Source: Desulfobacula sp.
Lineage (GTDB): Bacteria > Desulfobacterota > Desulfobacteria > Desulfobacterales > Desulfobacteraceae
Length of the DNA stretch: 64,000 bases
Direction: 5' to 3'
Assembly (NCBI RefSeq): GCF_014237455.1
Contig: NZ_JABZFL010000041.1
Location: 62,001 to 126,000, forward strand
Shown here piece by piece: positions 1 through 64,000 of the stretch (position 1 is the stretch's first letter; every line of letters begins with the position of its first letter). The notes beneath the pieces are model-generated. The model saw only the letters and a program-made list of their open reading frames with translations, was not told where the DNA came from and made no database searches. A program made the translations under genes and the position numbers.

Positions 1-2
1 AG

Positions 3-470
3 TCGGATGCTGTAAAACCATTTTTTAATAAGGCATATGGATATGCCGTGTTTCCAACTGTTGGAAAGGGTGGAATTGGTTTGGGGGGCGCCTATGGTTC
101 AGGCAGAGTATACAAACAGGCAAAAATTTCAGGTACAGCCACGCTGATGAAAATAAGTATTGGTTTCCAACTGGGAGGACAGGCCTTCAGTCAAATCATT
201 TTCTTCCAGGATAAACGCGCCTATAATGAGTTTACAGGCGGAAACTTTGAATTTGACGGTTCTGCGTCTGCCGTCGTCATCACAGCGGCAGCCCAGGCAC
301 AGGCAAGTACCCAGGGTACTACAGCCGGGGCAAGCATAGGACCCGCCACCGGCACCCAGGCAGAAACCAAATACACTAAAGGAATGGCCATATTTGTCCA
401 CACTCTGGGGGGGTTGATGTATGAAGTATCCATTGGCGGACAAAAATTCTCATTTACGCCCATAAATTAA
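3..470 (+). CDS. SYLF (Ysc84-type) lipid-binding domain protein, 5' end missing
   Basis: The reading frame is open to the left edge, so the N-terminus lies outside the window; a GTG at 48 is internal. The visible 155 residues match the SYLF/Ysc84 domain family: an AYGYAVFP-VGKGG start, a GGAYGSG glycine loop, then QLGGQ and a segment beginning IIFFQ, followed by a conserved fragment around FEFDGSASAV. SYLF proteins in bacteria are usually exported and thought to bind lipids at the envelope; no partner is known. An Ala/Gln/Thr-rich linker (about residues 98-120 of the visible part) separates the core from the last strand segment. It ends 34 bp before mutY in the same direction. Family assignment is confident, function is not. 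Confidence 0.8.
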   Translation, partial: SDAVKPFFNKAYGYAVFPTVGKGGIGLGGAYGSGRVYKQAKISGTATLMKISIGFQLGGQAFSQIIFFQDKRAYNEFTGGNFEFDGSASAVVITAAAQAQASTQGTTAGASIGPATGTQAETKYTKGMAIFVHTLGGLMYEVSIGGQKFSFTPIN

Positions 471-504
471 GTTAACCTATTTTATCCGCTACCCTGACCG
501 GATA

Positions 505-1605
505 GTGAAAGACGTATTATTCCATCTGAAACAACAAACAGACATCTGCCGGTTTCAAGCAAACCTTGCAAAATGGTATCAGGTACATCATCGAAAGCTT
601 CCCTGGCGGGAGAGCCATGACCCGTACCGTATCTGGATATCAGAGGTCATGCTCCAGCAGACCCAGGTCAAAACGGTAATCCCCTATTTTTTAAATTTTA
701 TCGATCATTTCCCCACCCTTCAGGATCTGGCTGAATCTGATCTTGGAACGGTTCTCAAAATGTGGGAAGGACTAGGGTATTATGCCCGGGCCAGAAATTT
801 TCATAAAGCTGCTGCTATCATCACAAATGACTTAAACGGTGCCATCCCGGATGACTTTTATCAGTTTAAAAAGCTGCCCGGAGTAGGGGACTATATTGGT
901 GCGGCTGTCCAGAGTATTGCTTTTGGTCACCCATTTGCTGTGGTGGATGGAAATGTCAAACGGGTTTTAGCAAGACTGTATTGTATCAAATATCCTGTCA
1001 ATAAACCCTCTTCCCATAAACAGTTCAAAGATTATGCCGACAGTCTTCTTGATAAAAACGAACCGAGAACATTTAACCAGGCCATGATGGAGCTGGGCGC
1101 ATTATTATGCACTCCAAGGAACCCACAATGCAACACCTGTCCGGTTTCTGAATTTTGCAAAGCAGTTTTGTCTGATAAAGTGAATGCGTTCCCCAGGCGG
1201 GTTAGGGCCAAAAAGGTTCCCACCTATCATATTGCCGCTGGAATTGTCCGGAAAAATGGAAAAATCCTGATCACCCGGCGAAAGCTTGAGGGTCTTTTAG
1301 GAGGATTGTGGGAATTTCCAGGGGGAAAACTTAAAAAACATGAAGATGCCTCATCTGCCTGCATCCGAGAGCTACAGGAAGAAACCGGTATTACCACCCA
1401 AATAGAATCTCATCTGACAACCATACACCATGCCTACACCCATTTTAAAATTCAAATGGACATTTTCTATTGCCGCTATATCTCCGGCAGGATTCACTTA
1501 ACCGGACCCATTGATTTTAAATGGATCAGGCTCAAAGATATTGATACTTTTGCATTTCCAAAAGCCAACTTAAAGTTCATTCCCATGATTGAAGAAGAAC
1601 AGTGA
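505..1605 (+). CDS. mutY: A/G-specific adenine DNA glycosylase MutY with an intact Nudix box
   Basis: MutY removes adenine mispaired with 8-oxoguanine. The 366-residue protein has all landmarks: the catalytic Glu in SEVMLQQTQV (about residue 47), the helix-hairpin-helix LPGVGDYIGAA, the catalytic Asp in VVDGNVKR, and the [4Fe-4S] motif C-x6-C-x2-C-x5-C near residues 199-215. The C-terminal domain (about 235-366) is MutT-like and, unlike that of E. coli MutY, carries a complete Nudix signature (G-x5-E-x7-REL-x-EE-x-GI). Translation starts at GTG; no good ATG alternative lies upstream. The gene is convergent with the large autotransporter and is followed by a stem-loop. Confidence 0.95.
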   Translation: MKDVLFHLKQQTDICRFQANLAKWYQVHHRKLPWRESHDPYRIWISEVMLQQTQVKTVIPYFLNFIDHFPTLQDLAESDLGTVLKMWEGLGYYARARNFHKAAAIITNDLNGAIPDDFYQFKKLPGVGDYIGAAVQSIAFGHPFAVVDGNVKRVLARLYCIKYPVNKPSSHKQFKDYADSLLDKNEPRTFNQAMMELGALLCTPRNPQCNTCPVSEFCKAVLSDKVNAFPRRVRAKKVPTYHIAAGIVRKNGKILITRRKLEGLLGGLWEFPGGKLKKHEDASSACIRELQEETGITTQIESHLTTIHHAYTHFKIQMDIFYCRYISGRIHLTGPIDFKWIRLKDIDTFAFPKANLKFIPMIEEEQ

Positions 1606-1638
1606 TCACCTGTAGATTTAAAAAAACCACAGGTGATC
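1604..1638. terminator. Stem-loop between convergent genes
   Basis: GATCACCTGT (1604-1613) pairs perfectly with ACAGGTGATC (1629-1638) across a 15-nt A-rich loop, starting inside the mutY stop codon. There is no T tract after the stem on the plus strand, so it may stall or stabilise transcripts rather than act as a classic intrinsic terminator. Confidence 0.4.
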
Positions 1639-1685
1639 CCACCGGCCAGATGTTGAATTTATAGGGTTTTTCTGTGCTCATTCTT

Positions 1686-4600
1686 TTAAAACTCATAGCG
1701 GATCAGGAAAAACACTTCCTGTGCCATGTAACCATCTCGGAACTCGGCTGTATACTTGATCGGGAAAGATAGACCGTTTTTATAAAAAAATGTGGCCCCG
1801 GCTTCGAGCAAAAGGCTGTTTGAGTCTATATTCTGGCCATCAATTGAAAACTTGGTACCAGGTGCACCGGCAAATGCCCCGGTGATGACCTGGTCATCAA
1901 TGGCAAAATCATGCTTCCAGGCCAGGCGAAGCTCCGGCATCAGTTCAAAGTTCTCGTACGTCAGTCGTCTGGCCGCTACAGCACCTATCTGGAAAAATAA
2001 TGCCTCAGTCCGGCGATCGTCCACCCTCAGATTGAGAGCACCTGCTCCCGATTCTGTAAAACTGTCCTCACTATGAGAAAGGTAGTTCAACGCGGCGAAC
2101 GGCCCCAGCATGCAGCGATCAAAGCTGAAATTGTATCCCCCTTCCAGGTAACCGGAAAAAATGGTTCCGTCATGATCACTGGCAGCGGTGCGCTCAATGT
2201 CACCGATGGTAATGTTGCGGATGGTATCATATTCCTGGTAGCCATAGGAAAGGGAGGCATCCAGGTAATAGCGCCCGGTGAACCAGCTGCCGTATAGCGA
2301 GACCATGGAAGCATCGATGTCACCGTCACCCATGTTGTGCTCAAAATCGATATCCGCTCTTGAAAAGCCCAGGCTGATGCCGAAAAGCATATGATCATTC
2401 AAAAAACGGTCTGCCCCGAGCGTCCCGCCATAAAGCTCATAGTCATATCCGATGAAACCATCCTCACCGTCCTGGTCACCCCACTGTCCGAACCCCTGCA
2501 TCCACACGCCATATCCGGGACGGGTTTCAGCTGCGGCCGTCTTCAGGCTGGCACGCAGGCTGTGCATGCGTTGCTGAATAGTTTTAATATATTGCTGTGT
2601 GCTGCTGAGGGTAGTTCTGGTGGAGTTATTGTAAAGATCGGGGCTTAAGCTGGCAAACGCTTTGTTGAAGTCAGATTCTGACAGAGACTGAAACTCTCCT
2701 AGGATCAGCGACATGTCGCCGTTAGCATGAGGTGTGATATCATCCAGATGCTGCGCGATTGTCCTTTGCAAAGAATTGTCAGCTACGGTGGTGAAGCTCT
2801 TAGCCAAGGTTTCGACTTCCACTCGGTCAGAATAGGTGAATGCCTGAAAACTCAGCAGCGGCTTATCCTCCGGCAGCGTTTCACTGCTGAATACTCCATC
2901 AACGTCGTCGGCCAATACGACATCGTACCGGGTTCCGTTTATGAAAACGCCCGGTTCTTTGACCACATTCAGCTCCCCGTTCAATTGCGCCTTGCCGTTC
3001 ACGTTCAACTGGCCGTGACTTCCATCCCCATTCACATATGTCTTAAAGCTGGCATCATCTGCCATGGCATAATTGCTGTCTATTTGAAGGGTTCCCTGAT
3101 TGACCTCGATTCGCTGCATGGTTGGGAGACTTGTCGCAGAATAGATTCCAGCGCCCTGTTTAACCGCATTTTCAAAGGCCGTGGGAACAAAATCAATACT
3201 GCCGAGTCCGTCAAATATTAACGTATCAATTCCAGCCGCTCCTGTTACGTCGCCCACAACCAGTGGCGTGCCGGAAAGTGTCAGCCTATCGTCTCCTTCA
3301 CCCAAATCAATGTGCCCATTCGTCTCAGAATCGTTTATAAGAAAAAGCCAGTCGTTACCGCCGCCCGAGGTGATACCCACTCGTAAACTTGAAATGCCGT
3401 TTTTAATATTTGTCGCGCTGATTGTGCCTTCATTCGTGATCATATCATCCCCATCGCCTGTCTGAATCCCCATGGCACAGGTGTCTGCAAAAGAAAATCT
3501 ATATCGATGTTCATCACCCCAGGTCGAATCAACATGCAAAGCCGTCGTGGCATCTGCATCCGCAGTTACATTAATCGTGCCGTAATTTTTGACGGTGTTC
3601 CCTCCGTCTCCTGTTTGGATTCCTATTGCAGTCGCATAGGAATTGGCAATGGCCTTTCCATGGGGATCATCGGCATACGTATCGGCATAGCCATACGAAT
3701 GGGCGATTGCGGTGGCATTGACCTCTATGGTGCCGGTGTCGTAGTTGATGATCTCGTTTATACCCTGACCTGCTGAAATCCCGAGCGCCTCAGCACTGAC
3801 ACCCGGTGAACTTTCACTTCCGATGAATGCCCAGCCATAATCCTCCCCGTGGCCATATGCATAGGCATCTGCTGCAGCACTAACAGTCATATTGCCGTAA
3901 TTCCTGAGTATGTTTTGACCATTTCCAACGAGAATTCCTTCAGCCTTTGCATCTCCCCCCGCATATGCCTCAGCATGGTTTGTGGCGCCTGCTGTATTGG
4001 CATATGCCCAAGCGTCAGCATCGACGGAGGATGATATGATAATATTGTTATGATTTTCAATAATATTGACACCGTCTCCAGCTGAAATACCCGCAGCATT
4101 GGAGGTCAGCGCGGTGTCCTCCATGCCGGCGTATGCCAACGAATTCATGAGGTGCGCAGAGGGATAGTCTGATAGCGCGATACCCGTATTTACGGCAGTC
4201 ACTGTAATTGTCCCGGTGTTTGTGTTTATTATTGAATTATCTCCATTCCCTGCTTTGATCCCTGCGGCATCTGCCGAGGCATCGGTCTTTGATCTGGCAA
4301 AGGAATCGGATGGAACAGATTTTGCTAATCCGTGGGATTTCTGAATCACCTCAGATGCCACGGTAATCTGACCATTATTGACCACCGTGTTGCCGCCGTC
4401 GCCCAAAGATATACCGGCGCTGCTGCTATGGGCAATAGCTGAGGCGGTCGAATCCTCGTCTGCATAAGATTTAACGACGGTTGCAATGGGTGATTTGCCG
4501 GCACGGGCTGTGACATCAATAGTTCCTGTTTCCGAATTTGTCACCGTATTATTGTCATTTCCTGCCGCAATACCGAAGGCGTTAATTGTCATGTCCGAGG

Positions 4601-7600
4601 TTGCAATGGATTTGTTGTCTCCAATGTCTGTATCTGCTTCGGAATAACTCCATGTATCGCCACCTGAATGAACGTCAATGGTACTAAAATTGGAAATAGT
4701 ATTGCTACCGGCTCCTGCATCAATACCAAATGCATCGGCGTTCACTTCAGCTTTCATCGTGGCTTCAGGTCCACCCCACCCAATCCAAACAGTAGCTTCA
4801 CCTTCAGCCCGACCGTATGCATCCACCGATATCTCGCCGTTATTTTCAATGCTGTCGTTGCCTATCCCGCCTGAAATGCCTGTCGCAGAGGTATTTGCTA
4901 CCGATTTACTATCTGCCCCTCCACCACCAATTGTACTGACCTTTGCTTCCGCATCAGCGTATGCGTATCCGCGGGCATGTACATCGATCTTGCCAGCTAT
5001 TTCATCAACTTTTTCATTGATGATCACATCATTCCCTTCGCCGCCGTCAATACCGAAAGAGTCCACTGATACCGAGGTGCCGGCAACTCCAACCTCTAAC
5101 CCTATAAACATACCTGCATATCCTAACGACTCTCCCTCGACCATCCAGTTGACCGGATCCCCGACATCTATGTTACCTGAATTGCGAACCGTGTCATCGC
5201 CATCACCGGCTGAGATGCCTGTTGCCTGCGCCTTGGCTCCCATGCTGGAGATGGTAAATGAGAATAAACTGGCTGCAAAACTCTCGCTGTCTGCCTTGGC
5301 CAGAGGTCCGCTGGCCGGTTCAACAGACCCAATGGTCATCGATCCGGTGTTTACGATCAAGTCTTTGCCACCACCGCTGCTTATCCCATGGATGATTGCC
5401 TCAGTAAACGAGGTCGCGTTGGTCAGATAGGCAAGCCCGATGGCTCCATTGCCTGCCTCTCCTAAAGCACTGGTAGTAACGTTGATGTCACCGTGGTTTT
5501 TGATGTCGTCCTCTGCATCACCACTTTGAATTCCTGTAGCAATTGCTTTAGCCGTAACACCCGTAAGATCGACTCCGGCACTGAATCCTGCACTCACCGA
5601 GCCAGCCAGGGTATCAACTTCGGCCACTACCTTTATGACACCGTCCTTGCTGTTGGTAATCTCGTTGCTGCCGTTGCCACCATAAATACCAGTGGCGCTT
5701 GCGTCTGAATTTATTCCAGCACTTGCCAGGGTTACCCCTAAAAGCTGAAAATTCAGACCTACTACATCAGCCACTGCATCTGATGCTACATCTATGTTCC
5801 CTTCATTCAATAATGTGTCTGATCCCATACCGCCGGCAATACCGATTGCATCCGCATCGACTGTTGACACAGACTTTGCAAACAAAGCCCCACCGCCTTG
5901 TACTACATAATTTTCGGCATCTATTTTGGCGTGAGAATCTACTGTAACAGATCCGCCGGAGAGGTTGGATATTGTGTCACCTGATGCCAACTCGTCACTT
6001 CCATAGTCTCCACGTATACCAACGGCTCCTGAAAGAGCTGTATTGCTGACATCTCCGGATGCGTAACCCGAAAAATTGGCGGTTGCTCCCAAACCATCAA
6101 CAGTCGAGGTCGATTCAACATTGATGTCACCCTCGTTTTTTAAAGTATCAACGCCCAGGCCACCGTCTATGCCTACACTTTCAGAACTGGCCGTTGAAGA
6201 AGCTTCAGTTATACCGGCTCCGGCCGTAGAGATATTGATCGTGATCGTATCTGTTTTGGTTGTTGCTTCGGCCGATACTTCAACTGTTGATCGATTGGTG
6301 ACCTGATCTTCCCCGTCACCACTGTCGATACCAGCAGCAACGGCCTCCGAATTTGTTTCCACGAGTGATATTGCCGCTCCGGCGCTAACGCCCTTTATCG
6401 CAACGGCCACGTCAACGGAAACGTTGGTTGAAGATACGTCTGCCTCGGCATTTGCCCGGATAGCCGACTCACTTGTAATCTTGTCGTTTCCACTTCCGGC
6501 ATCTATTCCGGAAGCTCTGGCAGTGGCCAAAGTGCTGGTGTCAACCAATGATGCACCAAGGGCAACTCCCTTCCACGCTCCACTGACAGTGACCGCCACA
6601 GTATCACTCAAAGAGACTGCATAAGCAGAGCTGTCCAATGAATATCCGTCTTCAAGCTCCATATTTGCATTTGTGATTGTGTCATCACCACTACCGGTGT
6701 CTATACCAATAGCTGTCGCCTCGGCCTTTGTCTGAGCATCAGCATAGCTGAATCCGGCCGTAAGTCCTTCTCGGGTTCCAGTTACAGTGGCTGATACCAT
6801 AGTGGAATCGGCGTCCGGATCGCCTCCCTCTTCGTTGGCCTGGACCTTTATCAGGCCATAATTGTTAACCGTATCATCCTCATCACCTGTATCAATCCCG
6901 ATCGCGGTTGATACAGCTGTGGTGGTGCCGTCGGTAACCGAACCACCGAAGATTGCGTTCATCTCCTTGGTGAAACCGACTGCGGCCGTCACTCCTACAG
7001 ATGTACTGGTGCTTTTTGAATCCGCATTAACCTCGATCTGTCCTGTAGCTGTGTTTGTGATGCTGTCCTGCCCCTTGCCCCCCTCGATGCCTACAGCTTC
7101 TGCCTCCGCCCGTGTTTCAGCATCGATATAGGTCAATCCGGCCACCAGTCCTTGGTCAACATTCTGAAAATCGACAATAATATCCTTAGATTCTGCTTCC
7201 GGCGTAGCGGTTGCACTGAGCAGGCCGGAGTTGGTGATGCTGTCATCTCCTTCACCGCCAATGATTCCCGCTGCTTCACCTGCTGCCCGTGTCGAGGTAT
7301 CAGCTATAGCGCCACTCACACTGGCAGAGTCTTTTACGGACAACTGAACTTCAGCGACGACTTCTGTACTTGTTGAGGAAGGATCAGCGGTAACTGTCAC
7401 TATTCCGGCAGTATCGATCGTGTCGTCACCTTCACCTCCTTCAATACCCGCTGCAATAGCAGAGGCCGTAGTATCCGCCCTTGCCATCGAGACTCCAACA
7501 TTGAGCGCCCCATCAATTTTCCCCTGGACCCCTGCGGATACTGCAGTACTCGCTGCAGTGGCTGTTGCATCAGAGTTTAGTGTGCGCAAATCAGTAATCA

Positions 7601-9386
7601 AAATGGTATCGTTCCCCTCCCCACCATCTATGCCCGCGGCCACGGACTCTGATTTTATAGAAGTATCTGCAACCGAGGCCTGAAGGTCGAATTTATCGAT
7701 ATCATCGAATACTCCCTGAAGAGCAGCCGAAACAGTCACCCCCGTCGTCGTTGACGTTGCGTCAACATCGATCAGATTCCCATTATGGGTGATGTTATCG
7801 TCTCCTTCGCCCCCTTCAATCCCTGCTGACTCTGCCAAAGCAGTAACCCCCGCTCCTCCCAAGGCAAATGCCGGAGAGGGCATATCCATTACCGGTTCCA
7901 GAATAGGCAGGCTCAGATTCACACTGATATCTTCAGCAGTCGAATTGGCTTGCACTGTGATTGGGCCTTCATTGATGATGGTATCTATGCCAATCCCACC
8001 ACGGATTCCAATGGCGGAAGTCTCGGCTGTTGGGCTGGCACTGGCGAGCGATTTTCCTTGAAGGACATCAATGACAGAGCTCGGGATACCTTCGGCACCA
8101 ATTGAAACTGTAGTTCCTTCAAGAGTTGAAGTGGCCGAAACATTTATTGTACCTGTATTGGAGATAGTGTCATCTCCCCCCTCACCGCTTATCCCCACCG
8201 CAGTCGCCGTGGACAGGGTGTCCGCGCTGCCCGCACTGGTGCCCAGAAGCTCCCCCCAGAAGCCGGGACCGACAGTGAGATCAACGAAAGTGAAATTTAT
8301 GCCCACCTTGTCCACCCCGGATGTCGCAGTGGAAGTAATGGACCAGGTGTTGGTGATTTGATCTGCTCCGTCGTTGCCCTCGATTCCGGTTGCTTTCGAC
8401 TCCACCGTCAGGCCGGAAGACCCAAGACCCCAGTCTGTAATATTAAACTCAACTTTCCAAAGTTCGCTCTGCGCTGTAGCAGTGGATTCAATCGTCCCAT
8501 GGTTTTCAACGCTGTTGTTTTTCAAACCTGTTTTTATTCCAATGGCCTCGCCACTGGCTAATGCAGTTGTATCTGCGACCGACCAGTCCATCACCTCATT
8601 TCTGAAATCTGAGTTATCGGCCTTTGCTGTAGCGGTTGATTTAATCAAACCCTCGTTAGTAATGATATCGGAAGGACTAACACCATCATCTTCGCCAGGA
8701 CCGCCTATAATTCCTATTGATGTTGCTTCTGCTGTGACGCCCGCATCCATACTGGCCTTGTCCACGAGCTGCGTCGTAAATTCTCCTGCAGAAGCGTTCG
8801 CTTCTGCACTGACTGTAAGCGTATCAATGTTGGTAATCGTAAGACTCCCAACACCACTGCCTATTCCAGTTGCAGCGGCCGTGGCGCTGGCACTGACATC
8901 CACGCTGTTATCACCCGCAGCCGTAAAGACCATATCATCTGTGGTCGCAGTGGCAGTTGAAGTCACTTCAATGATCGCGGTGTTTTCCACTCCGTCCACG
9001 CCGTCTCCGGTATTGATTGCGGTTGCTCGTGAAGTGGCAGTCGATGCGGTTTCCGATACGGGCAATGCAACTGCATCAGCATTCGCGCTGACCGCACCAT
9101 TGTTTGTAATCTGGTCATCCCCAATTCCGGCATCAACCGCAGTAACATCTGCATCAGCAGTCGATTCAGATGTCTGCAAGCTATCTCCTATAATCTGAGA
9201 GCTGCCTTCAATTAAAATTGTATCATCGCCTTCATAACTGATGATACCTTCATGGATGCTTGTACTGACAATAGTATCGTCCTGTGGGGTACCGTGCAGA
9301 ATTTCTGCATAGCTGACGGGTAAGTAAAAAATAATAGAATAAAAGGAAATACACAACGACAGTAGCGAAAGACAAAACATCTTCAT
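1686..9386 (-). CDS. Giant type V autotransporter with about 35 RTX-like repeats
   Basis: A 2566-residue surface or secreted protein. I start it at 9386 because AAAGGAG lies just upstream and the next residues form a signal peptide (KMFCLSLLSLCISFYS, then SYA); an in-frame ATG at 9431 has no such support. The passenger (about 35-2285) is built of about 35 degenerate units of the form A-x-GI-x-GG-x-G-x-D-x-I-x-N-x-G-x-I-x-V followed by Ala/Thr/Ser-rich segments, typically 60-75 residues per unit. The GGxGxD core resembles RTX calcium-binding nonapeptides, while the alternating pattern predicts a beta-helix. The last about 280 residues form a 12-strand autotransporter barrel ending in aromatic Phe (RYEF). 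It is probably an adhesin or matrix protein; ligand unknown. Confidence 0.88.
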   Translation of the reverse strand: MKMFCLSLLSLCISFYSIIFYLPVSYAEILHGTPQDDTIVSTSIHEGIISYEGDDTILIEGSSQIIGDSLQTSESTADADVTAVDAGIGDDQITNNGAVSANADAVALPVSETASTATSRATAINTGDGVDGVENTAIIEVTSTATATTDDMVFTAAGDNSVDVSASATAAATGIGSGVGSLTITNIDTLTVSAEANASAGEFTTQLVDKASMDAGVTAEATSIGIIGGPGEDDGVSPSDIITNEGLIKSTATAKADNSDFRNEVMDWSVADTTALASGEAIGIKTGLKNNSVENHGTIESTATAQSELWKVEFNITDWGLGSSGLTVESKATGIEGNDGADQITNTWSITSTATSGVDKVGINFTFVDLTVGPGFWGELLGTSAGSADTLSTATAVGISGEGGDDTISNTGTINVSATSTLEGTTVSIGAEGIPSSVIDVLQGKSLASASPTAETSAIGIRGGIGIDTIINEGPITVQANSTAEDISVNLSLPILEPVMDMPSPAFALGGAGVTALAESAGIEGGEGDDNITHNGNLIDVDATSTTTGVTVSAALQGVFDDIDKFDLQASVADTSIKSESVAAGIDGGEGNDTILITDLRTLNSDATATAASTAVSAGVQGKIDGALNVGVSMARADTTASAIAAGIEGGEGDDTIDTAGIVTVTADPSSTSTEVVAEVQLSVKDSASVSGAIADTSTRAAGEAAGIIGGEGDDSITNSGLLSATATPEAESKDIIVDFQNVDQGLVAGLTYIDAETRAEAEAVGIEGGKGQDSITNTATGQIEVNADSKSTSTSVGVTAAVGFTKEMNAIFGGSVTDGTTTAVSTAIGIDTGDEDDTVNNYGLIKVQANEEGGDPDADSTMVSATVTGTREGLTAGFSYADAQTKAEATAIGIDTGSGDDTITNANMELEDGYSLDSSAYAVSLSDTVAVTVSGAWKGVALGASLVDTSTLATARASGIDAGSGNDKITSESAIRANAEADVSSTNVSVDVAVAIKGVSAGAAISLVETNSEAVAAGIDSGDGEDQVTNRSTVEVSAEATTKTDTITINISTAGAGITEASSTASSESVGIDGGLGVDTLKNEGDINVESTSTVDGLGATANFSGYASGDVSNTALSGAVGIRGDYGSDELASGDTISNLSGGSVTVDSHAKIDAENYVVQGGGALFAKSVSTVDADAIGIAGGMGSDTLLNEGNIDVASDAVADVVGLNFQLLGVTLASAGINSDASATGIYGGNGSNEITNSKDGVIKVVAEVDTLAGSVSAGFSAGVDLTGVTAKAIATGIQSGDAEDDIKNHGDINVTTSALGEAGNGAIGLAYLTNATSFTEAIIHGISSGGGKDLIVNTGSMTIGSVEPASGPLAKADSESFAASLFSFTISSMGAKAQATGISAGDGDDTVRNSGNIDVGDPVNWMVEGESLGYAGMFIGLEVGVAGTSVSVDSFGIDGGEGNDVIINEKVDEIAGKIDVHARGYAYADAEAKVSTIGGGGADSKSVANTSATGISGGIGNDSIENNGEISVDAYGRAEGEATVWIGWGGPEATMKAEVNADAFGIDAGAGSNTISNFSTIDVHSGGDTWSYSEADTDIGDNKSIATSDMTINAFGIAAGNDNNTVTNSETGTIDVTARAGKSPIATVVKSYADEDSTASAIAHSSSAGISLGDGGNTVVNNGQITVASEVIQKSHGLAKSVPSDSFARSKTDASADAAGIKAGNGDNSIINTNTGTITVTAVNTGIALSDYPSAHLMNSLAYAGMEDTALTSNAAGISAGDGVNIIENHNNIIISSSVDADAWAYANTAGATNHAEAYAGGDAKAEGILVGNGQNILRNYGNMTVSAAADAYAYGHGEDYGWAFIGSESSPGVSAEALGISAGQGINEIINYDTGTIEVNATAIAHSYGYADTYADDPHGKAIANSYATAIGIQTGDGGNTVKNYGTINVTADADATTALHVDSTWGDEHRYRFSFADTCAMGIQTGDGDDMITNEGTISATNIKNGISSLRVGITSGGGNDWLFLINDSETNGHIDLGEGDDRLTLSGTPLVVGDVTGAAGIDTLIFDGLGSIDFVPTAFENAVKQGAGIYSATSLPTMQRIEVNQGTLQIDSNYAMADDASFKTYVNGDGSHGQLNVNGKAQLNGELNVVKEPGVFINGTRYDVVLADDVDGVFSSETLPEDKPLLSFQAFTYSDRVEVETLAKSFTTVADNSLQRTIAQHLDDITPHANGDMSLILGEFQSLSESDFNKAFASLSPDLYNNSTRTTLSSTQQYIKTIQQRMHSLRASLKTAAAETRPGYGVWMQGFGQWGDQDGEDGFIGYDYELYGGTLGADRFLNDHMLFGISLGFSRADIDFEHNMGDGDIDASMVSLYGSWFTGRYYLDASLSYGYQEYDTIRNITIGDIERTAASDHDGTIFSGYLEGGYNFSFDRCMLGPFAALNYLSHSEDSFTESGAGALNLRVDDRRTEALFFQIGAVAARRLTYENFELMPELRLAWKHDFAIDDQVITGAFAGAPGTKFSIDGQNIDSNSLLLEAGATFFYKNGLSFPIKYTAEFRDGYMAQEVFFLIRYEF

Positions 9387-9615
9387 ATCGCTTTCTCCTT
9401 TATGGAAAGCCTGCTGTTTATAGAAAAGCAAAAATGCTCCGAGGCAGGGCTATAGGGCTGGAATAAAAGAAAATCATCTTGTCAAACTGCATCCGATCAA
9501 ATCACCTACAGTCCTTCTCAACGCCTTTATTTCAGTTCTAAATAGCACCGATATAATATCTTTTCAAGATCAAACCTTTTTAACCAAGCCACTTTATTTA
9601 AGCCTATTTTTGGAC

Positions 9616-9627
9616 TATACTATTTAA
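9616..9627 (+). promoter_or_regulatory. Possible leaderless promoter of the CDF gene
   Basis: A good -10 element, TATACT (9616-9621), ends 6 bases before the ATG at 9628, and no Shine-Dalgarno sequence lies in between. Transcription from it would start at or next to the start codon, giving a leaderless mRNA. The -35 region (TTTATT, about 9593) is weak. Confidence 0.3.
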
Positions 9628-10515
9628 ATGAATAAAAAAATCCAAATCCAAAATATCACCCTGATAGGTCTTGTGGTAAATATTCTCCTTTCCGCCATTA
9701 AATTTTTAATTGGATTTTTTGGCAACAGCCAGGCGGTTGTGGCAGACGCCCTGCACAGCTTTTCAGACACAACTTCCGACCTGGTCATTTTGTTCGGGGT
9801 AAAATACTGGACTGCTCCTCCGGATGACGACCACCCATACGGACATCAGAAAATTGAATCTTTTATTACCATTATTATCGGGCTTATCCTTATTCTTGTG
9901 GCCTGCACAATTGGATATAACGGTATTATTTCACTACAGGAAAGAAACCAGCATCAATTAAAGTGGATCGTCATTATCGGTCCGCTTATCTCAATTATTA
10001 TAAAAGAACTCCTTTTCAGGGTAACATACAAGGTTGGAATTAAAACCAATTCTTCTTCCCTTAAAGCCAATGCCTGGCACCATAGAACCGATGCATTGTC
10101 CTCCATTCCCGTCCTTGTTGCAGTGGTTGCATCTTTAATAGATCCAAGATTAGGATTTCTGGACCATATCGGTGCCATCGTAGTATCGGCTTTTATCATT
10201 AAAATAGGCCTGGAAATATTTTTCACCAATATCAATGATCTTTTGGACACTGGAATTTCAAAGGAAAAAATTATTGAAATAGAAAAAACCATAAACACGA
10301 TACAAAATGTCAGGGGGGTTCACAAATTAAGAACCCGGAAACTTGCCAATTATATTTATATTGATCTTCACCTGGAAGTTGACGGGGAATTGTCTGTTAT
10401 CCGGGGTCATGATATATCTGAAGAGGTAAAACAGACGCTTATTCAAAACAATCCGAAAATCATCGATGTCATGATTCATCTGGAACCTGAAAGAAATTCA
10501 TCCGATTTAGAATAA
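9628..10515 (+). CDS. Cation diffusion facilitator (FieF/ZitB-type) metal exporter
   Basis: A 295-residue inner-membrane proton/divalent-metal antiporter, probably for Zn2+, Fe2+, Mn2+ or Cd2+. About six transmembrane helices occupy residues 10-205. The transport site is visible as HSFSDTTSD in helix II (about residues 43-51) and HHRTD in helix V (about 152-156). The HPYGHQKIE motif sits between helices II and III. A cytoplasmic C-terminal metal-sensing domain (about 210-292) follows. The metal cannot be read from sequence. It is divergent from the autotransporter with a 241-bp gap and lacks an obvious ribosome binding site. Confidence 0.9.
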   Translation: MNKKIQIQNITLIGLVVNILLSAIKFLIGFFGNSQAVVADALHSFSDTTSDLVILFGVKYWTAPPDDDHPYGHQKIESFITIIIGLILILVACTIGYNGIISLQERNQHQLKWIVIIGPLISIIIKELLFRVTYKVGIKTNSSSLKANAWHHRTDALSSIPVLVAVVASLIDPRLGFLDHIGAIVVSAFIIKIGLEIFFTNINDLLDTGISKEKIIEIEKTINTIQNVRGVHKLRTRKLANYIYIDLHLEVDGELSVIRGHDISEEVKQTLIQNNPKIIDVMIHLEPERNSSDLE

Positions 10516-10662
10516 ATTGGGTTTTTCCCACCATACGTTCAAAGGTGTTTTTTGCGAATTTTTGTCCGACTTGTTTTATATTGTATCTTTATACTACAAT
10601 GTGATATAAACACACCCCTATGTTAAAATTTATTAATTTAATTATTTTTCAGGAGAAGACAG

Positions 10663-11097
10663 GTGAAGATAGTCTCCATAGCCATCAGCAAAAAAAAAGG
10701 CACAACCAAAAAATGTATTGAAAAAGCTGAACTAATTGAAAACCACGGGATCAAAGATGATGCCCACGCAGGCGACTGGCACAGGCAGTTAAGCTTTCTG
10801 GCTTCGGAAAGCATTAAAAATGCCAGCAGCGAGGAGTTTAAATTAAACTTTGGAGATTTTGCTGAAAATATTGCCACAACCGGGATTGATTGGAAAAGCC
10901 AGCCCATCGGCCAGGTTTTCAAACTCGGGGAAAAAGCGCTTGCCGAAATTACCCAGATCGGAAAAGAATGCCATAAAAAATGTGCCATATATTATCGAAC
11001 CGGGGATTGCATTATGCCCAAAGAAGGTGTATTCGCTAAGATCCTCAAAGGCGGAACAATTAAGGTCGGGGATAAAATAAAGCGGGTCAACAAATAA
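10663..11097 (+). CDS. Small MOSC-domain protein
   Basis: A 144-residue stand-alone MOSC domain, the fold found at the C-terminus of molybdenum cofactor sulfurases and thought to bind or hand on sulfur in molybdopterin chemistry. Supporting motifs are the DAHAGDWHRQ segment (about residues 35-44), GDFAENI, and the Cys-rich GKECHKKCAIYY with GDCIMPKEGVF near the end. Start is GTG at 10663 with AGGAG 7 bases upstream. The gene lies 24 bp before ycaO in the same direction, so the two are probably co-transcribed. Its acceptor is unknown. Confidence 0.88.
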   Translation: MKIVSIAISKKKGTTKKCIEKAELIENHGIKDDAHAGDWHRQLSFLASESIKNASSEEFKLNFGDFAENIATTGIDWKSQPIGQVFKLGEKALAEITQIGKECHKKCAIYYRTGDCIMPKEGVFAKILKGGTIKVGDKIKRVNK

Positions 11098-11121
11098 AGG
11101 AAACCGTGTGAAGGACAATTC

Positions 11122-12852
11122 ATGGATTATAAAATTGAGCTGAAGGATGCCCTCAAAGGCTATACATATGACCAGGACAAGATCGTGTCTCCTGAAGAGA
11201 CGGTGGCAAAATTTAAAGAAAAAACAGCCAAACTGAATCTTGATATTTTAAACCGGACCCGGAGGATTGATAACGGACGGTTGGGCATACCGGTTTTTTT
11301 CAGTGAATGCGGCACTGACGCCCAAAATGTGGTCGGAACCAAAAAACAGATGGGTAAAGGCGGGACACCCGAGCAGGCAGAAGCCAGTGCAGTGATGGAA
11401 CTTGCAGAACGGTTCAGCTTTTTTTCTTTTATGAAAAAAGAGAAAAACTTCTTTTATTCTACCTCAAAGGAGTTGGGAGAAAAAGCACTTTCCTACGAAC
11501 AGATCATTAAATCTGTTCATGACAACAAAGAAGATGCATTAAAAGTAAAACAAATCTTTGATAGCCTGCCCTTAAAATGGACCAGAGGATATAATCTGAC
11601 AAAAAAACAAGACGTCCTGATTCCCTTTAACTGGTTCTACATGATTAATGAATTTAATGGACCCAGTGCCGGAAATTGTACGGAAGAAGCTTTAAGCCAG
11701 GGGATTTGCGAACTGGTCGAACGTCATACCTCTTCCCTTATCAGCCATAAGACCTTAACTGTTCCCGGAATCAACCTTGATTCTTTTACCGATCCTCTGG
11801 TCATTGAAATGCTGAACAATTATAAAAAAGAAGGCATAAAGGTTTATGCGTCTGATTTTTCTCTGGATACAGGCATACCCACCATTGGTGTTCTTGCCTG
11901 GGACCCTGCCACCTTTCCTGACATGAGTGAAATCGTCTGGACTGCCGGAACATCGCCCGACCCCGAAAAGGCCATGAGCCGTGCTCTTACGGAAACAGCC
12001 CAGCTTGCCGGAGACTTTAATTCAGGCGCCAATTATGTGGCCAGCGGTCTACCCAAATTCACCAACATTGAAAATGCCCGATTTATCACCCGTCCTGAAA
12101 AAATGATCAACATAAATACATTACCTGACCTTTCAGACAATAATATTAAAACCGAGGTGGAAACCCTGATCCAGACACTGGATAAAAAAGGATATCAGGT
12201 TCTTGCCATCAGCACCCTGCATGAAACACTTGAGGTTCCGGCTTTTTATGCCATCATTCCCGGGGCACATTTCAGAGAAAGAGCGGCTGCCGCCAGCGTG
12301 GGTATGTTTTCCGCCAGATTAATTACGGAAAGTTTTGATCCTGTACAGGCCCTGTCAAGACTGGATGATCTGGAAAAGGCCTTACCCGGAAAATACTATA
12401 CAAGTTTTTACAAGGGCCTGATGCTCAACGCCATTTATGACCAGGCGGGCGCTTTAGAAGAATTCGAAACTGCCCTGGAAAGAGACCCTGAAAAATTAAA
12501 CCTGCCGGATATCTGTTCTCACATGGGGGCATGCTTAAAAGATCTTGAACAATATGAAAGAGCTATCGAAATATGCAGACAAGGCCTTGAAATTGACGAA
12601 CAGCGGCCGGATATATTTAACACCATGGGCGTCTGCCATTTTATGCTGAAAAACCATGAAACCGCCATCACCTGTTTTGAAAATGCACTTGAAGTGGACC
12701 CCTCCCTTGCCATCAACTATGCCAATATCGGTTCAAATTACAGGGAACTGGGAGACATCAAGCTGGCTGTTGAATACTATGAAATGGCCCTGAAAATAGA
12801 TCCATCCATTACATTTGCCAGAGATAATATTAAAAAATTGAAAACTAAATAG
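11122..12852 (+). CDS. ycaO: YcaO-domain protein with C-terminal TPR region
   Basis: YcaO enzymes use ATP to activate amide backbones, making azolines, amidines or thioamides. This 576-residue protein matches the length and layout of E. coli YcaO: an N-terminal YcaO catalytic domain (about 1-410) with GGTPEQAEASAVMELAERF and GNCTEEALSQGICELVERH helices that carry ATP/Mg-binding acidic residues, then three to four TPR units (about 420-570). No TfuA partner or precursor peptide is visible. In E. coli, YcaO affects beta-methylthiolation of ribosomal protein S12 through RimO; whether that applies here is inference. AAGGA before ATG supports the start. The adjacent MOSC gene hints at sulfur chemistry. 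Confidence 0.88.
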   Translation: MDYKIELKDALKGYTYDQDKIVSPEETVAKFKEKTAKLNLDILNRTRRIDNGRLGIPVFFSECGTDAQNVVGTKKQMGKGGTPEQAEASAVMELAERFSFFSFMKKEKNFFYSTSKELGEKALSYEQIIKSVHDNKEDALKVKQIFDSLPLKWTRGYNLTKKQDVLIPFNWFYMINEFNGPSAGNCTEEALSQGICELVERHTSSLISHKTLTVPGINLDSFTDPLVIEMLNNYKKEGIKVYASDFSLDTGIPTIGVLAWDPATFPDMSEIVWTAGTSPDPEKAMSRALTETAQLAGDFNSGANYVASGLPKFTNIENARFITRPEKMININTLPDLSDNNIKTEVETLIQTLDKKGYQVLAISTLHETLEVPAFYAIIPGAHFRERAAAASVGMFSARLITESFDPVQALSRLDDLEKALPGKYYTSFYKGLMLNAIYDQAGALEEFETALERDPEKLNLPDICSHMGACLKDLEQYERAIEICRQGLEIDEQRPDIFNTMGVCHFMLKNHETAITCFENALEVDPSLAINYANIGSNYRELGDIKLAVEYYEMALKIDPSITFARDNIKKLKTK

Positions 12853-12854
12853 CT

Positions 12855-13715
12855 TTATCCGAACAGGCTGATAATTCCAGCCCCTGTGATCATGATAATG
12901 CCGCCGGCAAAACCAAGCGTTTTGATGTTCTCTTTAAACACCAGAATGCCGATCAACATAGTGAACAATACGCCCAGCCGCCTTACCGAAGAGACATATG
13001 CCACCGGCCCAAGGCTTATGGCAGTATAGTATGATAAAACAGTTAATGTGCTGAAAAAAGCCGGCCACAGGGTCTTTTTTAATTTAAAAAAAGAAAAATT
13101 GCCCTTATCCGACCAGACAGCAAACGGAAATAAAAGCAGGGAAATCAGGCCAGTCTCAGACACCGCCCAGAACAAAGCATCGGTCTGATTCACACCGATT
13201 TTATGAAAACTTGAACTCACACCCCAGATACAGGCTACCGCCAGCATCACCATGGAACTTTTATCCTTGAAAACGCTCTTAACCGGAGATAAAAACCCAT
13301 CCCATGTTTCCATATTGAGGATATAAGATCCAAACACCACTACCAGGACGCCTGAAATACCGGTCAATGATAAATTTTCATGGACAAGTACCGGTGTTAC
13401 AAACAGCTGAACCACTGGAATGAAACACAGCATGGGAATAGTTTTTGACAAATCACCGGTTTTAATGGACCAAAGGTATAATACGGTTGCCAGGGAATCC
13501 AGAATGGCTGCAATAATCAAAATCCCTACAAACGATATTGTGACGGTATGACAATTCAAAAAAATAACATTAAGGGCAAAAATAATAAGGAACATGAAAA
13601 AATTAAGCCCCCAGCTCATAAATGCTGAAGAAAGGTCTTTCCCGGCCTTTTTTACGGCAACTTCCCTTAAGCTCAGGGTGATGGACGATATAAACGCAAG
13701 AACAAACCAGTTCAT
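12855..13715 (-). CDS. EamA/DMT-family exporter
   Basis: A 286-residue protein with about ten hydrophobic helices in two EamA repeats (about 1-135 and 150-285), typical of the drug/metabolite transporter superfamily. These export small metabolites or amino acids; the substrate cannot be predicted. Its ATG overlaps the stop codon of the upstream acetyltransferase gene (ATGA), so the two are translationally coupled. It ends 2 bp from the convergent ycaO stop, leaving no room for a separate terminator or an attC site. Confidence 0.82.
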   Translation of the reverse strand: MNWFVLAFISSITLSLREVAVKKAGKDLSSAFMSWGLNFFMFLIIFALNVIFLNCHTVTISFVGILIIAAILDSLATVLYLWSIKTGDLSKTIPMLCFIPVVQLFVTPVLVHENLSLTGISGVLVVVFGSYILNMETWDGFLSPVKSVFKDKSSMVMLAVACIWGVSSSFHKIGVNQTDALFWAVSETGLISLLLFPFAVWSDKGNFSFFKLKKTLWPAFFSTLTVLSYYTAISLGPVAYVSSVRRLGVLFTMLIGILVFKENIKTLGFAGGIIMITGAGIISLFG

Positions 13716-14176
13716 TCCATTTTATTATCATTCATTTTTATGAAAGGAAACCTTTGATCTGGTTCCAGACGTTTGCCAAAACTCACGACATCGTCAATTT
13801 TAAACCCGATGGTTTTGTAGAATTCGATTACCCCGGCATTTGTACGTCGGACCTGAAGATTGATTTTGGGGCAGCCCAGTGCCCGAAGCCCGGCTTCTGC
13901 TTTATCCATCATCTGCCTGGCAATCCCTGTACGCTGATCCTGTGGACGGACAGCAAGATAGTTGATCCAGCCACGATGACCGTCGTATCCGGCCATGACG
14001 GTGGCAATGATATGGTCCCCGGAACAGCCGACAAGGAAAAGGTTTGACTGCACCTTGAGTTTTCGTTGTATGTCACGATGCGGATTGTTCCAGGAAACAA
14101 CAAGACCGCAGTCACTCCACAATTGAACAACGGCTTTTTCATCTGACAGCACAAATGGCCTGATGTTTAGTTTCAT
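13712..14176 (-). CDS. ypeA: YpeA-type GNAT N-acetyltransferase
   Basis: A 154-residue acetyl-CoA-dependent acetyltransferase. It shows the YpeA family signature GYDGHRG followed by YLAVRPQDQRTGIARQMM, the acetyl-CoA pyrophosphate loop, and a FYKTIGF segment near the end. I start it at 14176 (MKLNIRPF) after TAGGAG; the longer frame to 14245 would read through the attC-like site. It is co-translated with the EamA exporter by a 4-bp overlap. The start codon lies 14 bp after the core of the attC-like site, which is where a cassette gene begins. Substrate unknown. Confidence 0.85.
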   Translation of the reverse strand: MKLNIRPFVLSDEKAVVQLWSDCGLVVSWNNPHRDIQRKLKVQSNLFLVGCSGDHIIATVMAGYDGHRGWINYLAVRPQDQRTGIARQMMDKAEAGLRALGCPKINLQVRRTNAGVIEFYKTIGFKIDDVVSFGKRLEPDQRFPFIKMNDNKME

Positions 14177-14190
14177 GATATACTCACAAC

Positions 14191-14284
14191 TCCTAACGGT
14201 TGAGTTCAGGGACCGCCGACCCACGGAAGGGAATGGGGACGGCAAAGCCGCTCCCCGCGGTCCGCTGCAATGAAAGGGTTAAAT
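14191..14284 (-). repeat. attC-like integron recombination site after mrr
   Basis: Read on the minus strand, this 94-bp imperfect palindrome begins with the inverse core ATTTAAC (14284-14278), overlapping the mrr stop codon, and ends with the core GTTAGGA (14197-14191). Inside are paired arms (GCAGCGGACCGC with GGCGGTCCCTG) and the typical right-hand stretch CTGAACTCAACC just before the core. Orientation and position directly after the gene match an integron cassette attC. Only the last core base departs from the consensus GTTRRRY. Confidence 0.7.
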
Positions 14285-15121
14285 GTCGGCAAACCAAGAC
14301 TTATTGATTTGGACCTTTTCAACTATTTCGATTGCGACACCTAAAGTCAATTCTTTTAGCTTCTGGGCAAATTCATTACCATCGACCAAATCTATTGGAG
14401 GTGCGCCATCTCTATGAGCTTCAGCTTTAGCACCTCTTGTAAAAGAGGAAGTTGTTATAAAAAGGCCTTTATCTGCGCGCCCTATCATTGCACCTCGAAA
14501 GTCTCTGATAGCAGATGATGACACTGGTTTGGAATATCTTTTACATTGAAAGACAACATGGAAGGAAAGAACTCCTCCCATTTTTATAACACCAACACCA
14601 TCGATGCCCCCATCTCCTGATTTTCCGGTAACTTCAACATTGGAAAAACCCAACTCACGAAGAAGTCTCTGGCTTAACCTTTCAAAAGCATCCGGTTCAA
14701 CCGACTTCAAAACGGACACTAACTCTTCTTCCCAGCCCAATTCTTCGACAGAATTATCAATTTTTTCCGATACAATTTTTTCAATAACAGTTTTTGAATC
14801 ATCAAGATTCTTTACAAAGCGATTAACCGTTGCTTTTTTGACAATTTCAATAGATCGTCCTTTTGAAGTCAGCGCCCAAACAGCCCTTGCAGAATTTTCA
14901 ATGAGCCCAAATCGTTTGAGATAGTTTTTCGCCCATGCTGTCCTATAAGTTAATTTGCTTCTATTCCCTCGATGAATGTCTTCAACTTCTTCATCAGAAA
15001 GTTTCAGGATTTCAGCTATCTTTTCTTCAATTTCCGAATTTGTACCAGACCCACCTAACTGATGTAGAGCTTTCAGCAATGGGTTGTAAAGGTCATCATA
15101 TTTGTATTTAAAAATAGACAT
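14279..15121 (-). CDS. mrr: Mrr-type restriction endonuclease (type IV), probable integron cassette
   Basis: A 280-residue protein with an N-terminal Mrr winged-helix domain (about 1-105, NPLLKALHQLGG) and a C-terminal Mrr catalytic domain (about 130-265). The PD-(D/E)xK-like active site is visible as GDGGIDG followed by FQCKRY, the variant with Gln in place of Glu. Mrr enzymes cut methylated or otherwise modified foreign DNA. The gene sits between a 7-bp core site upstream (15146-15152) and an attC-like site that overlaps its stop codon, so it appears to be a mobile cassette. No methyltransferase partner is present, as expected for type IV systems. Confidence 0.9.
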   Translation of the reverse strand: MSIFKYKYDDLYNPLLKALHQLGGSGTNSEIEEKIAEILKLSDEEVEDIHRGNRSKLTYRTAWAKNYLKRFGLIENSARAVWALTSKGRSIEIVKKATVNRFVKNLDDSKTVIEKIVSEKIDNSVEELGWEEELVSVLKSVEPDAFERLSQRLLRELGFSNVEVTGKSGDGGIDGVGVIKMGGVLSFHVVFQCKRYSKPVSSSAIRDFRGAMIGRADKGLFITTSSFTRGAKAEAHRDGAPPIDLVDGNEFAQKLKELTLGVAIEIVEKVQINKSWFADI

Positions 15122-15145
15122 TTTGAAATTCCTTTAGCTTTAGAC

Positions 15146-15152
15146 ATTTAAC
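15146..15152 (-). repeat. Integron core site at the 5' boundary of the mrr cassette
   Basis: On the minus strand this reads GTTAAAT, a perfect GTTRRRY core. It is the exact reverse complement of the inverse core ATTTAAC at the other end of the mrr cassette. That complementarity is expected if both derive from one circular cassette. It would be the attI (or preceding attC) junction. Confidence 0.6.
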
Positions 15153-15308
15153 GGCGTTAATAAATGGAAAACTTTCCATGATATTGGTTGTAATAGATAC
15201 TATAATTTTCCACTTATTTTCATAATAATGACAAAAATATGGAGAATTATATGGCGCTATAAAATTTTACTTATTTTTTCCATTTATCATGCTATTATCA
15301 TATTCGGC
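15153..15308. other. Putative attI / integron platform region
   Basis: This AT-rich stretch lies between the mrr cassette core site and the integrase remnant, where attI and the cassette promoter would be. It contains a 16-bp inverted repeat, ATGGAAA-AC-TTTCCAT (15164-15179). I found no convincing promoter on the minus strand, only weak -10-like boxes. An open frame from 15228 continues into the integrase remnant, but I take the ATG at 15309 as the original start. Confidence 0.4.
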
Positions 15309-15446
15309 ATGGAAAACAAATCAAAATTTCGTTCCAATCCAAAGCTCAAATCGATGGATCAGAACCGGGAGATTCTGCAATCTCAGATTGGGCCGGGAAT
15401 GGAGATATCACGTCATGAAGTCGAGTTTAAAGGTCTGAATTTGTAA
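15309..15446 (+). pseudogene. Remnant of an integron integrase (IntI) N-terminus
   Basis: The first 23 residues from ATG 15309 (MENKSKF, then NPKLKSMDQNREIL) resemble the N-terminal arm-binding helix of bacterial integron integrases, which commonly begin with a (P/N)KLxxMDQVREVL segment. The normal sequel (an HHY/RTE motif and the catalytic R-H-R-Y residues) is missing and the frame stops after 45 codons. The part after the match (GPGMEISRHEVEF) weakly recalls the GxGxRISE segment of the catalytic domain, as if a large internal deletion occurred. It is divergent from the mrr cassette, as intI is from its array. Recognition rests on a short stretch. Confidence 0.5.
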
Positions 15447-15459
15447 AGACAGAGGATAT

Positions 15460-17328
15460 ATGATGCTTAAAAAAACACCCTCATGGAAAAAAAAGGTTGT
15501 CTCTCCGGGCGATGTATTAAAAAAAATTGAACCGGGAATGAACATCTTCATCGGCACGGGTGCTGCAGAACCCCGAACCCTTGTGAACTGCCTCATGCAT
15601 ACCAAAGGATACGGGCTGCAGGATCTGACCCTGATCCAGCTTGTCAGTTTCGGAGATGCCATTTCATATAAGGCATTACAATCTAAAAGATACCGCCTTA
15701 AAACCTTTTTCTCCGGGTGGGTATCGGCTGAAGCCATCTCAGCCGGCCAGGTGGATCTGGTCCCCTCAAGATTTTCAGCCATCCCCTTGCTCATGAAGGA
15801 AGGACAGATTCCCATTGATATTGCCTTTGTTCAGATAACACCTCCCAACCGGGCCGGCTATTGCAGTCTGGGTGTAGGAGTTGATGTGGCCCGAAGGGCA
15901 ATGGCACAGGCTGATCTTGTGGTGGGTGAAGTCAACCATGAAATCCCTTTTACTTTTGGAGATACCTTTGTTCCTTTTGATGCATTTGACATGATCATTG
16001 AATCCATTGATCCTCCGTTTTATTTCCCCCGGTTCCCGGTGGACCCTGTCTTTGACAAGCTGGCTGCCACTGTTGCATCGGTCATTGAGGACGGCAGCTG
16101 CCTTGCCTTTACGTTTGGCCCGATTTTCGAGGCCCTGCCCAAACACCTTGCAGATAAAAAAGATCTGGGAATTCATACCCCGTTTTTTACAGATGCATTA
16201 ATGGAACTGGTTAAAAGTGGTGCGGTAAGCAACCGGAAAAAAGGCCTTTTCAAGGGAAGGTCTTTAACAGCTTATGCCCTTGGCAGCAGAGAGCTGATGC
16301 AGTTTCTTGACAAAAACCCCATTGTTGAATTTCAAAGCATTGACAAAGTCTTCAACCCCATGGAGATTGGACAGAATCATCGATTTGTACTGATTATCCC
16401 GGCAAGACGCGTTGATCTTTCAGGCCGTGTCACCCTGCATAACAGCAAAGGAAATGTTACGGCAGGTCCCGGTCAGATGGCAGACTTTTTTAATGGCGCT
16501 GAAATCTCCCAGGGTGGCTACACCATTATAGCCCTTCCCAGCCAAAATCGTCAGGGAACTCCCAATATCCGCCTCTCAGTAGAAGACTCTCCTGACTTAC
16601 TAAGCCTTCCCGAATCCATTGATCTTGTGGCAACAGAACAGGGAATTGCCCATTTACGGGGGAAAACCTTAAGAGAACGAGCCCAGGCCCTTATTGAAAT
16701 TGCCCACCCTGAGGACCGGCCCGAACTGGTTGAAGGGGCAAAAAAAATAAATATCCTGTATAAGGATCAAATCTTTCTAGCAGACAGCACTCGTTTTTAT
16801 CCTGCCGATATTGAGACCCGGCATATGTTCAAAAATAATATTAATATCCGTTTCAGGGCCATTAAACCGTCTGATGAAGACCAGATGAGACGATTATTTT
16901 ATAGATTTTCCGATAAGGCCATCTACTACCGGTATTTCAGCCCCATAAAAACCATGCCCCATGAAAAAACGCAGGAATACGTAAATGTTGACTATCGGGA
17001 TGTACTCTCCATTGTTGCCCTTGTAGGTGAACCGGGACAACAGACCATTATTGCCGAAGCCAGATTTGCCAAGCATCAAAACAAACCTCTTGTGGACATT
17101 GCATTTGTCGTTGATGAGGTATATCAGGGATACGGGATTGCCACCTACCTGTATCAGATGCTGGCAAGATTGGCGAAAGACAGGGGTGCACAGGGCATGA
17201 CCGCTGATGTTCTCGCATCAAACCGGGCCATGCTCAAAGTATTTGAAAAAGGCGATTTCCCGGTTCAGGCCAAAGTGGAACAAGGTGTTTATGCATTAAC
17301 CATTGATTTAACCACCCCAAAAAACTAG
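15460..17328 (+). CDS. Acetyl-CoA hydrolase/transferase fused to a GNAT domain
   Basis: A 622-residue fusion. Residues about 10-200 and 210-440 are the N- and C-terminal halves of the acetyl-CoA hydrolase/CoA-transferase family; the catalytic Glu lies in VATEQGIAHLRGKTLRERA (about residue 388). Residues about 465-620 form a GNAT acetyltransferase with the acetyl-CoA loop VYQGYGIATYLYQML. The fusion occurs in anaerobic deltaproteobacteria. It could interconvert acyl-CoA and free acid, with the GNAT part acetylating a protein or metabolite, but the combined role is not established. AGAGGA lies before the paired ATGs; the second ATG at 15463 is equally possible. Confidence 0.88.
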   Translation: MMLKKTPSWKKKVVSPGDVLKKIEPGMNIFIGTGAAEPRTLVNCLMHTKGYGLQDLTLIQLVSFGDAISYKALQSKRYRLKTFFSGWVSAEAISAGQVDLVPSRFSAIPLLMKEGQIPIDIAFVQITPPNRAGYCSLGVGVDVARRAMAQADLVVGEVNHEIPFTFGDTFVPFDAFDMIIESIDPPFYFPRFPVDPVFDKLAATVASVIEDGSCLAFTFGPIFEALPKHLADKKDLGIHTPFFTDALMELVKSGAVSNRKKGLFKGRSLTAYALGSRELMQFLDKNPIVEFQSIDKVFNPMEIGQNHRFVLIIPARRVDLSGRVTLHNSKGNVTAGPGQMADFFNGAEISQGGYTIIALPSQNRQGTPNIRLSVEDSPDLLSLPESIDLVATEQGIAHLRGKTLRERAQALIEIAHPEDRPELVEGAKKINILYKDQIFLADSTRFYPADIETRHMFKNNINIRFRAIKPSDEDQMRRLFYRFSDKAIYYRYFSPIKTMPHEKTQEYVNVDYRDVLSIVALVGEPGQQTIIAEARFAKHQNKPLVDIAFVVDEVYQGYGIATYLYQMLARLAKDRGAQGMTADVLASNRAMLKVFEKGDFPVQAKVEQGVYALTIDLTTPKN

Positions 17329-17343
17329 AATAGGACAATAAAA

Positions 17344-17976
17344 ATGACCTTGCAATCCTGGCTGATTTACCTGACTCTGGTCTTTGTGGCAACCTTCACA
17401 CCTGGGCCTGCTGTATTTTTTATCATGACAAAATCAACATTATATGGATGGAAAAAAGCAGGCTTTGCTGCACTTGGAAATATTACCGGTCTTTTTTGCC
17501 TTGGGATTATTGCAGTCACTGGTCTTGGGGCAATTTTGAAAACGTCTGCGATTATATTTGATATGGTAAAATTCGCAGGTGCCGCCTACCTGATCTATTT
17601 AGGATTGGTACAATTTTTCACCAAAAACTCTGATAATGCCCTGGCAGGCACTCCCTTACCCGCAAAGCCTGTTTCATCCGAGAAAATCTTTTTTCAGGCA
17701 TTAGGTGTTGCTATCAGCAATCCAAAAGCCATTATATTTTTGACCGCCTTATTCCCACAGTTTCTTGATGTAAGTAAAGCTCTGGCCCCGCAGTTTTTCA
17801 TTTTGGTATCTGTGCTGATGACCTCTTCATTCTGCTTTTTAATGTTCTATGCCATTGTCGCACACAAAATAAAAGACTGGTTAATAGACCCCTCAAGGAT
17901 AAATCTATTTAGAAAAGTCACGGGATCTGTTTTTATTAGTTTTGGAGTATTGCTCGCCACAGCATCAAAGGACTGA
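17344..17976 (+). CDS. LysE/RhtB-family amino-acid exporter
   Basis: A 210-residue inner-membrane protein with about six helices. The N-terminal FTPGPAVFFIMTKS motif (about residues 19-32) and the central AISNPKAIIFLTALFPQF (about 123-140) are characteristic of the LysE/RhtB exporters of amino acids and homoserine lactones. Substrate is unknown. It follows the acyl-CoA hydrolase gene by 15 bp and probably shares its transcript. Confidence 0.9.
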   Translation: MTLQSWLIYLTLVFVATFTPGPAVFFIMTKSTLYGWKKAGFAALGNITGLFCLGIIAVTGLGAILKTSAIIFDMVKFAGAAYLIYLGLVQFFTKNSDNALAGTPLPAKPVSSEKIFFQALGVAISNPKAIIFLTALFPQFLDVSKALAPQFFILVSVLMTSSFCFLMFYAIVAHKIKDWLIDPSRINLFRKVTGSVFISFGVLLATASKD

Positions 17977-18025
17977 AGTTCTTCCTGGGTAATAATACGG
18001 ATATCAAATCCTAAAGGTGACTTAA

Positions 18026-19261
18026 ATGAGAATAGTACTTGCAACCTGTGGGTCCAGAGGAGATGTTCAGCCCATGATCGCTCTTTCCCTGGCTTTACAA
18101 TCTGCAGGACATGATGTTCTTCTTGTGGGCCCCCCGGAAAAAGCTCTGTGGGCAAGGCAACTGGGATGTCCATACAAAAAATTCGGCGCGGATATTACCG
18201 CTATTTTAAACGATATGAAGGATGCTGTCAGCCTTCGTACGAACATTGCTTCTTTTTTTTTAGTACGGCAGGAGTTGCATTCTCAATTTAAAGTCCTGCC
18301 CCAAATCATAAGAAATACAGATCTGGTCATTGGGTCATCGCTAATGTTTGCTTTGTCCTCAATTGCGCAGGCCATGAATATAAAGTATCGTTTTGTGGCC
18401 TTTACCCCGCAGCTTTTCCCCTCCGCGTATCATCCGTTTTTAACCATAAAAACTCAAATGCTTCCTCATTGGTGCAATGGAATGTCCTGGAAAATTGCCA
18501 CCCTGCTGGACAAGTTCAACTTGACCTTTTTGATAAACCGGTACAGAAAAAAAATGGGGTTGGCACCCATTGATACTGCATGGGATCATATTTTAGGAGA
18601 CCATACCATTGTTGCCTGCGACGAAGAGGTTGCCAAGGTGCCATTGGATGTTAAAAAGACCTTTGTTCAAACCGGATATCTGCACCTGGACTTACCCGCC
18701 GAAACCCAACCGGAGCTTGACAGATTTCTTAAAAAGGGAGAAAAGCCAATCTATGCCGGATTTGGAAGTATGCCCCCCAAAGACCAGGCCAAAAATATCC
18801 CTTTGCTTGTAACCGCAGCAAAGCGCGTTGGCAAACGAATTATTATTGCTAAGTTCTGGGAAAACTTGTCAGAACATAAATTTTCCCGGGATGTCTTTTT
18901 TATTAAAAACTATCCCCATTTAAAACTTTTCCCCAAAACAGCCGCAGTCATCCATCACGGAGGTGCCGGGACAACTGCCGCCGCAGCCATATCAGGTGTT
19001 CCTCAAGTGATTATCCCACATATCCTGGATCAATACTTTCACGGACAAAAAATTTATAGATCCAATATGGGAGCAAAACCTATCTGGCGTTCAAAATTAA
19101 CCGCAGATAAATTAGCCTCGGCTCTGGAAAATTGCCTTTCCAACCCAAAAATTAAACAAGCTGCTAAAAAAACAGGAGAATCAATTAATCGGAACAAATC
19201 TTTACAATTAACCGTTAAAACAATTGAGCGGTCATTTTGCTATAAAAACAGGGCACTCTGA
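18026..19261 (+). CDS. GT1-type glycosyltransferase (MGT/sterol-glucosyltransferase-like)
   Basis: A 411-residue nucleotide-sugar transferase of the GT-B fold. The N-terminal acceptor domain begins with IVLATCGSRGDVQPMIALSL, the glycosyltransferase family 28 N-terminal signature. The C-terminal donor-binding domain has HHGGAGTTAAAAISGVPQ (about residues 312-329) followed by DQYFHGQ, the motif contacting the UDP-sugar. These enzymes glycosylate lipids or small hydrophobic acceptors; the acceptor is not predictable. The 3' end overlaps the convergent universal stress gene by 30 bp. Confidence 0.88.
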   Translation: MRIVLATCGSRGDVQPMIALSLALQSAGHDVLLVGPPEKALWARQLGCPYKKFGADITAILNDMKDAVSLRTNIASFFLVRQELHSQFKVLPQIIRNTDLVIGSSLMFALSSIAQAMNIKYRFVAFTPQLFPSAYHPFLTIKTQMLPHWCNGMSWKIATLLDKFNLTFLINRYRKKMGLAPIDTAWDHILGDHTIVACDEEVAKVPLDVKKTFVQTGYLHLDLPAETQPELDRFLKKGEKPIYAGFGSMPPKDQAKNIPLLVTAAKRVGKRIIIAKFWENLSEHKFSRDVFFIKNYPHLKLFPKTAAVIHHGGAGTTAAAAISGVPQVIIPHILDQYFHGQKIYRSNMGAKPIWRSKLTADKLASALENCLSNPKIKQAAKKTGESINRNKSLQLTVKTIERSFCYKNRAL

Positions 19262-19654
19262 TTTATGAAGCACCTGGTGAGCAACACTGCCAAGAAACAA
19301 TCCGGTAAAATTCGTAATCCCTCTTGACCCCATAACAATCAGGTCGATTTTCTCAATTTTTGCCACATCAGGTATTCGGTTTCCCGGAGCCCCTTCAAGA
19401 ATCCGTACATCAAACTTCACTTCTCCCTGCTCAAGGATTTTTATAAACGGTTCAACAAGCTCTTCAGATGCTTTGTTGATTTCATTAATCGCCTGCTGGA
19501 AATAGGGTTCTGCCAAGACAATCGGGAACCTGGCATGGCAATGCAGCAGGACAATCCTGGCATCTAAAAGTTTTGCAAGTTTAATGGCATACTCGGTTGA
19601 ACGGATTGAATGGTCTGACCCGTCAACAGGGTTCAGTATTATTTTGATTTCCAT
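19232..19654 (-). CDS. Universal stress protein (UspA family), ATP-binding type
   Basis: A 140-residue single Usp domain. The nucleotide-binding motif G-x2-G-x9-G-S is intact (GSRGITNFTGLFLGS, about residues 108-122), placing it in the ATP-binding class, and the N-terminus has the DGSDHS phosphate loop. I prefer the second of two consecutive ATGs (19654) because GGAGG is 5 bases upstream of it and only 2 from the first (19657). Usp proteins support survival in stationary phase or redox stress. The client is unknown. Confidence 0.9.
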   Translation of the reverse strand: MEIKIILNPVDGSDHSIRSTEYAIKLAKLLDARIVLLHCHARFPIVLAEPYFQQAINEINKASEELVEPFIKILEQGEVKFDVRILEGAPGNRIPDVAKIEKIDLIVMGSRGITNFTGLFLGSVAHQVLHKSECPVFIAK

Positions 19655-19758
19655 CATATCCTCCTTTCCAGCCTGTTGTCAGGCTGGCATAGATATAGGA
19701 TAAGTATACTATTGTCCTAACACGATGTCACTTAATTTATTAAAAAACAAAGTAAATA

Positions 19759-19786
19759 TTGACAATGCCTACCACAATGTGATACT
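19759..19786 (+). promoter_or_regulatory. Sigma-70-type promoter for metY operon
   Basis: TTGACA (19759-19764), a 16-bp spacer, then GATACT (19781-19786), about 40 bases before the metY start. No SAM riboswitch-like fold is visible in the short leader, so any methionine control would be by a protein. Confidence 0.55.
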
Positions 19787-19828
19787 TAGAATCCCTTTAA
19801 ACAACCTTCCGAATTAAGGGAAACAATC

Positions 19829-21082
19829 ATGAGCAAAAAAGGAGATTACCATTTTGAAACAAGAGTGATTCATGAAGGGTTAAAAGATACTCCCTGGGAA
19901 GGCGCCACTCTCCCTCCTATTTTTCAGACTGCTGCCCATTACCATGAGAGTGCGGACAGCTTGAGCAAAACATTTGCCGGCCAGACCCAGGATCATATTT
20001 ATATGCGGTTGAGCAATCCTACAAATCGGTTTCTTGAACAGAAACTTTCCTCCCTGGAATCAGGAGCAGGCGCTGTTGTGACCGGCTCCGGCATGGCAGC
20101 CATTAACAATGCCTGCATGACCCTGCTTTCCTCCGGAGATGAATTTGTCGCCAGCCAGTCCCTTTTCATGTCTACATATACGCTGTTTACAACTATTTTT
20201 AAAAAATACGGCGTCAGTGTAAAGCTTGTTGATCCGCTGAATCCTGATGAAATTGAGCAGGCTATCAACGAAAAGACCCGGTTTGTCTATATGGAAACCA
20301 TTACCAATCCGGGAATGGAAATTACCGATATCAAAAGCATTGCCGGCATTGCCCATGAAAGGGGTATCCCGCTTCTGATGGATAATACATTAGCTTCACC
20401 CTGGCTTTGCAGACCCATTGAACTGGGTGCAGACATTGTGTTGCATTCAACAACCAAGTACCTGTCAGGTCATGGTGCAGCCCTGGGGGGTGTGGTGGTG
20501 GACGGCGGGAACTTTGACTGGGCCCGGGAAAAATTCTCTGATTTTGCTCCCTTTGTTGAACAAAAAGGGAATCTTGCATTTCTGCACAGACTGTTCAAAG
20601 AGTATCATATCAACCTTGGCACCACTCCAGCTCCGTTTCATTCTTTTCTTACCGCCATTGGATTAAACACATTAGGCCTTCGCATGGAACGCCACATGGA
20701 TAATGCGATAAAGGTTGCCGACTTTCTAAAAAAACAGCCAAAGGTTGAATGGGTTAATTTCCCGGGGTTTAAAGACCACAAATGCCGTGAAATCGCCAGA
20801 ACTCAGTTTAAGAACAAGGGTTACGGTGCCATGCTTACTTTCGGGCTAAAAGACCAGAAATTATGTTTCAGGCTCATCGACCATCTTGATATAATTTTAA
20901 ACCTGGCCAATCTCGGGGACTGCAAAACCTTGATTATCCATCCCTACTCATCACAGTACATCTCCTTTCCCGAAGACTTGAAAAATAAACTTGCCGATCC
21001 CCGGCTACTCAGACTTTCCCTCGGCGTTGAGCATGCACAGGATATTTGCAATGATCTGGCACAGGCGCTGGAGGCTGTTTGA
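19829..21082 (+). CDS. metY: O-acetylhomoserine sulfhydrylase (Cys/Met metabolism PLP enzyme)
   Basis: A 417-residue PLP enzyme of the Cys/Met metabolism family that makes homocysteine from O-acetylhomoserine and sulfide. The PLP lysine is in HSTTKYLSGHG (about residue 212), the cofactor-binding TGSGMAAI at about residue 88, and an N-terminal FETRVIHEG typical of the family. The adjacent metX supplies O-acetylhomoserine, favouring MetY over cystathionine synthase. Direct sulfhydrylation suits a sulfide-producing anaerobe. It is 3 bp upstream of metX and starts the operon. Confidence 0.9.
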   Translation: MSKKGDYHFETRVIHEGLKDTPWEGATLPPIFQTAAHYHESADSLSKTFAGQTQDHIYMRLSNPTNRFLEQKLSSLESGAGAVVTGSGMAAINNACMTLLSSGDEFVASQSLFMSTYTLFTTIFKKYGVSVKLVDPLNPDEIEQAINEKTRFVYMETITNPGMEITDIKSIAGIAHERGIPLLMDNTLASPWLCRPIELGADIVLHSTTKYLSGHGAALGGVVVDGGNFDWAREKFSDFAPFVEQKGNLAFLHRLFKEYHINLGTTPAPFHSFLTAIGLNTLGLRMERHMDNAIKVADFLKKQPKVEWVNFPGFKDHKCREIARTQFKNKGYGAMLTFGLKDQKLCFRLIDHLDIILNLANLGDCKTLIIHPYSSQYISFPEDLKNKLADPRLLRLSLGVEHAQDICNDLAQALEAV

Positions 21083-21085
21083 CAG

Positions 21086-22252
21086 ATGAGTGAGTATATC
21101 GACCGGGATCAGACCGGAACTAGTGTGGGCATTGTTGAAAAACAATTTTTTACCTTTGCTGCTCCGCCTGACAGACTGAAGCTTGAAGGCGGTGCCAGCA
21201 TCGGTCCTCTCACCATCGCCTATGAAACCTGCGGCACCCTGAACAAGGACAAAACTAATGTTATTCTTGTCCTGCATGCACTCTCAGGCGATTCCCACAT
21301 GGCAGGATATTATGATCCTGAAGATACCAAGCCGGGCTGGTGGGATATCATGGTGGGTCCTGGAAAAGGGATAGATACGGACAAGTATTTTGTGATCTGC
21401 TCCAATATTATCGGATCCTGCGCCGGATCAACAGGCCCCTCATCCACAAATTCTGAAACCACTAAACCATATGGAACCGATTTCCCCCTCATCACCATTG
21501 GCGATATGATTGAAACTCAAAAAGCCCTGATCGATCACCTGGAAATCAAATCTCTTTTATCAATGATTGGTGGATCAATTGGGGGCATGCAGGTTCTTGA
21601 ATGGTGTGTCCGGTATCCGGATATGGTCAAATCCGCCATTCCCCTCGCAACAACCACACGACATTCAGCCCTTGCCATTGCCTTTAATGAAGTTGCACGG
21701 CAGGCCATCATGGCTGATCCCAACTGGAACAGCGGGCATTATTATTCAGGCAAAAAACCGGATATGGGTCTTAGCATTGCCAGAATGATCGGACACATCA
21801 CTTATCTTTCCGATGAGTCCATGCGCCTGAAATTCGGCCGGAAGCTTCAAAACAGGTCTGCATTAAGTTTTGAATTCGGTGCTGAATTCCAGGTGGAAAG
21901 TTATCTTCAACACCAGGGCAACAAATTTATTGAACGGTTTGATGCCAATTCTTTTTTATATATCACCAAGGCTGCCGATTATTTTGATCTGGCAAGACAA
22001 TATGGTTCAGGATCTCTTGTTAAGGCTTTTTCAAAATGCAAATCAAAGTTTCTTGTCGTCTCTTATACCTCTGACTGGCTCTACCCTACCTATCAATCAA
22101 AAGAAATGGTCAAAGCCATGAAAAAAAATAATCTGGATGTCAGCTTTTGCGAAATTGATGCCCAGTGGGGGCATGATGCATTCTTACTTCCCAGCGACAG
22201 ACTCGACAACCTGATCAAGGGCTTTTTAAGGAGTGCATCCCATGACACCTGA
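21086..22252 (+). CDS. metX: Homoserine O-acetyltransferase
   Basis: A 388-residue alpha/beta-hydrolase that acetylates homoserine with acetyl-CoA. The catalytic triad is visible: Ser in GGSIGGMQVLEW (about residue 162), Asp in TSDWLYP (about 331) and His in WGHDAFLL (about 360). It lies between metY and metW, and its end overlaps metW by 11 bp. Some MetX-like enzymes use succinyl-CoA; the neighbouring metY and metW fit the acetyl pathway. Confidence 0.94.
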   Translation: MSEYIDRDQTGTSVGIVEKQFFTFAAPPDRLKLEGGASIGPLTIAYETCGTLNKDKTNVILVLHALSGDSHMAGYYDPEDTKPGWWDIMVGPGKGIDTDKYFVICSNIIGSCAGSTGPSSTNSETTKPYGTDFPLITIGDMIETQKALIDHLEIKSLLSMIGGSIGGMQVLEWCVRYPDMVKSAIPLATTTRHSALAIAFNEVARQAIMADPNWNSGHYYSGKKPDMGLSIARMIGHITYLSDESMRLKFGRKLQNRSALSFEFGAEFQVESYLQHQGNKFIERFDANSFLYITKAADYFDLARQYGSGSLVKAFSKCKSKFLVVSYTSDWLYPTYQSKEMVKAMKKNNLDVSFCEIDAQWGHDAFLLPSDRLDNLIKGFLRSASHDT

Positions 22253-22856
22253 TCGCTTACGATATGACTTAAAAATCATTGCCTCATGGATCAAGCCTGA
22301 CTCCAGAATATTAGGTCTTGGTTGTGGAGAAGGAGATCTGCTTTACTGGCTTAAAAAAGAAAAAAATGTCAAGGAAAGGGGCATAGAGATAGAAGAGTCA
22401 AAAGTCGCAAAAAGTATTGAAAAGGGAATCTCGGTTTTACAGGGAGACATTAATGAGGAAATTGAAGATTACCCGGACAATGCCTTTGACTATGCCATCT
22501 GTTCCCAGACCCTTCAACAGGTCTATGAACCGCCAGGCCTGATCCATTCCATGATGCGGGTGGCAAAAATGGGTGTGGTCAGTTTCCCGAATTTTGGACA
22601 TATCAAGGTCAGGATGCAATTGGCATTTACCGGCAGAGCGCCGGTGACAAAAGAGCTTCCCTATTCATGGCATGACACCCCTAATATCCGGGTCTTAAGC
22701 CTGAATGATTTTGAAAAATTTTCCAGTCAGGTCGGATTTAAAATTCTGAAAAGGGCTGCCATTAATACAAAGAACAACCATCGCCAAGGCAAAATGGTAA
22801 ATTTTCTGCCCAACCTGTTTGCCACCTATGGCATCTTTTTAATCGGTAAGGAATAA
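22242..22856 (+). CDS. metW: Methionine biosynthesis protein MetW
   Basis: A 204-residue SAM-methyltransferase-fold protein. The nucleotide-binding loop is altered to LGLGCGEGDLLYWL and the family hallmarks SQTLQQV and VVSFPNFGH are present. MetW is needed for full MetX activity in several proteobacteria and usually forms a metX-metW pair, as here. I start at ATG 22242, with AAGGAG 8 bases upstream, rather than at GTG 22233. Confidence 0.93.
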   Translation: MTPDRLRYDLKIIASWIKPDSRILGLGCGEGDLLYWLKKEKNVKERGIEIEESKVAKSIEKGISVLQGDINEEIEDYPDNAFDYAICSQTLQQVYEPPGLIHSMMRVAKMGVVSFPNFGHIKVRMQLAFTGRAPVTKELPYSWHDTPNIRVLSLNDFEKFSSQVGFKILKRAAINTKNNHRQGKMVNFLPNLFATYGIFLIGKE

Positions 22857-22858
22857 AC

Positions 22859-23905
22859 ATGGAAAACACTAAACCAGACAAAGAAATAATTGATAAAATC
22901 ATCAAAATCAAACAGAAACTTGAAAACAAACTTATCATCTTGACCCATCATTATCAAAGAAAAGAGATCGTTGATCTCGGAGACCACCGGGGAGACTCTT
23001 TTGGCCTTTCCCAGCAGGCGGCCAGGGATGAGAGGGCTCAATACATTATTTTTTGCGGAGTCCATTTTATGGCAGAAAGTGCAGCAATTCTTGCCAAAGA
23101 CCACCAGACCGTACAAATCCCTGATATGGCTGCCGGTTGCTGGATGGCGGATATGGCAGATTCTTACCTGGTTGAAAAGGCCTGGAATGATGTTACCGCC
23201 ATTGTGGGAAACGATACTATAACTCCCTTGGTTTATATGAACTCTGACGCCTTTATCAAGGCCCATTGCGGGAAAAACCAGGGAGCTGTCTGTACTTCTT
23301 CCAACGCGCCCAAAGCCTTTGTATGGGCCTTCAGACAAAGAGAAAAAATCTTTTTCTTCCCGGATGAGCATCTTGGCAGAAATACAGGAAACCATCTCGG
23401 TATCCCGGAGGACAAGATGATTGTCTGGGACCCTGAAAAACCATTGGGCGGCAATACTGAACAAGATATTAAAAAGGCCAAAGTCTTTTTATGGAAAGGA
23501 TATTGCCTGGTTCATACACGGTTTACCACCGATGACATGGAAGCCGTTCGAAAAAACTTTCCTGCCGCAAAAATTGTTGTGCACCCGGAATGCACACAGG
23601 AAGTTGTTAAAGCATCTGATGCAGTAGGTTCTACAAGTTTTATCGTCACCTATGTGGCCGATGCCCCGACAGGTTCCACGATCATCATTGGCACGGAAAT
23701 CAATTTAATCAAACGGCTTGCCACGGAATATCCAGACAAACAGATACTCCCGTTAAAAGAATCATTGTGCCCAAACATGTATAAAATCAATTTAAAAAAC
23801 CTTTTAACCTGCCTTGAAAATGTTGGAAAAACAAACATTATCACGGTTGATGAAACCATAAAAAAGGATGCCTCTATTGCACTTGAGAATATGCTGAACT
23901 TGTAA
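22859..23905 (+). CDS. nadA: Quinolinate synthase NadA
   Basis: A 348-residue iron-sulfur enzyme that condenses iminoaspartate and dihydroxyacetone phosphate to quinolinate in NAD synthesis. The three cluster cysteines are visible in FCGVHFMAE (about residue 81), HPECTQEV (about 242) and ESLCPNMYK (about 302). It begins 2 bp after metW with TAAGGA upstream, so it appears to be the last gene of the met operon. No nadB or nadC is in the window. Confidence 0.95.
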   Translation: MENTKPDKEIIDKIIKIKQKLENKLIILTHHYQRKEIVDLGDHRGDSFGLSQQAARDERAQYIIFCGVHFMAESAAILAKDHQTVQIPDMAAGCWMADMADSYLVEKAWNDVTAIVGNDTITPLVYMNSDAFIKAHCGKNQGAVCTSSNAPKAFVWAFRQREKIFFFPDEHLGRNTGNHLGIPEDKMIVWDPEKPLGGNTEQDIKKAKVFLWKGYCLVHTRFTTDDMEAVRKNFPAAKIVVHPECTQEVVKASDAVGSTSFIVTYVADAPTGSTIIIGTEINLIKRLATEYPDKQILPLKESLCPNMYKINLKNLLTCLENVGKTNIITVDETIKKDASIALENMLNL

Positions 23906-24042
23906 GATTATAAAGAGCTTTACATTCTGTCTTGTTTGAATCCGGGTTGTCCGATATAATCCTTTTGCACCATTCTTATGACAAAGCAATCATCGGGATT
24001 AACATAGTTGATAACCCATGGTTTTTTAAAAAAGGGGGACAT

Positions 24043-25047
24043 ATGAAACAGTTTAACTGGAATCCGGGAAGTCTTCTTGAAATGTCAGGATATTACTGGA
24101 AAACCTGCGCACTTCATACCGGTGTAAAGCTTGATATTTTCACAGTTATCGGATCGGATGCCTTATCTGTTGATGATATCAATGAAAAGCTGGAAGTAGA
24201 CAAACGAGGCCTTTCCATGCTTTTAAATGCCCTGTCTGCATTAGAGCTTCTTGTGAAAAAAGATAAAAAATATTCCAATTCACCTCCTGCCTTAACCTTT
24301 CTTTCAAAAGGATCACAACAGTATATCGGGTTTATGATCATGCACCACCATCATCTCATGGAATCATGGCATAAAATGGACAAAGCCATTATTGAAGGCA
24401 GACCAACCCGAAGCCGGTCTTCTTTTTCCGATGAAGAACGGCGTGAAAGCTTTTTAATGGGTATGTTCAATATCGGCATGGCTGTTGCGCCCGGGCTGTC
24501 AAAAGAGCTTGACCTGTCCGGTTGTAAAAGGCTTCTTGATTTTGGCGGAGGCCCTGGAACCTATGCCATTCATTTCTGCCTTGCCAACCCTGAATTAAGC
24601 GCGTCTGTCTATGACCTTGAGACCACCCGTCCCTTTGCTGAAAAAACAATCAATAAATTTAATGTTTCTGACCGGGTCGATTTCATATCAGGAAATTATA
24701 TCGAAGATGAATTTGCTTACTCTGATTCGTTTGATGCTGCCTGGCTCTCCCACATCCTCCATGGGGAAGGGCCGGAACAGGCTCAAGAAATAATTGAAAA
24801 GGCAGTTTCGGCTTTAAAACCCAAAAGCAAAATTTATATCCATGATTTTATCTTGAATGACAATATGGACGGCCCGTTATTTCCAGCTCTTTTTTCCATC
24901 AATATGTATCTGGGAACACCAGAAGGCCAGTCATACAGCGAAACTGAGATTTCAGACATGCTCAAGGCACACGGAGTAAAAAACATTAAACGGCTTTCTT
25001 TTGAGGGGCCGACGCAATCCGGTATTTTAAGCGGTGTCACTTCATAA
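24043..25047 (+). CDS. O-methyltransferase-like SAM-dependent methyltransferase
   Basis: A 334-residue protein with the layout of plant-type/CrtF O-methyltransferases: an N-terminal winged-helix dimerisation domain (about 10-95) and a SAM domain with LLDFGGGPGTYAIHF (about residues 162-176) and a PFAEKTI region downstream. The catalytic base of O-methyltransferases could be His in SHILHGE. I start at 24043 after GGGGGA; the longer frame to 23932 lacks a ribosome site. A PLP decarboxylase follows 39 bp later in the same direction. Substrate is unknown. Confidence 0.78.
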   Translation: MKQFNWNPGSLLEMSGYYWKTCALHTGVKLDIFTVIGSDALSVDDINEKLEVDKRGLSMLLNALSALELLVKKDKKYSNSPPALTFLSKGSQQYIGFMIMHHHHLMESWHKMDKAIIEGRPTRSRSSFSDEERRESFLMGMFNIGMAVAPGLSKELDLSGCKRLLDFGGGPGTYAIHFCLANPELSASVYDLETTRPFAEKTINKFNVSDRVDFISGNYIEDEFAYSDSFDAAWLSHILHGEGPEQAQEIIEKAVSALKPKSKIYIHDFILNDNMDGPLFPALFSINMYLGTPEGQSYSETEISDMLKAHGVKNIKRLSFEGPTQSGILSGVTS

Positions 25048-25086
25048 AGAAAAACGTGATAAAAAATGAAGAAATTGGGATAAACT

Positions 25087-26502
25087 ATGAGTTTCTATGA
25101 AGACGGGAAAAATGTTTTAAGCCACCTTGATGAATATTACAATCAAAGTATTAATATAGAAAGACCGGTCATCAGACAGCTGACCATCAGTGAACTTCAT
25201 GAAAAATTTGGGCTTGCCGCCTCCTTGAAAAACGGGGACTTGTCCGGTGAAAGGCTTGATTCTTTTTTGAAAGACTATCTTGACAATACAACAAGGTTGC
25301 ACCATCCGGGGTATCTGGCCCACCAGGTAGGGATATCCCATCCAACCGGAGCTCTTGGATCATTGATTGACGGATTTACCAACAATGCCATGGCCATCTA
25401 CGAAATGGGTCCGGCAGCCGCGGCCATTGAATTTTTTATGATCAACTATTTATTGGAAAAAATCGGGTGGAAACCCATGCCCACTGATATTGAAAAAAGA
25501 CTGACCTTTTTTCACGGTGGCGGCGTGTTAACCCATGGGGGCTCTCTTGCTAACATGACCGCACTTTTAACCGCCAGAAATCATCTGGACAACACCATTA
25601 GAGAAAACGGCAATCCATCTGATCTTGTTATCCTTGCCCCTGAATCCTCCCATTACTCAATCGCAAAGGCGGCAGGGATTATCGGAATTGGTGAAAATAA
25701 CGTGATTCGCCTTGAGACAGACATCCATGGCCGTGTAATGGTTTCAAGATTAGACAACGCCTTTCAAAAAACTGTCAACAATGGAAAACGGATTGTCACC
25801 CTTGTTGCCAATGCCTGTTCCACAGGCACGGGCCTTTATGATCCCATTGATGAAATTGCTGATTTCTGTAAAGAAAAAGGGATATGGTTCCATGTTGACG
25901 GTGCCCATGGCGGAAGCGCGCTTTTTTCCAATAAATACAAACCCTATCTTCATGGCATCCTAAAAGCAGACTCCATGATCATTGATGCGCATAAAATGTT
26001 AAGAACCCCTGGCATATGTGCTGCTTTGCTGGTAAAAGATGCTGCTGCCCTGGACCATACATTTGAACACAAGGCAAGCTATCTTTTTCATGAAAAAAAA
26101 CAGCCTGGGTTTGATTTTATCGGACAGGTGATTGAATGTACAAAGGCGGGACTTGGTTTAAAATTTTATATGACACTTGCAGCCATTGGTGAAAAAGGAA
26201 TGGAAGCCTATATTGACAACACATATGATCTTACCCGGCAGGCGTTTGATTATATAAGTGCACAACCTGATTTTGAAGTGCCTGTGCGACCTGAAAGCAA
26301 TATTCTCTGTTTCAGATTTGAGGCGCCTGATGATGTCCAGATCATGCTGCGGGATCATTTAATTGAAGAGGGCAATTTTTATATTTCCTCCACTGAATTA
26401 AATGCTAAACGGTATCTTAGAATTGTTATTATCAATCCTGCAACAAAAATGAGTGATATCAAAAAACTGGTCTTATCAATCCGAAGTGCGGCCGCAGCTT
26501 AA
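25087..26502 (+). CDS. Group II PLP-dependent amino-acid decarboxylase
   Basis: A 471-residue decarboxylase of the DDC/glutamate/diaminobutyrate group. The PLP lysine is in IDAHKMLRTPG (about residue 303), preceded by WFHVDGAHGGSALFS with the cofactor-binding Asp, and FHGGGVLTHGGSLANMTAL binds the phosphate. The family decarboxylates L-amino acids (aromatic, glutamate, diaminobutyrate, cysteine sulfinate); I cannot choose. It probably forms an operon with the methyltransferase, which suggests conversion of an amine product or a small specialised metabolite. Confidence 0.85.
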   Translation: MSFYEDGKNVLSHLDEYYNQSINIERPVIRQLTISELHEKFGLAASLKNGDLSGERLDSFLKDYLDNTTRLHHPGYLAHQVGISHPTGALGSLIDGFTNNAMAIYEMGPAAAAIEFFMINYLLEKIGWKPMPTDIEKRLTFFHGGGVLTHGGSLANMTALLTARNHLDNTIRENGNPSDLVILAPESSHYSIAKAAGIIGIGENNVIRLETDIHGRVMVSRLDNAFQKTVNNGKRIVTLVANACSTGTGLYDPIDEIADFCKEKGIWFHVDGAHGGSALFSNKYKPYLHGILKADSMIIDAHKMLRTPGICAALLVKDAAALDHTFEHKASYLFHEKKQPGFDFIGQVIECTKAGLGLKFYMTLAAIGEKGMEAYIDNTYDLTRQAFDYISAQPDFEVPVRPESNILCFRFEAPDDVQIMLRDHLIEEGNFYISSTELNAKRYLRIVIINPATKMSDIKKLVLSIRSAAAA

Positions 26503-26542
26503 TTTTCCTCTTCTTTCTTAAACGAATTACTGTAAATAATTT

Positions 26543-26571
26543 TTGACTAGTTATATGTCTTGATGTATACT
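26543..26571 (+). promoter_or_regulatory. Sigma-70-type promoter for SPFH/Lon-like operon
   Basis: TTGACT (26543-26548), 17-bp spacer, TATACT (26566-26571). It leaves an untranslated leader of about 135 nt before ATG 26715, which has AAAGGA upstream. Confidence 0.5.
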
Positions 26572-26714
26572 TGCGTTATATATTGAGCTTCCTGCTATAT
26601 TTATTATTTTTTCATTTGATCTCAAATTCAGTAATAACTTCAAGCGTTAATATTTTATAAGTTCACCAGTTTTTTATACAACACCTGGCATTTATCAATA
26701 AGAAAGGATCAGTT

Positions 26715-27704
26715 ATGAAGAATCAGTCTTCGCAGGTATTTCTTCAACGGGCCAGGGTGATGACTTTAATCAGAAGAATGGCATTTATCTGTTTTATTGT
26801 CGCACTTTTTTACTCTTTGGCTGCTGTTGTTTATTCAACCAAAGTCATTTATAAGGTCAAGCTCAACTATGCGGTTATCCTTGAGCAGTTCGGCGGGCAA
26901 CGACAGGCGGTAACAGATGTTGGCTGGCATTTCAGGCTTCCCTTTTTTACAAAGCTTGAAAAAGAAGTTCCTTTAATGAATCAGAACTTGTATCTGGGTG
27001 GAAGTTCCGCCCCCATAAAAATTATTTCTAAAGAAAACGTGGCCCTTTGGACTTCTGCTTTGATGACCTTTAAAATAAAAGATTTAAAGGTTTGGGGAAT
27101 TGAGAACCTTTCTCCTGAAATTCTACTTCAGGGGGACTTTGACGGTATTGCCAAAGACACCCTGCAGGCCAAAAAAGTCAATAACCTGATCAGTGAAAGA
27201 GAAAGAATAAAAGAAGAAATTTTCCAGGCGTTGAAAAATCGCCCCATCAACAAAAACGGCCCGACCATTGAAGGCAAATACGGCATTGAGGTAGTCAGTT
27301 TCGTGCTCAACGAAACCCGCTTCGGCGACAAACTGGTTGAAGCAACAGAGGAAAAAAAGCGACGTCAGCTTATTGCAGAAGCAGACAATTATGCAGCAGA
27401 CCAGGAAGCTGACAGAATCAAAAAACTGTATAGGGCATATCTTGAAGGCATCCAATCCCTTCACCTTGCATTGGGAGGATCTGATAAACAGAACGTGAAC
27501 CCGGCATTATTTGAATTTCTTTCCCAGCAAAAATGGGCCACTGCCTATGAAAAGAACCAGTCAGAGCAAAAAACATTTGTCCTTCATGGAGCAGGGCAGC
27601 CGCCATCTCTAACACTGCCTCCTCTGTTTCAAAAAAAAATGAACGCCCCCTTGATAAACAACAAAGAGGAGACTTCACCACGGGCCATTTTAATATCACC
27701 TTAA
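26715..27704 (+). CDS. Membrane-anchored SPFH/Band 7 protein (HflC-like)
   Basis: A 329-residue stomatin/prohibitin/flotillin/HflKC-type protein. One N-terminal membrane helix (about residues 18-42) is followed by the SPFH domain (about 45-215: YAVILEQFGGQ, then VGWHFRLPFF) and an alpha-helical coiled-coil segment (about 210-255). Such proteins form membrane rings or scaffolds and often regulate an AAA protease, as HflKC does FtsH. The next gene is a Lon-type AAA protease 36 bp downstream in the same direction, so a physical partnership is a reasonable inference. It is distinct from FloA, encoded 4 kb away. Confidence 0.85.
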   Translation: MKNQSSQVFLQRARVMTLIRRMAFICFIVALFYSLAAVVYSTKVIYKVKLNYAVILEQFGGQRQAVTDVGWHFRLPFFTKLEKEVPLMNQNLYLGGSSAPIKIISKENVALWTSALMTFKIKDLKVWGIENLSPEILLQGDFDGIAKDTLQAKKVNNLISERERIKEEIFQALKNRPINKNGPTIEGKYGIEVVSFVLNETRFGDKLVEATEEKKRRQLIAEADNYAADQEADRIKKLYRAYLEGIQSLHLALGGSDKQNVNPALFEFLSQQKWATAYEKNQSEQKTFVLHGAGQPPSLTLPPLFQKKMNAPLINNKEETSPRAILISP

Positions 27705-27740
27705 CTGCAAGCTGACTTTATCTTGCCTCAGGAGTTGGGT

Positions 27741-30700
27741 ATGGCAAAAAGGACCACAAAAGAAAAGACATTTATCAGGCTTCCTGAAGACTCCATAAAA
27801 AAAATAGAAGCGCTTGTGGCGACATGGAGTTATGACACCAAAGCCTTTGTCAGATCCCGTCTGAATCAGTACAAACCGCCCCATCCCTTGATTTCACTCC
27901 TGAAAGAATCCTTTTTCCTTTTCTTTTTTATGAAATGGAAAAAAAGAAAAATGAATGTGTTAAACAACCCTGAAATCCTCAGGGACTGGAAAAAACGATT
28001 TTTATACTCAGGGGAAATCAATCCCGGGGCTTCCTGGAATACCATTATTGAAAAAGAACTGACAAAGTCGGAATACCACTATCTGATCGCCGTACTGGAC
28101 AAGGAGCTGACAGACCTCCATGTTCCCATGGAACTTGAAGAAACTTTTGAAAAAATATACAGGGCCCATATCAGGAAGGAACATATTGAAGATCCGGATG
28201 TTCCCAAAGCTCCGATTGTTCTGATAGAAGGCACATCCGGCAGTGGTAAAAGTGCTACGGTCAGAGAAACACTTGAAAAAGTGGTATTCAGAAATGAAAT
28301 CATCCCCATGGTTGACTGGAAAAAGAAAAAAGAAAAAATTCTTGCCCATCACACTCTTTTCACAAGCCTCGAAGAGGTAGATCCCGAGTTTGCCATAAAA
28401 ATTACAAGAAAGCGGAAACAGGCATTTTACAACCGTCTTGCCCGAATTCCGATTTTAAGACGTATTATGAAAAAACGAATTATGAACAACCTGACTTATT
28501 TTGAAGAACGGGGGATCACCGTTGATTCCTCTATTATCACACCCAATGATTATCAGACCGCTTTATCAGGCGAGCCTGGTAATTATTTTAAACGAGCCAT
28601 GGGCCACCCCAAAGTAACGTCCATCCGGCACATAGAAGAGGCCCATTCCGCTTTTGGAAAATCTGAAGGAAGCCACAGCGGAGGGATTGAAAAACAGCAG
28701 AGGACCCTGATTGACACCTCCAATATCGTCCTGGATGAAATAATTGAAGGAAGAAGGGACTGCTTTATCATTGCCACCAGTGACCAGACCCGTCGATTTG
28801 ATTCAGCCATATACAGACGATTTGTGGAAAAAGGGTGTATCATTGATATGTCCAAGTACTGGATGAATCCGAATAATCTTAAAAAAATCATATTCCTTGA
28901 AATCAAACGCCATCAGATTCCCACAAAATATCACCAGGATTCCAAAAGCCTTGATGAAGCCGCAAAAATAATATATGCCATTTTTAAAGAAAGAAGCCTT
29001 AAAATCAGCCCTGCCTATGTCAGAAAACTCATCGAATCCGTTATTAACATCCGGGGAGATTTCATCCTTGATTTCCTGGATAACAGCATCCTGGTCAGAA
29101 GTGCTTTTCAACTGGTGGCCAAAAACGTATACGGTGAATTATACGACAAAGTTGTTGATCGCATGGATCGAGACGTTCAATGGGATGAGTATGTGGGGAA
29201 TATAAAAGATAAATTCTCAGAAATGGCCAACAATTGTTTCAGCTACGGTATCAGCGAGGATAAGGGGGTTGTTCTGACAGGGCCTCCGGGCAGTGGAAAG
29301 ACCTTTCTTGTCAGAACCTGGCTTTCCTCCAACCTGAAGGTTCATGATATTGCCACAAGTCCTTCTGCACTTCAAGACCCGTCAAGCCCGGTTCACGGGG
29401 CAATTTCCAATCTTGAAAAGGTCTATGATATTGCAAAAATGATCGCCCCCACCATCATCTTCTTTGATGAAGGTGATGCTCTGGCACCCAGAAGAAGTGC
29501 CACAGGCGGCCAACCGTCAGATGCTTTGACCAATAAATTTTTAAATATTATTGATGGAGAAATTCCCTTAAATAAGGTCTTTACAGCGCTGACCACCAAC
29601 CGCCTGGACATCTTAGACCCTGCCCTGATCCGATCAAAACGACTGAAAACGCTTGAAATATCAGGTCATATGAGACAAAAAGATATTTTTGATATTATAA
29701 AAAAACAATTTGAAAAGATCCCCCATAAACGCCAGTTTGAAATTGAAAAGATTATTGAGACTGCCCAGGAGATCTGTAACACACCGGCTGATTACACATC
29801 GTTCACGGAAAAAGCCATTGCTCTTTGCAGTACGGAATATAAGGTATTGTTAAAACTTCGGCAGCTTAAAGAATCCACCCAGCAGGAAAAATATGATTTT
29901 ATCAAACTTAATTTTAAAACCCTCATAGGCATTCTTGATGCTGTCAAAGCCCCACCCTTGATCAAATCAAAAATCAAAAATGATTTAAAAAACTTTGTAG
30001 AGCATTATGATCAGATCCTGGTCTATGTGGATCATATCACCTCGGAAAAAGCTTACCCGCTTGTAGAAGCCCATCTTGAGTCCGCCCGAAGAGAGATATC
30101 CCAAAGTCCTGTAAGAAAAGGATCTATCCAGCTCAATGAATTTCTTGAAACAGAGTTGAGCAAAGAACCCCAGGTCGGGTTTATCATTGGTGTAGGTGCC
30201 AATGATCTTACAGGAATGCTGCTGCCCATTGCCACCAGCCTGACCGGGAGAGTGGAAGGATCTCCCATTATTGTTACCGGAGCCGTATCTTCTTCTTCAG
30301 CAAGTACGGCTGAGCTTGACATGGCCGTTCAAATGACAAAACAATCTGCCCAGGAAGCATTAACCATGGTAAAAAACTATATCCAGGAATTGAATCCTAA
30401 TTATAGTATTGCCTGGATTTTTGGTGATTTTTTACAGCGATATTCCCTTCACCATCAATTGCTTTCCGCTTCATATAATGTGGGCGGGCCCTCAGCCGGT
30501 TATGCCCTTGCCCTGAATACACTTTCCGCACTTTTAAGGATTCCCTTATGCATTGATTTCGGTATCACCGGCGCTCCCTGGACCAAAGGCGTCAGAAAAG
30601 ATGAGGTCGGCGGTTCCGTCATTATCGGCGGCCACAGGAAAAAAACGGAAAAAGTTCTTTTATATTTAAGAAGAATGTACATGCCATTACAAAACTATAA

Positions 30701-31052
30701 AGATCTTGAACCTGAATTTTTATTAGGCTACTGGCAACGCAAAAAAGATATTATTGCCGTCACCCATTTCGCCGATTTAATGCCTGAAATCCTGTTCCTG
30801 GATGAAAATCATAACCAACAGCGGGAAAATTTGATTGAAATGAGGATAAAGCTGAAAAAAGAAAAATACTATGCCGGAAAAAGAACACCAAATCTTAAAG
30901 AAAATATTATTCAGACAAAAAAGGAAATGAGGAAACGGGCAGAAGGTGAAATGTTAAAACGGGTCGATGCCATTCGCAAATATCTGACTGATCCAGACAG
31001 GGAAATATATATCGCCCATGAAAAAATATTTAAAAATTATATGGCAAGATAA
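27741..31052 (+). CDS. Double-AAA, Lon-type (S16) protease
   Basis: A 1103-residue ATP-dependent protease with unusual order. After an N-terminal region with a hydrophobic patch (about 54-66), a first AAA domain has Walker A EGTSGSGKSAT (about 163) and a degenerate Walker B HIEEAHS (about 297). A second AAA domain has GPPGSGKTF (about 513), FFDEGDAL (about 575) and an arginine-finger region. A C-terminal Lon protease domain has the Ser in GGPSAGYALA (about 917) and a Lys in GGHRKKTEK (about 966), the Ser-Lys dyad. It lacks the Lon N-terminal substrate domain. ATG 27741 has AGGAG upstream; the TTG at 27723 is less likely. Probably acts with the SPFH protein upstream. Confidence 0.85.
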   Translation: MAKRTTKEKTFIRLPEDSIKKIEALVATWSYDTKAFVRSRLNQYKPPHPLISLLKESFFLFFFMKWKKRKMNVLNNPEILRDWKKRFLYSGEINPGASWNTIIEKELTKSEYHYLIAVLDKELTDLHVPMELEETFEKIYRAHIRKEHIEDPDVPKAPIVLIEGTSGSGKSATVRETLEKVVFRNEIIPMVDWKKKKEKILAHHTLFTSLEEVDPEFAIKITRKRKQAFYNRLARIPILRRIMKKRIMNNLTYFEERGITVDSSIITPNDYQTALSGEPGNYFKRAMGHPKVTSIRHIEEAHSAFGKSEGSHSGGIEKQQRTLIDTSNIVLDEIIEGRRDCFIIATSDQTRRFDSAIYRRFVEKGCIIDMSKYWMNPNNLKKIIFLEIKRHQIPTKYHQDSKSLDEAAKIIYAIFKERSLKISPAYVRKLIESVINIRGDFILDFLDNSILVRSAFQLVAKNVYGELYDKVVDRMDRDVQWDEYVGNIKDKFSEMANNCFSYGISEDKGVVLTGPPGSGKTFLVRTWLSSNLKVHDIATSPSALQDPSSPVHGAISNLEKVYDIAKMIAPTIIFFDEGDALAPRRSATGGQPSDALTNKFLNIIDGEIPLNKVFTALTTNRLDILDPALIRSKRLKTLEISGHMRQKDIFDIIKKQFEKIPHKRQFEIEKIIETAQEICNTPADYTSFTEKAIALCSTEYKVLLKLRQLKESTQQEKYDFIKLNFKTLIGILDAVKAPPLIKSKIKNDLKNFVEHYDQILVYVDHITSEKAYPLVEAHLESARREISQSPVRKGSIQLNEFLETELSKEPQVGFIIGVGANDLTGMLLPIATSLTGRVEGSPIIVTGAVSSSSASTAELDMAVQMTKQSAQEALTMVKNYIQELNPNYSIAWIFGDFLQRYSLHHQLLSASYNVGGPSAGYALALNTLSALLRIPLCIDFGITGAPWTKGVRKDEVGGSVIIGGHRKKTEKVLLYLRRMYMPLQNYKDLEPEFLLGYWQRKKDIIAVTHFADLMPEILFLDENHNQQRENLIEMRIKLKKEKYYAGKRTPNLKENIIQTKKEMRKRAEGEMLKRVDAIRKYLTDPDREIYIAHEKIFKNYMAR

Positions 31053-31069
31053 CGTCCCGAAAAAATTTT

Positions 31070-31561
31070 CTATTTATCCCTCAATGCCAAGGGTTTGGAC
31101 AGGATTTCAGACCAGATAATAGCATTTTGTAATGGATTAGACTTAAAACAATACTTTTCCTGCAAAGGATACAAAGGCTCTTTAATGTAAGGTTCTTGTC
31201 CGGATCTTCGAGAGTGAATCCTCTTTTTTAGTGGGCGTTCTACTTCTTTAGGTTCAGGCTCACTGAAATCAGCAGCATCCTCAACACTTTCAAAGACAGG
31301 GGATGAATCTTCATCTTCTGCAAGCGTTTCCCAAATAATCTCCTGCTCACGGACTTCCTTTTTCTGCTGTTTAGCCTGATTTTCAAGTTCCTGAACAAAT
31401 TGCTGGATCCGTTCACCGATCCGGCCAAATATGGATGGCATCTTCTTGGTTTTTTTTGGTTTTGCGGTTTTTTTCTTTCTAGCCTGAATCTGCTTTAAAA
31501 TTGAAGGCAAAACAAAAAAAGCCATAATAAAAAGAAACATTATGATTGAATCAAAATCCAT
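31070..31561 (-). CDS. Small membrane-anchored protein of the FloA/NfeD operon
   Basis: 163 residues. One N-terminal transmembrane helix (about 5-22) is followed by a strongly basic stretch (KKKTAKPKKTKK), a predicted coiled coil (about 45-75), an acidic linker, and a short C-terminal block with the pattern NAIIWSEILSKPLALRD. That C-terminal block looks like the most conserved part. It is last in the minus-strand operon, 65 bp after floA. Function unknown; it may tether or regulate the flotillin assembly. Confidence 0.6.
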   Translation of the reverse strand: MDFDSIIMFLFIMAFFVLPSILKQIQARKKKTAKPKKTKKMPSIFGRIGERIQQFVQELENQAKQQKKEVREQEIIWETLAEDEDSSPVFESVEDAADFSEPEPKEVERPLKKRIHSRRSGQEPYIKEPLYPLQEKYCFKSNPLQNAIIWSEILSKPLALRDK

Positions 31562-31626
31562 GGATCAATCCTTTGTTGCTCACCGGTCCCTGCCTTTGAA
31601 AAGGTGAAGGGACCGGCTTGGTTGAG

Positions 31627-32607
31627 TTATAGTTTAGGATCTGAGTCTGACTCCGGGGTGGCAATCTGGTCTCTCATTTTAGTATCAGCGGAAATATTCT
31701 GCATCCTGTAATAATCCATGATACCCATATTACCACTTCTGAAAGCCTCTGCCATGGCCAGGGGCACCTGGGCCTCTGCTTCTACTACCTTGGCACGCAT
31801 TTCCTGGACACGGGCTTTCATCTCCTGTTCCTGGGCAAAGGCCATGGCACGCTTCTCCTCGGCTTTTGCCTGGGCAATCTTCTTGTCTGCCTCGGCCCGA
31901 TCGGTTTCAAGTTCTGCTCCTATGTTTTTACCCACATCCACATCAGCAATATCTATGGATAAAATTTCATAGGCAGTACCTGCATCCAGCCCTTTTTTCA
32001 GAACTGTTTTTGATATCGAATCCGGATTTTCAAGCACTTCTTTGTGGGTGATGGCTGACCCGATGGTGGTTACAATACCTTCTCCCACCCTGGCAAGGAT
32101 GGTTTCTTCTCCGGCTCCGCCGACCAGACGGTCGATATTGGCACGGACCGTGACCCTTGAAATGGCTTTCAATTGAATACCGTCCTTTGCCATGGCAGCC
32201 ACAAGAGGGGTCTCAATGACTTTCGGGTTAACAGACATCTGAACAGCTTCCAGCACATTCCTTCCTGCAAGATCAATGGCCACGGCACGGTTAAAGGCGA
32301 GATCGATATTGGCCTTGTCGGCTGCAATGAGTGACTGGACAACACGGCTGACATTGCCCCCTGCGAGAAAGTGGGATTCAAGGTCATCCGTGGGAATTTC
32401 AATGCCGGCTTTAACCGCCATGATTTTGGATTCAACAATCAGCTTGGGCGGAACTTTCCTGAACCGCATGAAAATAATATTGATCAGCCCTACCTTTGCG
32501 CCGGACACCAATGCCTGGAGCCATAAGGCCAGGTATGAAAAAATAAAATAAAACAGCACCAGGGCGATAATGCCTGCAATAATAAACAAAATATACATAA
32601 GATTCAT
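31627..32607 (-). CDS. floA: Flotillin-like protein FloA
   Basis: A 326-residue FloA/YqfA-family flotillin. Two closely spaced N-terminal hydrophobic segments (about 5-36) form a membrane hairpin, followed by the FloA domain ([26 protein letters not shown] region) and an Ala/Glu-rich coiled coil with [17 protein letters not shown] near 285-300. FloA organises functional membrane microdomains. It lies immediately downstream of two NfeD-family genes, the conserved flotillin-NfeD gene pair known from Bacillus (yqeZ-yqfA). Confidence 0.95.
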
Positions 32608-32622
32608 TGAAATTTTCTCCTT

Positions 32623-33099
32623 TTATTCTGAATTTTCTACAATAATTCTATTGCCGGTCACACCTGTTACAACAATGGGCGTATCCGCATCAATATATTC
32701 TCCATCCGTCACCACATCCACGCGTTGTGAATTAATCTGTGCCATTCCTGCCGGGCGAAGATCAGTGACAGATCTTCCTTTCATATTTATATATGCTTCA
32801 AGCTTCTCTTTTTGGGAAACCACTCCATCCTGTTTTGATAACTCCCGCTTTAGTGTCAAAGGCGACCTGGCCAGTATTTTCAGCCCCAAAATAATCAACA
32901 CAGGAACCAGGACGATATCCAGACCTGCAAGGACCATCCCGGCGGTTGTGGATATGGTTGTAAACACCAGGTATAAGGAATAAAAAAAAGTGACCAGCGC
33001 GATAACGGATAACAACCCCAGCGACGGAATAAAAATTTCAGCAATGATGACCAGAATTCCGATCACTTGAAGAAAAAGGGGTAAGAGATAGAGTTTCAT
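32623..33099 (-). CDS. Short NfeD-family protein (membrane plus OB-fold)
   Basis: 158 residues: two hydrophobic stretches in residues 1-70 and a C-terminal NfeD OB-fold (about 95-158) with SVTDLRPAGMAQIN and VVTGVTGNRIIVE. NfeD OB domains bind flotillin-type SPFH proteins or stabilise them. It sits between the long NfeD protease and floA with 16-bp gaps, so the three are one transcription unit. It lacks any protease domain. Confidence 0.88.
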   Translation of the reverse strand: MKLYLLPLFLQVIGILVIIAEIFIPSLGLLSVIALVTFFYSLYLVFTTISTTAGMVLAGLDIVLVPVLIILGLKILARSPLTLKRELSKQDGVVSQKEKLEAYINMKGRSVTDLRPAGMAQINSQRVDVVTDGEYIDADTPIVVTGVTGNRIIVENSE

Positions 33100-33115
33100 T
33101 CCAAACCTTTATATT

Positions 33116-34576
33116 TCAGGATATCTTGGGTTTAACTATTACTCGATTCTGTTCTATTTTGTCAATCAGAACCGGTGTTCCCCGGTCAATAAATTCACCC
33201 CGGGTAATAGCATCGATCTTTTTATTGTGTATCATTACCTTTCCTGACGGGCGGAGAAATGAGTGGGCAATCCCCGTATCTCCCGGTTTCACCGCTAATT
33301 TTGCTGTGGCATCCACATGGGAGTGCTCAAGAGTGGCATCAAGATAAGGCCCTTTCATAATTTTTGACAACTGCGGCAGAACAAACCGGATCATGAATAA
33401 GGATATGAGGAAGGCAAACATAAAAGAGCCCAGTACCAGTGCCAGGTTTTTCATCAACAACGCGCCTTCCCAGGGAAATGAAGGGTCAGGGATGACAAAC
33501 CCCTGGAAAGAAAGGACAAGACCCGCTGCAATAATCAAGAGTCCGGTAATACCTGCAACACCGAACCCGGGAAGGACAAACACCTCTACGCCAAGGAGCA
33601 GGGCACCGATGAGAAGGAGCAGTAATTCCGTATAGTCTGCAAGGCCCACCAGATATTGACTAAAGAATACCAGTCCAAGACATGTAATGCCGACAATCCC
33701 GGGTATGCCAAATCCGGGGGCCTTTATTTCCGTATATATGGCACCGATTCCGATGAGCATCAACATGGGTAAAAAGGGCTGTAGAAACCTTACAATGCTT
33801 TCAGACCAGGATTCTTCAATGGTAATGATATCGGTTGATTCATAACCTAATAATGACAATGCTTCTTCTATATCTTTTACGCTTTTTTGGGAAAACCCGA
33901 AGTCAACGGCTTCTGCATCGTCCATGGTTAAAAGTTCTCCCTTGGCAACGATGGTCTTTTTAGCACTGATCTTTTTTTTCTCATCTTCTGTCAGATCATC
34001 ATAGGCTTTTTTCCTCATAAAGCTTTTTTGACCGTCCATCACCACCTGGTAGACTTCCATATCAATGGTGACCATGGATTCTGCCAGTACTACGGGATAA
34101 TTATTTTTCTTTGCAAGAGCCCGGAATTTTGCCCTGAGAACCGTCTGAATTTTTTCTCCGGCCATTTTCTGGCCTTCCTGGGTCTGGATAATGGGTGCGC
34201 AATCCCCGATAATGGTATTTCCTTTCATAAACAACAGATTTGAAGACAAAGCAATCAGGGCACCTGCGGAAATGGCTCTTTTTTCCACAAATGCAATGGT
34301 TTTTCCTTTTGGAACATTGGAAATCGTGTCCACGATATCAAGGGCTGCATCCACCCTGCCGCCAAATGTATCCATTTTAAACACAAAAACAGCGTCTGTT
34401 TCGTTTTCAATCTCTTCCAGTGCTCTTTTGACATAGGCTGCCATGCCCGGCTCCACTGGCCCTGAAACAGGGATGATATAAACTTTTTGCTTGTTTTGCG
34501 ACGCATACAGCATACTTGCCGAAAAAAGCAGACAAAAGCTGATCAGGATAAAGATTAAATATTTTTTTTGATTCAT
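33116..34576 (-). CDS. NfeD-type ClpP-class membrane serine protease
   Basis: 486 residues: signal peptide (to about 25), a ClpP/SppA-like protease domain (about 30-230) with MDTFGGRVDAA and the nucleophile Ser in EKRAISAGALIALSS, a basic residue segment that may supply the Lys dyad, then four to five transmembrane helices (about 265-410) and a C-terminal NfeD OB-fold with LRPSGKVMI. Relatives (PH1510/1510-N) cut the C-terminus of stomatin, and this gene is linked to floA in the same operon, so FloA is the probable substrate or partner. Confidence 0.9.
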   Translation of the reverse strand: MNQKKYLIFILISFCLLFSASMLYASQNKQKVYIIPVSGPVEPGMAAYVKRALEEIENETDAVFVFKMDTFGGRVDAALDIVDTISNVPKGKTIAFVEKRAISAGALIALSSNLLFMKGNTIIGDCAPIIQTQEGQKMAGEKIQTVLRAKFRALAKKNNYPVVLAESMVTIDMEVYQVVMDGQKSFMRKKAYDDLTEDEKKKISAKKTIVAKGELLTMDDAEAVDFGFSQKSVKDIEEALSLLGYESTDIITIEESWSESIVRFLQPFLPMLMLIGIGAIYTEIKAPGFGIPGIVGITCLGLVFFSQYLVGLADYTELLLLLIGALLLGVEVFVLPGFGVAGITGLLIIAAGLVLSFQGFVIPDPSFPWEGALLMKNLALVLGSFMFAFLISLFMIRFVLPQLSKIMKGPYLDATLEHSHVDATAKLAVKPGDTGIAHSFLRPSGKVMIHNKKIDAITRGEFIDRGTPVLIDKIEQNRVIVKPKIS

Positions 34577-34615
34577 TTAAGCCGTTCTCTTTAAATAAAG
34601 ACTATCTTATTTTAC

Positions 34616-34644
34616 AGAATAAATAATTTTGTCTTTAAGGTCAA
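34616..34644 (-). promoter_or_regulatory. Sigma-70-type promoter for nfeD-nfeD-floA operon
   Basis: On the minus strand, TTGACC (34644-34639), 17-bp spacer, TATTCT (34621-34616), about 40 bases before the ATG at 34576. Confidence 0.5.
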
Positions 34645-34909
34645 GAGAACTGTTCCGAGTTAACAGGGTGATTGCAAGTAAATTTATAAAATCTCAGGTG
34701 TACTGAAGCATTTCTACAGGAGGTGTTATATATAAAGGGTTGATTATCTGCGTGACAAATAAAATTTTCCTCCAACCACAAGATCTTGTGTAGGGCTTTG
34801 ATTCAAAAAACCCCGGACTGGCAAGTATTCTGCACTGGCGATCAAATTTATTTTTATGAATAATATTTGTATTGTTTAGTTTGATGTGGTTGATGGCCAA
34901 TGCAAGTAA

Positions 34910-34927
34910 ACTTGACTTTTAAGTCGA
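34910..34927 (-). terminator. Terminator-like hairpin after wtpC
   Basis: Six bases past the wtpC stop, CTCGACTT pairs with AAGTCAAG (one G-T pair) around a two-base AA centre, followed by TTTACTT. The T tract is short, so this is a weak candidate. Confidence 0.4.
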
Positions 34928-34933
34928 GCCACC

Positions 34934-35983
34934 TCAAAAGGAGTGGACTATATTGGAAGGGAATCCAAAAACAATATCTTTTTTGATTTCAAGTTTATGA
35001 TCGCGCATATAAATTCTGGGCACAATAATATCAAAATTCAAACTGTTATTAGTTACAACTGAGACATTTAAATATATCCCATAGCTTGAAATTTTTTCAA
35101 TTGTACCATTAAATATATTTTCATATTTATCACTGTTTGTATCAATAATGGAGATATCTTCAGGGCGAATGCCAATATGAGTATGAGTCTGTTTTAAATT
35201 TCGGTTTAAAACAATCGCAATATCTTTACCATTAGTTTGAATAAAGATTTTATCCTTGTTTGTATAGAGAGGAAAAATATTTTTCATCCCAACAAATTGA
35301 GCTGTAAAAATAGAGTTTGGTCTTTCAAATATATCCTCAATTTCTCCTTTTTGCATTATTTTGCCGTTTTTTATAATTGCCCCCCTGTTCCCAAGATAGA
35401 GAACATCAGAAAAATTATGGGAGACCATTATCGTTGTAATTTCAAATTCTTGATGTATTTTTTTTAAAAGCTCTTTTGCCTCTTCATGAAATATAGGGTC
35501 AAGTGCTGATAAAGGCTCATCAAGAAGAAGGAGGCTCGGCTTTAATATTAAAGCTCTGGCAAGGGAGATACGCTGCTTTTCACCACCACTTAAATTTGTA
35601 GTGCCTCTTTTGATAATTTTCCCAATCCCGAGAGTATTGACAAGCATGTCAAATCGTTCCATTACAGTTTTTTTAGAGATATTATGATACCTGGCACCAT
35701 ATAATATATTGTTTGTAACATTGAGATGTGGAAAAAGAGCAAAGTCCTGATAAACAATTGCAATATTACGTCTTTCAACTGAAAAATCTGTAATATCATT
35801 ATTTTTAAGAAAAATTTTCCCCTCATCAATTGGAAGAAGTCCTGCGATTGTTTCAAGCAGTAAAGATTTGCCTGATCCTGTGGGGCCTATTAAAGCAAAA
35901 AAATCATTCTTCTTAATATCAAGGCAAATATTATCAAGGCTGAAATCAGCAAAAGAGAGTTTTATATTTTCAAGTTGAATCAT
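34934..35983 (-). CDS. wtpC: Tungstate/molybdate ABC transporter ATP-binding protein
   Basis: A 349-residue ABC ATPase: Walker A GPTGSGKSLLLE (about residues 33-44), signature LSGGEKQRISLARAL (about 131-145), Walker B LLLLDEPLSALDP, and a C-terminal regulatory region (about 235-345) resembling the ModC/WtpC Mo/W-sensing domain. It is downstream of wtpA and wtpB by 3 bp. Its base composition is clearly more AT-rich than flanking genes, suggesting transfer. The role is inferred from the binding-protein family. Confidence 0.88.
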   Translation of the reverse strand: MIQLENIKLSFADFSLDNICLDIKKNDFFALIGPTGSGKSLLLETIAGLLPIDEGKIFLKNNDITDFSVERRNIAIVYQDFALFPHLNVTNNILYGARYHNISKKTVMERFDMLVNTLGIGKIIKRGTTNLSGGEKQRISLARALILKPSLLLLDEPLSALDPIFHEEAKELLKKIHQEFEITTIMVSHNFSDVLYLGNRGAIIKNGKIMQKGEIEDIFERPNSIFTAQFVGMKNIFPLYTNKDKIFIQTNGKDIAIVLNRNLKQTHTHIGIRPEDISIIDTNSDKYENIFNGTIEKISSYGIYLNVSVVTNNSLNFDIIVPRIYMRDHKLEIKKDIVFGFPSNIVHSF

Positions 35984-35986
35984 ATC

Positions 35987-36772
35987 TTAATTATAATTGT
36001 TAACTGATTTTGAAAACAGTCGCAAAAAAATAAACAGAATAAACGATAGAACAATCAACCAGACAGCTATGGGTTGAGAGTATTTTAACCCATAGGCTGT
36101 AAACCTTTCATAAATCATGACAGGAGCTGTCATGGGATGATATGCCACAATCACCACTGCCCCGAATTCACTTATTGCCCTTGCCGTGGACATGATAAAT
36201 CCAAGTATCATATGTCTCCAGGTTAAGGGGAATGTAATACGTAAAAATGTTGAAAACGCTCCTGCTCCAAGGGTACGGGAAGCTTTTTCAAGACGTACTG
36301 GCACATTTTCAAATCCTGCTTTTACTGTATTGATATAAAAAGGCATTCCAACAAATAAAAGTACCAGAATAATGCCTGTTTTAGTGCCCATTATCTGTAT
36401 TCCAAGGTCAGAAATAAACCTGCCAATGGGATGATTTTTACCAGCAAGGCTTAAAATAGCAATACCAACCACAGGATGAGGTATCATGATTGGAAGATCA
36501 ATAATACCTTCGATAATTTTTTTGCCAAAAAGTTTTTTTCTTGCCAGCAGATAAGCAAGGGGAGTACCCAATACAAATGCAATAAAAGATGCACTTAAAG
36601 CTGTGCCAATGGATCTTCCCATGGCAGCAAGCACATCTTTATCGCATATTGTTTCCAGTAACATCGCCATAGAAGGCTCAAATGTCATCTTTAAAAGAGG
36701 CAAAGTTAACAGAAGAATCAATGGCAGGCTGAGTAGAGCAAACAGCCATGTTAAAGGCTCAGTTTTTTTCAT
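35987..36772 (-). CDS. wtpB: Tungstate/molybdate ABC transporter permease
   Basis: A 261-residue inner-membrane permease with about six helices and the EAA-loop pattern VRLEKASRTLGAGAFSTFLR (about residues 157-176), which docks the ATPase. Homologues are the ModB/WtpB/CysW permeases. It starts 9 bp after wtpA and ends 3 bp before wtpC, forming one operon. Substrate is taken from the WtpA-like binding protein. Confidence 0.88.
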   Translation of the reverse strand: MKKTEPLTWLFALLSLPLILLLTLPLLKMTFEPSMAMLLETICDKDVLAAMGRSIGTALSASFIAFVLGTPLAYLLARKKLFGKKIIEGIIDLPIMIPHPVVGIAILSLAGKNHPIGRFISDLGIQIMGTKTGIILVLLFVGMPFYINTVKAGFENVPVRLEKASRTLGAGAFSTFLRITFPLTWRHMILGFIMSTARAISEFGAVVIVAYHPMTAPVMIYERFTAYGLKYSQPIAVWLIVLSFILFIFLRLFSKSVNNYN

Positions 36773-36781
36773 CTGCTTTTT

Positions 36782-37756
36782 TTACTCTTTTACCTGTACA
36801 AAAGATGCAAAATCAGTTGGGATAAAATCTGCCATTTTTTGTGTTGGTACACGACAGGGAATAAATGGCGGCTGTCCCATTGTTTTTAATGTTTTCAAAC
36901 CATGATCCGGAGACAAAAGAAATGCAAGAAACAGCTTAGCGGCTTCAGGGTTTGGAGCATCTTTTATCATTGTAACTCCATAGGTGCATGATTTGCCTTT
37001 TTTTGTAATCCAGGTTCCAGGTTGTTTACCTGTAACTTTTACTTTGGCCTGTTTATAAAAAACATCATATTGATAATGACCAAGATTAATATGCTCATCC
37101 ATTTTAATAAATTTTAAATTGTGCTGAATGGCAACTGATAAATACTCCCAGGCATAATCCATATTCCCTGTTTTAAGCAGATTGACAAGTTCGACAGATT
37201 TAGGTCTGATATTTCTTTTTGGTCTGTTATCAACAATTTTTTGATAAAGCCCGTCAATATTGTAAAATATTTCAGCAAGCTGGAGCACCATAAGGCTGCG
37301 GTATCCGCATGGATCAAGGTTGGGATCGGAATGCCCCCAGTTAACCCCTTTTTTTTGTAATATTTCATGCCAGTTGTCTTTATTGATTTTATCACTATCT
37401 TTGCTTTGATCTGTATAGCACAGAACAAGCTGGTTGGTGGCAAATCTTATATTAAAATTTGCAAATTTTGGTATTAAGTTGTTATCAATGACTTTGTAAT
37501 CTGCCGAAGCCATTATATCTGCAGGCTTACCAACTTCTGATATCATACGCGCCATTTTAGTACTTCCACCTGCTTCCCTCTGCACATCAATATCAGGGTG
37601 TTGTGCTTCAAAATCCTTTTCAATTTTTGCAAATGGAACCGTCAGGCTTCCTGCATGGAATATTGTCAGCTTATTTTTTGATCCTGCCTGAACGGATAAT
37701 GGCAGAGTCATTACAATAAATGTGATAATCAGTTTTAAGATAAATGTTTTTTTCAT
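36782..37756 (-). CDS. wtpA: Tungstate/molybdate-binding protein WtpA
   Basis: A 324-residue periplasmic binding protein. I begin it at 37756 ([11 protein letters not shown], a signal peptide ending near VQA) because AAGGAG lies 5 bases upstream and the longer frame would span the promoter. The mature start [17 protein letters not shown], the [15 protein letters not shown] segment and the ADIMASADY motif match the WtpA family of high-affinity tungstate/molybdate binders rather than ModA. Tungsten or molybdenum is used for formate dehydrogenase and aldehyde oxidoreductases in such anaerobes. Confidence 0.9.
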
Positions 37757-37789
37757 TTTTTCTCCTTTTAGTATAATTAATCCCCAGCG

Positions 37790-37818
37790 CTTATACTTTA
37801 TGACTCTGTTTATGTCAA
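37790..37818 (-). promoter_or_regulatory. Sigma-70-type promoter for wtpABC
   Basis: TTGACA (minus strand, 37818-37813), 17-bp spacer, TATAAG (37795-37790), about 33 bases before the wtpA start. It overlaps the in-frame codons of the longer wtpA reading frame, which supports the downstream start. Confidence 0.65.
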
Positions 37819-38084
37819 TCAATTAATAAAAGAAAGCAAATACTTACCAATACTAACTAAAACAAACCATAAATTATTTTTTTAGAATGTCGGATAGAAA
37901 ATCATCAATTAAATTTGTTATTAATTTATTTAAAAGATTAAAGAGTTGAGGTAATAAAAAACTGATTTCGAATATATAGCGATTCTCAAAATAACTTTCC
38001 GATTGAAGCCATTTTTTGATTGTTTTTTTGATTGTCAATTACATCCAAAATAGCATGATCAAGTCTATCCATTAATTGTTTGTT

Positions 38085-38128
38085 TTTTACAACCGAAAAT
38101 TGACCCTTTTACAACCCAAATTTGACCC
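38085..38128. repeat. Tandem 22-bp repeats, IS21-family end remnant
   Basis: Two adjacent 22-bp units (38085-38106 and 38107-38128) differ at three positions. Each begins TTTTACAACC and ends TTGACCC. Repeated units of this sort (GGGTCA...GGTTGTAAA on the other strand) are typical of IS21-type terminal repeats. No transposase gene is present, so this is a remnant or solo end. Confidence 0.45.
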
Positions 38129-38179
38129 ACCTTGATTAAAAAAATATTTTTCAAAATTGAGCCTGTCTCAGCTTTGGGG

Positions 38180-38217
38180 AAAGCCATTGGGGTGGTCATG
38201 ACCACCCCAATGGCTTT
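38180..38217. terminator. Perfect 38-bp palindrome, possible bidirectional terminator
   Basis: AAAGCCATTGGGGTGGTCA (38180-38198) is followed without spacer by its exact reverse complement (38199-38217). It starts 7 bp beyond the stop codon of the small minus-strand gene. The GC-rich core and flanking A/T triplets fit a strong hairpin terminator, though no long T tract follows. Confidence 0.45.
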
Positions 38218-38224
38218 GTCAATT

Positions 38225-38476
38225 TCACATGTATGATTCCTTTAATTTCCAGGCTTTGTCTGTATCATTGCCAATATCTTTTCTTGTGACGTCATATATT
38301 AGAACAGGATAGTTAAAGTTATGTTCGGTGATTAATAATCCATGTTCAATGTCGGTCAGCATATGGATCTTTGTGTTTTCTTCACTATAATCAAACCGGG
38401 TCGTATTATCCTGGGTGATATTTATATCAATTGTCTCAAGCCTGCTTTTGGCAATATTACAAACGGTTATTTCCAT
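38225..38476 (-). CDS. Hypothetical 83-residue protein
   Basis: I do not recognise this protein. It starts at ATG 38476 with GGGGGA about 9 bases upstream, is soluble, and has alternating hydrophobic strands (EITVCNIAKSRLETIDINI, then HGLLITEHNFNYPVLIYDV), suggesting a small beta-rich fold. It stands alone on the minus strand with a strong palindrome just after its stop, and it lies next to an insertion-sequence remnant, so it could be part of acquired DNA. Whether it is expressed is uncertain. Confidence 0.45.
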   Translation of the reverse strand: MEITVCNIAKSRLETIDINITQDNTTRFDYSEENTKIHMLTDIEHGLLITEHNFNYPVLIYDVTRKDIGNDTDKAWKLKESYM

Positions 38477-38700
38477 GATTTATTTCCCCCAAGCGCAACA
38501 GTAAATTTTATTGGAGTAATCAGAATTCTGCTTTGAAAATCTTTTTACATCACATTATTTTCGTTAAAATCTCTTATTTTTTTTGTTTGCATAAAATGAT
38601 CATTTGAAAAAAGATTGAAAAAAATCAACCTCTTGTTTATGGTTAAAAAACAAACAGATCTTGGTTGTCTGAATTTTTAACCCTATTCAAGGAAATATTC

Positions 38701-38988
38701 ATGGTGGTCGGAACAGGCAAAATCAAATTTAAACTGTATGGTGTCAGTTCTTTGAAGGGAAAACGCAGGGTCGTTAAATCCATTATCAACCGAATTAAAA
38801 ACAAGTTCAATATTTCCATTGCGGAAACTGACTATAATGACAGTCATTCGTGGGCTCAAATCGGGTTTTCAATCATCGGCAACGATTCAAGGGTGGTGAA
38901 TTCAAAACTGGACAAGGTCTTTAATCTGGCCGATGATATGGGTCTTGCACAGATTACAGACACTCAAATGGAAATCATTCATCTATAA
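38701..38988 (+). CDS. DUF503 (YlxP-like) protein
   Basis: A 95-residue DUF503 family protein. The conserved SSLKGKRRVVKSIINRIKNKF block (positions 16-36), AETDYNDSHSWAQIGFSII and the short C-terminal strand are all present. In Bacillus, YlxP is encoded in the nusA-infB-rbfA operon and is linked to ribosome maturation; here it stands alone. I start at ATG 38701 after AAGGA; the frame extends to TTG 38665 without support. Confidence 0.85.
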   Translation: MVVGTGKIKFKLYGVSSLKGKRRVVKSIINRIKNKFNISIAETDYNDSHSWAQIGFSIIGNDSRVVNSKLDKVFNLADDMGLAQITDTQMEIIHL

Positions 38989-39020
38989 ATTATGAACTAA
39001 GAATAATTTTTTATCATACA

Positions 39021-42000
39021 TTAGCCTGGTCTGTCCGGATTTATACGGTTAGCTGTTTCAAAACCAATAACAAAAACCAGCAGGGAAGGGATCACAAAGA
39101 GGGTAAAAACCGTTGACATGGCAAGACCGCCAAGCAGGATCGATCCCAGTCCGCGATACAGTTCGCTGCCTGAACCGGTAGACAATACCATGGGCATCAT
39201 GGCCAGAAGGCTGGTGGTGGCGCTCATGAAAATAGGTCTGATCCTGATTTCAACGGCATTTGCCACTGCTTCTTTCCCAACGAGGCCGTTATAGCGGACA
39301 TTATTTAATGATTGATGAACAATGAGAATAGCATTGTTTACCACTGTACCGATTAGAATGATAAACCCCAGCATGCTCAGGACATCAAAGCCCTGGGGAG
39401 CAATAAAGGTGTTGACGGCCCAAAGACCTACAAAACCACCGGCAGCAGCCAGGGGGACGGTGAAAAGAATGATAAAGGGATACAAAAAATTTTCAAACAA
39501 GGCTGCCATCAACAGATAGGTGATGACCAATGCCAGAAGAAGATTCCACTGAAGGGCCTGCCGGGTTTCCACGAGTTTATCTGCATTACCGCCGACGCCC
39601 ACCCTGACGTTTGTAAGTTTTCCTGTCTTTTCCAATGAGGGGATAATATCATTTTCAATCAGGTCCATGGCACTCTGCAGGGCCAGATCGGCAGGCGGGG
39701 TAACCTGAAGGGTAATGGTACGATCCCGCTCCAGGTGATTGATCTGAGGCATGCCCTCACCGTATGAGATCCCTGCCACATCTTTGACCTGGATCAGGTC
39801 TCCAAAGCTGTTGACGATGGTGGAGTTCAAAATATCTTCCGGCGAACTGCCAAAAGAATCCCGGCCTTTGAGTACCAGGTCAACCTGTTTGATCCCTTCA
39901 GGACGGTATTCCTCAATTTTGCGGCCATCCATCAGGATATCGACATAGACCCCCAAATCTTCTGCTGTAAGGCCATTGGCAGCCAGCTTTTCCTTATTTG
40001 GAATTATTTTTACTTCCGGATAACTGGCTTCAAGGGAGGGTACCGGGCGAACCTGGGTGCGCTCCATCTTTGCGGTGATGGTTCCGAACAGGGCATATGC
40101 CGCCTGGATAATATCCTGAATATTCTCTCCTGAAATATTGACATCCACGGTTCTGCCTTTTCCGATACCGGACTGGAAAAGTCCCGTTTGGATACTAACA
40201 CCAAAAACCCCTGGAATGGAGCCCATTACCCGCCTGAACAGAGGGATCAGTTCACGGGCACGGGTTTCATGGGTGCTGGTTCCGCCAAAAAGCGTGATGC
40301 GGTCAGCCCCCACAAAAAACATACCCTGAATCTGGGGAAAACCGTCTTTTCCATCTTCCTTGAAATAAGGTTCGGTCGCTTTGTATATATCCTTGCCCAT
40401 GCTTTTGAGTTTGGCTACAGAATAACCAGGGGGCGGAATAAGAATATTCAGGATAAGGTTTCTGTTTCCCTGGGGCAGATATTCAGCACTTGGCAGCAGC
40501 CAGGACGTCAAACCAATGGAGAGGCTGGTAAACAGAATAACCGCTGACAGCCGGGTACCGGTATTTTTCATGCATAATTTGCTGAATTTCAATATATTGT
40601 CGGCCAGAAATGGACCAATAATACTCTTTTGCAGCCTATTGGTCTTGATGTTGTTTTTTTTTCTGTAAAACAGATGAAACAGGGTGGGAATCACGGAAAT
40701 GGAAACAATAAGGCTCAAAAAAATAGAAGACGTTATGGCAATAGCGATGTCACGGAACAATTGTCCGGCCTCTTCCTGGATAAAAATGACCGGTAAAAAC
40801 ACAGCCACTGTGGTTGCAGTAGAAGCCAGAACTGCCCCCCACACCTCTTTTGTCCCTTCATAGGCGGCATCAAAAGCGCTTTTACCCGTCTTGCGGTGGC
40901 GGTCAATATTCTCAAGAATGACAATGGAGTTGTCCACCAGCATACCCACGGCAAACGAAATCCCTGCCATACTCACAACATTCAGGTTTCTTCCCAGCAG
41001 CCAGAGAAAAACAAAACAGCCAATAGCTGAAATGGGAATGGCAATGCCGGTGATCAATGTTGTCCGTACACTTCTTAAAAACAGCAGAAGAACACAGATT
41101 GCCAGCATGCTGCCGATGAGGATATTGCGTTTCACCAGATAGGTTGCCGTGTTAATGTAGGGACGCTGATCAGAAACCATTTCCAGGGCCAATTTATTGC
41201 GGGCAAGAATAGTTTTATTCAACTCATGAACCACGTTTTCCACTGCATCCGTCATATCCAGAACGTTGGCTCCCTTTTCCTTTCTGACAGCAACCACAAT
41301 CACTTGTTCGCCATTGTGAAGAACCGAAGCAGCTTCTTTTTTATACCCTTTTTTAACCTGGGCCACATCCCGCAGGTAGACCCGCTTTATTCCATCATCA
41401 AAGATGACCACATCAAGGGCATCCTCAGGTGTTTGAAACTGGCTGATGGTCCGGATACGATAATTTTTCTTAGCCATGCCCAGAATGCCTGCGGAAATAT
41501 TCTGGTTTGTTCTGCGGATGGATGTAATAATCTGCTTGATGGACACATTATAACGAGCCATTCTTCCGGCATCAATGACCACATCCAGGGTTGTGTCGGT
41601 ACCACCAAAAACTAGAAGGGCGCCTACACCGTTAATTCGCTCCAGATGCTGACGAACATTATCTTCAAAAAACGTCCTGAATTGGTTGATGTGTCCGCGA
41701 TTGCCTGGCACTGTCTTTAGGACCATCCAGATAATCGGCGAGCTGTTGGCTCCGGATGACTCTATGGTGGGTTTGGTGACGTTTTCCGGATAATTACCGA
41801 CCTCAGACATTTTATTAGATACCCTGAGCAGAGCCTCGTCAAGGTTAGTTCCGATTTTAAAAGACAGGGTGATCGTACCCAAACCATTGTAACTGGAACT
41901 CTCCATCTTTGTGAGTCCCTGAAGGCCTTTCAGAACTTTTTCCTGCTTTTCAATGATCTCTTTTTCAATTTCATAGGGTGTGGCACCATACCAGGCTGTA

Positions 42001-42143
42001 TTCACGGTAATCAATGGGGTTTCAACATCCGGTGTCAACTGGACAGGAAGCTTTTGAAACCCGATCAGCCCGAACATGACTGTGAGGATGACACCCACTG
42101 CTACAGTTACCGGTTTATGGATAAAAAAACGGATGATGTCCAT
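39021..42143 (-). CDS. RND-family efflux permease (AcrB/MdtC-like)
   Basis: A 1040-residue inner-membrane proton/drug antiporter, the normal length for the HAE1 group. Twelve helices with two large periplasmic loops are evident; helix IV carries GMLVDNSIVILENIDRH (about residues 400-416) with the Asp used in proton relay, and FGGTDTTLDVVIDAGRMARY lies in the first loop. The partner adaptor is the next gene upstream, directly abutting. No outer-membrane channel gene is in the window, so an unlinked TolC is presumed. Substrates unknown. Confidence 0.93.
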   Translation of the reverse strand: MDIIRFFIHKPVTVAVGVILTVMFGLIGFQKLPVQLTPDVETPLITVNTAWYGATPYEIEKEIIEKQEKVLKGLQGLTKMESSSYNGLGTITLSFKIGTNLDEALLRVSNKMSEVGNYPENVTKPTIESSGANSSPIIWMVLKTVPGNRGHINQFRTFFEDNVRQHLERINGVGALLVFGGTDTTLDVVIDAGRMARYNVSIKQIITSIRRTNQNISAGILGMAKKNYRIRTISQFQTPEDALDVVIFDDGIKRVYLRDVAQVKKGYKKEAASVLHNGEQVIVVAVRKEKGANVLDMTDAVENVVHELNKTILARNKLALEMVSDQRPYINTATYLVKRNILIGSMLAICVLLLFLRSVRTTLITGIAIPISAIGCFVFLWLLGRNLNVVSMAGISFAVGMLVDNSIVILENIDRHRKTGKSAFDAAYEGTKEVWGAVLASTATTVAVFLPVIFIQEEAGQLFRDIAIAITSSIFLSLIVSISVIPTLFHLFYRKKNNIKTNRLQKSIIGPFLADNILKFSKLCMKNTGTRLSAVILFTSLSIGLTSWLLPSAEYLPQGNRNLILNILIPPPGYSVAKLKSMGKDIYKATEPYFKEDGKDGFPQIQGMFFVGADRITLFGGTSTHETRARELIPLFRRVMGSIPGVFGVSIQTGLFQSGIGKGRTVDVNISGENIQDIIQAAYALFGTITAKMERTQVRPVPSLEASYPEVKIIPNKEKLAANGLTAEDLGVYVDILMDGRKIEEYRPEGIKQVDLVLKGRDSFGSSPEDILNSTIVNSFGDLIQVKDVAGISYGEGMPQINHLERDRTITLQVTPPADLALQSAMDLIENDIIPSLEKTGKLTNVRVGVGGNADKLVETRQALQWNLLLALVITYLLMAALFENFLYPFIILFTVPLAAAGGFVGLWAVNTFIAPQGFDVLSMLGFIILIGTVVNNAILIVHQSLNNVRYNGLVGKEAVANAVEIRIRPIFMSATTSLLAMMPMVLSTGSGSELYRGLGSILLGGLAMSTVFTLFVIPSLLVFVIGFETANRINPDRPG

Positions 42144-43196
42144 CTATTTTTCTCCAACAATGGTAACGGACTGACCAGGGCGCAACCGTTCGTTCCCTTC
42201 AACGATTACCGGCATACCCTCAATAAAATGCTCATTATCCACGCCGATCGTGTTGCCCAGATAAGTCACGATATTGACCGGCAGCATGGCCGCCTTTTCT
42301 TCTTTGATCGTATAGACAACATCATTGCCCTGAAATTTGATTACTGCATCCCTTGGTATCATGGCCATCTTTTGCCCGTTGCCCGTGGGAATAAACACAG
42401 TAGCCGACATGTTCTGGGCCACCTTGGTTAACATGGGAATCCGTATTTTTAAGAAAATATTTTTGGTCTTTTCATCTGCGATGGGAGACAGATTATCAAT
42501 GATTCCGGTCAGTTCTTTATTATAGGCATTAATAATTACCGGCACTTTCTGTCCGACAACAACAAACTTTAACAAAGTTTCCGCCACCGGTACTTTTATA
42601 AAAAGATCATTGACGGACCCGATACTGATCAACTGTTTCCCTTGCTGAACCCAGTCTCCTGAATCCACATTTTTTTCAAGAATAATGCCATCAAAAGGCG
42701 CATTAATCACACTTTTTCTTTTTTGAATCAGCAATTTTTCAAGGATTGTCCTGGCAGACACTTTTTTTAAAAGGGCCTCTTGATAAACAAACCTGGCATC
42801 ATCATAACCTTTTTCACTGATCCCGCCTTTTTTATATAAAGACTCCATTCGTTGATAATTCTTTTTTGAATGGTTTATATGAAGCTCAGCCTGATCAATC
42901 TGGTTTTTGCGAATTAAAATTTCTTTTTCAAGAATTTCAGTATTCAGGTATACCAGAGGCGTTCCTTTTTGAATCTGATCTCCGTCTCTGACATCAATTT
43001 GGGTTACCAGACCGGAGACTTCTGAAGAGACATGACTGATTCGTTCATAATAGAGCGTACCGATAAAAGACCGATTCTGGGCCACCTTTTGGAAAACAAT
43101 TTTTGAAATGACCACCCTGGCAGGGGGCTGCTCCCGGGCATAAACCATTGAGCCATTAATGATGGCCAGAATCAACAAAGCTTGAAAAACACGCAT
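42144..43196 (-). CDS. RND periplasmic adaptor (membrane fusion protein)
   Basis: A 350-residue adaptor: signal peptide (to about VYA), beta-barrel and lipoyl-like half-motifs (GLVTQIDVRDGDQIQKGTPL and FDGIILEKNVDSGDWV), and a coiled-coil hairpin (about residues 85-150). It bridges the RND pump to an outer-membrane channel. I prefer ATG 43196 (AGAGGA upstream) over ATG 43208, though the spacing is short. Adjacent to and co-directional with the permease gene; stop and start nearly touch. Confidence 0.9.
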   Translation of the reverse strand: MRVFQALLILAIINGSMVYAREQPPARVVISKIVFQKVAQNRSFIGTLYYERISHVSSEVSGLVTQIDVRDGDQIQKGTPLVYLNTEILEKEILIRKNQIDQAELHINHSKKNYQRMESLYKKGGISEKGYDDARFVYQEALLKKVSARTILEKLLIQKRKSVINAPFDGIILEKNVDSGDWVQQGKQLISIGSVNDLFIKVPVAETLLKFVVVGQKVPVIINAYNKELTGIIDNLSPIADEKTKNIFLKIRIPMLTKVAQNMSATVFIPTGNGQKMAMIPRDAVIKFQGNDVVYTIKEEKAAMLPVNIVTYLGNTIGVDNEHFIEGMPVIVEGNERLRPGQSVTIVGEK

Positions 43197-43321
43197 ACAT
43201 CCTCTCATTATACTATTAAGATTTCACTTTCCATCGTTCCCATATTATTTGAACCGGCTTTTGACCGGGATAATACCTGCCGCCACGAACTTGAAACAAA
43301 GTATAAATCAATTTAGAATAG

Positions 43322-43804
43322 TTATTTTTTACCGGAATAAAAGTCAAGATTAAAAGATATTGTCTTGGAATTGTCTGACAGAAAAATTTTATCCGGATGA
43401 AAACAATAAAGATGTGATTTGAATTTTTCTAAAAAAAAATGTTTGTTTTCAATAATCTGGGGACCGAATATCTGTTCTAAAAAACTGAACTTGGTAATAT
43501 ATTTTTTAACAACCGTGAGATATAAAGCCCTTCTTGATATTTTTTCAAGCTTTCCTGACATCTGGAATCCAAAAATTTGGTCCATCTGGTCTGAGTCATG
43601 AAAAATAGAAGCAGAAATGATTTTCCGGTCTTTTGCGTATTGTATATGCCTGGAATTTTCATTGGAAAAAAAACAGAAGGCATTGTCATGAAACACAAAA
43701 TAGACCGGGGATGACCACGGGATATCATTATCTGAAACCGCAAGGGTCATGACCCTTGTTTCATTGATCAGACGCCTTGCTTTTTCTTTAATTTTTTTTT
43801 CCAT
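43322..43804 (-). CDS. Pyridoxamine 5'-phosphate oxidase-like flavoprotein
   Basis: 160 residues with the split-barrel FMN-binding fold: TRVMTLAVSDNDIPWSSPVYFVFHD near residues 16-40 and NENSRHIQYAKDRKI next. Resembles the YhbP/UPF0306 group more than PdxH, because pyridoxine-site residues are not recognisable. Role unknown, perhaps a redox enzyme or heme/flavin binder. It lies 22 bp before the histidine kinase stop and could share its transcript. Confidence 0.75.
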   Translation of the reverse strand: MEKKIKEKARRLINETRVMTLAVSDNDIPWSSPVYFVFHDNAFCFFSNENSRHIQYAKDRKIISASIFHDSDQMDQIFGFQMSGKLEKISRRALYLTVVKKYITKFSFLEQIFGPQIIENKHFFLEKFKSHLYCFHPDKIFLSDNSKTISFNLDFYSGKK

Positions 43805-43826
43805 CTTTCACCATTCGGTGGTCTTT

Positions 43827-45041
43827 TTATCCGGTGGCGTTCCCCGTGGACAAAGGGAGGCTTGATTTTATTTTTTGGGGATTCAGCTCCTGGTAAAGAG
43901 TGATTGAAAAACAGGCTCCCCCTCCGGGTACAGAATCCACATAAATCTTCCCACCGTGTTCCTGGATAATCCCATATACTACGGAAAGGCCCAGTCCCAC
44001 ACCCTTGCTTTTTTTCTTTGTGGTAAAAAAAGGCTCGAAAATTTTTGATTCGGTTCCCTTTTGAATACCAGATCCGGTATCTTTAATCTGCAGTCCAATG
44101 GCTTTTTGATTTTTTTTACTAAAGGTTTTAATGGTCAGGTACTTTGTCCTGGAGGTTGACATGCTTTCTACGGCATTGGAAATCAGGTTCATCAGCACCT
44201 GCTTTAACTGATCCTCAGAACCGTTGACCAAAGGCAGGTTATGTTCAAGCTCTTCTATAATACGGATGTGGTTTATTTTTAGAAGATTGGAATTTAATAT
44301 CAAGGTCTGTTCGATCAAATCGTTGACATCAAACTTGACCAGTTCAATTTTTGACTGACGCGCAAACACCAGAAGATTGCTGACAATACGGCTAACCCTC
44401 CGTGTTTCGATCTCCATCAGTTCCAGGTATTGTAAAAAAAGATCAATCATTTTTTGATCAATTGTGTCTTCTTTTAATATCCGTTTGCTGAGTATCACAA
44501 GATTTAATATGCCGGCAACGGGATTGTTGATTTCATGGACAACAGACGAGGACAATTTGCCCAAAGAAGCCATCTTATCCTGATGAAGAAGTCTTTCATG
44601 GGTTTCTTTTAACTGGCGGGTTCTTTCCTCCACCATGCTGACAAGATAATCTTCGTCCAGTTTGCGCTGGGTAATATCCCGGCTGATTTCAATGAATTTG
44701 GCAATCTTTCCTTTTTTTTCCCAGATGGGGAATATGGTCAGCTCCGTGTACCGGGGTTTGTTATTACTGTCCAGCCTTGTCAGCTCAACCTGGCAACGTC
44801 TTTTGTTCTTGATGACTTCTTCAAGGGGACATATATTATGACAATTGCTGGGTTTTCTTTTATCCTCTTTTAGCACTTCAAAGCATTTGCGACCGATGAC
44901 ATCCTCTCTGGAACATCTCATATGTTTTAAAAACGCCGCATTTGTTTCCAGGATCTCCCTTTCCGGGGATATGATTAATACGAAATCTTTGATACCACTG
45001 AGAATGGTTTGTAACTCTTTTTGAGGCATTTTTACAATCAC
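43827..45041 (-). CDS. Soluble PAS-domain histidine kinase
   Basis: 404 residues, no membrane segment. An N-terminal PAS domain (about 1-125) contains cysteines in CREDVIGRKC and NCHNICPLEEV, an arrangement that could hold a cofactor or sense redox state. A HisKA domain has the phospho-acceptor His in LSSSVVHEINNP (about residue 168), and a HATPase domain has NLISNAVES, DTGSGIQ and KGVGLGLSVVYGI. The GTG start at 45041 has AAGGAT nearby but the spacing is short; ATG 45029 is possible. It faces the response regulator 47813-49165 across the H-like genes and may be its partner. Confidence 0.88.
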   Translation of the reverse strand: MIVKMPQKELQTILSGIKDFVLIISPEREILETNAAFLKHMRCSREDVIGRKCFEVLKEDKRKPSNCHNICPLEEVIKNKRRCQVELTRLDSNNKPRYTELTIFPIWEKKGKIAKFIEISRDITQRKLDEDYLVSMVEERTRQLKETHERLLHQDKMASLGKLSSSVVHEINNPVAGILNLVILSKRILKEDTIDQKMIDLFLQYLELMEIETRRVSRIVSNLLVFARQSKIELVKFDVNDLIEQTLILNSNLLKINHIRIIEELEHNLPLVNGSEDQLKQVLMNLISNAVESMSTSRTKYLTIKTFSKKNQKAIGLQIKDTGSGIQKGTESKIFEPFFTTKKKSKGVGLGLSVVYGIIQEHGGKIYVDSVPGGGACFSITLYQELNPQKIKSSLPLSTGNATG

Positions 45042-45421
45042 ATCCTTTTAAAAAAAGTTCTAAGCAATCGAAAATATGATTAATTTCTACCATGGGATGA
45101 ATTATGAAAGCAAGGTCCTGAAAAAAAATAAGGTGTTGGAAAATTAGAATCGTGTGTTGGAAAATTCAACAGATTTGAAGATACCTGCTGATGAGTCAAT
45201 TTCATCGCCTTGATTCACAAAGAGTATTATGAGCTGTGGTAAAATTCTACAATTTAAATTCCCATACTCTGCAGCATCCATCCTGTCATCGAATCTCAAA
45301 TCCCGCAACTTGCGCGGGTATCAATATTATATTTCTCCTTTTTCCCGATCTGGTATCCTTTTTGCTCTTCTAAAAATTGGCAAAAGGAGAAAACAATAAT
45401 TCCTAAAAAGGAGAAAAGACA
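45042..45421. promoter_or_regulatory. 380-bp control region between kinase and H-like genes
   Basis: Divergent intergenic region. It holds two copies of GTGTTGGAAAATT (45133-45145 and 45154-45166), 21 bp apart, so on the same face of the helix; the second continues into CAACA to make TGTTG-N7-CAACA. A CCCGC-N7-GCGGG hairpin lies at 45301-45320. I looked for a GG-N10-GC sigma-54 promoter and found none convincing. The first H-like gene has AAAAGGAGAAAA upstream of its ATG. Confidence 0.45.
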
Positions 45422-46327
45422 ATGACACAATTAATGAGAACCAAAAAATCCGGAAACATCTGGAAAGCCAAAAAAGATAAAAATGATCATCCCTGCATCT
45501 GGATGCAGGCAGGCGTTGCAAAGAAAAAAAACTGCAATAATTTTTATGACTGCACCCATTGCAAGTATGATGATTCCATGGCCAAAATGGCAAAGGCCGG
45601 CAAACACATCTCCTGGCAGGAGGCGATGAGAAACAGAGACAGCAAAGATAGAACCTGCAGGCATGCGCTGACCTGCAGGACCGAAAATAGGATCTGCCCC
45701 ATGAACTACAATTGTCAGCGCTGTGATTTTGATCAATATTTTGAAGACACCCTTTCCCCGAAAACCGGTCATTCCATGGTGGTTATGAAAGATGTCAAAG
45801 GCTTTGATATTGCCGACGGATATTATTTTCACAACGGTCATACATGGGCCAGCATCGACAGCGGCGGCTTTATCCGTATCGGGCTTGATGACTTCTCCTT
45901 CAAGGTGCTGGGCGGTCCGGACGCCTTTGATCTGCCTTTGACCGGCCAGGAACTGAACAAAGACAAGAAGGGCTGGGGCTTGAAAAGAAAAGAAAATCTG
46001 GCCGATATTCTCTCCCCTGTAAATGGGGTCATCACCGAGGTTAACAACACTATCAGGAAATCGCCGGATCTTTCAAAAACCGATCCTTATGGCGATGGAT
46101 GGCTCTTTACCATTCATAACTCCGATATAAAGGGAGCCGTAAAAAATCTTATGGCCGACAACGACAGCATAGAATGGCTGGGAGAGGAAGTGACCACCCT
46201 TGAAAACATGATTGAAAAAGTAACAGGTCCTTTAAGCGCAGACGGCGGTCTCTTAAAAGCGGATGTCTACGGAAACCTGCCGACCCTTGGCTGGCACAAC
46301 CTGACCCGCACCTTTTTTAAAACTTAA
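45422..46327 (+). CDS. Cys-rich, H-protein-like domain protein (paralogue 1)
   Basis: 301 residues. The N-terminal half has two Cys4 clusters with matching spacing: C..C....C..C around residues 25-50 (CIWMQAG, then YDCTHCKYD) and 79-105 (CPMNYNCQRCDFDQ), suggesting zinc ribbon or iron-sulfur sites. The second half (about 125-245) resembles GcvH (HNGHTWASIDSGGFIRIGLDDF and SPVNGVITEVN). In GcvH the lipoylated Lys is 8 residues before the Pro of that motif; here it is Glu, so lipoylation is not expected. The conserved C-terminus ends with a DVYGNLPTLGW motif. Function unknown. Confidence 0.8.
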   Translation: MTQLMRTKKSGNIWKAKKDKNDHPCIWMQAGVAKKKNCNNFYDCTHCKYDDSMAKMAKAGKHISWQEAMRNRDSKDRTCRHALTCRTENRICPMNYNCQRCDFDQYFEDTLSPKTGHSMVVMKDVKGFDIADGYYFHNGHTWASIDSGGFIRIGLDDFSFKVLGGPDAFDLPLTGQELNKDKKGWGLKRKENLADILSPVNGVITEVNNTIRKSPDLSKTDPYGDGWLFTIHNSDIKGAVKNLMADNDSIEWLGEEVTTLENMIEKVTGPLSADGGLLKADVYGNLPTLGWHNLTRTFFKT

Positions 46328-46335
46328 AGATAAGG

Positions 46336-47262
46336 ATGCAACAAATGGAAACAAGATTAAAAGAAAAAACTCCTGCCTGTCTCTGGATGCAGGCAGGGGT
46401 CGTAAATAAAAAAATGTGTTATAAAGATTTTTCCTGTACGACCTGTAAATTTGACCGGGCCCTGAGAAAAGCCTGTCATGAAAATGAACTTCTTCAAAAA
46501 CAGGGCATGACCCTAAAGGGAAAAAGGGGGACGCTTGTTTTCTGGCAGGAAAGACTTAAAAATCAGCATCTGGCCGGAAGGCCGTGCATCCATCATATGA
46601 AAGGCCATATTGATTTTAAAAGCTGCCCCAAAGCCTATAATTGTATTGATTGTGAATTTGACCAATACTTCCATGATCAGTTTAAGGTATATACGGTCTT
46701 AAAACCTGTAGAGTTCAATGATATCAGTGGGGTATCTCTGCCTGTGGGATATTATCTCCATTCGGGACATACATGGGTGAAAATAGAAGACCGCAACACT
46801 GTTCGTATCGGGATTGATGACTTTGCTTCAAGGGTTCTGGGAAAATTTACCGCCATAAAAACCCCTCTGATGGGCAAACAGGTTTTCCAGGGGGAAAATG
46901 CCATTCATATATCCAGGAATGGGCATAAGGCATCATTTTTATCCCCTGTCAGTGGAGTGATCACCGAAGCCAATTCACAGGTGCGTGGGAACCCGGGTCT
47001 GATCAACCATGATCCGTATATAGACGGATGGGTATTAAGTCTTTATTGCCCGAACCTGAAACAAGACCTGAAACAATTGATGTTCATGGAGTCTAACAAA
47101 TCATTCATGAACAAGGAAGTAGACAGGCTGTATTCATTTTTAGAAAAAGAGACTCAACTGATGGCAGCCGACGGTGGAAGGCTGGGTTCCGATCTTTTCG
47201 GGAACCTGCCAGAAATTTCCTGGAACAGGCTCTTAAAACTCTTTATCAGCAAAGATTCCTGA
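46336..47262 (+). CDS. Cys-rich, H-protein-like domain protein (paralogue 2)
   Basis: 308 residues, a tandem paralogue of the preceding gene (8-bp gap, same order of parts). Cys clusters appear in CLWMQAGVVNKKMC, FSCTTCKFD, CPKAYNCIDCEFDQ; the GcvH-like part has HSGHTWVKIEDRNTVRIGIDDF and SPVSGVITEAN. The residue at the lipoyl-Lys position is Gly, so it too should not be lipoylated. Its 3' end overlaps the convergent metzincin gene by 17 bp. The duplication implies a function that needs two versions, perhaps a heterodimer. Confidence 0.8.
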   Translation: MQQMETRLKEKTPACLWMQAGVVNKKMCYKDFSCTTCKFDRALRKACHENELLQKQGMTLKGKRGTLVFWQERLKNQHLAGRPCIHHMKGHIDFKSCPKAYNCIDCEFDQYFHDQFKVYTVLKPVEFNDISGVSLPVGYYLHSGHTWVKIEDRNTVRIGIDDFASRVLGKFTAIKTPLMGKQVFQGENAIHISRNGHKASFLSPVSGVITEANSQVRGNPGLINHDPYIDGWVLSLYCPNLKQDLKQLMFMESNKSFMNKEVDRLYSFLEKETQLMAADGGRLGSDLFGNLPEISWNRLLKLFISKDS

Positions 47263-47791
47263 TGCTGTCGGCCAAAAAAATGTTGCAATACCGGCAAAAC
47301 CGGCTTGATTTCCTGTCAACATCCTCAACCCTTCTGCAATAATGCATAATGCACTTTTCATCTTCACAATGCCGAAGATCAAAGGTATGCCCGAGTTCAT
47401 GGATGGCTTCCTTTACAATCCGTTTGCACCCCTTGTTAACTATCTCGATTTCAAGATCGGCAATCAGCCTGGAGATCGATATGATGCAGGCTTTTCCCCC
47501 AAGCTGGGCCTCACCATAGACATGGGTGAGAATAGGAATAAAAAGGTCTTCTTTGGTCACGGCAATAACCTTGATGCAATCATCTGGTGCATTTTTCGAA
47601 AGCTTCTCAAGGATTTTCGTTGAATGATATTGGTTGCGCTCTGCATTATATGCAAAAAAAATATCGTCTAAAACCTTCTCCACGCAGGCCTTGAATCCGA
47701 AAAACTTCCCTACATCCGTTGCAATGGTGTCACTCATCCAGGGCGGGATATCCCCAATGGGCGAAACAATAATGGTGTCAATATTATTCAT
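47246..47791 (-). CDS. Archaemetzincin-family metalloprotease
   Basis: 181 residues with the archaemetzincin zinc motif HELGHTFDLRHC (about residues 136-147), then C-x4-C, IM and CRYC, which together hold the two zinc ions. The usual Gly of HExxHxxGxxH is Asp here, an unusual change at a conserved turn. Archaemetzincins are putative metallopeptidases whose bacterial substrates are unknown. The gene starts 21 bp after the stop of the upstream NtrC-type regulator on the same strand, so the two are co-transcribed. Confidence 0.85.
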   Translation of the reverse strand: MNNIDTIIVSPIGDIPPWMSDTIATDVGKFFGFKACVEKVLDDIFFAYNAERNQYHSTKILEKLSKNAPDDCIKVIAVTKEDLFIPILTHVYGEAQLGGKACIISISRLIADLEIEIVNKGCKRIVKEAIHELGHTFDLRHCEDEKCIMHYCRRVEDVDRKSSRFCRYCNIFLADSIRNLC

Positions 47792-47812
47792 TTGCCAATG
47801 CTGTGACCATAG

Positions 47813-49165
47813 CTATTTGTCACGATAGTCTTTCAGGCCATATCGTTTGATCTTATTGTACAGGGTTGATCTGTCAACACCAAGGATGGCGGAACTCTTG
47901 GTAATATTCCAACTGGTTTCATCCAAAATTTTGGTAATATGATGTTTTTCCACATCAGTCAGTGAGAAATACTTCTTTTTCAGTTCGTTTTCCAACGTCT
48001 TTACAATGGGAAGATCCAAGGGGGTAATGGTACCGGTTTTACAGACCACCACCGCTCTTTCAATGGCATTGGAAAGTTCCCTTACATTTCCGGGCCATTC
48101 ATAGAGCATGAGTTCATCCATGGCATCCCTGCTGATTCTTTCCACTCCCCTGTTAATTTCCTGGGTGGTCTTCATCAAAAAATGTTCGGCCAGCAAGGGG
48201 ATATCTTCTTTTCGTTCCCGTAACGTCGGCATGGTAAAAGTAATGACATTCAGGCGATAATACAGATCTTCCCGGAATGTTCGATTTTTAATGGCCTGTT
48301 TGAGACTCGCATTGGTCGCCGCAATCACCCTGAAATCGGCCGAAATGGGCTGGGTTCCCCCAACCTTGTAAAATATTTTATCTTCCAGAACCTGGAGAAG
48401 ATCAATCTGCATCCGCATGCTGATCTCACCGATTTCATCCAGAAATAATGTCCCGCCACCGGCAAGTTCCAGACGGCCTTTCCGGGTTTCTTTGGCATCT
48501 GTAAAAGCCCCTTTCTGATGACCGAAGAGTTCGCTTTCCATGATATGTTTAGGAATGGCGCCGCAATTCACACTGACAAACGGGCCATTGGAAACCCTGC
48601 TGTTGGAATGAATGGCCTTTGCGGCAAGGCCTTTTCCCGTTCCGGTCTCACCCGTGATCAGAACCGTTGTGGCCGTGTCCTTGACATCTTCTATCAGGTT
48701 AAAAATTTCCTGCATGGGCCTGGACTGACCGATCATACTTTCAAACCGGGTCCTTTGCTCGTACTCTTCCTTTAAAAACAGGTTTTCTTTTATTCTGGCC
48801 CTGTGATCAATTAATTTCTGGATGAGCACCCCGAGTTCATCCGGATCAAACGGTTTGAGAAGATAATCAAAGGCATGGGATTTCATGGCCTGGACTGCTG
48901 AAGGGATGGACCCAAAAGCCGTGATCATAATCACGTCAATATCAGGATAGTCTTCCTTTACATGCGTAAGAACATCCATTCCACTGATGCCATCCATCTG
49001 AATATCCAGTAAAAGGATGTCAAAGCTATTAATTTTTAGCGTTTCAAGGGCCTCTTCACCACTTGACACACTGCTGACATGATACCCGTCTCTTTTCAAC
49101 CAGCCGGAAAGGGATTCGCGAATAATCAACTCATCATCAACGACCAGAATTCTTGTTTGTTCCAT
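47813..49165 (-). CDS. NtrC-family sigma-54-dependent response regulator
   Basis: 450 residues: receiver domain (about 1-125; ILVVDDE, phospho-Asp in ILLLDIQMDG), an AAA+ sigma-54 interaction domain (about 140-375; Walker A GETGTGKGLAAK, GAFTDA in place of GAFTGA, Walker B GTLFLDEIGE) and a C-terminal Fis-type helix-turn-helix (ILDETSWNITKSSAILGV). The GAFTDA variant is seen in some NtrC-class proteins. I start at ATG 49165, with AAGGAG 7 bases upstream. It shares an operon with the archaemetzincin and is the likely partner of the kinase at 43827-45041. Confidence 0.93.
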   Translation of the reverse strand: MEQTRILVVDDELIIRESLSGWLKRDGYHVSSVSSGEEALETLKINSFDILLLDIQMDGISGMDVLTHVKEDYPDIDVIMITAFGSIPSAVQAMKSHAFDYLLKPFDPDELGVLIQKLIDHRARIKENLFLKEEYEQRTRFESMIGQSRPMQEIFNLIEDVKDTATTVLITGETGTGKGLAAKAIHSNSRVSNGPFVSVNCGAIPKHIMESELFGHQKGAFTDAKETRKGRLELAGGGTLFLDEIGEISMRMQIDLLQVLEDKIFYKVGGTQPISADFRVIAATNASLKQAIKNRTFREDLYYRLNVITFTMPTLRERKEDIPLLAEHFLMKTTQEINRGVERISRDAMDELMLYEWPGNVRELSNAIERAVVVCKTGTITPLDLPIVKTLENELKKKYFSLTDVEKHHITKILDETSWNITKSSAILGVDRSTLYNKIKRYGLKDYRDK

Positions 49166-49219
49166 CCAAGTCTCCTTCTTTGTTGACACGATTTGAAAAT
49201 AAAGACAAATTTTAAAGAA

Positions 49220-49249
49220 AGTATATAAATATTAAATGGTTGTTGTCAA
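49220..49249 (-). promoter_or_regulatory. Sigma-70-type promoter for the NtrC-type regulator
   Basis: On the minus strand TTGACA (49249-49244) with TATACT (49225-49220, 18-bp spacer) or TATATA (49227-49222, 16-bp). GTGTTGG, the core of the repeats at 45133-45166, recurs 19 bp upstream of the -35 box (49274-49268), which could mean autoregulation. Confidence 0.5.
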
Positions 49250-49343
49250 ACAAATTGTCTTGGCGATCCAACACTATTCCGTCTTGCCTGACGTATGTCC
49301 AGTGTAGCAGAAATCAAACACAAGTCTTAGGATAAATTTAAAT

Positions 49344-49805
49344 CTATGAAAAAAAATGAAAATAAATATCAGAGATATATACAATACCAATCGGCCTGCC
49401 ACCCTTTAATACGGGAAGTCTATGGTAGTTATTTTTTACCATACGATCCAGTATAACCATGAGATGTTCATCAACTGAAGCGCCAACTATATTGATGCTC
49501 ATAAGCTGACGTACTTCTTTTCCTTTAAGATTTTTCATGGCTATATCAAATTGTTCATCCCATGATACTTGTTCCCCGCTTATCCCATAATTTAAAAAAG
49601 TGGGCCGCAGATGATAAAGAATATCAGCCATTGTTATTATCCCCACAAACATCATCACTTTATCAAGTACCATAAGGCTGGCGGTCTTATCACCTGTTTC
49701 TCTAACTTTGCCATTTAAAATCATTTGAATGGCTTTTTCAACAGTTTCATCAGAACGGATTGTATCAAATTCAGTGACCATAATATCTTTAACAAATATT
49801 TTCAT
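49344..49805 (-). CDS. Protein with two CBS domains
   Basis: 153 residues: tandem CBS domains (about 4-75 and 96-150; MVTEFDTIRSDETVEKAIQM and RVDEHLMVILDRMVKNNYHR-like parts) with a middle linker. Such Bateman modules bind adenine nucleotides and sense energy status. It starts at ATG 49805 after GGAGG; the longer frame lacks support. It stands alone and has no effector domain, so it would act on a partner. Confidence 0.85.
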   Translation of the reverse strand: MKIFVKDIMVTEFDTIRSDETVEKAIQMILNGKVRETGDKTASLMVLDKVMMFVGIITMADILYHLRPTFLNYGISGEQVSWDEQFDIAMKNLKGKEVRQLMSINIVGASVDEHLMVILDRMVKNNYHRLPVLKGGRPIGIVYISDIYFHFFS

Positions 49806-49925
49806 GGTTTCCTCCGCGAATATTAACCTACGTTCTATTATGCGCAACTATATAATGCATAGTATATTAAAATAGCAAGTCCATTATTGTAAAATCAAAT
49901 CTTTTTGGGGAAAGTCAATTTTTTA

Positions 49926-50783
49926 TTAAGATTTTAACTGTAGGGCTACAAGGACGGCAGAAAACAAGATCAATACTGTTCCTGCCATTTGTAACCAGCC
50001 GATATACTGTCCTAAAAAAAGTGATGCAAGGGCCATTGTCGTTACCGGTTCAAAGGTGGAGAGCATGGATGCATTAATGGCACCGGACAATTTTATTCCC
50101 TGAAAATAGGCATATACGGCAACCGCGGTTGAAAGAATGGCAATGGCCATGATATTCATCCAGTAGAACTCTGCCGTTGGAAAGAAAAACCCTGCCTTTA
50201 TATTATAGAGAAGATAAAAGCATGCAGCAGAAGCAATGACAACAAGACTGGATGTAAATGTGTCATTTCTTTTCATCACTTTGGCTCCGGCAATGGTATA
50301 AACGGAGTAAATCAATGCAGCACCGACCCCGAGCATGATTCCTTTCATATTTCCATTGGTATCAACCCCGATGACCAGTATGGTCCCTGAAATGGCAATA
50401 CATAAAGCAAAAAGTTTGTTTTTTGTTAAGGTTTCATCCAGGAAGAAAACAGACAGAATCGCAACAATGGCCGGATATAAATAGAGCAAAATTGCCACAA
50501 GCGACGGTGGAATGAGTGTCAGTGCCTTAAAATAACAATAGGATTGCCCCGCATATCCTATGGCGCCCATGGCAATGAGCGTATAAAGGTCTTTTCCTTT
50601 TGGAAATTTTCTTTTTTGTAACACTGCAATGGGCAGCATAACCATCACTGCAATGACAAACCTGAAAAAAAGCAGGGAGTGGGTACTGATCCCGGACAAG
50701 TATGCGAACTTTGCAAAAATGGCCATGGCACCAAAGGATGCCGCTGAAATCAATATTAACCCTATTCCCAGCAAATGACCCAT
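49926..50783 (-). CDS. EamA/DMT-family exporter
   Basis: 285 residues, about ten transmembrane helices in two EamA repeats (about 5-140 and 148-282). It starts 6 bp after the LysR gene on the same strand, so it is in a two-gene unit and probably the regulated target. Substrate unknown. Confidence 0.87.
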   Translation of the reverse strand: MGHLLGIGLILISAASFGAMAIFAKFAYLSGISTHSLLFFRFVIAVMVMLPIAVLQKRKFPKGKDLYTLIAMGAIGYAGQSYCYFKALTLIPPSLVAILLYLYPAIVAILSVFFLDETLTKNKLFALCIAISGTILVIGVDTNGNMKGIMLGVGAALIYSVYTIAGAKVMKRNDTFTSSLVVIASAACFYLLYNIKAGFFFPTAEFYWMNIMAIAILSTAVAVYAYFQGIKLSGAINASMLSTFEPVTTMALASLFLGQYIGWLQMAGTVLILFSAVLVALQLKS

Positions 50784-50789
50784 ATTTGA

Positions 50790-51725
50790 TTATTTCAAAT
50801 TCTCTTTTGCTTTTATCTGTTTTTTAAAAAAAGTTTGAAACGTTTCCTCAGTCAGTGTGGCTTTCTTATCTCTGAGTTGCACTAAAGAAATTTTATTAAG
50901 CACTTTTTCTTTAGTAGGAAAAATCGGAACTATTTTTCCTGTTTCAATCTCATTCCAGATCAGATGATCTGCCGTAATGGCCAGCCCCATTCCAAGCCTG
51001 ACACAATTTAAGAGTGCCTGGTGGCTTTCAATGGCCATAATGATATTAAATTTTGAAATCGATTTTTTGAAATAATGCCAGAACCAGTGTTTCAAAATAA
51101 AGGGTTCATGTTCGTCTGTAATAAAATCCATTGACATAAGGGTTTCAAAAGAAATATTTTTTCCCATCATATTTTCAAAATACTCTTTTGAACTTGCCAG
51201 AATAAAGGTTTCTTCTGCCAGGGAATCTATTTTGTATTGTTCCGGTCTTCCAAAAAACTGGTCTTTGGCTGAAAAATAATCAATCACCACAAAATCAAGT
51301 ATCCCTTTATTTAACATATCCAAGAGCTGGTCCGGTTCTTCAAGTCTTATTTTAAAGGTCACCTGATTGTATTTTTTCCTAAAGGCTTGACAAATGGCCG
51401 GAAAATATGTCTTTCCAAATTCAAGAGGCGCACCAATTCTGAGCAGTCCATAGGGGTGATCCATTGGTTTTGAAATATTTTTGATTTCACTGCCTAAGGT
51501 TTCCATAAATGGTTTGACCATGGCAAACAGCTTATCTGCTGCCCAGGTGGGAATAATTTTTTTGTGACGTCTGATAAACAAAGGAGTTTTTATTTCAAAT
51601 TCAAGTTTTTTTATGTGCTGGCTGACGCCCGGCTGGGTAAGATGAAGATTTTTTGCCGCCATATTAATGCTTTGCAATGAATAGACATGGTAAAATACTC
51701 TTAATCTGTTTAAATCAGGTAGCAT
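50790..51725 (-). CDS. LysR-family transcriptional regulator
   Basis: 311 residues: N-terminal winged helix (LNRLRVFYHVYSLQSINMAAKNLHLTQPGVSQHIKKLE) and a C-terminal co-inducer domain (about 90-300). It lies directly upstream of an EamA exporter gene and is divergent from another exporter gene at 51841. The 115-bp gap between the two starts would hold its binding site, and it may control either or both. Confidence 0.92.
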   Translation of the reverse strand: MLPDLNRLRVFYHVYSLQSINMAAKNLHLTQPGVSQHIKKLEFEIKTPLFIRRHKKIIPTWAADKLFAMVKPFMETLGSEIKNISKPMDHPYGLLRIGAPLEFGKTYFPAICQAFRKKYNQVTFKIRLEEPDQLLDMLNKGILDFVVIDYFSAKDQFFGRPEQYKIDSLAEETFILASSKEYFENMMGKNISFETLMSMDFITDEHEPFILKHWFWHYFKKSISKFNIIMAIESHQALLNCVRLGMGLAITADHLIWNEIETGKIVPIFPTKEKVLNKISLVQLRDKKATLTEETFQTFFKKQIKAKENLK

Positions 51726-51840
51726 AATTAATACTTATCCAATCGATAACAAAGATTAATTTTACTAATTTATAACTTTACTCTACTTTTAAAACAAGCA
51801 AAAGAACTATTTAATTACAAACACCCGTGAAGGCCAGAAA

Positions 51841-52680
51841 GTGTTACCGATTACATTATCCATATTTGCCTGTTTCGGCTGGGGCATCGCAGATTTTATA
51901 GGAGGGCTTAAAAGCCGTAACCTGCCCACACTCAGCATTTTGATGATCTCCTCCCTGATGGGGACTTTTCTTCTTGGCGGTATTCTTTTTTTGTTGAACA
52001 AGCCCCTGCCCGATGATCCGCTACTTTTCTGGGCCATCCCGGCAGGGTTGATAGGGGTTGTCGCCATATTTCTATTATACCGCAGCCTTGCTGTGGGGAC
52101 CATGTCCATACTGGCTCCCATTAGTGCAACAGGCGTTATTCTGCCGGTCATCTGGGGAATTTTTTTTGGAGACACTCTATCCGGTTTAAGCATGTTGGGT
52201 ATTGTCATTGCTATTTTGGGGTCATTAATGGCTGTCATGGAGAACACTTCGGAAAAAACCGGAAAAAAACTTACCAAAGGAGTCGGGCTTGCTGTCGGCT
52301 CGGCATTTTTAGTGGGATTCTATTTCATAACAATGGACAAGGCCTGCACCCATCACCCGATCTGGGCATCCATGATCATGAGATCATCCGCACTCATCAT
52401 TTTGATCCCTGCGCTCTTTTTTGCAAACGTCAGTATTAACGTCGGAAAAGTTCAACTGCCCTATATTCTTCTAATGGGCTTTATGGACACCATGGCTGCG
52501 TTTTGCTTTGCCCTGGCAACCTCAAAAGGAATGCTCAGCCAAGTTGCTGTCATAAGCTCCATGTATCCTGCAGTTACTATTATTCTTTCAATGATGATCG
52601 CAGGTGAAAAAATACGGAAAATCCAGTTTTCCGGAGTCCTTCTCGCCATAACAGGTATCGCACTTATATCTGCATTTTAA
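51841..52680 (+). CDS. EamA/DMT-family exporter
   Basis: 279 residues with ten helices and two EamA repeats; the N-terminal FACFGWGIADFIGG and C-terminal TAKG... region (ATSKGMLSQVAVISSMYPA, about 221-239) fit the EamA family. It starts at GTG 51841. It is divergent from the LysR gene, a classical location for a regulated exporter. Substrate unknown. Confidence 0.86.
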   Translation: MLPITLSIFACFGWGIADFIGGLKSRNLPTLSILMISSLMGTFLLGGILFLLNKPLPDDPLLFWAIPAGLIGVVAIFLLYRSLAVGTMSILAPISATGVILPVIWGIFFGDTLSGLSMLGIVIAILGSLMAVMENTSEKTGKKLTKGVGLAVGSAFLVGFYFITMDKACTHHPIWASMIMRSSALIILIPALFFANVSINVGKVQLPYILLMGFMDTMAAFCFALATSKGMLSQVAVISSMYPAVTIILSMMIAGEKIRKIQFSGVLLAITGIALISAF

Positions 52681-52793
52681 TGATTTACCGTGAATCCATA
52701 GTTGCTTTTTTTTATCAAACAAGTTAATTTTCAATCTGAATAATAAATTGGTGTTATTAAAATCCCCAAACAGATAAAGGATTTGATTTATTG

Positions 52794-53693
52794 ATGATTC
52801 TTCTTCGGGTGGTGAACCATAATTTCAAACAATCCGTATCATCTGCTGCTATTTTTACTTTTTGTATCATCAGTCTCTTTCTCTCGTCAGGATGCGCGAT
52901 CATCATATCATCCGCCACATCAGACATGATGGAACATCTTTCCGACACGATTTTAAACAATGACGATTTAACCCTGGTAAAAACCGGTGCCCCGGCTTAT
53001 TTGCTGATGATCGACAGCCTGATCAGCAAAGACCCGAAGAATGAAAACATGCTGTCCACAGCTAGCATGTTGTACACTGCCTATGCAGATCTGTTTGTAA
53101 AAGATGTTGATCGATCCCGAAAAATGGCTGCCAAAGCCTTGAATTATGCCAATCGATCCATTTGTCTTGAAAAAAAGAATGCCTGTATGCTTAAATCAGG
53201 AACATTTGAAGACTTTGAAAAAATTATGTCAACTATGGAAAAAAAACATGTCCCCGCCCTTTTTGCTCTCGGCAATGCCTGGGCCGGCTGGATCATGACC
53301 AATAAAAATGACTTTAATGCCATTGCAGACATGTCACATATTGAACTGATCATGCAAAGAGTAATTGAACTTGATGAGACGTATAAAGACGGCGCTGCAT
53401 ATCTATACATGGGAACGCTGGCAACCTTGCTGCCGCCTGCTCTTGGAGGCAAGCCCGAGCTGGGGAAATATTATTTTGACAGGGCTGTCAAATTATCCCG
53501 GGGAAAAAATCTAATGGCAAAAGTTCTTTATGCAAAATTGTATGCAAAGATGGTATTTAACAGAAAGCTTCACGATCAACTATTAAAAGATGTAATAGCT
53601 GCCGATCCCTATGTGCCGGGCTATACCCTTGTAAACACCTGGGCCCAGATACAGGCCAAAAAATTGATAGATGGTGCAGATGACTATTTTTAA
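52794..53693 (+). CDS. TatT-type TRAP-associated lipoprotein
   Basis: 299 residues. A hydrophobic N-terminus ends in the lipobox-like LSSGC (about residue 34), predicting lipidation, though Leu is not at the usual -3 position. The rest is alpha-helical with TPR-like repeats and a GAPAYLLMIDSLI segment. The TatT family (Treponema Tp0956) forms a TPR trimer that hands hydrophobic ligands to its TRAP binding protein. It is first in the operon, 23 bp before dctP. Start at ATG 52794; the TTG one codon earlier is also open. Confidence 0.82.
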   Translation: MILLRVVNHNFKQSVSSAAIFTFCIISLFLSSGCAIIISSATSDMMEHLSDTILNNDDLTLVKTGAPAYLLMIDSLISKDPKNENMLSTASMLYTAYADLFVKDVDRSRKMAAKALNYANRSICLEKKNACMLKSGTFEDFEKIMSTMEKKHVPALFALGNAWAGWIMTNKNDFNAIADMSHIELIMQRVIELDETYKDGAAYLYMGTLATLLPPALGGKPELGKYYFDRAVKLSRGKNLMAKVLYAKLYAKMVFNRKLHDQLLKDVIAADPYVPGYTLVNTWAQIQAKKLIDGADDYF

Positions 53694-53716
53694 ATGATGT
53701 TAAGCCGGAGAAATTC

Positions 53717-54739
53717 ATGATTTCCCAAATTCTTAAACAATTGGTGTTGATCCTGTTTATTATACTCACAACAGATACTGTTTATGCTGTCAAACTGAAA
53801 ATTGCCACCCTGTCGCCCGAAGGCTCCATGTGGATGGAGAAGATGCGTAAGGGCGCAAAACAGGTTGCCGAAGAAACCGATAACCGTGTGATATTCAAAT
53901 TCTATCCCGGCGGTGTCATGGGCAATGATAAAACGGTTTTGAGAAAAATCCGTATTGGCCAGCTGCACGGTGGAGCTGTTGTGGGTGGAAGCCTTTCCCA
54001 TTTTTTTCCGGCAAATCAGATCTATGCACAACCTTTAAAATTTAAAACTCTTGAAGAAGTGGGCTATGTCAGAAAACATATGGACCAGTATATCATTGAC
54101 GGCCTTGATAAAGCCGGATTTGTGACATTCGGGCTCATGGGCGGTGGATTTGCATACATTATGTCACAAAAACCCGTAGAGACGGTACAGGATCTAATAA
54201 ATCAGAAAGTATGGATTCCAGACAATGATAAAATCAGCCGGGATTCCATAAAGGCCTTTGGTCTCACCCCCATTCCCCTGCCCATTGCAGATGTGCGAAC
54301 CAGCCTCCAGTCCGGTTTGATTAACACGGTGGCAACTTCTCCTGTTGGCGCTATTGTACTGCAATGGCATACTCAGATTAAATATGTAACAGACATACCT
54401 CTGATTTATCTTTATGCCGTACTTGCCATTAATAAAAAGAAATTTTTAAAAATCGCGGAACAGGACCGAAAGATTGTCACACACGTCATGACCAAAGCAT
54501 TGAAAAAAATTGATATCCAAAACAGGGAAGATGATATCAAGGCAATCCAGGCGTTGAAAAACAGGGGGATAACATTTATCACTCCCACCGGGGATGCCCT
54601 AAACGAATGGCGCAGAGTAGCCGGGAATGCATCCAAAAAAATGATCGAATCCGGAATCCTGCCCCGGGATGTGGTTGATCAACTGGATGTGCACCTAAAA
54701 AATTTTCATTCAAACACAGACCTCACCAATGACCAGTAA
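53717..54739 (+). CDS. dctP: TRAP transporter substrate-binding protein (DctP family)
   Basis: 340 residues: signal peptide (to about VYA, residue 26), then the DctP fold with LKIATLSPEGSMWMEKMRKGAKQV, FYPGGVMGNDKTVLRKI and a substrate-binding segment near VWIPDN. The ligand is probably an organic acid or, because of TatT, a hydrophobic compound; it cannot be read directly. It overlaps the dctQ start by 11 bp. Confidence 0.9.
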   Translation: MISQILKQLVLILFIILTTDTVYAVKLKIATLSPEGSMWMEKMRKGAKQVAEETDNRVIFKFYPGGVMGNDKTVLRKIRIGQLHGGAVVGGSLSHFFPANQIYAQPLKFKTLEEVGYVRKHMDQYIIDGLDKAGFVTFGLMGGGFAYIMSQKPVETVQDLINQKVWIPDNDKISRDSIKAFGLTPIPLPIADVRTSLQSGLINTVATSPVGAIVLQWHTQIKYVTDIPLIYLYAVLAINKKKFLKIAEQDRKIVTHVMTKALKKIDIQNREDDIKAIQALKNRGITFITPTGDALNEWRRVAGNASKKMIESGILPRDVVDQLDVHLKNFHSNTDLTNDQ

Positions 54740-55238
54740 AAAAACGTCTTTCATCCGATATATCATTACGGTCCTTCAAAAGATTGAGGACAGTATTCTT
54801 ATCGGGCTTCTGCTTTCAATGATCTTCATGGCCGTACTGCAAATTGTTATGAGAAACCTGTTTGACTCCGGGATTCTCTGGGGCGACGAGCTTATCAGGG
54901 TACTGGTTTTATGGATCGGCCTTATCGGTGCAATGGTTGCCAGCAGGAACAACCATCACATCAGTATTGATGTTATATCCCGGTATCTTCCTGACAGAAT
55001 CAAAAAACAGATAACTCTTATTATATCTATTTTCACAGCACTGATTTGTGCTGTTATGGCATATTTCAGCCTTGAATTCGTGATGATGGAAAGAGAGGAT
55101 GGTCTTATAGTATTTGCAAATATCCCGGCCTGGGTCTGTGAAAGCATTATCCCGGTTTCATTTGCCATTATCTGTCTCAGGTATATTTTATTTTCTTTCA
55201 CCGGCTTTTCTAAACTGTTTAAGCGCATCCCGCAATGA
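54729..55238 (+). CDS. dctQ: TRAP transporter small membrane subunit (DctQ family)
   Basis: 169 residues with four transmembrane helices (about 20-40, 57-75, 93-113, 135-155) and the DctQ segment MRNLFDSGILWGDELIRVLVLW. It forms the membrane complex with DctM. It overlaps dctP upstream and dctM downstream (4 bp, ATGA), so translation is coupled. Confidence 0.9.
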   Translation: MTSKKTSFIRYIITVLQKIEDSILIGLLLSMIFMAVLQIVMRNLFDSGILWGDELIRVLVLWIGLIGAMVASRNNHHISIDVISRYLPDRIKKQITLIISIFTALICAVMAYFSLEFVMMEREDGLIVFANIPAWVCESIIPVSFAIICLRYILFSFTGFSKLFKRIPQ

Positions 55239-56515
55239 TAGTTTTACTCATTGCCATACTGATTCTTTTTGCTCTTCTGGGAGCACCGCTTTTCAGCATT
55301 ATCATTGCTGCCGCCATGACGGGTTTTTATTTTGGCGATATTGATTTGTCCGTTATGGCAATAGAGCTGTATCGCATTGCAGACACCCCGATTCTCCTGG
55401 CATTGCCCATGTTTACCTTTGCCGGATATATGCTGGGTGAGAGCAACACCTCGAAGCGTCTTGTCAGGCTGACCCAGGCCTTTTTCGGATGGATGCCGGG
55501 CGGGCTTGCCATTGTTGCATTTATTGTCTGTGCCCTTTTTACGGCCTTTACCGGAGCGTCAGGCGTCACCATTGTAGCTATGGGGGCGCTGCTGTATCCG
55601 GCGCTGAAAGAAGCTGGATATAAAGACAATTTCAGTCTTGGGCTTGTAACGACCTCCGGGAGCTTAGGGCTTTTGCTTCCCCCGTCCCTGCCCCTGATTC
55701 TGTATGGGGTGATCGCCCAGCAGATGAGTTCAGGGCAAGAAATCTCAATTGAAAAATTATTTATTGCCGGCATTCTGCCTGCCATTCTAATGATACTCCT
55801 TCTCTCCTTATGGAGTATCTGGGCCAACCGGAAAGCCCCTGTCCCATTAACATCTTTTTCTTTAAAAAAGGCCTTATCTGCTGTCAGGGAGTCCATCTGG
55901 GAAATTCCTCTGCCCATATTCGTATTTACAGGCATTTACTCAGGATTTTTTGCCGTTTCCGAAGCAGCTGCCGTGACAGCGATGTATGTACTAATCGTGG
56001 AAATCTTTATTTATAAAGAAATCCGGCTGTCCCGACTTACCGCCATCGTCAGGGATTCAATGGTGATGGTGGGAGGAATCCTTTTAATACTGGGGGTTTC
56101 CCTGGGCTTTACAAATTACCTGATTGATGCTGAAGTGCCCATGAAGTTGTTTGACCTCTGTCAGACCTATGTGACCAGTAAGCTTGTTTTTTTAATTCTT
56201 TTAAATATCTTTCTTTTGATTCTTGGAGCCATGCTGGATATTTTTTCAGCCATTATCATCATGGTCCCCCTGATGCTGCCTGTTGCACTGGAATACGGCG
56301 TTGATCCCGTTCATCTGGGCATTATTTTTCTTGCTAACATGCAGATCGGGTATTTCACTCCGCCCGTGGGAATGAATCTGTTCATCGCAGGATACAGGTT
56401 TAATAAACCCATCATGGATATCTACAAAGCCACCATACCGTTTATGCTGGTATTGCTTCTGGCCGTCCTGATCATTACCTACTGGCCCTGGCTCAGCCTT
56501 GTATTGATTTCCTAG
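55235..56515 (+). CDS. dctM: TRAP transporter large permease (DctM family)
   Basis: 426 residues with about twelve helices. The DctM signature is present: FTAFTGASGVTIVAMGALLYPALKEAGY (about 101-128) and PPSLPLILYGVIAQ, plus NMQIGYFTPPVGMNLFIAGYRFN near the C-terminus. It imports substrate with Na+ or H+. Its stop codon overlaps the convergent glnE by 4 bp. Confidence 0.93.
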   Translation: MIVLLIAILILFALLGAPLFSIIIAAAMTGFYFGDIDLSVMAIELYRIADTPILLALPMFTFAGYMLGESNTSKRLVRLTQAFFGWMPGGLAIVAFIVCALFTAFTGASGVTIVAMGALLYPALKEAGYKDNFSLGLVTTSGSLGLLLPPSLPLILYGVIAQQMSSGQEISIEKLFIAGILPAILMILLLSLWSIWANRKAPVPLTSFSLKKALSAVRESIWEIPLPIFVFTGIYSGFFAVSEAAAVTAMYVLIVEIFIYKEIRLSRLTAIVRDSMVMVGGILLILGVSLGFTNYLIDAEVPMKLFDLCQTYVTSKLVFLILLNIFLLILGAMLDIFSAIIIMVPLMLPVALEYGVDPVHLGIIFLANMQIGYFTPPVGMNLFIAGYRFNKPIMDIYKATIPFMLVLLLAVLIITYWPWLSLVLIS

Positions 56516-59412
56516 TCTTTACGATCTGCTAAATATTGATCATACATATCAATGACATGCTCTCTAATTTCTGAAAATTGGGTTTGAGAAATGGCAAGGC
56601 TCTTTTCCTGGAGGTTGAGCCTGTGTACAGCCTTTCGCATAATAAGATACGCTTTCTGAAGTCGTTCACTCTCAAATCCTGTAATAATCCCTTCTGCATC
56701 AAGGCTTTCTAAAAGCCGGATATTGTCTGTCCAGATGGTTATGTCAGGACAGGTATGGGCATTTTTTAAAATTAAATATTGAACCAAAAACTCAATATCC
56801 ACAATACAGCCCCTGGATTGCTTTAAATCAAAAAAATCTTTTTTATATTTTAAATGCTCTTCCCGCATTCGTTCCCGCATTTCACCGACTTCTTTTTTTA
56901 ATGCCTTGGCATCCCTTTTTTCTATCAGAACAGCCTTTCTGATCTCATTGAACCTTGAACAAAGGGCTTTATCTCCTGCAACAGGTCTGGCCCTGATCAA
57001 TGCCTGATGCTCCCATGTCCAGGCCTGATTTTTCATATAATCTTCAAAGGCATCAATGTGAGAAACAATCATCCCGGAATTACCGCCCGGTCTCAATCTC
57101 ATATCTGCTCCATATAAAATGCCGGCAGGCGTATGCATGGTTAGGGCATTGATAATTCTCTGGCCCAGGTTTGAATAAAACCGGATGGTATCAATGCTCT
57201 TTAGTCTGCCTTTTGTAACCCCTGAATCTGCCTTATACAAAAACACAATGTCAATATCTGATTTATATCCCATTTCAAGTCCGCCGACTTTGCCGTATAC
57301 AATAACGGCAAACCCGCAGTGTTCAGGATTTTTGTCTGATATTCCATCGGGAAAACCATATTTTTGTGTCACAATATCCCATGCGCTTAAAAGTACCTGA
57401 GAAAGGACAGTTTCTGCAATATATGTCAGATGATCACTGACTTTCATCAATGGATAATTTCCGCTTACATCTGCAGCGGAAACCCGCAGGTAATTGATTT
57501 GTTTAAAAACACACAACTCCTCAAGCAGGAATTCCAGATCACCTGATGGAATGCCTTCCATGCGGGTCTCCATCTCTTTTTCCAGAGCCTGTTTGCCGGG
57601 AGGAAAATAAAGTGTGGCAGGGTGCATGAGTTCATCCAGCAATGCAGGATGCTTTGAAAGAAAAGTGATGATCCATGGACTTTTCTGGGCAAGGGTAATC
57701 AACGTTCCAAGTGCACGTTTATTTTCTATGAGCAAAGACAGATAGCAGGTTCTTCTTTCAATGGTTATAATCAAGTCAATTAATTTGACTAAGACAGCAT
57801 CGGGGTCGTTTTGCTCGCCGATCTTCCTGACCAGGACCGGAATCAGTCTTGCCAGTTTTTTCCTTCCATTGGATGTCAACCGTTTGGTATTGGGATGTTC
57901 TTCAAGGAATCTTAAAATGCTTAATACCCTGTCAGGTTCCTTAAAGCGACCAATGGCTATGGAGTCTGGGGTAAACTGGGGATCATTAATATTGACCCAT
58001 AATTCTTTAAGATCCAGCATTTCTTTGTCTGGTTTCTCCTGTTCCTCTGAAACCAGCAATTGACTGAAATGATAATGAACCCTTTGCATGTGATCATTTA
58101 AATTTTTGGCAAAATCATCCCATGCATCAACCCCCATAGAAAGTGCCAGGACTTTTCTTTGATCTTCTTTTTCAGGAATATCATGGGTTTGAAGGTCTGC
58201 ATAGGCCTGAAGCCTGTTTTCAACCATTCTTAAAAACACATAAGATTCTTTCAAATCTTTTTTTGTTGCTTCATTAATGCAAGAATGGCTTTCTAACAGA
58301 TCCAGAACCTTTAAGATCTTTTGTTCCTGGAGTTTGGGCTCAACACCGCCCCTGATCAGCTGAAACAATTGCCCGAAAAATTCTATTTCCCTGATGCCTC
58401 CGGCACCCAGTTTGATATTGTTTTTTAATTTTTTGTTTTTTACCTGTAGCGTGATTCTGTGCTTCATATCCCGGAAGGAATCAAAAGACCCGTAATCAAA
58501 ATACCGCCTGTAAATAAAGGAATTCAAAACTTTTAAAAGCTTAAAGCCCGCCTCAATGTCACCGGCAACCGGCCTTGCTTTTATCATGGCATATCTTTCC
58601 CATTCTCTTCCCTGGGCCTGATAATATGCTTCAAAAACAAAACTGCTCATCACCAGGGGACCGCCATCACCATAGGGCCTTAACCGGGTATCAATCCTGT
58701 AAAAATTGATACCATGGGAGCCTGGCGAAAAAAATCTTAAAAACCTGCGACATACTTTTGTAAAGAACGCTTCATTGGAAATAATATTCTCCCCGTTTGT
58801 ATATCCTTCTTTGGGATAAACAAAAATAAGATCAATGTCCGAAGAAAAATTCAATTCCTTAGCCCCCAGCTTACCCATGCCCAGCACAATCATGCCCTGA
58901 AAATTTCCTTCGCTGTCCACGGGAAGCCCATAGCTTTCACAAACCTCGTCATATATAACCTTTATGGCCATATCAACAATGGCATCTGCAAGAGTTGAAA
59001 GATCGAAAAGCGTTTCAGAAAGTTTGGCTTTCCCTGTTAAATCACGCCATGCAATTCTTATGGTTTCATACAACTTGGTCTGTAAAAGAATTTCCTTGAC
59101 CGTTGCCACATCCATGTCTTTGGAAATTTTCTTTTCAAGCCTTGCCACAACCGTATATTCTGAATATGATTTAAACAAATCTTTTGAGTCGATAAGATCC
59201 TTAAAAATACCTGGATTTTTAGTAAAACTGGCTGCAATAAATTCGCTGAAAAGAAAAATCTTTATAAGATCAGATTTTAAATCAGTATCCAGAGCAATTT
59301 GAAGCCCATCCCTTTTCAGGCTTTCCGTAAAAGAATCAACCCTATTTTTTACCGTTATTAAAAGATTTTTATCAAGATCGGGAAATACCTTGTTAATTAA
59401 ACTATGGTCCAT
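56512..59412 (-). CDS. glnE: Glutamine synthetase adenylyltransferase/adenylyl-removing enzyme
   Basis: 966 residues, the expected length of GlnE. Two nucleotidyltransferase domains are visible: the N-terminal (about 130-260) with GMGKLGAKELNFSSDIDLIFVY, which removes AMP, and the C-terminal (about 640-800) with YGKVGGLEMGYKSDIDIVFLY, which adds AMP, each followed by helical domains. GlnE adjusts glutamine synthetase to nitrogen supply. No glnB/glnA is nearby. It is convergent with dctM. Confidence 0.94.
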   Translation of the reverse strand: MDHSLINKVFPDLDKNLLITVKNRVDSFTESLKRDGLQIALDTDLKSDLIKIFLFSEFIAASFTKNPGIFKDLIDSKDLFKSYSEYTVVARLEKKISKDMDVATVKEILLQTKLYETIRIAWRDLTGKAKLSETLFDLSTLADAIVDMAIKVIYDEVCESYGLPVDSEGNFQGMIVLGMGKLGAKELNFSSDIDLIFVYPKEGYTNGENIISNEAFFTKVCRRFLRFFSPGSHGINFYRIDTRLRPYGDGGPLVMSSFVFEAYYQAQGREWERYAMIKARPVAGDIEAGFKLLKVLNSFIYRRYFDYGSFDSFRDMKHRITLQVKNKKLKNNIKLGAGGIREIEFFGQLFQLIRGGVEPKLQEQKILKVLDLLESHSCINEATKKDLKESYVFLRMVENRLQAYADLQTHDIPEKEDQRKVLALSMGVDAWDDFAKNLNDHMQRVHYHFSQLLVSEEQEKPDKEMLDLKELWVNINDPQFTPDSIAIGRFKEPDRVLSILRFLEEHPNTKRLTSNGRKKLARLIPVLVRKIGEQNDPDAVLVKLIDLIITIERRTCYLSLLIENKRALGTLITLAQKSPWIITFLSKHPALLDELMHPATLYFPPGKQALEKEMETRMEGIPSGDLEFLLEELCVFKQINYLRVSAADVSGNYPLMKVSDHLTYIAETVLSQVLLSAWDIVTQKYGFPDGISDKNPEHCGFAVIVYGKVGGLEMGYKSDIDIVFLYKADSGVTKGRLKSIDTIRFYSNLGQRIINALTMHTPAGILYGADMRLRPGGNSGMIVSHIDAFEDYMKNQAWTWEHQALIRARPVAGDKALCSRFNEIRKAVLIEKRDAKALKKEVGEMRERMREEHLKYKKDFFDLKQSRGCIVDIEFLVQYLILKNAHTCPDITIWTDNIRLLESLDAEGIITGFESERLQKAYLIMRKAVHRLNLQEKSLAISQTQFSEIREHVIDMYDQYLADRKD

Positions 59413-59491
59413 TTATACCCTAAATTATTACAGATTAAATAAATAGCACCATAATATTGCCGGCGAATTTTATCAAGAACACAATTTTATC

Positions 59492-59519
59492 TTGACTTGA
59501 AAAGGGGTTTTAATAAAAT
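59492..59519 (+). promoter_or_regulatory. Sigma-70-type promoter for yjbQ
   Basis: TTGACT (59492-59497), 16-bp spacer, TAAAAT (59514-59519), about 24 bases before ATG 59544, which has AAGGAG 6 bases upstream. Confidence 0.6.
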
Positions 59520-59543
59520 GAAATCAATTTTAAGGAGATCTCT

Positions 59544-59972
59544 ATGAATGTCGCAAAAACATTTTTTGATACCATTACTCTGCATCAGGAGACCGGTCCC
59601 GGAATAAATGATATCTCTTTTGATGTTGATCGTATTATAAAAACATCTCAAATCAAAAATGGTACCGCACATATTACCGCCATTGGCTCAACAGGCTCTG
59701 TTACAACAATTGAATATGAACCCGGTGTCATTGAGGACCTGAAAGATGCTATCAACCGGATTGCCCCTCCCAATGCCCAATACCAGCATGAACTGGCCTG
59801 GCATGATGGAAACGGGCATTCCCATGTTCAGGCTGCCATCATTGGACCTTCCATTGTCGTGCCTGTCAGAGACCATAAAGCCAGGCTCGGCACCTGGCAG
59901 CAGATTGTGGTGATCAATCATGACAATCATGCCAGAAAAAGAATTGTTGAAGTGACCGTTACAGGTGTTTAG
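59544..59972 (+). CDS. yjbQ: YjbQ/UPF0047-family protein (secondary thiamine-phosphate synthase activity)
   Basis: A 142-residue trimer-forming protein with the YjbQ pattern: TGSVTTIEYEPGVIEDLKDA, HDGNGHSHVQAAIIGPS and GTWQQIVVINHD, the last containing the Gln/His block. E. coli YjbQ has weak thiamine-phosphate synthase activity but its physiological role is not settled. It stands alone, divergent from glnE. Confidence 0.9.
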   Translation: MNVAKTFFDTITLHQETGPGINDISFDVDRIIKTSQIKNGTAHITAIGSTGSVTTIEYEPGVIEDLKDAINRIAPPNAQYQHELAWHDGNGHSHVQAAIIGPSIVVPVRDHKARLGTWQQIVVINHDNHARKRIVEVTVTGV

Positions 59973-60490
59973 CTCTTTTCACCTGCCAGGCAATGATATT
60001 TGTCATCTTTCTGCTCAATATTATGTATAAAACAATCGAAGACAAAATATGATTCTTACTATCCTATTGGCCGTGAAAAATAATAACAAAAAGAGCCTTA
60101 CGCGTTGCGTTATAGTGCTCAGTCTCATGAAACAAAGGACTCATAGACAATATAGTCGCCGTTAGGCTACATGATTATATCTTCCCAAATGATGATTTTT
60201 AGTCTTCAATAAAAATCAATGGACTCTTTGATTTTCCTTATGCATTAACAAGGTTGCCCTGTTTCTTAAACCAGTCATAATTCATAACATAATCTTTAGC
60301 CAATCTCCATTTTAGACCGTATTCCTTCAATGATAAGAGTAATTGTAATATCTTATATTTGAAAATATACTTTTCTGTTTTTAATTTAACCTTAACACAA
60401 ACCTAATACAATTCTAACATATTAATTGTAGAATTTATTCTCAGGTAATCATGCTTGATAAAAGCATTTATATTTTAATAGGAGAAAATC
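59973..60490. other. Intergenic region before pstS
   Basis: 518 bp with no supported gene. The first part is unremarkable apart from an 8-bp stem, GATTTTTA/TAAAAATC (60194-60217). The last 130 bp become strongly AT-rich and contain the Pho-box-like repeats and promoter of the pst operon. Confidence 0.7.
60391..60434 (+). promoter_or_regulatory. Pho-box-like operator and promoter of pst operon
   Basis: Three direct repeats with 11-bp period: CTTAACA (60391), CCTAATA (60402) and TCTAACA (60413), with a possible weaker fourth at 60380. A -10 box TAGAAT (60429-60434) follows 9 bp after the last unit, so the repeats take the place of a -35 element. This is the layout of PhoB binding sites, where 7-bp half-sites are separated by 4 bp. 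Confidence 0.65.
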
Positions 60491-61306
60491 ATGAACAAAT
60501 TTATAAAATTAATACTTATATTAACGGCTTTCATTCTAATTGCAAGCTCCCATGCGGTTGCAGGCAAACTGGTTGTTAAAGGATCCACAACGGTTCTTCC
60601 CATTGCCCAAAAGGCTGCCGAAGCCTATATGGCAGAGAATCCTGATGTGAAGATTTCCCTTTCCGGAGGTGGTTCGGGAAATGGGATAAAAGCCATTATT
60701 GACGGAACAGCAGATATTGGCAATGCTTCTAGATTTATCAAACAAAAAGAAGTTAATCTGGCCAATACAAATGGTGTTTATCCTGTGCCGTTCAGAATCG
60801 CCCTGGATGCCATTGTTCCTGTTGTCAACAACAAAAACGATGTAGCGGAGCTTACTATGGCCCAGTTAAAAGACATTTATCTGGGTAAAATAAAAGACTG
60901 GAAAGAAGTTGGCGGAACCCCGGGTAAAATAGTCGTTATTTCAAGGGACAGCTCTTCGGGAACATTTGGTGTGTGGAAAGATCTTGTCATGAAAAAAGAA
61001 CGGGTCATTCCCGGTGCTTTGACCGTTCCTTCCAACGGCGGTATTGTGCAGGCCGTTGCAAAAACCCCGGGAGCCATCGGATACGTTGGTCTGGGTTATC
61101 TTAACAGCGAGATCAAGGCTGTAAAAGTAGAGGGTATCAAAGGATCAGATGAAAATACCTTGAATGGATCTTTTCCCATATCCAGGGGTCTTTTCATGTT
61201 TACAAAAGGCTGGCCAACGGGTGAAACCATGGGCTTTATATCCTTTATCCTCTCTAAAAAAGGCCAGGAGCTTGTAAAAAAAGCCGGTTCAATTCCCTTA
61301 TTCTAA
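60491..61306 (+). CDS. pstS: Phosphate ABC transporter substrate-binding protein
   Basis: 271 residues: signal peptide (to about VAG, residue 25), then the PstS fold with KGSTTVLPIAQKAAEAYM, SGGGSGNGIKAIIDGTADIGNASR and SRDSSSGT, the phosphate-binding loops. It is the first gene of pstSCAB-phoU with AGGAG before its ATG. Confidence 0.95.
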   Translation: MNKFIKLILILTAFILIASSHAVAGKLVVKGSTTVLPIAQKAAEAYMAENPDVKISLSGGGSGNGIKAIIDGTADIGNASRFIKQKEVNLANTNGVYPVPFRIALDAIVPVVNNKNDVAELTMAQLKDIYLGKIKDWKEVGGTPGKIVVISRDSSSGTFGVWKDLVMKKERVIPGALTVPSNGGIVQAVAKTPGAIGYVGLGYLNSEIKAVKVEGIKGSDENTLNGSFPISRGLFMFTKGWPTGETMGFISFILSKKGQELVKKAGSIPLF

Positions 61307-61324
61307 TCTATCGGGAGCTGATAG

Positions 61325-62212
61325 TTGAAACGTCAAGTAATTGATAAAGGAGTGCATTCGGGGTTCTTATTGATTGCACTCTTTTCCATAACAGCCCTGT
61401 TTTTGATTGTGGTATTCCTATTTATTGAAGGAATACCCATTTTAGATCATGTCAGTATAAAAGAGTTTGTTTTTGGCAAATACTGGTACCCCACGGATGA
61501 TCCTGCGGATTTCGGGATTCTTTCATTAATACTGGGATCAATCTGTGTCACCCTTCTTTCAGGCATAATGGCAATTCCTCTGGGAGTTATGACGGCTGTA
61601 TATCTTGCAGAAATTGCCTCACCTAAAGTGGCTGAAATTGTAAAACCTATTGTAGAACTCATGGCCTCCATGCCATCGGTAGTGATTGGCTTTTTCGGCA
61701 TGGTTGTGGTGGCCCCGTTTATCCAGCAGGTTTTTGATATTCCTGTGGGATTGAACATGTTTAATGCATCCCTGATGCTGGCCTTTATGGCGGTTCCAAC
61801 CATTTGCAGCATCTCGGAGGATGCTATTTTCTCTGTCCCTGTGGCTTTAAAAGAGGCGTCATTTGCCTTGGGAGCCACCCATTTTGAAACCATTGTAAGG
61901 GTCATTATCCCGGCATCACTTTCGGGAATTTGTACAGCGGTTATCCTGGGCCTTTCCAGAGCCATTGGAGAAACCATGGTGGTGCTGATGGCAGCAGGCG
62001 GGGCGGCCATGATCCCGGGATCCATTTTTGATCCTGTCCGCCCCCTGCCGGCAAGCATTGCCGCAGAAATGGCGGAAGCACCTTTTGGTGGTGAGCACTA
62101 TCATGCACTTTTTGCCATTGGTATTGTTTTATTTGTATTTACGTTTATGTTTAATCTGCTCGCTGACTATGTTTCTTATAAATTCCGGCAAGTCGGGGAG
62201 GCTTCCTTATAA
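61325..62212 (+). CDS. pstC: Phosphate ABC transporter permease PstC
   Basis: 295 residues, six helices, with the EAA loop KEASFALGATHFETIVRVIIP (about 178-198). Start is TTG 61325 with GGGAG 8 bases upstream; no ATG near. It overlaps pstA by one base (TAATG). Confidence 0.93.
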   Translation: MKRQVIDKGVHSGFLLIALFSITALFLIVVFLFIEGIPILDHVSIKEFVFGKYWYPTDDPADFGILSLILGSICVTLLSGIMAIPLGVMTAVYLAEIASPKVAEIVKPIVELMASMPSVVIGFFGMVVVAPFIQQVFDIPVGLNMFNASLMLAFMAVPTICSISEDAIFSVPVALKEASFALGATHFETIVRVIIPASLSGICTAVILGLSRAIGETMVVLMAAGGAAMIPGSIFDPVRPLPASIAAEMAEAPFGGEHYHALFAIGIVLFVFTFMFNLLADYVSYKFRQVGEASL

Positions 62213-63069
62213 TGATAAAACAACGATTAATCGTACAAAAAGTGTGCTTTTCATTTTTAAAAATAGCCGCCTTACTTAATGGTGCGGCCCTGGCAGTGAT
62301 CCTATATTTTATAATATCCCGCGGCTGGCGGGCTATTTCATGGGAATTTTTATCCCAGGCACCCAGGGATTCCATGACTGCCGGTGGTATCCTCCCCTGT
62401 ATTGTGGGAACCATGGCGTTGTGTCTTGTAACCATATTTGTGGCCTTGCCCATTGGTGTGGCCTCAGCTATTTATCTTAATGAGTATGCGAGTCAGGGAA
62501 AGCTTGTCCGGTTCATCCGGCTTGGAATCAATAATCTTGCCGGTGTTCCGTCCATTGTATTTGGATTGTTCGGACTTGCTTTTTTTTGTATTGTGTTAAA
62601 GATGGGGGTATCCGCTGCTTCCGGAGGATTGACATTGGGAATCATGACCCTGCCGGTTATCATTGGTGCGTCTGAAGAGGCCTTGAAATCTGTTCCCAAT
62701 ACCTATAGGGAAGCATCCCTTGCCATGGGGGCAAGCAAGTGGCAGACCATCAGGAAAGTTGTTCTGCCTGTGGCATTCCCCGGTATTATTACAGGCTCAA
62801 TATTGGGGATAAGCCGCGCTGCCGGAGAAACCGCCCCAATCATGTATACGGGAGCTGTTTTTTTCACGCCTGATCTTCCGGCATCCATTTTGGATGAGGT
62901 CATGGCATTGCCGTATCACATTTATGTGCTGGCCACTGCCGGAACCCAGATTGAAGCCACCCGTCATCTTCAATACGGGACTGCGCTGGTGTTGATTGTT
63001 CTGGTATTTGGAATGAATCTTTCGGCAATCATACTGCGGTCTAAAATAAGAAAAAATTTAAGGATATAG
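62212..63069 (+). CDS. pstA: Phosphate ABC transporter permease PstA
   Basis: 285 residues, six helices, with the EAA loop [22 protein letters not shown] (about 164-185). Starts one base inside the pstC stop and ends 4 bp before pstB. Confidence 0.94.
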
Positions 63070-63073
63070 CTAT

Positions 63074-63835
63074 ATGCAGACTCATATTAAAATGCATACC
63101 AAAAATCTGGATTTTTTTTATGGAGATTTCCAGGCGCTTGATCAAGTCTCAATTGACTTTATTGAAAACAGGGTAACGGCACTTATCGGACCCTCCGGAT
63201 GCGGGAAAAGTACCTATTTAAGATGTTTGAACCGGATGAATGATTTGATCGCAGGAATCAGGGTGAAGGGCCTGGCCATGCTGGATAATGATGATATTTA
63301 TGACCCGTCCATTGATGTTGTAACCTTACGAAGGCAGGTGGGTATGGTTTTTCAAAAACCCAATCCATTTCCAAAATCTGTTTTTGAAAATATTGCTTAT
63401 GGTTTGAAAGTAAATGGGATGAAAGATAAGGCGAAAATCACCCGGATTGTTGAAAAAAGTTTAAAACAGGCAGCCATATGGGATGAGGTAAAGGACAGAC
63501 TGAATGAATCTGCTTTAGGACTTTCAGGGGGACAGCAGCAGCGCCTGTGCATTGCCCGCGCCCTTGCAGTGGCCCCTGAAGTGTTATTGATGGATGAGCC
63601 GGCTTCGGCCCTTGACCCCATTGCCACTCAAAAAATTGAAGAACTGATTACCGAACTTTCCAGTAAACTCACCATTATTATCGTGACCCATAATATGCAG
63701 CAGGCTGCCAGGATCTCTGACAGAACAGCTTTCTTTTATATGGGAAAACTCATTGAAGTCAATGATACGGACACCTTATTTACAAAACCTGAATTAAAGC
63801 AGACAGAAGATTATATTACCGGAAGATTCGGTTAA
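63074..63835 (+). CDS. pstB: Phosphate ABC transporter ATPase PstB
   Basis: 253 residues: Walker [10 protein letters not shown] (about residues 39-47), signature [15 protein letters not shown] (about 151-165) and Walker [13 protein letters not shown]. Length and the [12 protein letters not shown] segment are diagnostic of PstB. Confidence 0.96.
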
Positions 63836-63847
63836 GGAGAGAGAACC

Positions 63848-64000
63848 ATGGCAGGTCATCTGCAAAGAGAAATAGAAAAAATAAAAAAGGAAATACTATT
63901 CCTTGGGGCGATGGTGGAAGATCGGTTTCAAAAAGCAATTTATGCGATAAAAACCGGAAATTTAGAGCTTGCTCAAAAAATAATTGATACAGATGTTGAG
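63848..64000 (+). CDS. phoU: Phosphate transport regulator PhoU, 3' end outside window
   Basis: 51 residues are visible from ATG 63848 (AAGGAGAGAGAACC upstream). The start HLQREIEKIKKEILFLG and the pattern EDRFQKAIYAIKTGNLELAQKIIDTD match the first helices of PhoU, the negative regulator coupling Pst to the PhoR sensor. The rest is cut off. Confidence 0.9.
   Translation, partial: MAGHLQREIEKIKKEILFLGAMVEDRFQKAIYAIKTGNLELAQKIIDTDVE

Follow-up and report, generated by a model that had tools for sequence, protein, structure and literature searches.

An mrr-type restriction gene carried as a single-gene integron cassette at a chromosomal attI with a decayed integrase gene in Desulfobacula

The mrr gene in the window, by which we mean the whole 64,000-nucleotide stretch of a Desulfobacula sp. 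contig that was analysed, is with a probability of about 95% a genuine single-gene integron cassette, sitting first at the attI of a small chromosomal integron whose integrase gene (intI) has decayed. A sequence-only reading had proposed such a cassette from a palindrome behind mrr and a short motif in front of it, and the proposal was borne out by an attC match of the palindrome, an attI upstream and an intact integrase in the same genome. Beyond that proposal, the analysis indicates that the upstream side is attI together with an intI remnant and that the GNAT acetyltransferase gene downstream is probably a second, truncated cassette. The coordinates of these features are given in Table 1.

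Table 1. Features of the mrr cassette and its chromosomal surroundings (positions in the window).
Feature	Position	Strand	Description
EamA transporter	12855..13715	-	right-hand chromosomal flank; adjoins the acetyl-CoA hydrolase gene in G017 and G019
GNAT acetyltransferase	13712..14176	-	PF00583 5e-15; probable last cassette, 3' end and attC lost
attC of the mrr cassette	14191..14284	-	R'' ATTTAAC 14284-14278; R' GTTAGGA 14197-14191; covariance model R1, hairpin
mrr gene cassette	14197..15151	-	955 bp, TTAAAT through the G of the attC core; basis: complementary ends GTTAAAT/ATTTAAC
mrr	14279..15121	-	280-aa Mrr-type type IV restriction endonuclease; PF04471 1.9e-30, PF14338 6e-21, PADLOC mREase_IV 1e-29
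intI-attI spacer and attI	15146..15308	-	recombination point G|TT at 15152/15151; attI model R3
intI remnant	15309..15446	+	decayed 5' end of an integron integrase gene, MENKSKFRSNPKLKSMDQNREIL...; IntI homology only over about the first 24 codons
acetyl-CoA hydrolase/transferase-GNAT fusion	15460..17328	+	left-hand chromosomal flank

In a profile search both domains of the mrr product were complete, an Mrr_N winged helix and an Mrr_cat PD-(D/E)xK domain with the motif GDGGID...FQCKR. The protein is accordingly predicted, with both domains intact-looking, to be an Mrr-type (type IV, modification-dependent) restriction endonuclease, and its role would most likely be defence against phage or other foreign DNA.

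An attC-like site beginning with ATTTAAC over the mrr stop codon, with an arm layout and a lead into the core typical of attC, had been described from the letters alone, and each of these features was recovered. The TAA stop codon (14281-14279) lies within the R'' box, the R''-L''-L'-R' layout is present and recognised by an attC covariance model, and CTGAACTCAACC (14209-14198, minus strand) runs into the GTTAGGA box. Folded as had been suggested, the minus strand of 14284-14191 forms an imperfect hairpin of -19.7 kcal/mol (z -2.5; 2 of 200 shuffles were equally good). A search of Rfam at its gathering thresholds returned nothing for attC; since Rfam is without an attC family, we built covariance models of our own, which also replaced a regex-plus-fold attC finder that was too loose. 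As a DNA query the palindrome had homologs in 35 of the 116 genomes searched (its own genome counted), many of them in spaced arrays. Model R1 was made from 12 sites of relatives, with no site from the source genome and no clinical site; Thiodictyon sites, which MAFFT had misaligned, were left out of the alignment. The sole R1 match in the 64 kb is at 14287-14190 on the minus strand (84.2 bits, E 1.1e-22), and the same model recognises class 1 attC sites (OXA-4-type, aadA2, dfrA12, aac(6')-Ib and dfrB10; best E 6e-8 to 1.5e-4). Model R2, made from eight clinical attC sites, ranks the mrr attC first in the 64-kb window with exact boundaries, weakly (12.4 bits, E 0.59, filters off), and gives no match in the window with default filters. 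We relied on the direction from R1 to class 1 because the clinical attC sites were few and diverse. Judged by layout, fold and model matches, the palindrome behind mrr is an attC site.

The palindrome is also GC-rich, lies behind a stop codon and has similar elements scattered through the genus, as might be expected of an ordinary terminator or a REP-like repeat behind a normal horizontally acquired mrr gene. This explanation is, however, refuted by the cross-matches of the element family to class 1 attC. In addition, the palindrome has no T-run, its boundary is exact at G|TT, its family forms arrays in two congeners (G003 and G022) and its ends pair with attI, and we give a terminator or repeat a negligible chance.

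On the other side of mrr, a decayed intI start (MENKSKFRSNPKLKSMDQ..), a spacer and attI together occupy 15446-15146 and match the intact intI-attI platforms of congeners. The intI stub MENKSKFRSNPKLKSMDQNREIL... aligns with the N-terminus of intact intI, which reads MENKPKFRPNPKFKLMDQVREV... in G003:C657, and also with that in G006:C34; Pfam alone found nothing in the 45-aa remnant ORF (15309-15446). A joined-flank search aimed at an empty site showed that the flank upstream of mrr is repeated in the genus, and most of the attI copies stop at G|TT, ending ...TTAACACTG|TT before unrelated DNA. This element also stands directly before a complete intI, overlapping its first codons, in G003:C657 and G008:C1, so we read it as intI start, spacer and attI. 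Model R3, built from 12 congener copies with the window copy excluded, matches 15216-15150 on the minus strand (64.9 bits, E 4e-19), and R3 combined with TIGR02249 adds G001:C1, G006:C34 and G014:C150 as places where an intact intI lies beside the attI element. This homology identifies the DNA upstream of mrr as a bona fide attI accompanied by an intI remnant, so that mrr occupies the first cassette position at a genuine attI and not a random site.

Compared with a complete integron, the locus thus has an attI homologous to that of intact integrons (R3; G003, G008, G001, G006 and G014) and, in the place of an intact intI beside it, a remnant of about 24 codons only. The window region contains one attC and no intact integron integrase nearby, which is the arrangement of a CALIN or single attC. 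The lack of an intact integrase next to the cassette and the single attC at the locus would also suit a lone cassette at a non-integron secondary (attG-like) site in the chromosome. Such an insertion is nevertheless very unlikely, being refuted by the attI homology, and was dropped as a candidate, since the upstream flank is a dispersed attI/intI element, common to intact platforms, with homologs ending at G|TT.

The motif GTTAAAT in front of mrr had been noted as the exact reverse complement of ATTTAAC, as expected if both ends came from one circular cassette. The match is confirmed at all seven positions (15152-15146, minus strand). This copy at the attI side is the only R' that belongs to the cassette itself; GTTAGGA, the outer R' of the mrr attC, is part of the next segment, that of GNAT, as expected of an integrated cassette. 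R'' ATTTAAC and this next R' pair imperfectly, which counts against the cassette reading. Over eight attI-attC pairs (mrr and seven others), 30 of the 32 outer bases, namely the four after GTT compared with R'', are complementary, against a mean of 16.2/32 in shuffled pairs (p=4e-4). The set, chosen after a first pass, consists of attI sites of the genus with a first attC within about 1.3 kb, and leaves out two pairs more than 2 kb apart, one duplicate site and one misaligned weak match. The complementarity rule thus holds over these eight pairs of the genus, and both ends of the mrr cassette fit an origin from one circle. At a junction in G017:C18 (L200, about 1564) the core is GAT instead of GTT, and the ends are still complementary. 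In the mechanism that we propose, an integron integrase would have recombined the attC of a circular mrr cassette with attI at G|TT. Six bases of the cassette itself (TTAAAT) would thereby have come to lie at the attI side, and the folded attC at the mrr stop.

Behind mrr, the C-terminus of GNAT continues into chromosomal DNA. Below 13751 the window is homologous to DNA upstream of EamA in G019, which has no integron there, and this homology covers the last codons of GNAT. Relatives of GNAT in G042, G002 and G056 stop about where the window protein departs from the family, reading FIKMNDNKME, and a relative in G003:C68 is flanked by attC on both sides. This break in homology and the cassette-borne relative suggest that GNAT is probably the last cassette, truncated, which would have lost its attC and become fused to chromosomal DNA before EamA. 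Elsewhere on the minus strand of the window (1686-9431) lies a very large repetitive autotransporter-like ORF of 2581 aa with many GDGDDTITN-type internal repeats.

Across the genus, 18 loci carry an ortholog of the acetyl-CoA hydrolase gene that forms the left-hand flank. The intI remnant is present at five of them, the one in the window included, and a sixth is interrupted by the end of its contig. EamA comes directly after this gene in G017 and G019, where intI, attI, mrr and GNAT are all missing from the interval, and mrr was absent from the 25 congeners searched. The gene and its flanks are thus not one conserved block, and the insertion is non-orthologous. The same intI truncation is present at the orthologous locus in G006, G012, G024 and G025. 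What lies behind it is mrr in the window, in G006 a small zinc-ribbon-like ORF with a group II intron-like reverse transcriptase after it (read from sequence), and another ORF in G012. The joint to attI falls at the same base in the source genome (G000) and in G006, and their first cassettes differ. Taken together, the shared truncation, the differing cassettes and the same-base joint suggest that an integrase encoded elsewhere acted in trans after intI had decayed, and this integrase would probably have catalysed the last exchange at the locus. Alternatively, mrr may have been captured while intI was intact, the differences among congeners being deletions from a longer ancestral array with no integrase in trans; decayed integrons (CALIN) are common (PMC9024848), and the contigs here are short. 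Such deletions are harder to reconcile with the different first cassettes that G000 and G006 carry behind one truncation at one attI joining base, and we regard this account as plausible if somewhat improbable. Action in trans is the account that we prefer.

An intact integron integrase is encoded in the source genome on contig C96 (TIGR02249, 461 bits against a 265-bit cut-off), and an array of ORFs with palindromes leads away from its intI. This IntI shares about 55% identity with the integrases of the mrr-locus attI type, and its attI looks different; the integrase lineage cognate to the mrr-locus attI is not intact in the source genome. A second integrase above the TIGR02249 cut-off lies on C5, not near any attC found. 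The search for other attC sites that had been proposed at the outset gave five more in this genome, so that R1 finds six in all (the window, two on C69 and one each on C11, C1 and C87), and the genus has attC in 17 of 26 genomes, several in arrays. There are 32 attI-like sites in the genus and five stand beside an intact intI, a contrast that contig ends inflate. Many dispersed attI sites without an integrase might still be served in trans, with cassettes like mrr exchanged at several chromosomal places, which we put forward tentatively and consider rather unlikely. If true, cassettes would be exchanged at several places in the chromosome at once and not in one array. The attI sites that lack intI raise a testable question of cassette capture in trans.

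On C69 (L184, 4100-4660 and 208-840) the two attC sites also accompany recognisable genes. One directly follows a 186-aa ORF matching PADLOC REase_II (2.7e-21) and the other follows a YoeB/YefM toxin-antitoxin pair; by these matches, the attC-flanked genes resemble further defence-type cassettes of this genome. On C96 the complete integron (L014, 10622-12983) opens with a cassette gene for an HNH endonuclease, followed by genes for a SAM methyltransferase and a GNAT protein; behind the cassette genes comes a group II intron-like sequence, GGGTAGCCGGGGGTT...CCCTGCATGCGGG (13040-13130). In G006 a putative reverse transcriptase follows the cassette genes (L115, 7660-9100). Class C introns target attC, and the intron-like sequences after cassette genes recall them.

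Relatives of the window Mrr in family- and order-mates are 40-55% identical to it. In a wider search of about 85,000 species genomes, its closest clade (support 99/96) comprised proteins of an uncultured Kangiella, Pseudomaricurvus sp. HS19, Vreelandella olivaria and a Phormidesmis priestleyi MAG, for which contamination is possible. No attC was seen at the Kangiella gene. The Pseudomaricurvus, Vreelandella and Phormidesmis genes have a common leader, TTAGATTTCACAAGG, present in the MAG in the degenerate form GAGATTTCACAAGG, and these three cassette-borne relatives have an R'' ATCTAAC with the stop codon inside. Two of them have GTTAGAT/ATCTAAC ends and one has a degenerate 5' end; the attC marked by R1 lies at the mrr stop in two cases and is a later one in the remaining case. 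Pseudomaricurvus carries an intact intI (427 bits) in divergent orientation near the start of the same array on the same contig, so a complete integron carries at least one other Mrr of the clade as a cassette. These relationships place the window's cassette with other cassette-borne Mrr enzymes, in a clade represented in gammaproteobacteria and in a single cyanobacterial MAG. Plasmids held no close relative of the window Mrr (best 49%), and viral contigs held one at 51%. Three Mrr cassettes (L256 3829-3907, L259 after 1085 and L260 3829-3899) have near-identical genes and leaders and quite different attC bodies, as if the attC had been swapped behind a constant R'' ATCTAAC.

Antiphage systems, with compact type IV restriction genes among them, are described as being stored in chromosomal integrons, both in Vibrio and in wider surveys (Darracq et al. 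2025 Science, as described in PMC12409362; PMC12444791), and antiphage cassettes in sedentary chromosomal integrons are credited to Getz et al. 2025 and Kieffer et al. 2025 (as cited in PMC12444791). Restriction functions had earlier been listed among common cassette functions (PMC8618304). The sequence-only reading held that a restriction enzyme in a single-gene cassette would show chromosomal integrons carrying defence genes; the mrr case fits this, but the general point is not new, since restriction genes in integrons have already been reported (as described in PMC12409362). A literature search, with most subscription papers outside its reach, found no description of an mrr cassette. The present case is a well-documented single-gene restriction-enzyme cassette outside clinical and Vibrio integrons, and it is in line with the recent idea of chromosomal integrons as reservoirs of anti-phage defences. 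Other attC-flanked or array-borne defence-like genes in the genome (the REase_II-like ORF, the HNH endonuclease and YoeB/YefM) support chromosomal integrons as defence stores. IntegronFinder 2.0 recognises a single attC without an integrase, and CALIN are common (PMC9024848).

The mrr locus resembles sedentary chromosomal integrons in its attI, intI, attC-bearing cassettes and defence genes, compact type IV restriction enzymes included. It differs from them in belonging to a different genus with small, scattered platforms, in its decayed local intI and in having mrr as the only local cassette with an attC. With CALIN and single attC sites it shares an attC without an intact adjacent integrase, whereas it retains an attI and an intI stub that the definition of CALIN does not require. 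E. coli Mrr belongs to the type IV modification-dependent restriction endonuclease family, and the window Mrr has the same order of Mrr_N and Mrr_cat domains; unlike E. coli Mrr, it is carried as an integron cassette, with its stop codon inside R''.
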